This document shows, piece by piece, positions 1 through 35,502 of a stretch of DNA of 35,502 nt; positions within the stretch are counted from its first letter, which is position 1; each line of letters begins with the position of its first letter. The notes under the pieces were generated by a model. That model was not told where the DNA came from, ran no database searches, and saw only the letters and a program-made list of their open reading frames with translations. Source of the DNA: a virus; IMG/VR virus record IMGVR_UViG_3300020455_000043, positions 1-35,502 of that record; one strand, 5' to 3'. A program made the translations under genes and the position numbers.

Positions 1-1244
1 AAAATGCGAGGTATATTAATGCCAACAGCCGCCACACCATATGTTGCAACAATGATTTTATTGTCGGTATCGCTGATTTCGTCATACTCGTCCTTTCTGT
101 CCTTGCTTTTCATACTACCACTTACAAATACTGTATCTTCTCCTAAACGTTCTACTAGTCCTTCACCAGCTTTGATTCTATCTACTAAAACCAATGTATT
201 TCCACTTTCACTAAAACGTCTTATAATTGCCGCCATATAATCTAAACGTTCTTTATTTGTTGTCAAATATGTAAGTTCACTTTGATAATCACCGTAGCTA
301 ACTGACTCTTGTAATTGTATAACATTCACATCACAATTTGCTAGCACACCCATGTCTTGTAGTTCATGAGCGGATAGTGCATTAACAACTTCACCTAAAC
401 TTATTTCCAAACTCAAACGTTCGTGGTCTGCTTTGGGTATTGTACCTGTTAGTCCCCAACGGATAGGAACATTGGCAAATGGACCAGTCAGCAGTTTCTT
501 TAAGACATCTGCTTTAGCCTGATGAACTTCGTCTACCATAACACATACAACACCCTCCGCAAATTCGTGTAACCCACTTTCGCTCAGTCCGTCTCTGAAT
601 CTTTTCTCTAGAACATTTAAACTCTGCCAAGTACATATGGTATGAGTTTTACCCAACTCTTTTCTATCACCGAAATAGACTCCTACATCAAGTCCCAAAT
701 TTACATAATCAGTCTCAGTTTGCGTTACCAAGTCTTTATTAGGTACTATGACTATCGTTCGACCATAGGGTTCACACTTGTAACTCAGTGCCGCGGTAAT
801 AAGTGTTTTACCTGCACCAGTTGCTATTTCCTGCAAGCAATGTGGTGTTTGCAAGAACTGATTGATAACTTCTACTTGATAGTCACGCAATACTATCGGT
901 TCACCAGCGGCTGGATGTTTTTTGGGCCAGACCCTGTCTCGGAACAAATCTTCGGTTACCAAATCAAATTTGAAATCGTGTGATTCTCTACTGTCCTCTA
1001 TATCAATATAATATCCTTCTTCTTCGAGTACGGGGAGGATATGTGGCAAACAATTTACAAATGTCATGCCACCCATGGTAAAAAAGCCTACACAGCCATC
1101 CCATCTTCCTAGCTTGTATGCAGGAACATGATAAGCATAAGGCAAAAAGAACTTTAGTTTCTTTTCAAGTTTACGACGAGTAGTCAAGGACAAACCTTCA
1201 AACTTGCAGTTGACCTCGTCCTTGAGAATCAGTTTTGTTTTCAT
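1..1244 (-). CDS. uvsW: UvsW-like superfamily 2 helicase, C-terminus cut by window edge
   Basis: About 414 N-terminal residues are present; the frame is open to base 1. In T4, UvsW is an ATP-dependent branch-migration helicase acting in recombination-dependent replication and fork rescue. Visible motifs in order: an N-terminal UvsW-type domain, a Q-like RDYQ near residue 120, Walker A ATGAGKT near 143-149, VDEVH (DExH box), LTGT (motif III), and later VLVDR and ATYGVAAVGIN, matching motifs IV and V. The last part, including the arginine-finger motif VI, lies outside the window. The ATG at 1244 is the only sensible start; a sigma-70 promoter at 1251-1279 would place transcription start on or next to this ATG. 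Family assignment is firm by motif order. Confidence 0.9.
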   Translation of the reverse strand, partial: MKTKLILKDEVNCKFEGLSLTTRRKLEKKLKFFLPYAYHVPAYKLGRWDGCVGFFTMGGMTFVNCLPHILPVLEEEGYYIDIEDSRESHDFKFDLVTEDLFRDRVWPKKHPAAGEPIVLRDYQVEVINQFLQTPHCLQEIATGAGKTLITAALSYKCEPYGRTIVIVPNKDLVTQTETDYVNLGLDVGVYFGDRKELGKTHTICTWQSLNVLEKRFRDGLSESGLHEFAEGVVCVMVDEVHQAKADVLKKLLTGPFANVPIRWGLTGTIPKADHERLSLEISLGEVVNALSAHELQDMGVLANCDVNVIQLQESVSYGDYQSELTYLTTNKERLDYMAAIIRRFSESGNTLVLVDRIKAGEGLVERLGEDTVFVSGSMKSKDRKDEYDEISDTDNKIIVATYGVAAVGINIPRI

Positions 1245-1250
1245 GTAATT

Positions 1251-1279
1251 ATAATACGTTCAATTTTTGTATTTGTCAA
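1251..1279 (-). promoter_or_regulatory. Sigma-70-type promoter of uvsW
   Basis: Minus strand TTGACA, 17-bp spacer, TATTAT. The -35 box contains the TGA stop of the preceding 57-aa gene. The expected start of transcription falls at about 1244, the A of the uvsW ATG, so the message would be leaderless. Confidence 0.7.
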
Positions 1280-1449
1280 TAGCGAGGTATGCTCGCTTTT
1301 GCTTGAAGATTATTAGCATGGTTTTCCATTCGTTGCAGTTGAACTTTTAGTTCACTAATCTCTTCTTTTAAGTTTGCTATTTCTTTATCTTTAGCTTGTA
1401 GTTCTTCAATTCCTCTATATCCGTATTCAGTATAACCGCTATTTTCCAT
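1276..1449 (-). CDS. Small coiled-coil protein, 57 aa
   Basis: Not recognised as a named family. The ATG at 1449 opens a 57-residue frame ending in TGA at 1276. Residues from about 14 to 50 are a strong heptad-like helix rich in Glu, Lys, Leu and Gln (for example EELQAKDKEIANLKEEI), so a short dimeric coiled coil is likely. It starts 1 nt after the stop of the 75-aa gene, so the two are probably co-translated. Its stop codon forms part of the uvsW -35 box. The reading-frame spacing and amphipathic composition argue for a real gene; the function is unknown. Confidence 0.6.
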   Translation of the reverse strand: MENSGYTEYGYRGIEELQAKDKEIANLKEEISELKVQLQRMENHANNLQAKASIPRY

Positions 1450-1450
1450 A

Positions 1451-1678
1451 TTATCCGCTCACATAAGTTTTGCCATCTTTAAATTTGGCATAATGAATTT
1501 TTTGTCCATGAATTTTTCCAAGTACGTCTTGTATTTCGTTCATCTCTTGTCTGAGTTCAGGGGAAGTTTCTCCTTGTGCAATAGCTAGTCCTCTTCGACC
1601 TGCTTTTGCTCTTAGGGCATGTTCTATTATTTCTATGTCTCTGATTGATAATTCGAAAGTTGTATTTGCTTTTGCCAA
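1451..1678 (-). CDS. Conserved small phage protein, 75 aa, TTG start
   Basis: Function unknown. The frame has no ATG near its 5' end. The best start is TTG at 1678, 7 nt after a GAGGGA ribosome-binding site, giving MAKANTTFELSIRDIEIIEH. The protein is mostly helical and basic-acidic mixed (predicted helices at about 12-27 and 38-56), with a KIHYAKFKDGK C-terminus. It is the first gene after the intrinsic terminator at 1703-1739, and I see no clear promoter in front of it, so it may depend on read-through. Small helical proteins of this kind are common next to replication genes in marine T4-type phages; that is context only. Confidence 0.65.
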   Translation of the reverse strand: MAKANTTFELSIRDIEIIEHALRAKAGRRGLAIAQGETSPELRQEMNEIQDVLGKIHGQKIHYAKFKDGKTYVSG

Positions 1679-1702
1679 TTTTATTCCCTCAGTATTACTT
1701 AT

Positions 1703-1739
1703 AAAAAAAGAGGACTAGTAAGAAGTCTTACTAGCCCTC
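1703..1739 (-). terminator. Intrinsic terminator after the AAA+ ATPase gene
   Basis: On the minus strand a GC-containing stem (CTAGTAAGA paired with TCTTACTAG, extended by GAGG/CCTC with one mismatch) and a 2-nt loop are followed directly by seven T. It would end the transcript starting at 2890-2917. Confidence 0.85.
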
Positions 1740-1744
1740 AAGTC

Positions 1745-1834
1745 CTAACTGGTGTGAGTGAGAGTGACGCAGACAGAGGAGTACACCAGTTAGTGTTTAA
1801 ATGTCCTTATTGTAAGTGAGAATGGACATTTAAA
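1745..1834 (-). ncRNA. Two 11-bp hairpins in the 3' UTR of the ATPase message
   Basis: Arms 1824-1834/1796-1806 (loop 17 nt) and 1783-1793/1745-1755 (loop 27 nt) are each perfect 11-bp inverted repeats, followed by the terminator hairpin. Both loops, in minus-strand RNA, carry UCUCAC-type sequence: UUCUCACU in the first and UCUCACUC in the second. These are exact 8-nt complements of the GGAGUGAGAA ribosome-binding site found before the genes at 2855 and 6663. The region holds no ORF. A regulatory role (anti-Shine-Dalgarno loops) is inference. Confidence 0.45.
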
Positions 1835-1838
1835 TTCA

Positions 1839-2855
1839 TTATGCTCTTTTCATACAAGTGGACTCTGCATAACTCTTCCACTTAGTAGCATTCATTTTCT
1901 TAAGGTCGGCAATTTTGAGTACCATTCTCAAACTCATCTCCCTTAGTTTGTTCTTGTTAGTATAGATGTAATCCATCAGATCCTTTTGTTCATCTTCACT
2001 GAACTTGTAAGTACTCAACATACCGTCAGCTACAATTTGTTTACATCTTAAAAACTTGTCTCGCATTGTATCCAATGTAAGATCCAAATAGTGACACCTG
2101 GACATAATCGCATCTAGGTGATCTTTTAGTTTACCACGTGTTCTTTCGAACTTTACGTTGGTAATAAAAATGATCGAACCTTTAAACTCGAAAGTGTCTG
2201 GAACACCATTGTTAGCAAGGGCTCTGGACTCTGACCTCCAGCTCAGTGTTCGCTTAGGGCTACTATCAAGTGCCGCCTTTAGCAAGTTCAAACTCAGTTC
2301 ATCATACAGTACACTATCACAGTCATCTAATACTAGTACACTGCCTGACGCACTATAATCATATAGCAACTGGTAAAGTCCGATAGGTGTCGCCGCACCT
2401 TTCTCAACTCCAAAACGTCTCAAACTATCCTGGCTCAACTTCTTCATAATGCCAGCTTCTTTGAGTACCTTCTCAACTCCAAACGATTTACCAACACCTG
2501 GAGGTCCAGTAACTACCATACCGCGGACGACCCCATCACATGAAGCATATGTCATGTCTTCTAGGATCTCAAATCGCTCCCTTAATCGTTCGATGATTTG
2601 ATCATCTGTTTCTACTTGGGCGGTTTGGGTAGAAACAACACTCTCTCCATCTTCTAACATTTCAAAGTCGCTTTTGTTAACAACTTTGATCCGAATGGAT
2701 CGATCAGGGAATCCAGTAACTGCACTGCCATCAACTGTAATGAAGTTACCGTTTTTACCTTCTTTGTATTCTTTTACTAAAGGAAACACTGCGTCCTTTA
2801 TTTCTATGTTACGATATGTACCGTTAACAATTTTTACGTCTGTCGCTGTCTGCAT
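1839..2855 (-). CDS. AAA+ ATPase, phage type
   Basis: 338 residues. Walker A TGPPGVGKS at 116-124, Walker B LVLDDCD at about 174-180, sensor-1 asparagine in FITN at 230-233, and an arginine-finger candidate in SRCHYLDL (R253). A helical lid follows and the C-terminus is basic. Such single-domain ATPases recur in marine T4-type phages; the partner or substrate is unknown. The N-terminal 100 residues match nothing I recognise and may be the partner-binding part. The start ATG has a textbook AAGGAG ribosome-binding site inside a leader shared almost exactly with the gene at 6663. It has its own sigma-70 promoter (2890-2917), and a triple-hairpin 3' UTR ends the transcript. It is not a gp44 clamp loader by overall layout. 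Confidence 0.8.
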   Translation of the reverse strand: MQTATDVKIVNGTYRNIEIKDAVFPLVKEYKEGKNGNFITVDGSAVTGFPDRSIRIKVVNKSDFEMLEDGESVVSTQTAQVETDDQIIERLRERFEILEDMTYASCDGVVRGMVVTGPPGVGKSFGVEKVLKEAGIMKKLSQDSLRRFGVEKGAATPIGLYQLLYDYSASGSVLVLDDCDSVLYDELSLNLLKAALDSSPKRTLSWRSESRALANNGVPDTFEFKGSIIFITNVKFERTRGKLKDHLDAIMSRCHYLDLTLDTMRDKFLRCKQIVADGMLSTYKFSEDEQKDLMDYIYTNKNKLREMSLRMVLKIADLKKMNATKWKSYAESTCMKRA

Positions 2856-2889
2856 TGGTTCTCACTCCTTTTTAACAACTTATATATAC

Positions 2890-2917
2890 ATAATAGCATC
2901 ACTACAGTATATGTCAA
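2890..2917 (-). promoter_or_regulatory. Sigma-70-type promoter of the AAA+ ATPase gene
   Basis: TTGACA, 16-bp spacer ending in TGC, then TATTAT on the minus strand. The -35 box includes the TGA stop (2914-2916) of the methyltransferase gene. The 26 nt ending at the -35 (2912-2937) are repeated exactly at 6720-6745. Confidence 0.75.
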
Positions 2918-3528
2918 CCTTTTTTGGTATCTTTTTTAACTATTTCCATATAATAAAGTTCATTTTCAAAAACTTCACTGGTGAATGCTCTAGTTATTTG
3001 AAGACCATTTTTTTCGGTCACGTCTTTAAATGTTTCTGGACTACTTCCCCAGATATTTTCCATAAGTATAATTTTTCCATTTGGTCTAAGATGATATTGT
3101 GCTTCTCTGAAAAATCTATTGTGTATGGACCAGTTTGTATCTTTGTATTTTCTAGGATCTGTATAATGTTTATTAAATGGGTCTATACAAAAGTGTGGCG
3201 GATTGCCAACAATCAAATCAAATTTTCCCCAACTTCTAGGTATTCTGTTGAAGCAATCTGTTAAGCAAAAATGCACATTTTTAAGATCATTATTTTTGGT
3301 TGTTTGATTTATACTATCTTCTGCAATACCGTACTTGTCAGCTAATAGTAACGAATCAATACCAATGTCAGCATCTAACAATCCAAATCCCCAAAATCCA
3401 GGACCGCTAAACATTTCCAAAACATCTTTTGGTCTTTGGTCTCCGAGAAACATTTTGGTCGCCGAGACAGCATCTTCAATTGAAGCACTGCCTCCACCAT
3501 CTAAATTTTCATTGTATGCTATTTGCAT
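2914..3528 (-). CDS. Class I SAM-dependent methyltransferase with NPPH motif
   Basis: 204 residues. A Rossmann motif I is visible as VLEMFSGPGFWGFGLL (about 36-51), and motif IV as DLIVGNPPHF (about 104-113). The NPP(Y/F/H) motif is typical of enzymes methylating a planar amide or amino nitrogen (N6-adenine in DNA or RNA, or glutamine in proteins, as in PrmC/HemK). The substrate cannot be read from sequence. There is no target-recognition domain of useful size, so a protein or RNA substrate is as likely as DNA. The start overlaps the previous stop as TAATG. The last residues (KKDTKKG) are encoded by the repeated block that also forms the upstream part of the next promoter, so the C-terminus may have been shaped by insertion of that cassette. 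Confidence 0.8.
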   Translation of the reverse strand: MQIAYNENLDGGGSASIEDAVSATKMFLGDQRPKDVLEMFSGPGFWGFGLLDADIGIDSLLLADKYGIAEDSINQTTKNNDLKNVHFCLTDCFNRIPRSWGKFDLIVGNPPHFCIDPFNKHYTDPRKYKDTNWSIHNRFFREAQYHLRPNGKIILMENIWGSSPETFKDVTEKNGLQITRAFTSEVFENELYYMEIVKKDTKKG

Positions 3529-4220
3529 TAAACTTGTTCAATTTTGACATAATTAAACACAGTTTCTTTACAATTAGAGAACTTGCTTATATCATGTGTT
3601 TTAACTTTACCAGTAAGCACCACATCTTTGCCTTCAATGATACCTTGTATATCTGGTTCACGATTAAAGAAAAACTTTACAATATTGTTTTCGCTAGTTA
3701 AGCAGGTTACCAAATGAATATTGTATTTGGCAATAAACTTAACATCTTTAATAAAAGCAGGAAACCGTAGACGCTCACCTATCTTACCAACAAACTCACT
3801 TGCTTTACGATGCTTATCAAAAAAGTCATCTAGTCCTTGACGTTTCTGTAGAACACGGAAACTGTTGGGCAAACTGGCAAGAACTGCAACTCCAAACTTT
3901 TCAACAGTTTCACCGCCAATGTTTTGAAGTACATTGCTTTCAAAGTCATTTATATTACCGCTAAGTTTTTTAGCAATAAGTTCTTGTTTAAATTCATCTA
4001 CAATTTGATCAGCTTGAGCAACTGTATCTTCACTGATTGGCATCATGTCAGTTGCACCTTCAAGCATATTAAGAATTGTAGTCTTATTATCATCAACACG
4101 TTTATCAGTTTCTTGATTATAGTAACCATAACCGCTTTTAATAAAGCCCTGTGCTTTATCAACTTCAATAGCTAATTCTAGGACTTGCCGTGTGTTGTAT
4201 TGTGTTTTTTGACGTGCCAT
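3528..4220 (-). CDS. Conserved phage protein, 230 aa, unknown function
   Basis: Not recognised. It begins MARQKTQYNTRQ after an AGAGGA ribosome-binding site. The first half is helical (residues 10-130), and the second half (about 150-230) is beta-rich with a segment reading GKDVVLTGKVKTHDISKF that could be a small OB- or SH3-like barrel. There are no membrane segments or catalytic motifs. Its promoter (4251-4278) follows the 40-aa membrane gene. Translational coupling (TAATG) with the methyltransferase downstream suggests a joint role, for example delivering the methyltransferase to a substrate, but this is speculation. Confidence 0.7.
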   Translation of the reverse strand: MARQKTQYNTRQVLELAIEVDKAQGFIKSGYGYYNQETDKRVDDNKTTILNMLEGATDMMPISEDTVAQADQIVDEFKQELIAKKLSGNINDFESNVLQNIGGETVEKFGVAVLASLPNSFRVLQKRQGLDDFFDKHRKASEFVGKIGERLRFPAFIKDVKFIAKYNIHLVTCLTSENNIVKFFFNREPDIQGIIEGKDVVLTGKVKTHDISKFSNCKETVFNYVKIEQV

Positions 4221-4250
4221 TTTCTTATCCTCTGTTCTACTTACTGTGTT

Positions 4251-4278
4251 ATATTAGCATATGTACGAAATACGTCAA
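4251..4278 (-). promoter_or_regulatory. Sigma-70-type promoter of the 230-aa gene
   Basis: TTGACG, 16-bp spacer ending TGC, TAATAT on the minus strand. It starts 1 nt past the TAG stop of the 40-aa gene. Confidence 0.65.
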
Positions 4279-4279
4279 C

Positions 4280-4402
4280 CTAAAAAATAAAGGTTAAAAT
4301 TGCAAAAACTAAAAATAAGATAAAAATTATGTTGAAAAGTTTAGCTAGTAAAGTAGCTGGTAAAACTAGCAAATACCAATATATGTTTTTAAGTGTTGTC
4401 AT
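4280..4402 (-). CDS. Tiny membrane protein, 40 aa
   Basis: An ATG at 4402 is preceded by GAGGA at good spacing and by a complete sigma-70 promoter (4431-4459). The 40-residue product is almost entirely hydrophobic: residues about 7-22 (IYWYLLVLPATLLAKL) and 24-40 (NIIFILFLVFAILTFIF) could each cross the membrane. Function is unknown. Tiny early membrane proteins in T4-type phages often act on host envelope or lysis timing, but no similarity is claimed. It stops with TAG next to the next promoter. The dedicated promoter and ribosome-binding site make it a convincing gene despite its size. Confidence 0.65.
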   Translation of the reverse strand: MTTLKNIYWYLLVLPATLLAKLFNIIFILFLVFAILTFIF

Positions 4403-4430
4403 TGCGTCCTCTTTTTTAGCTTATGTATAC

Positions 4431-4459
4431 ACTATAACATCAAGACGTCTTACTGTCAA
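4431..4459 (-). promoter_or_regulatory. Sigma-70-type promoter of the 40-aa membrane gene
   Basis: AAAAAAGGTTGACA, 17-bp spacer, TATAGT on the minus strand; the A-tract ahead of the -35 resembles an UP element. One of the best matches to the phage early consensus. Confidence 0.8.
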
Positions 4460-4471
4460 CCTTTTTTTTGC

Positions 4472-4529
4472 TATTGCAAATAATAGTAAGAATAATTTGC
4501 AATAAGAGTCTATGGAGAATGCGTAGACT
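4472..4529. repeat. Two inverted repeats upstream of an early promoter
   Basis: A perfect 10-bp inverted repeat (4472-4481/4495-4504, 13-nt spacer) lies just upstream of the promoter at 4431-4459. A 6-bp one (4507-4512/4524-4529) lies beyond it, between the stop of the 85-aa gene and the promoter. Neither has a T-run on the minus strand, so they are poor terminators. Stem-loop plus early promoter recalls the mobile PeSL cassettes known from T4-type phages. Confidence 0.5.
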
Positions 4530-4553
4530 GACAAAACCTAATTTGACAGTGAT

Positions 4554-4811
4554 TTATACCGAGAACAGGTCGCCTTGTCTCGTATAACCTTTAACAGTCT
4601 CCACAGTCATTATACCTTCACACCAGTTATGTGAGGCATCTTTAACATATGTAAATGACTTATCATAGTAAGGAATACAACCAACGATTTGCCCATGTTC
4701 ATAAAAACTACACTGTAAATACTCATCATCAACAAGATTAATTACACTTAATCTACCTGTTTCTTTGTTCTCAGTCTTGTTATACCAACTTGGTCCAAAA
4801 TCGTCTGCCAT
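4554..4811 (-). CDS. Hypothetical protein, 85 aa
   Basis: Not recognised. It starts MADDFGPSWYNKTENKETG after an AGGAGG-type ribosome-binding site (minus strand AGGAGGAATTTA). It is predicted beta-rich with several aromatic residues, two widely spaced Cys and one further Cys in HNWCEG, and a GQIVGCIPYYDKSF segment. It follows the 69-aa gene by 10 nt and is probably in the same transcript. No membrane segment or catalytic motif is visible. There is no terminator after it other than the two inverted repeats at 4472-4529. Confidence 0.6.
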   Translation of the reverse strand: MADDFGPSWYNKTENKETGRLSVINLVDDEYLQCSFYEHGQIVGCIPYYDKSFTYVKDASHNWCEGIMTVETVKGYTRQGDLFSV

Positions 4812-4821
4812 TAAATTCCTC

Positions 4822-5031
4822 CTATTCGCTAAAGTGTTTTTCGATCATTTCTAAACGATCGCTTGCCGCCGCCATTTTATCAAGTTCAGCAATGATTGCT
4901 TCGCAGACATCACTATGTTCACCAATACCTGCTGGCATGGCTCTATAGACTTCGATGTTTGCTTTATGTACTGCAATCTCGCCTTCTGCTTGCTTTCTAG
5001 CGGCTTCAATTAATGCATCTCCAACTTTCAT
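4822..5031 (-). CDS. Hypothetical helical protein, 69 aa
   Basis: Not recognised. The product is Ala- and Glu-rich and almost wholly helical (MKVGDALIEAARKQAEGEIA, then HKANIEVYRAM, then a C-terminal helix ELDKMAAASDRLEMIEKHF), consistent with a small helical bundle. It lies between tRNA-Thr and the 85-aa gene. A short hairpin (5050-5066) and an ATAAATA motif (5073-5079) sit in front of it, so late expression is possible. Confidence 0.6.
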   Translation of the reverse strand: MKVGDALIEAARKQAEGEIAVHKANIEVYRAMPAGIGEHSDVCEAIIAELDKMAAASDRLEMIEKHFSE

Positions 5032-5049
5032 TTAACATCCTATTGATTG

Positions 5050-5066
5050 GCTACCTTTCTGGTAGC
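5050..5066 (-). other. Short hairpin between tRNA-Thr and the 69-aa gene
   Basis: GCTACC and GGTAGC form a 6-bp stem with a 5-nt loop (AGAAA in minus-strand RNA). No T-run follows. It may serve processing of the tRNA-mRNA junction. Confidence 0.4.
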
Positions 5067-5078
5067 TATGGTTATTTA

Positions 5079-5154
<76 letters not shown>

Positions 5155-5166
5155 TCCATGACTTAT

Positions 5167-5406
5167 TTAATGACTGGTTATAAAAGGATCTAAAGGTCGT
5201 TCTTCTTGATCCGGATGCCAGTGAGTTACATCACCAGTTAGCCATCCAGTATCATTATAAAAGATACTCATACCTTCCCATTCATTACCTTCTTCGTCTA
5301 CATAAAGACCGTCATAAAAGCCTTTATGGGTACCTACGACATCAAAGAAATACCAACATTTCTCTCCTACCTTAGGTAATCTCTCATTTACATTTATCCA
5401 TTTCAT
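5167..5406 (-). CDS. DUF551-like protein, 79 aa
   Basis: The sequence runs MKWINVNERLPKVGEKC near the start and VTHWHPDQEERPLDP near the end, matching the DUF551 pattern (WI.V.ERLP ... VTHW.P) found in many phages and prophages; function is unknown. A longer start at 5418 is possible, but GGAG lies 7 nt before the ATG at 5406, so the shorter form is chosen. The gene is wedged between tRNA-Thr and tRNA-Leu, with only 12-14 nt on each side, and is presumably released from a mixed tRNA-mRNA transcript. Confidence 0.75.
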   Translation of the reverse strand: MKWINVNERLPKVGEKCWYFFDVVGTHKGFYDGLYVDEEGNEWEGMSIFYNDTGWLTGDVTHWHPDQEERPLDPFITSH

Positions 5407-5420
5407 ATATTTCTCCATTA

Positions 5421-5505
5421 TGGTGCTCGCACCTGGACTCGAACCAGGACGAACTATGTCGACAGATTTTAAGTCTGTTGTGTCTACCTATTCCACCATG
5501 CGAGC
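5421..5505 (-). tRNA. tRNA-Leu (anticodon UAA)
   Basis: 85 nt with a long variable arm, as expected for class II tRNA. The acceptor is GCTCGCA/TGCGAGC, the anticodon stem ACAGA/TCTGT with loop CTTAAAA (anticodon TAA), the T-loop TTCGAGT, and CCA is encoded. It reads UUA, a codon common in AT-rich phage genes. Confidence 0.93.
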
Positions 5506-5513
5506 TCCATAAT

Positions 5514-5591
5514 TGGCCCACCCTGCAGGACTCGAACCTGCGACCTACGGTTTAGAAGACCGTTGCTCTAATCCTGCTGAGCTAAGGGTGG
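5514..5591 (-). tRNA. tRNA-Arg (anticodon UCU)
   Basis: Acceptor CCACCCT/AGGGTGG with G discriminator and encoded CCA; anticodon stem ACGGT/ACCGT with loop CTTCTAA (anticodon TCT); T-arm GCAGG/CCTGC. It reads AGA, often rare in hosts but frequent here. Its 5' end directly abuts the stop codon of the methyltransferase gene. Confidence 0.92.
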
Positions 5592-6164
5592 TTATTTTCT
5601 TATATACCAACTTCCTGGCATAATTGTTAATATATTTTCTTCACCATACATTTTATTAACAGTATGGTATACATCTGCTGATGTAAGATAGTCGTGTCCG
5701 GCAATTACACCACCAAATTTTATTTTAGGATCCCAACTAATTAAATCCTCTTCAAATTTGGGATTGGTATGATCACCGTCAATGAATACAAAATCTAAAC
5801 TTTTATCTTCGAAGAATTTACTTGCTTCAGAACTATCACTGTTAATCATATTAACAAATTTATGATCTTTCAGACCAAACGGGCCACCTGTTTCTACTTG
5901 TGTTCCGTCTTTCATAAACTGTTTTGTTTTATTATCTACTGTATAAAACTCAATATCTTTTCCGCTAGCTTGGATTTGATCGCCCATAAAGCTAGCACTT
6001 TCTCCATGGTATGTTCCTATTTCTACAAACGTAGCACGGTATGGTTTTGTTTGAATTCGATTAATTTCATGTTGATACAATGGTTGATAGTCAAACCAGC
6101 CAAGGTCTGACTTATCTTTATTAAACGTTTTAAATTTTTCCTGCCAGGGAATATCGCTAACCAT
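5592..6164 (-). CDS. Class I methyltransferase of the CmcI/MTase_24 type
   Basis: 190 residues. Motif I FVEIGTYHGESASFMG lies at about 46-61. A second acidic strand (DIEFYTVDNKT) and the characteristic LDFVFIDGDHTNPKFEEDL (about 124-142) with GGVIAGHDYL follow. The FIDGDH signature is typical of small-molecule O-methyltransferases and of CmcI-like enzymes acting on glycans or lipids in surface-polysaccharide clusters. The substrate is unknown here. The gene lies between a structured non-coding stretch (6165-6273) and tRNA-Arg. No promoter is seen closer than the one at 6697-6725, so it is likely the second gene of that transcript. Confidence 0.8.
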   Translation of the reverse strand: MVSDIPWQEKFKTFNKDKSDLGWFDYQPLYQHEINRIQTKPYRATFVEIGTYHGESASFMGDQIQASGKDIEFYTVDNKTKQFMKDGTQVETGGPFGLKDHKFVNMINSDSSEASKFFEDKSLDFVFIDGDHTNPKFEEDLISWDPKIKFGGVIAGHDYLTSADVYHTVNKMYGEENILTIMPGSWYIRK

Positions 6165-6273
6165 TTCAAATCCTTATATTTGGCTTCTAGATCTCGGCAT
6201 GCAACTGTTTTAATCTAGTAACTTAGCCTACCCTTATGTGGTCGCACGGACCGCCTCTGTAGGTACCAAGTAA
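6165..6273 (-). ncRNA. Structured 109-nt stretch before the methyltransferase gene
   Basis: There is no ORF. In minus-strand RNA one can fold a closing helix UUGG/CCAA, an arm CCUAC/GUAGG capped by GGUC-CGUGC-GACC, and an arm CUAGAU/AUCUAG with a 20-nt loop containing palindromic GCAUGC. An AAGGAUU ribosome-binding site of the downstream gene follows the last arm. The layout (multi-branch fold right before a start codon) is riboswitch-like, but it does not match a class I can name. Confidence 0.35.
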
Positions 6274-6663
6274 TTATTTTTGAACGTAAGGTGTATTCCA
6301 GTTACCAACGTTCATGCTAATATAATAAGCAGTGTCAAAGTAATCAATCATTGAATCACTGTTGTCATACCAGCCTTTGTTCTTGTGATAGCCTTCTCCT
6401 TTGATAGGAGCAGTTTTTATAATTTTGTGAACTGCATCAAAGAAATCTTTGTGTTCACCATACATATGTGTATGATAATGATTGATCTGAGCATAACCAT
6501 CATCACCAGCTCTAAAACAATCACTAAAGTCTGTAGGTCCACTTTTTATAGTAACATCTACTGCTGAATAATCTCTTTTTCTAACACCAAATTTAAACTT
6601 TGGAAAAGTTGCTTTAAGTTCTTCTCTGATTGCTTTGACGTCTTCTGCGTTAATAAATGCCAT
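6274..6663 (-). CDS. LPD29-like domain protein, 129 aa
   Basis: The N-terminal part (INAEDVKAIREELKATFPKF, then KFGVRKRDYSAVDVTIKSGP) resembles the LPD29 domain of phage polyvalent proteins: a helix-strand-strand unit found alone or fused in many mobile elements, with no known activity. A HYHTHMYGEH cluster (about 83-92) is rich in His and could bind metal. The gene follows its own promoter (6697-6725) and a leader almost identical to that of the AAA+ ATPase gene, so the two should be co-regulated. The domain assignment is by pattern memory and moderately sure. Confidence 0.65.
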   Translation of the reverse strand: MAFINAEDVKAIREELKATFPKFKFGVRKRDYSAVDVTIKSGPTDFSDCFRAGDDGYAQINHYHTHMYGEHKDFFDAVHKIIKTAPIKGEGYHKNKGWYDNSDSMIDYFDTAYYISMNVGNWNTPYVQK

Positions 6664-6696
6664 TTGGTTCTCACTCCTTTTTCTAACTATACATAT

Positions 6697-6725
6697 ACTA
6701 TAGCACCATGAGCTCTTATTGTCAA
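6697..6725 (-). promoter_or_regulatory. Sigma-70-type promoter of the LPD29-like gene
   Basis: AAAAAAGGTTGACA, 17-bp spacer ending GGTGC, TATAGT on the minus strand, followed by a leader with AAGGAGTGAGAACC. Upstream and leader blocks are shared with the promoter at 2890-2917; core and leader are shared with the one at 25995-26023. Confidence 0.85.
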
Positions 6726-6744
6726 CCTTTTTTGGTATCTTTTT

Positions 6745-7956
6745 TTACAACCATCCTTCATATTCAGGAATAACATCAGTTATTTTTTGTTTTCTAATTG
6801 GGTCATATGTGTTAATTTTTGTTTTAAATGCTTCCCAATTTGTGTATTCGTTACCCGGGTTAACTGTTTTTATATGATTGTAGATACCGTCCCAGGGCCT
6901 TTCATAACAAAGATTTTGCCAATTTGGTTGCCATTCTGCATCTATTTTGTTTAGCAGTTGTTTCTTTAGTTCCTGAGGCATGTTAGTTACACAAGAACCA
7001 CTGTCATAAACAATATTCAACCAAAGCATTACTTCACCTTTAAATTCACGTTCGTAATATTCAAAACTACGCATCAAATCCCATACACTATAATTACTAA
7101 CACTGTAGCTGATTTTAGGTCTAAAGCCATGATCCCAAACAAAACGTTTTAGTGTATCTTCAAACACACTCCATTTGCCTGGATATCTTGCATATTCAAA
7201 CGTAGGTCCAACTCCATCAGCACTGAATAAAAAATGTACTAATTTAAAATGGGGCCATATATTTTTTAATGCATGTTTTGGATAAACACTACCATTTGTA
7301 GCATAGTTCAATGAAATATTTTGTGCATATCCTTTTTCAACAATTTTTTCTAAAAATTTAAATTGTTGTTTAATTAAGAAAGGTTCTCCTCCATACAAAT
7401 CAATTTGATCAATATGAGGCAAAAACATTTCTAATGTTTTCCAATATTCTTCACTTTCATACCATTTGAAGTTTATATTATCTTTTTTAAAAACGTCTGT
7501 AAATCCTGCTTGTCGCATATCGTCTACCCAACGACTACTACTCCAAACATTGCAAATTCTACAAGCAAGGTTACATAGATTGCCCAATTTTAAGTCTAGA
7601 TATCTGTGTGTAAATCTATTTTGATCAATCATCAATCCTTGCTCAGCATACTTAAGATTTTCTCTCATACGTCTTGTTACATTACCATCAGCTTCTTCTT
7701 TATAACATTCTTCACAACCTCTAATAGGTTTGTCATCAAGTGCCCGTTGCCGCATTTCAACTGCGTCTTTGCTGTTTACAATGTCATTGATATTGTGTGT
7801 GGACACATTAAAAGGTGAACCATTTTCGTCTTTATAAACAGTCCTACTCACACAACAAGGTGCAACATGTCCGTATGTTTTGATTTCATAATGAAGGAAA
7901 GGTAAAGCACAAAAATGTTTAGTTTGAGGCTTTTTTACATCTTTATCTGTTTGCAT
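6745..7956 (-). CDS. Radical SAM protein, twitch/SPASM type
   Basis: 403 residues from the ATG at 7956; an ATG-less extension into the upstream gene is not used. The radical-SAM cluster motif CNLACRIC is at 128-135 (Cys128, 132, 135), followed by YGGEPFL for SAM binding. Extra cysteines before the core (FCALPF at 16, APCCVSR at 34-35, GCEECY at 81-84) fit an auxiliary Fe-S cluster of the twitch/SPASM kind placed N-terminally. Such proteins occur in marine phages; those in bacteria modify peptides or small molecules. No precursor peptide gene is evident next to it. The 361-aa gene ends 16 nt upstream, so the two are probably co-translated and may work together. Substrate unknown. Confidence 0.85.
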   Translation of the reverse strand: MQTDKDVKKPQTKHFCALPFLHYEIKTYGHVAPCCVSRTVYKDENGSPFNVSTHNINDIVNSKDAVEMRQRALDDKPIRGCEECYKEEADGNVTRRMRENLKYAEQGLMIDQNRFTHRYLDLKLGNLCNLACRICNVWSSSRWVDDMRQAGFTDVFKKDNINFKWYESEEYWKTLEMFLPHIDQIDLYGGEPFLIKQQFKFLEKIVEKGYAQNISLNYATNGSVYPKHALKNIWPHFKLVHFLFSADGVGPTFEYARYPGKWSVFEDTLKRFVWDHGFRPKISYSVSNYSVWDLMRSFEYYEREFKGEVMLWLNIVYDSGSCVTNMPQELKKQLLNKIDAEWQPNWQNLCYERPWDGIYNHIKTVNPGNEYTNWEAFKTKINTYDPIRKQKITDVIPEYEGWL

Positions 7957-7972
7957 GTTAATATTTAACAGT

Positions 7973-9058
7973 CTAAAATAAGTTGCGAGAAAACTTATAT
8001 TTTTTCTGAAAAGATTCTTGATATTGATCAATCCAAGATTGACCAAATATCTTACTCGCTATTGTATTTGACTGTTCATCGAGAAGTGTAATTTTATACA
8101 AGTCACTGTAAGGTTGTATATCATCATGAATATCGACTACAGCCTTATCACCGAAGTTTGTTTTATCCATTTTTGCTAACACACAATGTCCTAAAGCATT
8201 TGTCTTATCATTAATATCAACATTATTAGTTGTACACCACTGTTTATAATCTTCCCAATCTACATGCGGGTAACTGTTGAAAACCACATCAAATTCTCCT
8301 GACAGGAATTTGTTTGGACTTAACTGGTCCATTGGAATATTGCTGTCATTTGAAGTGTAAGTTTGTAGAATTGTTTTTCCAGTCTGTGGATAATGCAAGA
8401 CAACATCTCCAAATTCTCTATCTTCCATTTTAAATTCATCGTAGTCGCCATCATCTATATCCAATAGGTATTTTGCTTCTGGTCTTATACATACTACTAA
8501 ACCACTTTGTGGATAATACTTTTCTCCCCAAGACTCATACTTGTCTGATTTATCTCCAGGATTAAGATGTCCTTCTATTTCATGACATAGAAGATTTAGT
8601 TGCCAAATACTATTAACTATTCCTTGCATTTTTTCACCTGGCATATATTGTTGCATCCAAGTTGTTTCATTATTTTTGTTTTCTAAGTCTAAACTTAATA
8701 ATTCAAAATGCCTATGTATTTCATTTAGTTGTGGTTGATCAACTGTATTGTGGTCAAAATGCATATTAATTGTATAATCAAATCCATCTATACTTGTAAA
8801 AATGTTATCCAAATATTCAATATGCCAATTTAACTCTTTACACAACCACTCCTTTGTTCTTGAATGTGGAGTTAGGTCATAGTCCCAACCGTGATTTATA
8901 AAATCTTTTTGTATCCATGAATCATTGTTGTTTAAAAAATCTACATGTAATTTTTCAGCCCATTTTTGAACAAATTTATTTGGTTGAATATTAAAGTACA
9001 ATTCTAGTAATTCATCAGTTGCTAGATTACGCATGGTCAAATTTAATTTACTATACAC
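7973..9058 (-). CDS. Conserved unknown protein, 361 aa, partner of the radical SAM gene
   Basis: No family is recognised with certainty. A GTG at 9058 overlaps the rpiB stop (TAGTG) and has AGGA 8 nt upstream; an ATG at 9034 is the alternative. The protein is rich in Asp, Asn, Trp and aromatic residues. Histidine-rich patches occur in the middle (MHFDHN, EIHRHFE, CHEIEGHLNPG) and a later EFGDVVLHYPQTGKT segment follows an acidic LLDIDDGDYDEF. This pattern could be a double-stranded beta-helix metal enzyme (2-oxoglutarate oxygenase-like), but a clear HxD...H...R set cannot be assigned, so this remains a guess. It is tightly linked to rpiB before it and the radical SAM gene after it. Confidence 0.6.
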   Translation of the reverse strand: MYSKLNLTMRNLATDELLELYFNIQPNKFVQKWAEKLHVDFLNNNDSWIQKDFINHGWDYDLTPHSRTKEWLCKELNWHIEYLDNIFTSIDGFDYTINMHFDHNTVDQPQLNEIHRHFELLSLDLENKNNETTWMQQYMPGEKMQGIVNSIWQLNLLCHEIEGHLNPGDKSDKYESWGEKYYPQSGLVVCIRPEAKYLLDIDDGDYDEFKMEDREFGDVVLHYPQTGKTILQTYTSNDSNIPMDQLSPNKFLSGEFDVVFNSYPHVDWEDYKQWCTTNNVDINDKTNALGHCVLAKMDKTNFGDKAVVDIHDDIQPYSDLYKITLLDEQSNTIASKIFGQSWIDQYQESFQKKYKFSRNLF

Positions 9059-9480
9059 TAAAATTTTCCTATTCTTTTTTCGTGTCTCCCACCTTCAAAT
9101 TCTGTAGTAAGAAATGCATCTACTATGTTCGTTATCCATGCATGGTCTGTGACTCTAGCACCCAAACACAATACATTTGCATTATTATGTTTCCTAGTTA
9201 GAACGGCAGTTTGAGTATCTTTACAAAGTCCGGCGCGAATCTTTGGATTTCTATTCGCCGCCATACTCATGCCAATTCCTGTGCCACAAACAAGGATACC
9301 AAAATCTGCACCGCCATCTGCTACAAGTTCACATACGTCTTTAGCATAGTCAGGATAATCACAACTCTCTTCGCTATCACACCCCCAATCTCTAACATTG
9401 TGTCCTTGTTCTAACAACCATTCACTGATTGCTTCTTTTACTTTGTAACCTCCGTGGTCACTTGCTACTGTTACTATCAT
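9058..9480 (-). CDS. rpiB: Ribose-5-phosphate isomerase B (RpiB/LacAB family)
   Basis: 140 residues, full length for the family. RpiB interconverts ribose 5-phosphate and ribulose 5-phosphate in the non-oxidative pentose phosphate pathway. Visible landmarks: ASDHGGY at 6-12 (substrate-binding Asp8-His9), the catalytic cysteine in ILVCGTGIGMSMAANR (Cys65), KHNNANVL (His98) and GGRHEKRI near the C-terminus. All key residues of an active enzyme seem to be present. It starts with an ATGA overlap on uvsY and runs into the next gene by TAGTG, so it is translated with the recombination genes. An auxiliary metabolic gene supplying ribose for nucleotide synthesis is the natural reading. Confidence 0.9.
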   Translation of the reverse strand: MIVTVASDHGGYKVKEAISEWLLEQGHNVRDWGCDSEESCDYPDYAKDVCELVADGGADFGILVCGTGIGMSMAANRNPKIRAGLCKDTQTAVLTRKHNNANVLCLGARVTDHAWITNIVDAFLTTEFEGGRHEKRIGKF

Positions 9481-9932
9481 AAACTTACATCCTCTAATCC
9501 AGCCGCTCTGAGCTTTACAATATTGTTTATCTGAAATTGCTTTGCATCAATAGCTTTTATCAATCCCATAAACTTATTTCGGATTAGTGCTACTTCATTA
9601 ATGATGTGTTGTTGGTCAATTACTTCTTGTTCACCTTCAGCATACTTGTCAGCATCTCTACTTGATAATGCTTTATTGTATCCTTCAAGATATTTTTTGT
9701 AATGCCCTGTTTTTATCTTACGCATCTCTATATTGAGATACTCAAGTATAGCTTCTAGTTCTTGCAATTGATTAAAACGATATTCAACTATACCAGGCAT
9801 GTCACGTGAATGTTTTTCCACATTGCCTTTGAGTCCACAATCTAATCTTGCTTCGTCTAGTTGTTGTTCGAAATGTTCAATTGCAGGAACTATATTAGCC
9901 ATATCCTGTCTAACTTTACTATACCAGGTCAT
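9477..9932 (-). CDS. uvsY: UvsY-like recombination mediator
   Basis: 151 residues, slightly longer than T4 UvsY (137). UvsY loads UvsX recombinase on gp32-covered single-stranded DNA. The helical pattern and the stretch DADKYAEGEQEVIDQQHIIN followed by EVALIRNKFMGLIKAIDAK and KLRAAGLED match the marine T4-type UvsY family. Position supports this: it lies downstream of uvsX in the same transcript, separated only by a small acidic gene. The ATG immediately follows the TAA of that gene, and the stop overlaps rpiB by 4 nt (ATGA). Confidence 0.82.
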   Translation of the reverse strand: MTWYSKVRQDMANIVPAIEHFEQQLDEARLDCGLKGNVEKHSRDMPGIVEYRFNQLQELEAILEYLNIEMRKIKTGHYKKYLEGYNKALSSRDADKYAEGEQEVIDQQHIINEVALIRNKFMGLIKAIDAKQFQINNIVKLRAAGLEDVSL

Positions 9933-10187
9933 TTACCAATCATCATCTGAATCAGAGTCGTAATCATCATAAACTTCACTATCATAATAGTTGTCTCTGA
10001 GTACTCTGTCAAGGGTTGAATCATTCCCAAACCATTCATCGCATACTTCACTCAAGTCACAGATATTTTCATTTATAACTGCTAGAAACTTTTCGCATGC
10101 CAATTCTTTGTCTTTGGGATTTATATATGTTTTAAGAGATAGCCACATATCAATGTATGTGGTTATTTCCTCATCACTCATTTTCAT
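9933..10187 (-). CDS. Small acidic protein between uvsX and uvsY, 84 aa
   Basis: Not recognised. The start is placed at the ATG at 10187, which has AGGAAG 9 nt upstream; ATG at 10181 is also possible, and both overlap the end of uvsX. The first part is helical (MSDEEITTYIDMWLSLKTYI), and a strongly acidic tail closes it (YDDYDSDSDDDW). Acidic tails of this kind in phage replication proteins often mimic DNA or bind partners, as in the C-terminus of gp32. Since gp32 here lacks a long acidic tail, this protein could supply that interaction, but that is a guess from position and charge only. Confidence 0.7.
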   Translation of the reverse strand: MKMSDEEITTYIDMWLSLKTYINPKDKELACEKFLAVINENICDLSEVCDEWFGNDSTLDRVLRDNYYDSEVYDDYDSDSDDDW

Positions 10188-11283
10188 TAATAGGTTCTTC
10201 CTCAAGTGTTTCTAGTACTTCTGGTTCCTGGATATTTAGTTCAGGAAGGTCTTTTTGCCCCCATTCGGTCATAATAGTATCCAAGCAACCGTCTGTATTA
10301 GATTCCCATGCTTTCCTAAATTGTGTGTTTACTTCACCAGTAACTTGACTCTTATATTCTAAACGATTACCAGTTTTCTTAAGAAGTTCTAATTTCTCAC
10401 ACAAATCAACAAATCCACTGTATGGATTCATGCCTGTTTCATAAGGAATTTTGATCTGTACACTTTCGAAAGGTTTAGCAAAACGTGTTTTCATTACTTT
10501 ACACGCCGCCCTAATACCACGAATATCAGTAACTTTGTTACCGTCTTCGTCTTCTTTGAGTTTTAATTTACGCATAGCAACAACAATACTTGATGCATAG
10601 ATAAAGCCTTGTCCACCTGATATTTTATCATCAGGGTCAAACATATCTTGCGAAGCATATGTGTGGTTAGTTGCTACTAGTCCTACGTTGTAGTCACCAA
10701 ACATGTTTACACAGTTTCTTACAAGTGCAGTAAGTGCCTTGGGCTTACGACCTAAGTCACCTTTCATATCACCTTTTTGAAACTGATCAATGTCAGTGGG
10801 TGTAAGCATCATACCCAAACTGTCAATTACAAACAGTACTTTAGGTCGATCCTCTTCTTCTTTGTCAGCATAGTTAGCTTTGTAGTCTTTCATAAATTCA
10901 CTGATAACTTTAGCAACTTCATCAATCATTGCTACGTTTAGTTTTAACAATGAATTTTCACTAGTATCTACATCTAATGCTTTGAGCCATTGTTCATCTA
11001 ATGCGTTTTCGCTGTCAATCAATACACAAAAGATACCTTGCTTTTGTGCTTCTCTAATTAGGTTACCACTGCAAATAAAACTTTTACCTGCACCTGATTC
11101 TCCTGCAAATACTGTTACTTTGCCAAGAGGTACACCTTTATTAAAGTCACCACTAATTAGTTTGTTTAGTGTATAATTACCTGTAGAGATCCATGTGTCG
11201 GGGTCTCTAAATCCGCTACTGAGTCCAGGTACACTCTTTGTAATACTTTTGCGGAATTTACTTACATCAAAAGGTTTTGCCAT
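10174..11283 (-). CDS. uvsX: UvsX recombinase (RecA-like)
   Basis: 369 residues (T4: 391). UvsX forms filaments on single-stranded DNA and drives strand exchange for recombination-dependent replication. Walker A GESGAGKS lies at about 61-68, Walker B VLFVIDSLG near 147-155, and a loop region with TNHTYASQDMFDPDDKISGG resembles RecA L2 and its flanks. The acidic C-terminus (PEVLETLEEEPINENE) matches the T4 protein. A TTG at 11295 would extend it by four residues, but GGAG is positioned for the ATG at 11283. It lies 58 nt after gp32, with a GGCG/CGCC hairpin between them and no separate promoter seen, so it is likely read from the gp32 promoter. Confidence 0.95.
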   Translation of the reverse strand: MAKPFDVSKFRKSITKSVPGLSSGFRDPDTWISTGNYTLNKLISGDFNKGVPLGKVTVFAGESGAGKSFICSGNLIREAQKQGIFCVLIDSENALDEQWLKALDVDTSENSLLKLNVAMIDEVAKVISEFMKDYKANYADKEEEDRPKVLFVIDSLGMMLTPTDIDQFQKGDMKGDLGRKPKALTALVRNCVNMFGDYNVGLVATNHTYASQDMFDPDDKISGGQGFIYASSIVVAMRKLKLKEDEDGNKVTDIRGIRAACKVMKTRFAKPFESVQIKIPYETGMNPYSGFVDLCEKLELLKKTGNRLEYKSQVTGEVNTQFRKAWESNTDGCLDTIMTEWGQKDLPELNIQEPEVLETLEEEPINENE

Positions 11284-11341
11284 AGTTTTCTCCAAAAAGC
11301 CAGAGTAGGCGACCGTAGCCGCCCACTACATTGTTTATCTA

Positions 11342-12388
11342 TTAGTTGCTACGATTTCTTATCGCCGCCAAAATATCCTGAGCACTTGGCTTTGCTCCGC
11401 CTTCTGCTGGAGCAGTTGCCGCTACTGCTTCTGCTACTTGTTCCTGTTTCTCAGGTGGAGTAACGGGAGCCGGTGCAGGAGCCGGTGCTGGTGCCGGAGC
11501 CGGTGTTGCTTCTGCTACTGGAGCAGTTGGAGCCGGTGTTGGCGTTGGTGCTGGAGCAGAACTACTGCCTTTAGGAGCACTATTCGAAGTGTCAATTTGT
11601 ACACCAGCAGGGCGATAATAGTTACCCCAAAGCTCTGGATCATACATTTGACCATCTACACTGGCTTCGAACATTTTGCCAATAACACCAAGTTCTTCTT
11701 CATTTGGTTGCTTTGGAAGATAATCATTGAGAGTATACAATCCATGTGTATCAATAGCCGCTCTCTCATTGCTATCCAGACTACGTTCTCTTCGTGCCCA
11801 GCTAGATGTTGAATAGTCAGCATACTGACCTTTAGTTGTCTTAGTAAGACGGAAGTCAGTACCTTGCTCAGTATCTGTTGGAAGTTCAACGAAATCACTA
11901 TCCATTAAAGCACCTTTAATAATATTAAAAATACTTGGGTTGATAATAAACCTACGAATTGGATTATCAGGTGTAGTATCTTCTTGTAAACTGCTTTCAG
12001 CTACAAATCCTTGGAAAACGTATGAACGTTTCTTCCAATACTTACGACCCATATCTTCTAATGCTGGATCTTTAAACCAAGGACGTACCTCAGCTAGTAC
12101 AGGACATGATCCTGTCGGTCCCCACATTTCGTTACATGGAACGTTCACTGTAACTGGTCGACTGTTTGAGTCACCTTTTACACCAGAGAATCCTAAACGA
12201 ATCATCTGACGTTCACGCCAAAAGTAAGTGTTGCTTGAATCACCATCTGGTAAAAAGCGTAGTACACTTGTTGAATTTTCTGGGATATTCCAAAAAGGGA
12301 AGATAGCGTTGTCGCCACCTGATTGTGAACTTGGTCCACGATTTTCTTGCTCTTGCAATTTTGCACGAATTTCTGCCAATGTTGCCAT
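11342..12388 (-). CDS. 32: gp32-like single-stranded DNA-binding protein
   Basis: 348 residues. The core (FPFWNIPENSTSVLRFLPDG, then YWKKRSYVFQGFV, then RRFIINPSIFNII) follows the gp32 OB-fold of T4-type phages; it coats single-stranded DNA and recruits UvsX/UvsY. In T4 zinc is held by His64, Cys77, Cys87 and Cys90. Here CNEMWGPTGSCPVL keeps two Cys (85 and 95) but has Leu in place of the third Cys, and no His is evident upstream, so the zinc site appears lost. The C-terminal region (about 260-330) is a Pro-Ala low-complexity linker ending in a helix, SAQDILAAIRNRSN, instead of the usual acidic tail. The ATG has AGGAG upstream and the gene has its own promoter. Confidence 0.92.
   Translation of the reverse strand: MATLAEIRAKLQEQENRGPSSQSGGDNAIFPFWNIPENSTSVLRFLPDGDSSNTYFWRERQMIRLGFSGVKGDSNSRPVTVNVPCNEMWGPTGSCPVLAEVRPWFKDPALEDMGRKYWKKRSYVFQGFVAESSLQEDTTPDNPIRRFIINPSIFNIIKGALMDSDFVELPTDTEQGTDFRLTKTTKGQYADYSTSSWARRERSLDSNERAAIDTHGLYTLNDYLPKQPNEEELGVIGKMFEASVDGQMYDPELWGNYYRPAGVQIDTSNSAPKGSSSAPAPTPTPAPTAPVAEATPAPAPAPAPAPAPVTPPEKQEQVAEAVAATAPAEGGAKPSAQDILAAIRNRSN
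11464..11545. repeat. Low-complexity Pro-Ala coding repeat
   Basis: Imperfect tandem copies of GGAGCCGGTGCT/GCC-like units encode the alternating Pro-Ala linker of gp32 (minus strand). The unit is 6 to 12 bp, and choice among GCC, GCA and GCT codons varies between copies. Prone to slippage, so length may differ among relatives. Confidence 0.7.
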
Positions 12389-12418
12389 AGTATTTCTCCT
12401 AAATTTTTGCCTATGTGT

Positions 12419-12471
12419 GTTGCATAATGCAACTGTTGCCTAAGTATGCCTCATGACTACTTATATAGTCA
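12419..12471 (-). promoter_or_regulatory. gp32 leader and start-site palindromes
   Basis: A 6-bp palindrome (12454-12459/12466-12471) covers the predicted transcription start, suggesting an operator. Downstream in the leader GCAAC-A-GTTGC and GTTGCAT-T-ATGCAAC share the middle GTTGC, so two hairpins compete. T4 gp32 represses its own translation through a leader structure; a similar role is plausible here. Confidence 0.45.
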
Positions 12472-12473
12472 TT

Positions 12474-12502
12474 AGTATATGTTATCTAAAGTTGGATGTC
12501 AA
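12474..12502 (-). promoter_or_regulatory. Sigma-70-type promoter of the gp32-uvsX-uvsY-rpiB operon
   Basis: TTGACA, 17-bp spacer, TATACT on the minus strand. The -35 overlaps the TGA stop of the 454-aa gene (12499-12501). Leader of about 80 nt to the gp32 ATG. Confidence 0.8.
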
Positions 12503-13863
12503 CTAAAAAGTTTGTCAAAATCATAATTTTTAAAATTACTTTCGAATGTTTCTTCCCAATCTTCTCTAACACTTGTATCTTCACTTGCTGTAGCTGTGAG
12601 TTTTTTGAATAAGGAGTTAAGTGCTTGTACTCCTGATATCATAATGGCTCGGTCTTTGACACGTTCCATTTCATCGCTCATTCTAGTCAGCAACTGACTT
12701 AACTGATCCTCACCTTTCTTTGCATAGTCAATGGAGTTACCTAAGTATTCCATAACTACTGCAATCTGATTTTCCTTAGGCATGTTTCCAAAACTGCTCA
12801 AGTTCATTGGATTCTCAGGATCAGATTTTACATTGATACCCTTGCGTAATGATACTGTATCCATTTTTTCAATAGTATCTGCAAGACTATCCATGGTCTC
12901 TTTTGCAAAGTCATCAGCTTCTTTGATTGCTTTCATCTCTTTAACTAATGCATTTACATACGGTAACGCTTCATCTAATGATTCATCAAATGTGCGTACT
13001 GTAAACTGATTACGAAGTTTGTTTCTATCTGTTTCGTTGATCTTTACTTCTTTTGATTCAAACTTCTCTTTTGTTTCATTGTAGCATTTACAACCTTTTA
13101 GTTTGTTAATGCCTTCTCTTAAACTGTTAATTCTGTTACTTACTGCTTCTACAATATCAGTAGTATCTTCGTTTACCAAGCCATTACGAAGACTGTATTT
13201 TTTGAACTCTTTTAGTTTTTTAAGTTCAATACATTGCTCACTAATATGTCTACCAAATTCATCATATGGATTACCGCCTTCTTTAACGTGACGTAACATA
13301 GCTCTGCCGCCTGCTAAGTTGTTGGTTTCCATTTTGTAACGTTCGCCGTCTGCACTTTCAATATAGATAGCACTAATATTTCTGCTTCTACTGCCACGCG
13401 ATTCTTCGTTAACTGGTTTTGTGTGTTTAATAATTAGTTTAGCATTTTCTAACTGCTGGTAACTGCTCTTGCTACTACCATATGCAGGACTAATGCCTTC
13501 TTGTACATCTTGTTTCATATCTCTAACCTTTTGTGCTTGGTAATCTTGGTCCTTGGGTGTAATTGATTTGGTAAAACTTTTTAATGTATATTCAATTACA
13601 TTTTGATTAGCTAGATTTTTTAATAATGCTAGTGTATCTTTAAATTCTTTAATATCTGTATTTTGATTAACACTTACACGAATTTCTCTTTTACTATCAG
13701 TCTCATCTAGATTAACCATACTACCTAAATCTGGAATATAAAAACGCCTAGCGGCTTGTGGATCAACTGTATTCTCACCTTCGTCGGTAAAAATTTTAAT
13801 TTTGTATCCATTACCTTTAAGAATTTTAAAGATATTTTCTGCTATAGTTTCGCCACTAATCAT
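12499..13863 (-). CDS. Conserved unknown protein, 454 aa
   Basis: Not recognised. It begins MISGETIAENIFKILKGNGY after AAAGGA and a late promoter (13881-13887). The N-terminal 100 residues look like an alpha/beta unit (KIKIFTDEGENTVDP, then IRVSVNQNTDIKEFKD). A central region holds NISAIYIESADGERYKM and NLAGGRAMLRHVKEGG. The C-terminal half is long helices (KLKEFKKYSLRNG, then RINSLREGINKLKGCKCY), indicating a rod or coiled-coil bundle. With a late promoter and a place directly after gp17, a virion or packaging-related role is likely. A CKC pair at about residue 260 is the only notable cysteine cluster. Confidence 0.7.
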   Translation of the reverse strand: MISGETIAENIFKILKGNGYKIKIFTDEGENTVDPQAARRFYIPDLGSMVNLDETDSKREIRVSVNQNTDIKEFKDTLALLKNLANQNVIEYTLKSFTKSITPKDQDYQAQKVRDMKQDVQEGISPAYGSSKSSYQQLENAKLIIKHTKPVNEESRGSRSRNISAIYIESADGERYKMETNNLAGGRAMLRHVKEGGNPYDEFGRHISEQCIELKKLKEFKKYSLRNGLVNEDTTDIVEAVSNRINSLREGINKLKGCKCYNETKEKFESKEVKINETDRNKLRNQFTVRTFDESLDEALPYVNALVKEMKAIKEADDFAKETMDSLADTIEKMDTVSLRKGINVKSDPENPMNLSSFGNMPKENQIAVVMEYLGNSIDYAKKGEDQLSQLLTRMSDEMERVKDRAIMISGVQALNSLFKKLTATASEDTSVREDWEETFESNFKNYDFDKLFS

Positions 13864-13880
13864 ATTAGGTTCCTTTAATG

Positions 13881-13887
13881 TATTTAT
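13881..13887 (-). promoter_or_regulatory. T4-type late promoter before the 454-aa gene
   Basis: ATAAATA on the minus strand, containing the TAA stop of gp17 (13884-13886), 17 nt ahead of the ATG with AAAGGA between. Confidence 0.6.
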
Positions 13888-15434
13888 GTTAGAAACACAA
13901 ATGGCATGGGTTCTACTTTTTCTTCATCACTAAAAGTATCTCTTAGTTCGTCATATGCATTTTCATCATATTGTGCTACTTGCTGTACAATTCTTACTAC
14001 TAATAGTGTAGCCATAACAAGATCATCTTTTTCTCCATCTTTAGCCGCAAACCCACTGCCTCTAGCTATAAATGTTTTAATCTCAGATAACAATGCATGA
14101 CTGTATACAATCATTTTATCTGTTTCTAACCAGTTCTTAAACTTGCTACATGCCGCCAATTTACTTTTGTTTGTGGTTGTAAAACCTTTTCTATAAGCTC
14201 TATTTGCCGCTCTAGGTTGGCTTACAAATGTACCTGGAATATTATCTTCACCCATCTCCTGTATTACTACTAATGCCGCTTCTCCAAGTGTATTATTTTC
14301 TACACTCCAATATATTTCGCTATCAGATGATTCTTCTTGTATAGTTTGTGCTAAACCTTTCATTATTCGTATTTGATCGGTGATAGGTGTTTTATTGTGC
14401 ATCCATTCTGCAACTTGTTTCATTCCAGGAAGTTCGTAAACTTGTATAGCACTATTGTCTCCTCCTGTACCTAAACTAGGATCTAATCCAATTATATAAG
14501 TTCTGCCTTTTACAATAGGTTTATACCAACGTATTTGTCCAGTACGTTTAAATGGATCTTTACTTTCCATAGCAACAAGTTTTAGCTGATTAACTAGCGT
14601 TTCATCAGCAGTAATAAATTCACAACCGTGTTCACGTCTAAAACGTTCTTCACCAATTTTTGCCGCCTCTTCTCTAGCCCATTCGTCATTTCTGTCAGGG
14701 TGTTCTTGCCAATCTACTTTTATGCTTTTGAATCCGTTAATACCTACTTCTTGCTCATTACCATATGCGTCCATTGTCTTTTCTGCTTGCTTCCATATTT
14801 GTGCAAACTGATCATTGTCTTGGTTTGGTGTACTTGTAATCATACACTTACCACCTGTAGACAGTGTAGGGCTCAATGATGTCCAAAACTCTTGTGCAAT
14901 CCTTGGAGGAACAAATGCAAACTCGTCTAAATATACCAATGTAAGTGAAAGACCACGTCCTGTGTTTTCTGTTGTTGCTTGAGCTACAATACGGCTACCG
15001 TTATCAAATTCTAAACTGCCTTTGTTGTATGCTGTAACACCTGCTCTTATAAAATTAGGCAATGTTTCATATGCAAATCTAATACGTTGCATAATCTCCT
15101 GAGCACCCGAATATTTGTGTGCCGCAATTAAAATTGTACTGTCTGGGTTAAACATAGCATACCACAACAAGTATCCAGCCGCACAAGTTGACTTACCAGT
15201 TTGTCTCGGCAACATTGCAATACTAAATCTATGATTATGATATACGTCTACTAATCTTTTTTGATAATCGAATAGATCAAACTTCATACGACCTTTAGTT
15301 GGGTGTTGAATATAACAATGTTCCAGCAGAAAATGTGTTGGATCTTGTGTACATTTTACAAGTTCCTCTAATTCTACTTTTGTGAATTTTTCCCTTTGAT
15401 AGGGTTTTTTGATTAGGTTAGTATCAACGCTCAT
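13884..15434 (-). CDS. 17: Terminase large subunit gp17
   Basis: 516 residues (T4: 610). The packaging motor ATPase-nuclease pumps DNA into the prohead and cuts concatemers. Walker A LPRQTGKST lies at 75-83, Walker B LVYLDEFAF with Asp170-Glu171, coupling motif STP at about 201-203, nuclease acidic residue in IIGLDPSLGTGGDNS (Asp318), and a second acidic site in KDDLVMATLLV. It begins MSVDTNLIKKPYQREKF; the long N-terminal part of T4 gp17 is absent, as in many marine relatives. The start is 5 nt after an ATAAGTA late-type element. A terminator for the previous transcript lies just ahead. Confidence 0.95.
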   Translation of the reverse strand: MSVDTNLIKKPYQREKFTKVELEELVKCTQDPTHFLLEHCYIQHPTKGRMKFDLFDYQKRLVDVYHNHRFSIAMLPRQTGKSTCAAGYLLWYAMFNPDSTILIAAHKYSGAQEIMQRIRFAYETLPNFIRAGVTAYNKGSLEFDNGSRIVAQATTENTGRGLSLTLVYLDEFAFVPPRIAQEFWTSLSPTLSTGGKCMITSTPNQDNDQFAQIWKQAEKTMDAYGNEQEVGINGFKSIKVDWQEHPDRNDEWAREEAAKIGEERFRREHGCEFITADETLVNQLKLVAMESKDPFKRTGQIRWYKPIVKGRTYIIGLDPSLGTGGDNSAIQVYELPGMKQVAEWMHNKTPITDQIRIMKGLAQTIQEESSDSEIYWSVENNTLGEAALVVIQEMGEDNIPGTFVSQPRAANRAYRKGFTTTNKSKLAACSKFKNWLETDKMIVYSHALLSEIKTFIARGSGFAAKDGEKDDLVMATLLVVRIVQQVAQYDENAYDELRDTFSDEEKVEPMPFVFLT

Positions 15435-15439
15435 AGTAA

Positions 15440-15446
15440 TACTTAT
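15440..15446 (-). promoter_or_regulatory. Late-type promoter variant before gp17
   Basis: GATAAGTA on the minus strand differs by one base from the GATAAATA seen before gp13 and gp14, and has the same 5-nt distance to the ATG. No ribosome-binding site fits in the gap. Confidence 0.5.
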
Positions 15447-15449
15447 CGC

Positions 15450-15478
15450 AAAAAAGAGGCTATGTTTCCATAGCCCCT
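15450..15478 (-). terminator. Intrinsic terminator after the 204-aa gene
   Basis: GGGGCTATG-GAAA-CATAGCCTC followed by six T on the minus strand; a strong stem (one mismatch) with a GNRA loop. It separates the gp16-side operon from gp17. Confidence 0.9.
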
Positions 15479-15481
15479 AGT

Positions 15482-16096
15482 TTAAATGCCTGCTAATTTT
15501 TTTAGGTAGTCTAAATCTTTTGAATTTGTTTCGTAAACAACATGATAACCATCTTTTTCAAATTGTTTTTTTGCAATGGCGGCATGCTCTTTTGCATCTG
15601 GGCCATCAAATTTTCTGTTAATGCCAGTAGTAGGTAGTTTAAGATCTTCTTTGTCTTTTACAGCTCTTATTCTAATTACTTCTTCGTTAACTGATTCTCC
15701 GACTTCTGATAGGAAGCCTTTCAGATTATCTTCTGGACAACTCTTCAGCAATTCTTCGATTGCTGTTTGGTCACCCATTTCTATATCTCTTATAATTTGA
15801 TCTACTACTGCATCAATCAATGCTTGATCAACTGCTTCAGTGACTGATTCCATTGGTACAACACCAGTGGCTCTGTCTATTACGTCTTCAAAACTGTTTA
15901 CCAATTTACGCATAGTAGTAAGTTGGTCTGTTAAATCACCAACACCACTTGAATCCATATCGCCATCCAGTCTTTGTAATTCTTGTATTTCAGTTTCCAA
16001 TGCACCAAGCGTCATTGCAATGTTGTTTAATGCATCATGTTTTTCTTGGTCTACTGCATCTTCTTTTAGGTAATCTTTGAATGTCTTGTCTGTCAT
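15482..16096 (-). CDS. Conserved acidic protein ending in LAGI, 204 aa
   Basis: Not recognised. It starts MTDKTFKDYLKEDAVDQ, overlaps the previous stop as ATGA, and ends with the motif YLKKLAGI as its last residues. It is acidic and helical in the first 150 residues, with a basic region VIRIRAVKDKEDLKLPTTGI near 145-165. The last 40 residues (HAAIAKKQFEKDGYHVVYET) suggest a small alpha/beta end domain. It belongs to a run of four such genes between gp16 and gp17. In other T4-type phages the packaging genes are adjacent, so these may be head- or packaging-related insertions. The terminal LAGI motif recurs in the gene at 17160. Confidence 0.65.
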   Translation of the reverse strand: MTDKTFKDYLKEDAVDQEKHDALNNIAMTLGALETEIQELQRLDGDMDSSGVGDLTDQLTTMRKLVNSFEDVIDRATGVVPMESVTEAVDQALIDAVVDQIIRDIEMGDQTAIEELLKSCPEDNLKGFLSEVGESVNEEVIRIRAVKDKEDLKLPTTGINRKFDGPDAKEHAAIAKKQFEKDGYHVVYETNSKDLDYLKKLAGI

Positions 16097-17157
16097 TGTT
16101 TCATCTCTCTAATAGTGTCAGTGCCAATTAGTTGTTTTAATCTTGTTAGTTCTGGGGATTGTTCTTTTATTTCTTCTCCAGTATCATCGTCAGTGTTTAT
16201 TTCTGCTACTGACTCAGCTACCATGTCTGGTAGTTCTAAAATATCTTCATCATCTTTTAATGCTTCTTTGGCTTTTGCCATATCTTCTTTGGCTACATAC
16301 ATTTTGCCATCTTTGAAACTACATTCAATACCAACCTCTTTGCAAATTTCTCTTACTTTGCTTTCGTAGCCTTCGGTTAATTTGCTTTCCACTAAGCCTA
16401 ATTCTTTTGCAATTTTATATCGCATCTCGTCTAAGTCGCCTGGCATAACATCTCTAATATCTTTGCCACTATCAGCTACTCTTCTACGCAATATATTATC
16501 AATTTTACTTGCGTTTTCTCTGCCTAGTTTATCAGCATCACTATAGCCCATTCTGCCTTCTTTAACTGATTCCATAGCATCGCCCATTGTGCCTTCCATA
16601 CTAGCCATACCATCTTCTTGCATGCCTTGTTCTGTAAAGTCTACTGGAAATCCAACTAAGCCACTAATCTCTTCTGCAAAGCCACTGTCTGTGTATATTG
16701 TCCACGGACCATCATGTTCTACATCTACTTTTCTATAGCCATCGTCTTCGTCATCATCCATGTAACCGCCTGGTTCATATGGATTTTCGATAGTTATACT
16801 CATTACATATACTTTTGCAGGATTTTCACCTTCTCTATCCCAAATACTATCACCAGCAAGATCAATTTCTGCTTGCTTGCCTTGTGGTTTAATAGTTTTA
16901 TTTTCTTCGGTCATGCCTAGTTTTTGTTTTGCTGATTCAACTTCAATGTGTGCCATTGCATCATAGTGTGCATCTTCCAATGCACCATATAAGTTGTCAA
17001 ATGCTTCCTGTATAGCGCCAAAGTCTTGATTACCACCAATGTCAACCACTGCTTTAGCCATCATACCTTCATCACGAAATACTTTTTGTAATCGATTGAT
17101 TTGATCCATTGCTTTATCAAATGTGCTTTGGACTTTCATTTCTTGGCTTGTTGGCAT
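16093..17157 (-). CDS. Conserved acidic protein, 354 aa
   Basis: Not recognised. It starts MPTSQEMKVQSTFDKAMDQI after AGGA. Helical N-terminus (to about 100), a beta-rich middle with AKVYVMSITIENPYEPGGYM and an acidic loop DDDEDDG (about 135-141), then helices. A KVREICKEVGIECSFKDGKM segment (about 272-291) looks like a small ferredoxin-like fold. The C-terminus LTRLKQLIGTDTIREMKQ is reminiscent of the LAGI motif of its neighbours. Very Met- and Gly-rich between 180 and 220. The product overlaps the next gene by ATGA and follows the 196-aa gene by 2 nt, so all three are co-translated. Possibly a virion or scaffold component, but this is only position. Confidence 0.65.
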   Translation of the reverse strand: MPTSQEMKVQSTFDKAMDQINRLQKVFRDEGMMAKAVVDIGGNQDFGAIQEAFDNLYGALEDAHYDAMAHIEVESAKQKLGMTEENKTIKPQGKQAEIDLAGDSIWDREGENPAKVYVMSITIENPYEPGGYMDDDEDDGYRKVDVEHDGPWTIYTDSGFAEEISGLVGFPVDFTEQGMQEDGMASMEGTMGDAMESVKEGRMGYSDADKLGRENASKIDNILRRRVADSGKDIRDVMPGDLDEMRYKIAKELGLVESKLTEGYESKVREICKEVGIECSFKDGKMYVAKEDMAKAKEALKDDEDILELPDMVAESVAEINTDDDTGEEIKEQSPELTRLKQLIGTDTIREMKQ

Positions 17158-17159
17158 AA

Positions 17160-17750
17160 TTATATTCCTGCGTTTCTTTTTAGAACTGACATCTCTTCTG
17201 ATTCGACTTTATATTTTTTGCCGTCAACTTCAAATTCTTTTTTGCCATCTTTTTTAGCTTGTGCCAATGCACCTGAGAATTCGTTACCTTCATTTGGCTC
17301 TTCTTCGATCTTAGCTTCGTCAACTGCTTCTTCTTCTACAGCTTCATCAGTTTCAGCAACTGGTTCAGCTTTATATGCTTGCCACGCTTCAGTAATATCT
17401 TCTACCTTGTGATCTTCGAATACTTTAGTTTCATCTACATTTACTGGAACACCATTTGCTCCCAAATATCTTCTAAGGCTAAGGTCAGCAGGACTACCTA
17501 ATGTGCCGTTGTATTCTTCAGGTTCGCCAGCATATTCGTCACCGCTGTTGGCAAAACCTTCTTCTTCTACTGGAGCATCTCCTACTAGTTGATTTAGCTG
17601 TTCTGGAGTTACCAAAGCAATCATTGCTTTCATATCTTCTCTACCATCCATTGGTTGTTCAACTACTTCTTGCTCTACTGGTTTTGGTTCTATTGCAGGT
17701 GTATTACTTTGCTGAATCCCTGCTAGTTTGTATAAGTCTTCTAATTGCAT
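17160..17750 (-). CDS. Conserved acidic protein with LAGI at both ends, 196 aa
   Basis: Not recognised. The first 12 residues MQLEDLYKLAGI and the last ones VLKRNAGI carry the same short motif that ends the 204-aa protein. The middle (20-150) is strongly acidic, rich in Glu, Ala and Pro and probably disordered (VEQEVVEQPMDG, AVEEEAVDEAKIEEEP). Only about 155-190 (FSGALAQAKKDGKKEFEVDG) looks folded. The ribosome-binding site is AAGGTG before the ATG. A flexible tether with peptide anchors at its two ends fits the sequence, such as a scaffold or adaptor during head assembly; no direct evidence exists. Confidence 0.65.
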   Translation of the reverse strand: MQLEDLYKLAGIQQSNTPAIEPKPVEQEVVEQPMDGREDMKAMIALVTPEQLNQLVGDAPVEEEGFANSGDEYAGEPEEYNGTLGSPADLSLRRYLGANGVPVNVDETKVFEDHKVEDITEAWQAYKAEPVAETDEAVEEEAVDEAKIEEEPNEGNEFSGALAQAKKDGKKEFEVDGKKYKVESEEMSVLKRNAGI

Positions 17751-17754
17751 TTTT

Positions 17755-18255
17755 TTACACCTTATATTCTTTGTTTAATTCACCTGTTGGCTGTTCTTTG
17801 ACAAATTTGTCAACAAACTCATTACCATAGTGTTCACTGTGATCCACTTTCTCTGCATCACTGTATTCTGCATCAGCTAATACGCTCTTTGGTTCAGCAT
17901 CTTCATCTTTTACTTCATCGTTCCAAAGTTCTTCTGATTCATTCATATTGTTAACTATAATACTGCCTTCACTACAACCACAAATTCTTGCAATCTCTTC
18001 TTGTAGTGCATTAGGAGTTGCTGGTAATTTAAGTTCCATATCACAGATATGAACTTCATTAGGCCCTACATCACCAAATCCTCTAGGTTTGCTTTGCATA
18101 ATAGTCTTTTTACAAGCACTTATGCTTTCTACATTATACTTTTTCATATGCGACTCAATTCTGTCCATATGCTCATCTGAAATCTCATTAATACTACGAA
18201 GTCTGAACTTGTAGGTTTTCTCAGATTCTGCTAGATATTGTTTCAAACTTTTCAT
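17755..18255 (-). CDS. Conserved T4-type phage protein, 166 aa
   Basis: The family is known to me only as a conserved unknown in marine T4-type phages: MKSLKQYLAESEKTYKFRLR at the start, ISDEHMDRIESHMKKYNV, then KLPATPNALQEEIARICGCS. The fold looks like alternating strands and helices up to residue 110, followed by an acidic tail. An upstream ATG at 18270 lies 6 nt after the late element, at the likely transcription start; the ATG at 18255 has AAGGAAG at correct spacing and gives the family's usual N-terminus, so it is preferred. It precedes the 196-aa gene by 4 nt. Late expression is indicated by ATAAATA at 18277-18283. Confidence 0.7.
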   Translation of the reverse strand: MKSLKQYLAESEKTYKFRLRSINEISDEHMDRIESHMKKYNVESISACKKTIMQSKPRGFGDVGPNEVHICDMELKLPATPNALQEEIARICGCSEGSIIVNNMNESEELWNDEVKDEDAEPKSVLADAEYSDAEKVDHSEHYGNEFVDKFVKEQPTGELNKEYKV

Positions 18256-18275
18256 CGCTTCTTCCTTCATTGTAA

Positions 18276-18773
18276 TTATTTATCCGATTTATTCATTTTA
18301 TCAATGACTGCATTGATTAAACTATTGCGGTCTTCGAACTCTTCTGCTTCACCTTGAATAGCAGTATCTCCACCAGTTGCTTTGGCTTCTTGTGCATCAA
18401 ACTTGGCTTTTTGCAGTTGTAATTGCACCATCTTTAATTTTTTATCCATTTTTGCTGTCTTGGCTGTAATGGCGTTGGTCATCATCTTACTTGCTGTATC
18501 AAATACAGCCGCGGCATGCCTATCTTCAACATTTTGTCCAAGGTCCATAAGATCCTGAAAGGCATGCATTGCTTTATCAGCATACTTGTCCATATCAGCA
18601 TCTAGTTGTTCTAAGTCTCTTACCATTGGCAATGCGGCATCAATTTTATCTGCTACATCTAATTGTTGTTGTAGTTGTGCAATATCCAATCCAGTTTCTT
18701 CTTGTTTAATAGGTTCATCTATTTGCTCGTTTGCTGGAGGAAGATTAAACACATCTTCTATTTTATTACTCAT
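18276..18773 (-). CDS. 16: Terminase small subunit gp16
   Basis: 165 residues (T4: 164). It recognises phage DNA and stimulates gp17 during packaging. The central helical hairpin (LDADMDKYADKAMHAFQDLM to DKKLKMVQLQLQKAKFDAQ, about 58-138) matches the coiled-coil core of T4-type gp16, which assembles into rings. N-terminal segment MSNKIEDVFNLPP and acidic C-terminus EGEAEEFEDRNSLINAVIDK are typical of the marine forms. AAAGGAAA precedes the ATG and the start overlaps gp4 by 4 nt. In T4 gp16 and gp17 are adjacent; here four genes separate them, which is a real difference in order. Confidence 0.78.
   Translation of the reverse strand: MSNKIEDVFNLPPANEQIDEPIKQEETGLDIAQLQQQLDVADKIDAALPMVRDLEQLDADMDKYADKAMHAFQDLMDLGQNVEDRHAAAVFDTASKMMTNAITAKTAKMDKKLKMVQLQLQKAKFDAQEAKATGGDTAIQGEAEEFEDRNSLINAVIDKMNKSDK
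18277..18283 (-). promoter_or_regulatory. T4-type late promoter before the 166-aa gene
   Basis: GATAAATA on the minus strand, overlapping the TAA stop of gp16 (18276-18278). Confidence 0.6.
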
Positions 18774-19213
18774 TTACGTTTCCTTTTTTTAGGTTGGTTG
18801 AATAATTCATTTTCAGTAAGCACTCTAAATCCAACACCTTGTCTTTGTGCAAATACTTTTGCGGCTTGCCACTTTGCTTCATTTACAATAGCCGCCGCTT
18901 TTTGCATTGGACTCTTAGCATGTGCTAGTGTTTGTCCTGCAGGTTTTATTTCAATAAACTCAGCTTTTCTAGCTTTATCTTTATCTTCATATACAATAAA
19001 AAAGTCTGGAACATAGTGTGTATTCTTGCCTGTTGCTGGGTTCCTATAAGGTATACGGTGACTTTCGCTAGCCCATGCTAATATATTTGGGTGTGTATCC
19101 AGCATACGCATAAATTTTAATTCCCACCCGCTACGGTATTTTGGGCGGTGTTTGCCCACATACTTACGAGCGTTTTTTACTTCGTATATGCCTTGTTGGA
19201 ATTTATTTGCCAT
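18770..19213 (-). CDS. 4: gp4-like head completion protein
   Basis: 147 residues (T4: 150). It acts after packaging, preparing the head for tail joining, and has an endonuclease-like fold. Matching stretches: KYRSGWELKFMRMLD (about 25-39), ILAWASESHRIPY, then HYVPDFFIVY with the acidic residue Asp70 and FIEIKP with Glu88 and Lys90, the PD-(D/E)XK arrangement. The basic C-terminus (NQPKKRKRK) suits DNA contact. The start ATG lies 8 nt after an ATAAATA late element, so the leader would be one or two nucleotides. The stop overlaps gp16. Confidence 0.85.
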   Translation of the reverse strand: MANKFQQGIYEVKNARKYVGKHRPKYRSGWELKFMRMLDTHPNILAWASESHRIPYRNPATGKNTHYVPDFFIVYEDKDKARKAEFIEIKPAGQTLAHAKSPMQKAAAIVNEAKWQAAKVFAQRQGVGFRVLTENELFNQPKKRKRK

Positions 19214-19221
19214 TCTAGTAG

Positions 19222-19228
19222 TATTTAT
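19222..19228 (-). promoter_or_regulatory. T4-type late promoter before gp4
   Basis: AATAAATAC on the minus strand, 8 nt before the gp4 ATG. Confidence 0.6.
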
Positions 19229-19235
19229 TACTACA

Positions 19236-20135
19236 TTATTCTTGTGGAAGTTGACCTTCAGCTAATCCAGTATCAACATTTGACACAACAAAAGATTTAC
19301 CATTTATATTTCGTAAACTCTTACCAGAAGGTAGTGTACCTGTAAATGGCTGTAATACTTCAGTTGAAACTGCGCCAGCTCGAGCCGCAACTGCGGCACC
19401 TCTATTAGCTACTGTACCAGCTACTGTACTTAACAGAGAACTTTGTACACTAGTTGTTGGATCTACATTGCCTGTGCCTACACCACCAATGTTCACATGT
19501 TCAGGCTGAAACGAAACACTATATGTAGCTGTACTGCTTTGTGCATAATCAAATGTTGTATGTTGTATTGTATTGACCATACAATTATACAACACAGTTG
19601 TTCTACCACCCTGGGCTGTATCTTTGTTATGTATTCTTATTTCTTCAAAGAAAAATCTAGCATTATTTGGTATGCTTTTAGCACCAAAGTGATGAGAATC
19701 TCCGGAAGCAAATTTTGAATTAAGCATTTCATACCCATTAAAGTTTACAGTGTCCATGTCATGAACTCCTGTTTCTGGATGTCCAAAATAATGTCCAGCA
19801 TATGCTTTCATCATAGTTTGAAATAGATTGTCTTTGGTATCATAAAAAACAATGTTGCTAGGACCTGGAGTCATTCTCGTCGGTACATAACGCATTCTAT
19901 TATATTGATTAACAGGTTGTATGCCATAATCAAAGTCTGGCATTGTTGCACTTACTATTCTGTTAAATGTAAAGTTTCTACCAAAACTATCATCTTCCAT
20001 GAAAACATTTTCATTGAGTAAAAATTGCACACTAAAATTATATAGTAAACGTGGAGTTGCAACCATAACCGGGTCGTCAGCTCCGAAATGCTCTGCGGCG
20101 GCATTGTATGGGCCGGTATTACTTGTTAATCCCAT
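19236..20135 (-). CDS. Tail-tube-like protein (gp19 paralogue or tube cap)
   Basis: 299 residues. The N-terminal half has the tube-like pattern LLYNFSVQFLLNENVF and ATMPDFDYGIQPVNQYNRMR; later FFFEEIRIHN, VLYNCMVNTIQHTTFDYAQS and ATYSVSFQPEHVNI resemble the beta-sandwich that forms contractile-tail tubes. It is far longer than gp19 and carries an Ala/Thr-rich C-terminal part (VAGTVANRGAAVAARAG). It follows gp19 by 15 nt. Candidates are a second tube protein, a tube initiator (gp54-like) or terminator (gp3-like); sequence alone does not decide. Confidence 0.7.
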   Translation of the reverse strand: MGLTSNTGPYNAAAEHFGADDPVMVATPRLLYNFSVQFLLNENVFMEDDSFGRNFTFNRIVSATMPDFDYGIQPVNQYNRMRYVPTRMTPGPSNIVFYDTKDNLFQTMMKAYAGHYFGHPETGVHDMDTVNFNGYEMLNSKFASGDSHHFGAKSIPNNARFFFEEIRIHNKDTAQGGRTTVLYNCMVNTIQHTTFDYAQSSTATYSVSFQPEHVNIGGVGTGNVDPTTSVQSSLLSTVAGTVANRGAAVAARAGAVSTEVLQPFTGTLPSGKSLRNINGKSFVVSNVDTGLAEGQLPQE

Positions 20136-20150
20136 CTTTTGCTACCTTAA

Positions 20151-20756
20151 TTAAGCCTGTGTTCCACCGCCTGTTGCGTTACTTACTGTCTGATCTAAAT
20201 CAGCGCCTGTAAGAGTTGCATTACCTGCGGCATCAAAAATTTCTGCGTTGTCGTATCTAATTCCTACTGTAACCTGCACTTGTTCACTACTTGCATAAGC
20301 CATGTCGCCATAACTAATGTTTGCAATATAGCAACCTGCTAGTTCAAATTTATCCAAAACACCTGGAGTTGGACTTGAACCATCTAATGTTTCAATAATA
20401 GTTTGAAACTTGTAGCTTGCACCTGCTCTTGGTGAACTTTGATTTGCATGATCTACTTGTCTGTTTAACTGGTTATTTAATTCTCTAAGCACTACACTAT
20501 CTACGTCATCTCTGAGTACAACTGACACTGCTTCCCACATATGCTTACCTGCAAGATATATTCTTGAATTGTATGCATCTAACGGAATCTCGTCATGTGT
20601 TAGACTTGGTCTTGTTGTACTAATAACGCTTCTAGTAGGAGTAGCACTAAAGCCTTCGCCTACAAATGTCACTCTAAAGCGATATTGTAGCTTAGGCATA
20701 ATTGTTGTTGTGTTCCCTGAATTGTCAGGAACTCCTAAAGTTGTAATTACTGCCAT
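20151..20756 (-). CDS. 19: Tail tube protein gp19
   Basis: 201 residues (T4: 163). It forms the inner tube of the contractile tail. Typical sequence: LQYRFRVTFVGEGFS (about 23-37), ISTTRPSLTHDEIPLDAYNS, MWEAVSVVLRDDVDSVV and KFELAGCYIANISYGDMAYA, as in cyanophage gp19. There is a clear GAGGAG ribosome-binding site, and the late element ATAAATA lies 29 nt upstream. The gene comes directly after the sheath gene and its terminator, so sheath and tube are separately transcribed. Confidence 0.92.
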   Translation of the reverse strand: MAVITTLGVPDNSGNTTTIMPKLQYRFRVTFVGEGFSATPTRSVISTTRPSLTHDEIPLDAYNSRIYLAGKHMWEAVSVVLRDDVDSVVLRELNNQLNRQVDHANQSSPRAGASYKFQTIIETLDGSSPTPGVLDKFELAGCYIANISYGDMAYASSEQVQVTVGIRYDNAEIFDAAGNATLTGADLDQTVSNATGGGTQA

Positions 20757-20785
20757 TTTGATCTCCTCATAATACCGGCTAATTG

Positions 20786-20792
20786 TATTTAT
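20786..20792 (-). promoter_or_regulatory. T4-type late promoter before gp19
   Basis: TAATAAATACAATTAGC on the minus strand; the same ATACAA-TTAGC context recurs before gp18 (TAAATACAACTAGC). Confidence 0.7.
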
Positions 20793-20803
20793 TAAAAAGT
20801 GCC

Positions 20804-20834
20804 AAAAAAAATGGACTGCACTTGGCAGTCCATT
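20804..20834 (-). terminator. Intrinsic terminator after gp18
   Basis: Perfect 10-bp stem AATGGACTGC/GCAGTCCATT with loop CAAGT, followed by T8 on the minus strand. Confidence 0.95.
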
Positions 20835-20855
20835 AAGTATTAAGTTAATTTTTTA

Positions 20856-23363
20856 TTAGTTTGTTGAATTTAGTGTGCCTGTGTTAACCAATCTAATTGG
20901 AACGTAGATAAATTCTGCCGCTTTTGCTGGTTCAATAGCAACATCAACATAAAATTCGTTACGATCAATTCTTGCTGGCGTATTGTTTGTTTCATCACAA
21001 ACTACTGCAAAGTCATTAAGTCCTCTTCTACTTAAAATGTCTGCAAGGAATCTTTCAAACACGACTTTTGCTCTTGCTCTAGTTTGTGCATCATTGATTT
21101 CAAACAAGAACGGACGAGCAATCTCATCAAATCTTTCTCTGAGATAAGCAACCAAACGTGCAACATTAACTCTGTCCAAACTACTAGTATTAGCATGTAG
21201 AGTTTTCTGTCCAAATACTATTGTACCTTGTCCAGGGAAAGTTGTGATTGGATTCAGCTTTGCTGTATACATTGAATCACGTTGTCCTTGTGTAAGACTA
21301 ATTGCTTTAAATTCGCCTTCAGTTGTAATATGTCCAACTGCACTTGCGTTTTGTACAACACCTCTTGTAGTTCCTGCTGGAGCAAACCATTGGAAACTAA
21401 TGTTGTCATTGTATGCAATAGTGTATAATGCCATATGACTTGGAGGAACAGTTACAGTTGCACCACCTAGTGGCTCTGTTGTTTGTCCTGCTGGATAGTA
21501 AACTGCTGAATATGTATTCTTTGTTACTAATCCATCTTCGCCATTTTCTGCGGAACTAGCACTGTTATTAACCCAACTAATTACATCTGTTGGATTCTTA
21601 CGCATTGGTGAATCAATAACAATAAATGCTGTCTCACCTCTATCACTGTTTAGTGTGACCATTTCGTCAACTAGTTCTGGATAGTTAGGTGAAGCAATTA
21701 AGCTGTACTTGAACTGTGGATCTCTAAGATCTGTTCCAGCAATAGCCGCTTGCATCTTACTTGCAATAATACCACGTTGTGCATATCTACCAAAGCGTCC
21801 GCTACCATCTGCTTGATTGCTTGCACCATTTCTCCAAGCAGTACCATTCCATGCTCGAACTGTGTTCTTACTTTGTGCCATATTAACAACCAACATACCT
21901 GCTGGATAAACTCCACTGCTAGGTGCACCAGTAATTTCAGTTGCTTTACCGCCATTTGTTGCATCTGCGGCTGTATCTGTAATATCAGCAAACAATACAC
22001 CGTTTGATGTAGTTTGGTCTGAATTACTATGTAATACCCATGCAGTATTGCCTGCATTTCTTTGGTAAAGTTTTGGATATGCTCTTTCATTGGCTTGATT
22101 CTCTGCCGCCAATGTTGTATCTACCCATACATCACCTGCACTTGGGCCTGTTGGTTCAGTTGTTGAATATGTTGGAGTTACAGTTTTATAACCACTGTCT
22201 ACTACATAAACGTCCAAACTGTTTAATGTATTATCAAACCAATACTGTCCAGTAGCCGCTGTAGCTGTTGGTGTATTTGCTTGTGCATTTACATCACCTG
22301 AACTTAATGCAACCACTGTACCACTTGCACCAATTTCTCTGATGATTATTGTACCGCGTGTATTAGCTTGTTGATCTGCTAACAAGTTTCCAAGCACTGC
22401 TGAACTTGTAGTTAAAGCAGTTGCACTTGAACCATCTTGTGGAACAAAGTCTGTAATTGCGCCTGCGCCATCTACTTGAGTTGTGCTTATGCCTTGTACT
22501 ACCTTTACACCGAAAGATGAACTTCCAAATTCATAAAATTTTAAATCTAAACCGTTACCAGGGCTAGTTGTTTTAACCCAAATATCACCTGCCGCTGGGG
22601 TCGATGGAGCACTATAATGTTCATCAAATGTAGCAGTACCTGCCGCTAAACTGTTATCAATAAGTTCCCATGCGCCAGCGGCACCGTGGAAGTATTGAAT
22701 ACTTAATTGTCTGTCTGTAGTTGTAACAGTTTCATCATCAACATGAATTACAACTAGATATTGGTCATTTGTTGCGGCACTTGCGGCTGTTGCAGGTGTA
22801 TGAGCTGTGTCACCATCTATAGTTGCCTGAGCGCCTGTTGCATTAATTTCTACAGTTGGAATTTTGTTTTCCCAACTATTATTTGTGGCACTCCATTCAT
22901 GAATACCAAATTTACTTGCATCTGTATCTAACCAAAGTCCACCTGATGTTGCATATGGACTTGTAGGCACAGAGCTTCCACTTAGTGGATTTGCTTCAAG
23001 TTGACCTAAGTTAAGGTCAGCTCTAACGACAAATGCTTGGTTACCTTGTCCAAGATAACTGTATGCCGCCATTAGACCATATTCACTGGTCTCACTGCCT
23101 TGTACTACACTAGTTCCGCTTCTAGTAAAATCTGGATTACCAAAAAATTGTGTTAGTTCTCTTTGACTTGTAACTTTAACAACCTTGCCTGCTTGGGCAC
23201 TTTTGGTAAACTTTGCAATACCGTCAGCTTCACTTCCTGTAGGATCTGTTTTGTCCTGACGTGTTGCAACCATTAGTAGTGGTACTGTACCAGCGCCAGG
23301 GGCACCGTATGCACTTTCATCTACTACTGATACATTTACACCAGGGGATACTAATACTGCCAT
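20856..23363 (-). CDS. 18: Tail sheath protein gp18 with large repeat-bearing insertion
   Basis: 835 residues from the ATG at 23363 (AAGGAG upstream); T4 gp18 has 659. It polymerises around the tube and contracts at infection. The N-terminus AVLVSPGVNVSVVDES and the C-terminal 300 residues (FIVIDSPM, NDNISFQWFAPAGTTRG, then LNPITTFPGQGTIVFGQKTL) are typical sheath. Between about 130 and 515 lies an insertion carrying at least four copies of a G-D-(I/V)-W-V-(D/K)-T-T-like unit (near 141, 259, 372 and 410) and a fifth weaker one near 490. These recall surface-exposed modules in other phage tail proteins. The sheath's outer face is the likely location. Transcribed from a late promoter and ended by a strong terminator. 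Confidence 0.93.
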   Translation of the reverse strand: MAVLVSPGVNVSVVDESAYGAPGAGTVPLLMVATRQDKTDPTGSEADGIAKFTKSAQAGKVVKVTSQRELTQFFGNPDFTRSGTSVVQGSETSEYGLMAAYSYLGQGNQAFVVRADLNLGQLEANPLSGSSVPTSPYATSGGLWLDTDASKFGIHEWSATNNSWENKIPTVEINATGAQATIDGDTAHTPATAASAATNDQYLVVIHVDDETVTTTDRQLSIQYFHGAAGAWELIDNSLAAGTATFDEHYSAPSTPAAGDIWVKTTSPGNGLDLKFYEFGSSSFGVKVVQGISTTQVDGAGAITDFVPQDGSSATALTTSSAVLGNLLADQQANTRGTIIIREIGASGTVVALSSGDVNAQANTPTATAATGQYWFDNTLNSLDVYVVDSGYKTVTPTYSTTEPTGPSAGDVWVDTTLAAENQANERAYPKLYQRNAGNTAWVLHSNSDQTTSNGVLFADITDTAADATNGGKATEITGAPSSGVYPAGMLVVNMAQSKNTVRAWNGTAWRNGASNQADGSGRFGRYAQRGIIASKMQAAIAGTDLRDPQFKYSLIASPNYPELVDEMVTLNSDRGETAFIVIDSPMRKNPTDVISWVNNSASSAENGEDGLVTKNTYSAVYYPAGQTTEPLGGATVTVPPSHMALYTIAYNDNISFQWFAPAGTTRGVVQNASAVGHITTEGEFKAISLTQGQRDSMYTAKLNPITTFPGQGTIVFGQKTLHANTSSLDRVNVARLVAYLRERFDEIARPFLFEINDAQTRARAKVVFERFLADILSRRGLNDFAVVCDETNNTPARIDRNEFYVDVAIEPAKAAEFIYVPIRLVNTGTLNSTN

Positions 23364-23395
23364 GTCTTTCTCCTTATAAAAGTATTTGCTAGTTG

Positions 23396-23402
23396 TATTT
23401 AC
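23396..23402 (-). promoter_or_regulatory. T4-type late promoter before gp18
   Basis: GTAAATAC on the minus strand, one base off ATAAATA, with a leader of about 26 nt containing AAGGAG. Confidence 0.6.
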
Positions 23403-23461
23403 CTGGACCACTATATATCTAGGGGGTTATTAGAGTTAACCTAGTAGTTAATGATTTAGTC

Positions 23462-23488
23462 AAAAAAATAGGGCCAATTAAGGCCCTA
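23462..23488 (-). terminator. Intrinsic terminator after the winged-helix gene
   Basis: TAGGGCC-TTAATT-GGCCCTA followed by T7 on the minus strand. Confidence 0.95.
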
Positions 23489-23510
23489 CTTTTAAATAAG
23501 ATGTTTGCTA

Positions 23511-23759
23511 TTAAGCAACAAACATTTTTGCTCTTGAACCGTTTACATCACGAGCAGTAATGCTATATCGTGTTGCACCAGTAGTTGCGACATCAGTCTT
23601 AACATTAAGTCCAGCTGATTTCATTTCGCTCATTCTAGCAGGAAGTTGCTGAATGCCAAACCTTGCTTTTGCGTCTTTCGCAGTCAAAGTTTTGCCAGTA
23701 CCTCTTAGATAAGTTTCTAAGAAAGTTTTCTGGTTAGATTTAATTGTTGTAAAAGCCAT
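23511..23759 (-). CDS. Winged-helix DNA-binding protein, 82 aa
   Basis: A small basic protein: FLETYLRGTGKTLTAKDAKA, then RFGIQQLPARMSEMKSAGLN and RYSITARDVNGSRAK. The helix-turn-helix segment (about 25-48) followed by a strand pair reading VKTDVATTGATRYSI fits a winged helix, as in small phage regulators. Its transcript is a self-contained unit: a strong sigma-70 promoter (23807-23835), a leader with GGAGG, and a terminator at 23462-23488, inserted between tail and enzyme genes. It is expected early, whereas its neighbour gp18 is late. A regulator of phage or host transcription is the natural guess; the target is unknown. Confidence 0.75.
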   Translation of the reverse strand: MAFTTIKSNQKTFLETYLRGTGKTLTAKDAKARFGIQQLPARMSEMKSAGLNVKTDVATTGATRYSITARDVNGSRAKMFVA

Positions 23760-23806
23760 TATGTGCCTCCAGTTAAATGTTAAGGATTATTCCTTAGTAT
23801 TCGTGT

Positions 23807-23835
23807 AGTATAGCACCACACAAATTCGTTGTCAA
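23807..23835 (-). promoter_or_regulatory. Sigma-70-type promoter of the winged-helix gene
   Basis: AGGTTGACA, 17-bp spacer ending GGTGC, TATACT on the minus strand; extended -10 TGC present. Confidence 0.85.
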
Positions 23836-23839
23836 CCTA

Positions 23840-24709
23840 TTAATTAGAAATTATGTCATACCAACTATGATGATTGCCAGATATCATACCAAGTGTGTTA
23901 TAAGACTCCCAATTCTTTTTGGTTATAAAATTACTTTTGAAATCAGTGGTAAAATCTAAATCAGCAGATTCAGTAAATGTTTTGTATAATTTTTGTGTTA
24001 AGATTAAATGATTTTCTGTTGTCAAATGGTTTATTCTTCCATCTGCACCGCTAAGTATTTCTGTAAATGCTTTGAATTTATCTTCACCTGCAAACTCATT
24101 TCTAGCCACAGTGTCAAGATTCCCTATAGTTTTAAAATATTCGTTGTGTTCAATACTATAATTCTCTGGCTCATGAGTAGCTGGAATATTAATTATTTTA
24201 TATCCTTGTCTTTGAAAATGTCTAAAGTATGTTATAATACTTTCTCCATACAAGTATTCTAGCTCTGGTCTCGCCACACCTAGTGCATAATGTCTTGCTA
24301 TGTCTGCTTGTTGAATACTTGGTATACCAGTTGAAGAATTTTCATTCATCCCTTTCATTCCTATAAGCCATTTTTGATCTAAGTCACCTTTAGTAGTGAT
24401 GTAATTCAAAAAGTTACTACACTGTGGTGCTTTTTCAACAAACCATCTTCTACTAGGAGCAGTATGCGATACAATAATATAATCTTTATCTTTGTTAATT
24501 TTCTTCAATCTACGATCAAATTGATATTGTGCATAATCTAAACCAGACCCACTCACTGAGATAAAAACAGGTTTACAATTTAAAAGTTCAGCAAGTTTGA
24601 ATGTCCAAACTTGCTCTTTGTCTGGTTGTTTTGTAACTTTTAAAGTTGAAGAATTATTAGTTAGAATATCTGCAACAAAACTATCACCAATATAATATAG
24701 TGTATTCAT
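23840..24709 (-). CDS. SGNH/GDSL-like hydrolase
   Basis: 289 residues from the ATG at 24709 (TAATG overlap with the previous gene). Block I YYIGDSFVADIL near the N-terminus carries the GDS nucleophile, block II is FISVSGSGLDYAQY, and a late block GRINHLTTENHLIL carries the His of the triad, though the usual DxxH spacing is not exact. SGNH enzymes cleave ester bonds (acetyl groups on glycans, lipids). Phages use related proteins to modify host surface polymers or, in some cases, their own virion; here there is no signal peptide, and the gene sits between small unknowns and the winged-helix gene. Enzyme class is fairly likely, substrate unknown. Confidence 0.65.
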   Translation of the reverse strand: MNTLYYIGDSFVADILTNNSSTLKVTKQPDKEQVWTFKLAELLNCKPVFISVSGSGLDYAQYQFDRRLKKINKDKDYIIVSHTAPSRRWFVEKAPQCSNFLNYITTKGDLDQKWLIGMKGMNENSSTGIPSIQQADIARHYALGVARPELEYLYGESIITYFRHFQRQGYKIINIPATHEPENYSIEHNEYFKTIGNLDTVARNEFAGEDKFKAFTEILSGADGRINHLTTENHLILTQKLYKTFTESADLDFTTDFKSNFITKKNWESYNTLGMISGNHHSWYDIISN

Positions 24710-24918
24710 TAACCCCAATCCTTGAAGTCACCTGCGGCTTCGTTATCTTTATAACCTGCGGTATAGGCTTCGACTTCAGCAGTTGTCATTAGTACTTCAG
24801 GAATCTCTTCTGACTGCATACTTGCACCTGAATAGTAATGCGGTTTAAATCCTCTTTGGTAGTAGCTGTCTGCTCCACCTCGGTCATATGGACCACCATG
24901 TCTATCATCATACTTCAT
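24709..24918 (-). CDS. Conserved small phage protein, 69 aa
   Basis: A conserved phage type I know only as unknown: MKYDDRHGGPYDRGGADSYY at the start, PHYYSGASM, then an acidic helix TAEVEAYTAGYKDNEAAGDF. Gly- and Tyr-rich N-terminus, no membrane segment. It overlaps the gene before it by 11 nt and the SGNH-like gene by TAATG, so the three are translated together. Confidence 0.7.
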   Translation of the reverse strand: MKYDDRHGGPYDRGGADSYYQRGFKPHYYSGASMQSEEIPEVLMTTAEVEAYTAGYKDNEAAGDFKDWG

Positions 24919-25183
24919 TTATGTTCTCCACATTTTCAAACTTAACTACATAAGTTTTATTAGGTTTACCATCTGAATTGGAATCTTCAACTTCCATAAG
25001 TTTGGTTTTCAAGTCACGAGCGACAATGGCTCCAGTGCTTGTATAATCTCCAATCTTCTCAACTGGTATGTCTGCTAAACTGTGCATACCGCCTGGACGA
25101 CCAAATTCATCCAATGTAATATTTTTTACTGTAAAGGTACATTCATATCCTTTTCCAGGTTCAAGTGTTTCAGGTGTAATCAT
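24908..25183 (-). CDS. Hypothetical protein, 91 aa
   Basis: Not recognised. It starts MITPETLEPGKGYECTFTVK after AGGAGAAAA. Predicted mainly beta (GYECTFTVKNITLDEFG, GDYTSTGAIVARDLKTKLME, TYVVKFENVENINEV), compatible with a small SH3- or OB-like barrel. Only one Cys and no catalytic motif. In one translational unit with the 54-aa membrane gene upstream and the 69-aa gene downstream. Confidence 0.6.
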   Translation of the reverse strand: MITPETLEPGKGYECTFTVKNITLDEFGRPGGMHSLADIPVEKIGDYTSTGAIVARDLKTKLMEVEDSNSDGKPNKTYVVKFENVENINEV

Positions 25184-25192
25184 AATTTTCTC

Positions 25193-25357
25193 CTATTGAA
25201 AAAACCAAATCAATAATGCACCAGCAACTATCCACGGAGCATATTGAAATCCAAGTTTTGCAAATCCAAAAATAATAGCTAGTACAATACCAAACATTAC
25301 ACCAATAAGTGCAAGCCATTCTATTGTAGTCCAAGCTAAATCAAAATTACCGTCCAT
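25193..25357 (-). CDS. Small membrane protein, 54 aa
   Basis: The ATG at 25357 overlaps the TAA of the previous gene (TAATG). The 54-residue product is short acidic then hydrophobic: membrane segments at about 14-32 (WLALIGVMFGIVLAIIFGF) and 38-53 (YAPWIVAGALLIWFF), with the loop FAKLGFQ between them, so a hairpin in the inner membrane is likely. No Lys/Arg-rich tail or lysis-box motif (as in holins) that I can identify, though size and topology would allow a holin-like or antiholin role. Overlapping start with its neighbour supports it as a real gene. Confidence 0.6.
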   Translation of the reverse strand: MDGNFDLAWTTIEWLALIGVMFGIVLAIIFGFAKLGFQYAPWIVAGALLIWFFQ

Positions 25358-25527
25358 TATTCAGATACCTTAACTACGCCAAGTTTAACATCATCGAATA
25401 CTTTTTGCAAGGCTTGAATAATCCATTCTTGCTTATTTTTTTCAGCTTCGATGTAGGCATTCTTTACACCTTCGAATTCAGCTTTTGAAATTGATTTTAC
25501 TTCGACTGGTAGATAAGTGTATGCCAT
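25357..25527 (-). CDS. Small helical protein, 56 aa
   Basis: The ATG at 25527 has AAGGAG at ideal spacing. The product is MAYTYLPVEVKSISKAEFEG, then a long helix VKNAYIEAEKNKQEWIIQAL and KVFDDVKLGVVKVSE. Not recognised. It is the first gene after the structured stretch 25528-25730 and is coupled to the 54-aa membrane gene, so it may be its cytoplasmic partner. Confidence 0.65.
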   Translation of the reverse strand: MAYTYLPVEVKSISKAEFEGVKNAYIEAEKNKQEWIIQALQKVFDDVKLGVVKVSE

Positions 25528-25730
25528 TTTGTTCTCCTTGTTTAAAATAAGTGCCGGGCTTTTAACGTGGTCGCTTCACTGTCAGTCTGACTAGTCCGGA
25601 CTTTTAGCTAGCCAGCCCCTTAACTCCCTGCTTCACCATAACTTTCAATTCTTAAGGGAGAACCTACTCGTGCTTTTTGCGGTGTTACGTTATGCTAATC
25701 CATCTTCTCCGACTCCTCTCGGTTGAGGGT
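25528..25730 (-). ncRNA. Structured non-coding stretch of about 200 nt
   Basis: No ORF with a ribosome-binding site. GC content is higher than around it and it is dense in inverted repeats on the minus strand: CCGA/TCGG near 25715, CATAAC/GTTATG, CTCCCT/AGGGAG, a mutually exclusive CCCTTAA/TTAAGGG sharing CCCT, palindromes AGTCCGGACT and GACTAGTC, GTCAG-A-CTGAC, and GGGCT/AGCCC. It lies inside a transcript between the 77-aa and 56-aa genes. It is neither a tRNA nor a standard terminator. It shares the octamer GCGACCAC with the stretch at 6165-6273. Confidence 0.4.
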
Positions 25731-25964
25731 TTAAGCAAATAAAGGTTTCATTGTTGAGTAAACTTTATTATAGGCGTTTACTTCATATATCCAACTCTCA
25801 AAGAACGCATCATCATCTTCGTACATGGAGTCATCGGAACAATGTTTTTCCCACATAGCATCGACATGTTCCATGCCATCAATTAAGCTATTGTTGATAG
25901 TAAGTACACCTTTTGCTTCTTCAAAGGTCATTTCCATCTTATGAAAGTTTGGGATTCTAAACAT
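25731..25964 (-). CDS. Hypothetical early protein, 77 aa
   Basis: Not recognised. It starts MFRIPNFHKMEMTFEEAKGV after AAGGAGTG. Acidic (a DDSMYEDDDAFFESW stretch at about 44-58) and mostly helical. No membrane segment. It has its own strong sigma-70 promoter (25995-26023) with the same core and leader sequence as the LPD29-like gene, so it belongs to the early set. Its transcript continues into the structured stretch at 25528-25730. Confidence 0.65.
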   Translation of the reverse strand: MFRIPNFHKMEMTFEEAKGVLTINNSLIDGMEHVDAMWEKHCSDDSMYEDDDAFFESWIYEVNAYNKVYSTMKPLFA

Positions 25965-25994
25965 CTATCACTCCTTGTTTCTAACTATACATAC

Positions 25995-26023
25995 ACTATA
26001 GCACCAAGATGTCATACTGTCAA
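25995..26023 (-). promoter_or_regulatory. Sigma-70-type promoter of the 77-aa gene
   Basis: AAAAAAGGTTGACA, 17-bp spacer ending GGTGC, TATAGT on the minus strand. It starts 6 nt past the stop of the dNMP kinase gene. From GGTGC through TATAGT and the following AGTTAGAAA it is nearly identical to the promoter at 6697-6725. Confidence 0.85.
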
Positions 26024-26029
26024 CCTTTT

Positions 26030-26620
26030 TTATAACATTTTTTGTAATTTTTTTAATAAATCTTCCAAACTACCATCATTTTGTATGATTTGTTCAAATG
26101 ATTCGTCTTTGTCTATCCAAGCCCATTCACTAGCATGTACATCTATGGGTTCTACACCATTATCACGTTTATCCATAAACCAACCGGGCAATTCACCTCT
26201 GCGTACTTGCCATACTTGACCTTGTACACTTTGTATCATTTTAACTTCGTTTGGAAAACGTACATCAGGAATAACCCAATTTTTATCTGGATCTTCTAAT
26301 ATTTTTTGTTTTACTAGGCTTACCCATATACCATCAAAGAATCCGTTACGCATACAATCAGTACCAAATAACTGAAGCACAAGACGAGGAGTAACTTCTC
26401 TGCCTGTTTCGTTTGACCAAAACACATCAGTTTTTTCTCTCCATATCCTACTGCGATCTGTGTCGCCTTCTAACATATCTCTATCCCAACCAAAAACACT
26501 AGCTACGCCATCTTTAAGTTTGTCAGCGAAACTTAGCTTTTCAAAGTTGTGATTTTCTACCAAAATATCAGCAACGGTGCCTTTACCACTACCGATTAAT
26601 CCACATATTCCTATAATCAT
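26030..26620 (-). CDS. 1: Deoxynucleoside monophosphate kinase (T4 gp1 family)
   Basis: 196 residues. It phosphorylates dNMPs to dNDPs for phage DNA synthesis. P-loop GLIGSGKGT at about 7-15; LSFADKLKDGVASVFG, DRDMLEGDTDRSRIWR and ELPGWF are typical of the gp1-like family; WVIPDVRFPNE marks the lid/NMP region. T4 gp1 has 241 residues, and the marine forms are shorter, as here. The ATG lies 6 nt after the -10 box of its promoter and there is no ribosome-binding site, so its message would be leaderless. It is one of the few metabolic genes among the virion genes. Confidence 0.88.
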   Translation of the reverse strand: MIIGICGLIGSGKGTVADILVENHNFEKLSFADKLKDGVASVFGWDRDMLEGDTDRSRIWREKTDVFWSNETGREVTPRLVLQLFGTDCMRNGFFDGIWVSLVKQKILEDPDKNWVIPDVRFPNEVKMIQSVQGQVWQVRRGELPGWFMDKRDNGVEPIDVHASEWAWIDKDESFEQIIQNDGSLEDLLKKLQKML

Positions 26621-26626
26621 TTTTTT

Positions 26627-26655
26627 ATTGTATTAGGGAAAGTAAAATTTGTCAA
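26627..26655 (-). promoter_or_regulatory. Sigma-70-type promoter of the dNMP kinase gene
   Basis: GGTTGACA, 17-bp spacer, TACAAT on the minus strand. The -35 contains the TGA stop of gp13 (26652-26654). Only AAAAAA separates the -10 from the ATG. Confidence 0.75.
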
Positions 26656-27392
26656 CCAATAATTACGCCGAGGCCTTGTTGTCCTTCAGCATAGTATTTG
26701 AGATCGTCTTCTAGTTTATCTAGTTGTGCTTGAGCATCCATTCGTAAAGCATCTGCATTAAGACTAGTTCCGCCTTGTGGTCCTGCAATAGTGTTAAATT
26801 TACCACGTGCTTCTGCTAACATAAGTTTTGCTTGAGCAAGTGCATATTCTTTAAGCCAAGGTAAACAATATGGATCTTGTAGCAGTTCTTCATCACTACG
26901 AGTTTTATATACATGTAAAAATACTGTATCGTCTGCTTTTACTCTTCTGTGTAGTAAAAGTTTTTTGGTAACCGTATTCCAAGTAAAAGTATAGTTCTCT
27001 CCGAACATTTTACCCAAATGTTCTCGGTGTTGGCTGAGTGCATCATAGACTGCTAACCCGCCAGCTCTGCCACTATATAATAGATAATTGTTTAGATATG
27101 CAGTTTCAAAAGGTTCAATATCACCACTACTTGCACTATTGAGTGTACCACTACTACGTCTATACACATCAAGTACATCTATTACGTCATTGCTTAAAGT
27201 GTATTCACTACTGTCTTTTACAAGAGTAAGTGCTACAAATGCTTCTTCCAACGCATTTTCACTGCGTTGTCTATATTTTTCAAAACTTTTGTTTATAGAT
27301 AGCTCGTAGTGTTCAGGGTCAAGTTCTACATCAACCATTTGACCACCAAGTCTAAGTTCTATCTCTTTTGTTAAATCATCTACAAGTGCCAT
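26652..27392 (-). CDS. 13: Neck protein gp13-like
   Basis: 246 residues (T4: 309). gp13 and gp14 make the neck that joins head and tail. The C-terminal region WLKEYALAQAKLMLAEARGK, then GPQGGTSLNADALRMDAQAQ and a closing GVIIG, fits the T4-type gp13 pattern (LK.YA.A..K...G...KF......GG..L.G). The N-terminal helix pair (LTKEIELRLGG, ELSINKSFEKYRQRSE) is typical for connector proteins. The ATG lies 5 nt after ATAAATA, so a leaderless late message is expected. gp14 and gp15 are on the opposite strand only 2 kb away, in contrast to the adjacent 13-14-15 order of T4. Confidence 0.75.
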   Translation of the reverse strand: MALVDDLTKEIELRLGGQMVDVELDPEHYELSINKSFEKYRQRSENALEEAFVALTLVKDSSEYTLSNDVIDVLDVYRRSSGTLNSASSGDIEPFETAYLNNYLLYSGRAGGLAVYDALSQHREHLGKMFGENYTFTWNTVTKKLLLHRRVKADDTVFLHVYKTRSDEELLQDPYCLPWLKEYALAQAKLMLAEARGKFNTIAGPQGGTSLNADALRMDAQAQLDKLEDDLKYYAEGQQGLGVIIG

Positions 27393-27397
27393 ACTAA

Positions 27398-27404
27398 TAT
27401 TTAT
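27398..27404 (-). promoter_or_regulatory. T4-type late promoter before gp13
   Basis: GGATAAATA on the minus strand, including the TAA stop of the metallopeptidase gene (27401-27403); 5 nt to the gp13 ATG. Confidence 0.7.
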
Positions 27405-28093
27405 CCGTTATAGTAATCCACAGTGTACTTGAGCAGTTGCTTAATCTCTTTACTGTTAGGCTCAAAAACTTGTCTATACCTAGCATAACTGGGTAGGTCA
27501 TTTTTATGTGCTTCTGGATTGCGTAACACCTGCTCTGGATTGTCTAGGTCTTTTATTTCACTAGCAAGGTCACTTCCATATGCCATAAGCTCGTGTGGAT
27601 CACGCAAATATTCACGCATCCAATCTTTAGGATCTCCAGTTTTATTTGCTAGTTCAGTACCTTTTTGGTGACCACTTTTAATTTTGTTAACCCGATCCAT
27701 GCCTATTTTTGCATATTGATTCCAGTGAATAGTTTCATGTGCTAGCATACGCATTACAAGTTGTTTAAAAGTTTTTGGTCCATACTTGCCTTCGAGGTTT
27801 TTTGTAAACAAATACACTTGCATAAACTTACCATCTTTGTCTATGCCAGCTTCTGCACTGATCCATTCATTTGGATCTTGACGCTCTTGGTCTGTGGCAA
27901 TAAACTCTATTGGTAAGTCATCATAGTTGTTTTGGTTAAGTATTTCTTCAAGCTCAGAGATGTCATCTACATCTCCGTTGTCATCTAATACTTGTTGATA
28001 CTCTTCAATGCTGTCGTCAAGAATTTGCTCTACCTGACTCATAAATTTTTTGTCAGGTTCGACCCGTGCTTCGACTAGTTCATGTAATCTCAT
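27401..28093 (-). CDS. Zincin-type metallopeptidase
   Basis: 230 residues. The zinc-peptidase motif HETIHW lies at 119-124 (His119, Glu120, His123), and a downstream EYLRDPHELMAYGSDL (161-176) supplies a plausible third ligand (Glu168), as in other phage zincins with a DP-E-xAY motif. The N-terminus (HELVEARVEPDKKFMSQVEQ) is helical and acidic, possibly a propeptide or inhibitory part. No signal peptide, so it should act in the cytoplasm or virion, for example in prohead or tail maturation. It has a late promoter 5 nt before the ATG. Substrate unknown; catalytic residues appear complete. Confidence 0.75.
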   Translation of the reverse strand: MRLHELVEARVEPDKKFMSQVEQILDDSIEEYQQVLDDNGDVDDISELEEILNQNNYDDLPIEFIATDQERQDPNEWISAEAGIDKDGKFMQVYLFTKNLEGKYGPKTFKQLVMRMLAHETIHWNQYAKIGMDRVNKIKSGHQKGTELANKTGDPKDWMREYLRDPHELMAYGSDLASEIKDLDNPEQVLRNPEAHKNDLPSYARYRQVFEPNSKEIKQLLKYTVDYYNG

Positions 28094-28098
28094 ACAAG

Positions 28099-28105
28099 TA
28101 TTTAT
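28099..28105 (-). promoter_or_regulatory. T4-type late promoter before the metallopeptidase gene
   Basis: AAATAAATAC on the minus strand, including the TAA stop of the 411-aa gene (28102-28104); 5 nt to the ATG. Confidence 0.7.
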
Positions 28106-29337
28106 TTGAAGGCTTTGAGAATAATAGTGTCTGCATTAAATCTGCCATTCATTTTAGTTTCAGTTGTTTTCAAATATCCAAACTGTGCGTTTAGTTTGTG
28201 TTTGGTAACTTTTTTCCAGTTAGGCAACACTTCACTTGGCTTACGAACGGTCTTTTGTACACTACGAGTTTCACTAAAGTGTTGTAGTGTGGTGCCTTTT
28301 ACTTTAAACTGTGCATGGTCTTCTGCATAGTATATGCCCAACTTACGATTTTTTGTGTTAAACACAACTACCGCAGTTGCATCAATAATCTCGCTTGGAT
28401 TAACACTAGCTATTCCAAAATCTCCGTCACTAGCTTTGAATTTAAGTTTCTTAACTAGCTCTTGAGCACTTTTTACTTTAGGTTTACGAACTGCACGATT
28501 TTGTTTTTGTTCAGCTTTCATAATTTCAATAGCATCAAACAATCGCTTGTAAAAGTCTGTAAGCTCTTTAATTTGTGGCTTACTGTATGTTTCGTAACCT
28601 TCAGCAAGTTGTTGTTGCATTTCGTCACGTTTGCTAGCAGTTGGCAGATTGTTTAGTTCTTGTAGTTCTTCATAACTACCACTATACCAGTTTGTTACAA
28701 AACGTAGGTGTCCTAGATTAATTTGTTTCTTCTTGAACAATTTTAAAGGCACTTTGTCTTTTAGTGGATTAGCTTTGCTGTCAGTTAGCCAATCGTCAAT
28801 CCATTGATCCAAATCTTCAGTTTTATCTACAGCCGCTTCTTCTAAACGTTCTTGTATGCTAGGAACATAAACATTTTTTGTTGTAGCTTTTTTCTCTTCT
28901 ACAATTAGTTTGCCAGCTTCTATTAGTTCTGTAACTTTAGGTTTAATATAATCGGTCATAGGTCTAATGTCACCACTAGTACCAGGACAAGACTGCCAAT
29001 GCTCTTGTTCTTTTTCGTTGTAGTCAGGACATCCGTCTAACAACATACGGCAGTATATACCTACTAGTCCTTCGTATTTTGCGGCTTTCTTTGCATTTGA
29101 TATATCTGATTTTGTATACCCGTTTTCTTTCATCCAAGTAAACATATGCTCAATGTTTTCATTATGCTTATAGTTCATATACCAAAAATCATTGTTGTGT
29201 CGTTTTAAAGCATGAAACTTATTACCATCTAAATTTTCCCAGCCTTCAAAGCCAGGCGCCTGTAAACCACGTTTTCTGATTCGTTTTAGTGGTACTTTCT
29301 TTTTAGATTTTTTAACTAAACTTCTAGGTGTAGCCAT
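28102..29337 (-). CDS. Conserved unknown protein, 411 aa
   Basis: Not recognised beyond being of a type seen in marine T4-type phages. The start is placed at the ATG at 29337, with AGAGAGG ahead; the longer form (29370) would start at or before the transcription start. Basic N-terminus (SLVKKSKKKVPLKRIRKRG) suggests nucleic-acid binding. Then GWENLDGNKFHALKRHNNDF, a helical middle, and a beta-rich C-terminus from about 300 (DATAVVVFNTKNRKLGIYYA, FGYLKTTETKMNG). Cysteines at about 95, 103 and 117 do not form a clear zinc motif. Promoter of the early type at 29372-29399. Confidence 0.7.
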   Translation of the reverse strand: MATPRSLVKKSKKKVPLKRIRKRGLQAPGFEGWENLDGNKFHALKRHNNDFWYMNYKHNENIEHMFTWMKENGYTKSDISNAKKAAKYEGLVGIYCRMLLDGCPDYNEKEQEHWQSCPGTSGDIRPMTDYIKPKVTELIEAGKLIVEEKKATTKNVYVPSIQERLEEAAVDKTEDLDQWIDDWLTDSKANPLKDKVPLKLFKKKQINLGHLRFVTNWYSGSYEELQELNNLPTASKRDEMQQQLAEGYETYSKPQIKELTDFYKRLFDAIEIMKAEQKQNRAVRKPKVKSAQELVKKLKFKASDGDFGIASVNPSEIIDATAVVVFNTKNRKLGIYYAEDHAQFKVKGTTLQHFSETRSVQKTVRKPSEVLPNWKKVTKHKLNAQFGYLKTTETKMNGRFNADTIILKAFK

Positions 29338-29371
29338 AATTGTTGCCTCTCTGTATGTGCCTTTACACATT

Positions 29372-29399
29372 AATTTAGCATCTTTTGTAAATTTGTCAA
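29372..29399 (-). promoter_or_regulatory. Sigma-70-type promoter of the 411-aa gene
   Basis: AAAGGTTGACA, 16-bp spacer ending TGC, TAAATT (weak -10) on the minus strand. It lies back to back with the late promoter at 29413-29420, 13 bp apart. Confidence 0.6.
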
Positions 29400-29412
29400 C
29401 CTTTAAGGTATC

Positions 29413-29420
29413 GATAAATA
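29413..29420 (+). promoter_or_regulatory. T4-type late promoter before gp14
   Basis: GATAAATA on the plus strand, 5 nt before the gp14 ATG at 29426; starts the rightward virion operon. Confidence 0.7.
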
Positions 29421-29425
29421 ACTGT

Positions 29426-30514
29426 ATGCCACGTTTAAGTATCTATAAACCGACCAAAACTAACGATTATCACTTCATGGATAGGAATATCCGTGAGCAA
29501 TTTAGCGTTGGTGGTACAGGTGTACATGTACACAAATACTTAGGTCCAGCAGTAACACAGGACAAAGACGATCCTTCACAACCAAATTATATTGATGGTA
29601 GAGAAGTTGATCCACTAAGTGGCGAACTGATTAATGTCGAAGGAATCATAAACGAAACAAAAGTTCAAGACTTGTTGTTTATGGAAAACAGAGACAGAAA
29701 GTATGATAAAGACATTTACGAACTACGCGGTGTATACAACGTACAAGACACTGATTTTGATCTAACACAATTTGGATTATTTTTAAGTAATGATATGTTG
29801 TATATGAATTTTCATATGAACGAGATGGTTGAAATAATGGGCAGACGTTTAATGCCTGGTGATGTACTTGAACTTCCTCATTTGAGAGATGCATTATTAT
29901 TGAATGCAGATAAAAAAGCAATTAACAAATATTATGTTGTTAATGATGCAAACCGAGGCGCAGAAGGCTTTAGTCAAACTTGGTATCCACATATTTGGCG
30001 TGTCAAACTAAGCCCACTAACAGACAGCCAGGAATACTACGATATCTTAGGAGACGGAGAAGAAGGTAGTCTTAAAAATGATCTTAGTACATATAAAGCA
30101 GAATTCAATATCAGTGATGCTATTGTTGAGGCGGCTGATAAAGATGATCCAACTGGTACATCACTTACAGAACATTTATTTGGGTATGACCATGCAACAA
30201 GTGGAGGACTTGTAAATCAATCAAATGCTTACAATCATGGAGAATCGATAGTAAGTGGTGATCAATTTCCTAGTACACCATCAGAAGGTGAATATTTTAT
30301 TAGAACAGATTTTAGTCCAAATAGACTATTTGTAAGACGAGGAAACAGATGGCACAGACTATATGATAATATCACTGGACAGACATGGACTGATAAGACT
30401 TATAATGCAAGTGATTATATATTCAATGAAAAAACTACTGTTGTCGATGACCAAGAAACAAAAGAACAAACTGCACTTAGCGAAGTGATAAAACCACAGG
30501 CGGATAATTCATAA
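29426..30514 (+). CDS. 14: Neck protein gp14-like
   Basis: 362 residues from the ATG at 29426; an upstream in-frame ATG at 29357 would extend over the promoter and is not used. The family pattern of cyanophage gp14 is clear: SIYKPTKTNDYHFMDRNIRE, GVHVHKYLGP, LLFMENRDRKYDKDIYELRG, FDLTQFGLFLSND, MPGDVLELPHLRD, EGFSQTWYPHIWRVKLSPL. A C-terminal extra module (about 280-320) reads PSEGEYFIRTDFSPNRLFVR followed by RGNRWHRLYD, similar to units in gp18 and gp15 here. The stop (TAATGG) overlaps the gp15 ATG. Confidence 0.85.
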   Translation: MPRLSIYKPTKTNDYHFMDRNIREQFSVGGTGVHVHKYLGPAVTQDKDDPSQPNYIDGREVDPLSGELINVEGIINETKVQDLLFMENRDRKYDKDIYELRGVYNVQDTDFDLTQFGLFLSNDMLYMNFHMNEMVEIMGRRLMPGDVLELPHLRDALLLNADKKAINKYYVVNDANRGAEGFSQTWYPHIWRVKLSPLTDSQEYYDILGDGEEGSLKNDLSTYKAEFNISDAIVEAADKDDPTGTSLTEHLFGYDHATSGGLVNQSNAYNHGESIVSGDQFPSTPSEGEYFIRTDFSPNRLFVRRGNRWHRLYDNITGQTWTDKTYNASDYIFNEKTTVVDDQETKEQTALSEVIKPQADNS

Positions 30515-31917
30515 TGGCATACGAAGGTTCAAAACTTACCGCAGTACCATATTTTTACGATAAACAACTTCGTAGATATATTCAACAGTTTATAAGAATA
30601 TTTGCTGGCTTTCAAGTTGCAATGCATAGTGATAGTGCTGGCAATGTTGTTTATCAAACTGCACCTGTACGTTATGGTGATGTGAGTAGAATGGCGGCAC
30701 ACATTGTAAGAGAAAACAGTGAGAACATGATACAAACAACTCCGTTTATTAGTTGTCATGTAACAGGACTTGAAACTGCACCAGATAGACGTACATTAGG
30801 ATCCTATGAAGAGACTGTACCAGTCTATGAAAAGAAATTTAACGAAGAAACTGGTGCATATGAAAATGAACAAGGTAGAGCGTATAGTATAAAAAGACAC
30901 CAACCTGTTCCTTATAATTTAACTATGCAAGTAGATGTATGGACTAGTAATACAGAACAAAAATTACAGCTACTAGAACAAATACTTGTGTTGTTTAATC
31001 CTACATTGAATATACACACCAGCAATAATCCACTTGATTGGAGTACATTAAGTTATGTAGAATTAATATCAAACACTTGGAGTATGAGAGCAATACCCAG
31101 TGGGGTTGATGATATTATAGATATAAGCACTATGACATTTACAATGCCTATACTAATTAATCCACCAGCAAAAGTAACTAAACAAACAATTATCCATACT
31201 ATTATTGATAACATCAATGATACAGATGAAGCTGGACTAGAAGCTCTTAGAGCTGGAAATAGTTTTGTTCCATTGTTTACAAGTCACAAAGTTGTGACTT
31301 TAGAGAACTACAAAATGCGATTTACAATGAATGCAAGCGGAGACGGTTCTGCTCAATTATTAAGTCAGAGTGGTACTAACAGTGATGCAAACGGAATATT
31401 AGATTGGGCTACAGTGTTCAAACCATTCGGAGAGTTTAGAGATGATATAAGTCAACTAAGGTTGAAACAAACAAACGATCCCGCAATTACTACAGGTGAT
31501 ATAATTGGCAACATAAAAATAAATCAAGGAAATCCTAATTTACTTGACATTACTATGGACACTAATACGTTTCCTACTAATACAGTACAAGCTATTGATG
31601 CAGTTGTTGATCCTCAAGCAAACTTTCCTGGCGATGGAACAATCTCTGCGGCAGTAGATGGAGATAGATATTTGCTTACAGAAGATGTAGCAGGTGGAGC
31701 AGGTTGGTTAGGCAGTAATGCTAAAAAGCATGATATTATTCAGTATAACGTAGGCACTAATCAATGGGATATTGTATTTGATGCAGACGTAAATGGATCA
31801 ACAGAACAACATACAACAAATACAACCACTGCTGATAGATTAAAATATAATGGTTCAGAATGGGTTAATGCATTTGAAGGCACCTATAATCCAGGATTTT
31901 GGAGAGTTTACTTATGA
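30514..31917 (+). CDS. 15: gp15-like proximal tail sheath stabiliser with C-terminal extension
   Basis: 467 residues against 272 in T4. gp15 caps the tail and joins it to the neck. The N-terminal 250 residues match: PYFYDKQLRRYIQQFIRIFA, VRYGDVSRMAAHIVRENSEN, SYVELISNTWSMRAIPSGVD and FTMPILINPPAKV. From about 260 on there is a long extension. It includes KMRFTMNASGDG, and from about 375 a module FPGDGTISAAVDGDRYLLTE, then HDIIQYNVGTNQWDIVFD, of the sort found on tail fibres. It begins by TAATGG overlap with gp14 and ends by ATGA overlap with the fibre gene, so the chain is fully coupled. Confidence 0.85.
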   Translation: MAYEGSKLTAVPYFYDKQLRRYIQQFIRIFAGFQVAMHSDSAGNVVYQTAPVRYGDVSRMAAHIVRENSENMIQTTPFISCHVTGLETAPDRRTLGSYEETVPVYEKKFNEETGAYENEQGRAYSIKRHQPVPYNLTMQVDVWTSNTEQKLQLLEQILVLFNPTLNIHTSNNPLDWSTLSYVELISNTWSMRAIPSGVDDIIDISTMTFTMPILINPPAKVTKQTIIHTIIDNINDTDEAGLEALRAGNSFVPLFTSHKVVTLENYKMRFTMNASGDGSAQLLSQSGTNSDANGILDWATVFKPFGEFRDDISQLRLKQTNDPAITTGDIIGNIKINQGNPNLLDITMDTNTFPTNTVQAIDAVVDPQANFPGDGTISAAVDGDRYLLTEDVAGGAGWLGSNAKKHDIIQYNVGTNQWDIVFDADVNGSTEQHTTNTTTADRLKYNGSEWVNAFEGTYNPGFWRVYL

Positions 31918-32915
31918 GTAGAGCAAGTGATTTAAGAAATATTACAGGTCCATCTGGAGTTTTAGTTGAAGACAACTATGTGTTGACTTATGATAATGCT
32001 ACCAAAAAAGTAAGTTTAGAAGCCGCTGGTGGTAGCAACTTATCACAAGACTTGACAGTAAAAACCAGTTCTGGTGCTATTGTAAAACTGCAAACAAGTC
32101 ATACTAGCATCGCAGATGGTGATATACTCGGTGCTATTGAATTCTCGGCTCCAGATGAGACTAGTGGTGGTGTTAGTACGTTAACTGCCGCATCTATTTT
32201 TGCAGAAGGTAATACAAATTTTAGTAGTACAAACATGAATACAGAGATGGTATTTTCGTTGGGAGCATCTGTTAATGGATTACGAGAAGTTATGCGTTTA
32301 TCTACTATTAATGGAAAAGCCGCAGTACAAGGATTAGCACCTAGTTTTGAAATTCAAAATAATGATACTAGTTCACAAGGTTTTGAACATGTCATAGGTA
32401 CTCTTGCTTGGAATGTTACTGGTGCTACCGGGGGCGGAACTCAAATTGGTGTATGTGCAGAGATTGAAGCAATCGCCGCAAATGGTTTCTCGACAAGTGA
32501 TAATGACACAGACTTAATTTTCAAAACATCTGATAGTGGAAATCCAGTTGAAAGATTTCGCATCACACATGACGGTCATATTAAAGTAAAAGGTGATATT
32601 TTACATGACGGTGAACTAGATATAAAGGCAGACAATGGTGATGTAGATATAGCTTCTGTAGGTGGTAATGTGAAACTTGCTGGTAATACTGGAAACATGA
32701 CATTTACTAACACAGGCACTGGTGTTTTTACCTTTGGTGGCACAATACAAGGTGCTAGCAATGCAGAAATAAAGACCAGCCCAATTAGAATACACAGCAA
32801 TACAATAAGTACTAACACAACGGTGACATCAAGTGAAAATGCAGTATCTGGTGGACCAGTATCTATTGCAAGTGGTGTAACAGTTACAGTAAGCGGTGAT
32901 TGGACAGTGGTATAA
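31914..32915 (+). CDS. Tail-fibre-like protein, 333 aa
   Basis: From MSRASDLRNITGPSGVLVED, with the ATG overlapping the gp15 stop as ATGA. Beta-repeat rich: long stretches of Ser, Thr, Gly and Asn, with periodic units such as GDILHDGELDIKADNGDVDI and GGNVKLAGNTGNMTFTNTGT that look like a triangular beta-helix shaft. There is a central FEIQNNDTSSQGFEHVIGTLAW segment. No chaperone domain at the C-terminus (ends VTVSGDWTVV). A trimeric fibre or spike is likely; receptor unknown. Confidence 0.7.
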   Translation: MSRASDLRNITGPSGVLVEDNYVLTYDNATKKVSLEAAGGSNLSQDLTVKTSSGAIVKLQTSHTSIADGDILGAIEFSAPDETSGGVSTLTAASIFAEGNTNFSSTNMNTEMVFSLGASVNGLREVMRLSTINGKAAVQGLAPSFEIQNNDTSSQGFEHVIGTLAWNVTGATGGGTQIGVCAEIEAIAANGFSTSDNDTDLIFKTSDSGNPVERFRITHDGHIKVKGDILHDGELDIKADNGDVDIASVGGNVKLAGNTGNMTFTNTGTGVFTFGGTIQGASNAEIKTSPIRIHSNTISTNTTVTSSENAVSGGPVSIASGVTVTVSGDWTVV

Positions 32916-33487
32916 TGGCAAGCGTATTAAAAGTAGATCAACTACAAGGTGTATCAAATGCAAACAATGTAATTGTGCCAGGGGGTATTATTCAAGTAGT
33001 TGAACAAAAATTCAGTGGCAGATCAGTTATCAATGGCACTTATGGATATGCAAATGGCACTGGTCTTAAATGTAGTATAACTCCAAAATCGTCAAATCCT
33101 ACATACTTGGTGATATCACAGATACAATACACAAGTGCAGGTTTTAATGCCGGTTATTTTTTGTATGACAATACCAACTCTCAATATGTTTTGTATAACG
33201 ATCAAAGCACTACACCTTGGAATGGTAGTAGTGGAAGAAAGTATCTTACTAGTGGTGGACTTGGATCTACTGGATTTAATAGTAATGGTGATGATTACGG
33301 TAATAGCAGTAGAACTGGAAGTGGATTGTATACACCTCCTAACAACAACACACTAGAAATAGAAGTTTATATAGGAAATATGAATAGTAACGGAAATACA
33401 TATTTTGGCGGTAACGAATCTGATCTAAACTACGCTTATGACAGTTATAGCCATTGTTCACTAGTAATAATGGAGATTGCAGGATGA
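32915..33487 (+). CDS. Tail-fibre tip-like protein 1 of 3, 190 aa
   Basis: MASVLKVDQLQGVSNANNVI, then VPGGIIQVVEQKFSG, and last residues SLVIMEIAG. The same beginning (S-x-L-x-V-(D/N)-x-I) and ending (MEIA) occur in the next two genes, so the three are paralogues. The middle is Gly/Ser/Asn/Tyr-rich (GSSGRKYLTSGGLGSTGFNS, YGNSSRTGSGLYTPPNNNTL) and diverges completely from the others. The ATG overlaps the previous stop (TAATGG). Probable receptor-contacting tip or decoration. Confidence 0.7.
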   Translation: MASVLKVDQLQGVSNANNVIVPGGIIQVVEQKFSGRSVINGTYGYANGTGLKCSITPKSSNPTYLVISQIQYTSAGFNAGYFLYDNTNSQYVLYNDQSTTPWNGSSGRKYLTSGGLGSTGFNSNGDDYGNSSRTGSGLYTPPNNNTLEIEVYIGNMNSNGNTYFGGNESDLNYAYDSYSHCSLVIMEIAG

Positions 33488-33987
33488 GTACACTCAGCGT
33501 AAACAACATCGTTGAAAAAACAGCCGGCGCTGGCGTAAAGATTCCAGGACATGTGGTGCAAGTATCTACATTTACCCAAGTAAACGATTTACAAACTACT
33601 ATTAACAACAGTTCTACCAATACTGCAATTACACAAGTTACAAACACTATAACTCCGAAACAAGCTGGTAGCAAATTTATTATTAATCTTCATACACAGA
33701 TATATGCTCCCTCAGGAAACTATCTTGCTATTATGATATTTAGAAGTGTAGCTGGAGGTGGTTATAGTCATACTACAAATAAACCCCATGCTTATCCAGG
33801 TAATGTAGGTGCATGGCAAGACGTTGAAATTAGTATAATTGATACTCCAACATATACCTTAGGTCAAAGCATAAGTTATCGACCTTACGTTTACACATAT
33901 AATACATCAGCTACCACTTATTTTGGATGGGGATCAAGTGGCGGAGGTTCTGCCACAACAATGTTTGCTATGGAGATTGCACAATGA
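33484..33987 (+). CDS. Tail-fibre tip-like protein 2 of 3, 167 aa
   Basis: MSTLSVNNIVEKTAGAGVKI, then PGHVVQVSTFTQVND, ending MFAMEIAQ. IPGH(V/M)(V/I)QV is shared with copy 3, and a related VPGGIIQV with copy 1. The core (INLHTQIYAPSGNYLAIMIF, GWGSSGGGSATTMFAM) is a beta-sandwich-like sequence. ATGA overlap on both sides keeps all copies in one translational chain, each in a different reading frame. Confidence 0.7.
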   Translation: MSTLSVNNIVEKTAGAGVKIPGHVVQVSTFTQVNDLQTTINNSSTNTAITQVTNTITPKQAGSKFIINLHTQIYAPSGNYLAIMIFRSVAGGGYSHTTNKPHAYPGNVGAWQDVEISIIDTPTYTLGQSISYRPYVYTYNTSATTYFGWGSSGGGSATTMFAMEIAQ

Positions 33988-34514
33988 GTATTTTAAAAGT
34001 TGACAGTATACTTAAAAGTGATGGCACAGCTGGTGTACATATTCCAGGTCATATGATACAAGTTATAAACTCTAATACCAATAGTGAATTTACTTTTACT
34101 AGTGCCAACACTTGGGTAAACACTGGTTTAGTATCAATGACATTTCCTAGGGCATTAACAACTGGATCCAAGGTATTAGTTAGAGTTTATGCAACACTAG
34201 GCGAACATCATAATAACTCTTGGGGTTCAGCAACATGTGTAACTATATTTGAAAATTCAACTAATATAGGAGATGCTACTTGGGGAATTGCTAATGGCAA
34301 TGCACAAATGACAGGTGATGTAAACTATACGCAGTATGAAGGTAATAGATTAGCAGGTGAAATATTGTTTACACCTTCAGTGACCAACGGAACATATACT
34401 CTTTATGCACTTCAAAAAGGTGCTGGACAAAAACATATTGGCGGTGTTGCTAATACTGATCCAGCTGTTCCACAAGGCACTACTCAAGTAACACTTATGG
34501 AGATTGCACAATAA
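33984..34514 (+). CDS. Tail-fibre tip-like protein 3 of 3, 176 aa
   Basis: MSILKVDSILKSDGTAGVHI, then PGHMIQVINSNTNSEF, ending TQVTLMEIAQ. Most like copy 2 in its first 35 residues, then different (FPRALTTGSKVLVRVYATLG, TYTLYALQKGAGQKHIGG). The stop TAA lies at the beginning of the AATAAATA late element that serves the next gene. The divergence of the middles with conserved ends is what is expected for receptor-binding variants swapped or drifting under host pressure. Confidence 0.7.
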   Translation: MSILKVDSILKSDGTAGVHIPGHMIQVINSNTNSEFTFTSANTWVNTGLVSMTFPRALTTGSKVLVRVYATLGEHHNNSWGSATCVTIFENSTNIGDATWGIANGNAQMTGDVNYTQYEGNRLAGEILFTPSVTNGTYTLYALQKGAGQKHIGGVANTDPAVPQGTTQVTLMEIAQ

Positions 34515-34520
34515 TAAATA
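34513..34520 (+). promoter_or_regulatory. T4-type late promoter before the chaperone-like gene
   Basis: AATAAATA on the plus strand, overlapping the stop of the previous gene; leader of about 16 nt with AAAGGA. Confidence 0.65.
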
Positions 34521-34542
34521 TTGGTATTAAAGGAACAAACAA

Positions 34543-34929
34543 ATGACAGATATAGCACGAGCATTAACAGAACTAGGCATAAAAGAATGGGTACTTAGAG
34601 GTAATCCCACAACCAAAGAAGAATTTGCCAGCATGTATGCCAAAGTAACAGGTGGAGACGCTAATGGTATGGCAATAGAAAGCACAGCAGAAAGCGACTG
34701 GGGTTGTACTTGGGAAGATGTTGTAGCTAAACGAGATGCACTAGTAGACGCAGAACCCATGCGTTTGTTAAGAGAAGAACGCAACGAAAGAATAGCTAAG
34801 AGTGATTGGATGGCTAACAGTGATGTTACAATGTCTGATGAATGGAAGACATACAGACAAGCACTAAGAGATATAACTAGTTCAGCTACATCACTTGATG
34901 ATGTAACTTGGCCAACAGAACCTTCATAA
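34543..34929 (+). CDS. Tail-fibre assembly chaperone-like protein, 128 aa
   Basis: The C-terminal region LLREERNERIAKSDWMANSD, then EWKTYRQALRDITSSATSLD and DVTWPTEP matches the pattern of phage tail-assembly chaperone family proteins (RxERNxxLAxSDWTQ...YRQALRD...WP), which help fold or attach tail fibres. N-terminus MTDIARALTELGIKEWVLRG is helical. It follows the fibre genes, has its own late promoter and AAAGGA ribosome-binding site, and ends 1 nt before the Nudix gene. A role in fibre assembly fits both family and position. Confidence 0.72.
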   Translation: MTDIARALTELGIKEWVLRGNPTTKEEFASMYAKVTGGDANGMAIESTAESDWGCTWEDVVAKRDALVDAEPMRLLREERNERIAKSDWMANSDVTMSDEWKTYRQALRDITSSATSLDDVTWPTEPS

Positions 34930-34930
34930 T

Positions 34931-35389
34931 ATGATACAAGCAAGTGGTTGTTGTTTTCTTGCCTTGGATACTGGCAGGATTATGCTACAGCAAAGAAGTA
35001 AAAAAAGCAGTCACCCATTAACTTGGAGTTTTTGGGGAGGCAAAGCTGACAAAAAAGAACGTCCTATAGAAACATTGCTTAGAGAATGCAAAGAAGAAAT
35101 AGGACCACTTCCTGATATTGCTAAAGTTCATCCATTACATATTTTTTTAAGTAATGATAAAAAGTTTACCTACAATACTTTTTGCGTAACAGTGTTTGAA
35201 GAATTTATACCTAGTTGTAATCACGAAAGTAGTGGATATAGTTGGGTAGGAATAAACTGCTGGCCCAAGCCATTACACAGAGGTGCAAGAGTTGTTTTGT
35301 CTAATAAAAAATTAGTAGATAAACTAGTAACTATATATGAACGTGAAAAAGACCAAACCGATTTACCAAATTGGTTAGATAGTTTTTAA
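34931..35389 (+). CDS. Nudix hydrolase
   Basis: 152 residues. The Nudix box runs G-K-A-D-K-K-E then seven residues, then RECKEEIG (about 37-59), the complete G-x5-E-x7-REUxEExGU pattern for Mg-dependent hydrolysis of nucleoside diphosphates linked to another moiety. The upstream part ASGCCFLALDTGRIMLQQRS resembles MutT-like enzymes. Substrate (NADH, ADP-ribose, dNTP, cap or other) cannot be assigned. Its stop overlaps, on the opposite strand, the stop of the gene entering from the right (4-nt convergent overlap). Confidence 0.85.
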   Translation: MIQASGCCFLALDTGRIMLQQRSKKSSHPLTWSFWGGKADKKERPIETLLRECKEEIGPLPDIAKVHPLHIFLSNDKKFTYNTFCVTVFEEFIPSCNHESSGYSWVGINCWPKPLHRGARVVLSNKKLVDKLVTIYEREKDQTDLPNWLDSF

Positions 35390-35502
35390 ACTTCAGGAAA
35401 CAAACATTCCTCAATAAAATGTTTAATATCAACAGGATCAAGTCCTAGTGCCGCCATTGCTTTAGGTGTATGCGGATTTTGTTTTTGATAGTGACAGTAT
35501 CT
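35386..35502 (-). CDS. C-terminal 38 residues of an unidentified gene
   Basis: An open frame enters from the right edge and ends with TAA at 35386. Readable end: RYCHYQKQNPHTPKAMAALG, LDPVDIKHFIEECLFPEV. The gene must start beyond the window. Not recognised from this piece. Its stop and that of the Nudix gene interlock. Confidence 0.6.
   Translation of the reverse strand, partial: RYCHYQKQNPHTPKAMAALGLDPVDIKHFIEECLFPEV

What the first reader, a model, noticed from the sequence alone, without database searches (positions are those of the whole stretch)
2856..6745. Duplicated promoter-leader cassette (2.86-2.94 kb, 6.66-6.75 kb, partly 25.97-26.03 kb)
The promoters at 2890-2917 and 6697-6725 share an identical 26-nt block upstream (2912-2937 and 6720-6745) and a 19-nt leader block with AAGGAGTGAGAACCAA, while the spacer between diverges. 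The promoter at 25995-26023 shares the core and leader with the second. At the first site the shared block encodes the last residues of the methyltransferase (KKDTKKG), so the cassette seems to have replaced the gene's natural end. T4-type phages are known to carry mobile early-promoter cassettes (PeSL elements); this may be a marine equivalent.
Basis: partly seen in the sequence, partly recalled or inferred. Interest (0 to 1): 0.6.

Follow-up and report, generated by a model that had tools for sequence, protein, structure and literature searches.

The report
Promoter family with gene-insertion slots
This marine phage carries several near-copies of one strong early-gene promoter; the promoters mostly stay with the gene they drive, and extra genes are swapped in and out just upstream of them, much as at T4-phage "PeSL" elements but without the stem-loop.

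Summary
The repeat is real. The units are strong sigma70-like promoters: A-tracts, TTGACA, extended -10, leader with Shine-Dalgarno site. In relatives, close copies stand before about 30 gene families. Leaders of unrelated genes share up to 31 identical nt, so the copies are homologous and not merely consensus matches.

At site 1 the promoter already lies between the two flanking genes in about 75 relatives; the methyltransferase is the insert. At site 2 a radical SAM gene is inserted the same way. The shared 26-nt block tracks the upstream (inserted) gene, while spacer and leader track the downstream gene, so the "cassette" is a joint of two histories meeting at the -35 box. Promoter replacement also happens, but less often.

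PeSL-like in role, but the stem-loop is missing at the three reported sites, and the phage is nearer to PA5oct-like jumbo phages than to T4.

The parts
2853..2940 (-). Site 1 promoter unit: A-tract block 2918-2937, -35 TTGACA 2912-2917, 16-nt spacer without dyad, -10 TATTAT 2890-2895, leader with GGAG, ATG at 2855
1839..2855 (-). Downstream gene of site 1 (family F1, phrog_1250, AAA ATPase fold)
2914..3528 (-). Inserted methyltransferase gene (cargo) between 3528-4220 and the resident promoter
3528..4220 (-). Left neighbour (family F0) that abuts the promoter directly in methyltransferase-free relatives
4408..4470 (-).
4474..4502 (.). Hairpin TTGCAAATTATT/AATAATTTGCAA just upstream of the fourth copy; of the four copies folded, the only one with a stem-loop (z -2.7)
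6274..6663 (-). Downstream gene of site 2 (family F2, LPD29 domain)
6664..6748 (-). Site 2 promoter unit: block 6726-6745, -35 6720-6725, dyad 6708-6717, -10 6697-6702, leader 6664-6696
6745..7956 (-). Inserted radical SAM gene (cargo; likely ATG at 7956) between the 361-aa gene and the site 2 promoter
7973..9058 (-). 361-aa gene that abuts the promoter directly in L093 and L284; itself an insert between the RpiB gene and the promoter
9058..9480 (-). RpiB (family g26) gene, the left border of the site 2 slot; abuts the promoter in the empty form
10174..11295 (-). UvsX-like recombinase, a possible agent for recombination at short repeats (inferred)
25972..26033 (-). Site 3 promoter unit: -35 26018-26023, dyad 26006-26015, -10 25995-26000; drives ORF 25731-25964; A-tracts run into the 3' end of the dNMP kinase gene 26030-26620
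29346..29409 (-). Fifth copy (no dyad), promoter of gene 28102-29337

Best explanation
The repeats are members of one family of strong early promoters read by the host sigma70-type polymerase. Each has A-tracts upstream, often in helical phase (an UP-element or curved-DNA feature), TTGACA, a 16-17 nt spacer that in most copies holds an AWGANNTCWT dyad, an extended -10 and a leader with a Shine-Dalgarno site. A promoter is mostly inherited with the gene it drives. The junction just upstream of it is a slot where accessory genes are added to the end of the preceding gene group; the inserted gene brings its own 3' flank up to the A-tract/-35, where the shared promoter sequence gives recombination a short homology. 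This is why sites 1 and 2 share the 26-nt upstream block but not the spacer. Less often the promoter-leader itself is replaced by another copy. Shown: homology of the copies, the empty sites, linkage of the block to the upstream gene, phasing, dyad. Inferred: early timing and sigma70 use, homology-driven recombination (for example by the phage's UvsX-like protein), and any regulator for the dyad.
For: Empty sites: the F0-to-F1 gap is 63-85 nt in about 75 loci, 676 nt with the methyltransferase, 622-635 nt with a 2OG-oxygenase-like gene, 1220 nt with both. RpiB-to-F2 is 74-86 nt empty, about 1157 nt with the 361-aa gene, 2398 nt in the window with the radical SAM gene added directly at the promoter, about 1285 nt with PurA. 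Chimeric joint: downstream of TTGACA the window's site 1 is identical over 41 nt to L010, which lacks the methyltransferase; upstream of the A-tract it is unrelated. Block presence depends on the upstream gene (entropy 0.22, permuted mean 0.51, minimum 0.34) and not on the downstream gene (0.60 against 0.60). Nearest promoter has the same downstream family in 159 of 176 cases. Gene trees: upstream gene changes 15 and 11 times, leader type 9 and 5. Shared leaders between unrelated downstream genes: 536 pairs with 14 or more identical nt, none in shuffles, up to 31 nt. A-tract phasing at 10.5 nt: vector strength 0.71 against 0.07 shuffled and 0.08 at gene ends without promoter. Dyad in 24 of 25 families outside six exceptions.
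Against: Promoter-containing junctions are not significantly richer in insertions than other junctions (11 of 18 against 51 of 129, p 0.12). The insertion of the radical SAM gene is seen in this contig only, so misassembly at a short repeat is not fully excluded. Rows sharing an upstream gene are also related, which inflates the block test. No expression data; left junctions show no shared sequence by eye.
Confidence: 0.72

Rival explanations
1. One reading: a mobile promoter cassette (PeSL-like) inserts itself between genes and replaces gene ends.
For: Leader types are shared among unrelated downstream genes far beyond chance; 17 of 176 promoters have their nearest relative before a different gene; leader type changes 9 times on the F2 tree, for example L232 with leader A nested in a leader-B clade at 96/90; some orthologous genes carry the promoter in some contigs and not in others (F0, F26).
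Against: At sites 1 and 2 the promoter is older than the inserted gene; most promoters follow their downstream gene; the two ends of the 'cassette' have different histories; no terminal repeats or encoded mobility gene seen.
Confidence: 0.2
2. Simple sharing of a sigma70 consensus: independent promoters that look alike because the same polymerase reads them.
For: TTGACA, TGNTATA and A-tracts are generic sigma70 features (general knowledge; present here).
Against: Leaders outside the polymerase contacts share up to 31 identical nt between unrelated genes, none as long in shuffles; the profile gives no hit at 15 bits in reversed sequence; the dyad is present in 95% of spacers against 4% in shuffles, in promoters outside six families.
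Confidence: 0.05
3. Intragenomic gene conversion keeps the promoter copies of one phage alike.
For: In L275 several promoters are each other's best match.
Against: Promoters of different genes in the same locus are hardly more alike than those in different loci (mean 0.674 against 0.655).
Confidence: 0.05

Closest known systems
PeSL elements of T4-type phages (Arbiol et al. 2010; Comeau et al. 2014; described second-hand in PMC4503421)
   Same: Short repeated early-promoter sequences in intergenic regions of a large myovirus-like phage, at junctions where genes are shuffled.
   Different: No stem-loop at the three reported sites; the unit is not one piece (upstream block follows the upstream gene, leader follows the downstream gene); different phage group; A-tract phasing and spacer dyad. 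The two primary papers were not held in the library, so the comparison rests on the secondary source and general knowledge.
UP elements and phased A-tracts of strong bacterial and phage promoters (general knowledge)
   Same: A-tracts centred about 5, 17 and 28 nt upstream of the -35 box, in helical phase.
   Different: Here the array often lies in the coding 3' end of the upstream gene.
Morons (genes inserted in phage genomes with their own promoter and terminator; general knowledge)
   Same: Single accessory genes inserted between conserved genes.
   Different: The inserts seen here follow the preceding gene with little or no gap and end directly before a resident promoter; no promoter of their own was found by the profile.

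Membership tests
PeSL | Contains an early-type promoter | tested here: met
   TTGACA with 16-17 nt spacing and extended -10; 4 matches against 0.02 expected. Early timing itself is not testable here.
PeSL | Contains a stem-loop or terminator next to the promoter | tested here: not met
   Sites 1-3 do not fold better than shuffles (z -0.6, -1.5, -0.4 upstream; leaders z 0.06 to 0.84); family mean z -0.2, 10% below -2. Only copy 4 and a few relatives have one.
PeSL | Many homologous copies in intergenic regions of one genome | tested here: met
   Five copies in 35.5 kb; copies before about 30 gene families in relatives.
PeSL | Associated with gene shuffling between related phages | tested here: met
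   Different upstream genes before the same promoter and gene; but the rate against other junctions is not significant.
PeSL | Found in T4-type phages | tested here: not met
   Virion protein and phrog_1250 gene are nearest to PA5oct-like phages; tail sheath and UvsX-like proteins show a distant link only.
sigma70 promoter with UP element | A-tracts upstream of -35 in helical phase | tested here: met
   Period 10.5 nt, vector strength 0.71 against 0.07 in shuffles.
sigma70 promoter with UP element | Transcription start and stimulation by alpha-CTD | not testable with these tools
   Needs RNA or in vitro transcription.

The most novel reading that the evidence does not exclude
A promoter-directed gene-capture system: accessory genes carry a common 3' tag (A6-GAYRYM before A5GG) that targets them, by recombination or by a site-recognising protein that binds the spacer dyad, to the upstream edge of early promoters, so that each phage lineage loads new genes at fixed slots without breaking existing transcription units.
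Probability: 0.12. Interest if true: 0.8.

Novelty: new variant of a known kind. Interest (0 to 1): 0.5.

Why it matters
It gives a concrete, countable picture of how large marine phages gain accessory genes (methyltransferase, PurA, RpiB, radical SAM): at slots beside resident promoters, with sequence-level joints. It shows PeSL-like shuffling outside T4-type phages and without a stem-loop, and it defines a promoter class with a spacer dyad that predicts an unknown regulator.

Tried and rejected
Stem-loop as part of the cassette: rejected by folding. Replacement of the methyltransferase end: rejected by empty sites and homologue alignment. Lysine-rich C-termini imposed on upstream genes by the A-tracts: trend only, p 0.17. 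Promoter junctions as insertion hotspots: p 0.12. A first neighbour-switch test gave more upstream-neighbour changes across promoters (family mean 0.53 against 0.35) but on 10 families only, and no difference when anchored on the upstream gene; not relied on. Gene conversion within a genome: no clear signal. Host mimicry of the dyad promoter: exact pattern in only two contigs of 84,980 species genomes, both phage-like contigs binned in one MAG. PeSL primary papers not held; two paper searches failed on term rules and one found nothing. One script failed on a wrong spacer length and was corrected.

Full report
What is there. A strict pattern finds four copies against 0.02 expected; the extra one is at 4429-4467. 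A profile built from 77 promoters of related contigs finds five strong copies in the window, adding 29346-29409, and 318 hits in 2.08 Mb of related loci against none in the reversed sequence. The window is a 35.5-kb virus fragment. Its virion protein at 12499-13863 and its phrog_1250 gene are nearest to PA5oct-like jumbo phages, so 'T4-type' holds only in a wide sense.

What the copies are. Each unit has A-tracts, GGTTGACA, a 16-17 nt spacer, an extended -10 (TGNTATNNT) and a leader with a Shine-Dalgarno site. In relatives such promoters precede about 30 gene families. Leaders of genes with no detectable similarity share up to 31 identical nt; 536 pairs share 14 nt or more and no shuffled pair does. 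The copies are therefore homologous. First, A-tracts of four or more lie about 5, 17, 28 and 38 nt upstream of the -35 box; without the first, their period is 10.5 nt with vector strength 0.71, against 0.07 in shuffles and 0.08 at gene ends without promoter. They often lie in the coding end of the upstream gene. Second, a dyad AWGANNTCWT sits at a fixed place in the spacer of 32 of 32 F2 and 25 of 25 F3 promoters and none of 43 F1 promoters; outside six families without it, 24 of 25 families have it, and 95% of their spacers hold GANNTC against 4% in shuffles.

Site 1. In about 75 loci gene F0 (3528-4220) is followed at 63-85 nt by gene F1 (1839-2855), the gap being the promoter. In the window and its nearest relatives the methyltransferase fills this place (676 nt), in others a 2OG-oxygenase-like gene (622-635 nt), in L015 both (1220 nt). 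L010, without the methyltransferase, has the same sequence as the window from TTGACA onwards for 41 nt, whereas the sequence upstream of the A-tract is unrelated. So the promoter was there first and the gene came in. That the methyltransferase stops inside the -35 box is not special: 35 of 202 promoters, with 10 upstream families, have this, among them F0 itself in methyltransferase-free relatives. The cyanophage homologue ends at about the same place.

Site 2. RpiB (9058-9480) abuts the promoter of F2 (6274-6663) in many relatives (74-86 nt). L093 and L284 have a 361-aa gene in between, ending directly at the promoter. The window has that gene and, between its stop codon and the promoter, the radical SAM gene. 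Other relatives have PurA there. Both inserted genes of the window thus end in the same block, AAAAAAGATACCAAAAAAGG, which the matching sites without them lack. Across promoters the block goes with the upstream gene and not with the downstream gene. In the virus collection the exact 26-mer was found in two contigs only, both at the methyltransferase.

Movement of the promoter itself. The nearest promoter has the same downstream family in 159 of 176 cases, so inheritance with the gene dominates. But 17 exceptions, at least 9 and 5 changes of leader type on the F2 and F3 trees, and genes with the promoter in some contigs only show that promoters are also replaced. Upstream genes change more often on the same trees (15 and 11). 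Promoter junctions are not significantly richer in insertions than other junctions (11 of 18 against 51 of 129, p 0.12); where an insertion is seen there, it mostly lies on the upstream side.

Reading. The most likely account is a family of strong early promoters that act as fixed points, with accessory genes loaded on their upstream side, by recombination over the short shared stretch around the -35 box; the phage has a UvsX-like recombinase, but its part in this is inferred. In role this resembles the PeSL elements of T4-type phages (secondary description in PMC4503421). The stem-loop that gives PeSLs their name was tested and is absent at the three reported sites, so the elements are not filed as PeSLs. 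The spacer dyad could be an operator for an unknown factor; nothing here tests that. The extended pattern occurs in no bacterial contig of the genome collection except two phage-like contigs binned in a MAG.

Noticed in passing
   Followed up: yes
spacers of most promoter copies, e.g. window 4442-4451, 6708-6717, 26006-26015: Dyad AWGANNTCWT between -35 and -10, arms fixed and centre variable, in one class of these promoters only; possible operator.
   Followed up: partly
L289 and L290 (MAG MED685): Contigs of a gammaproteobacterial MAG that encode this phage group's genes and promoters; phage contigs appear to have been binned with the bacterium.
   Followed up: partly
L092, L102, L280, L091 and others, upstream of family F2: Phage-encoded PurA (adenylosuccinate synthetase) and RpiB genes next to the promoter: metabolic genes swapped at one slot.
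   Followed up: partly
window 5079-5591: Three tRNA genes (Thr, Leu, Arg) in a cluster beside the shuffled region.
   Followed up: no
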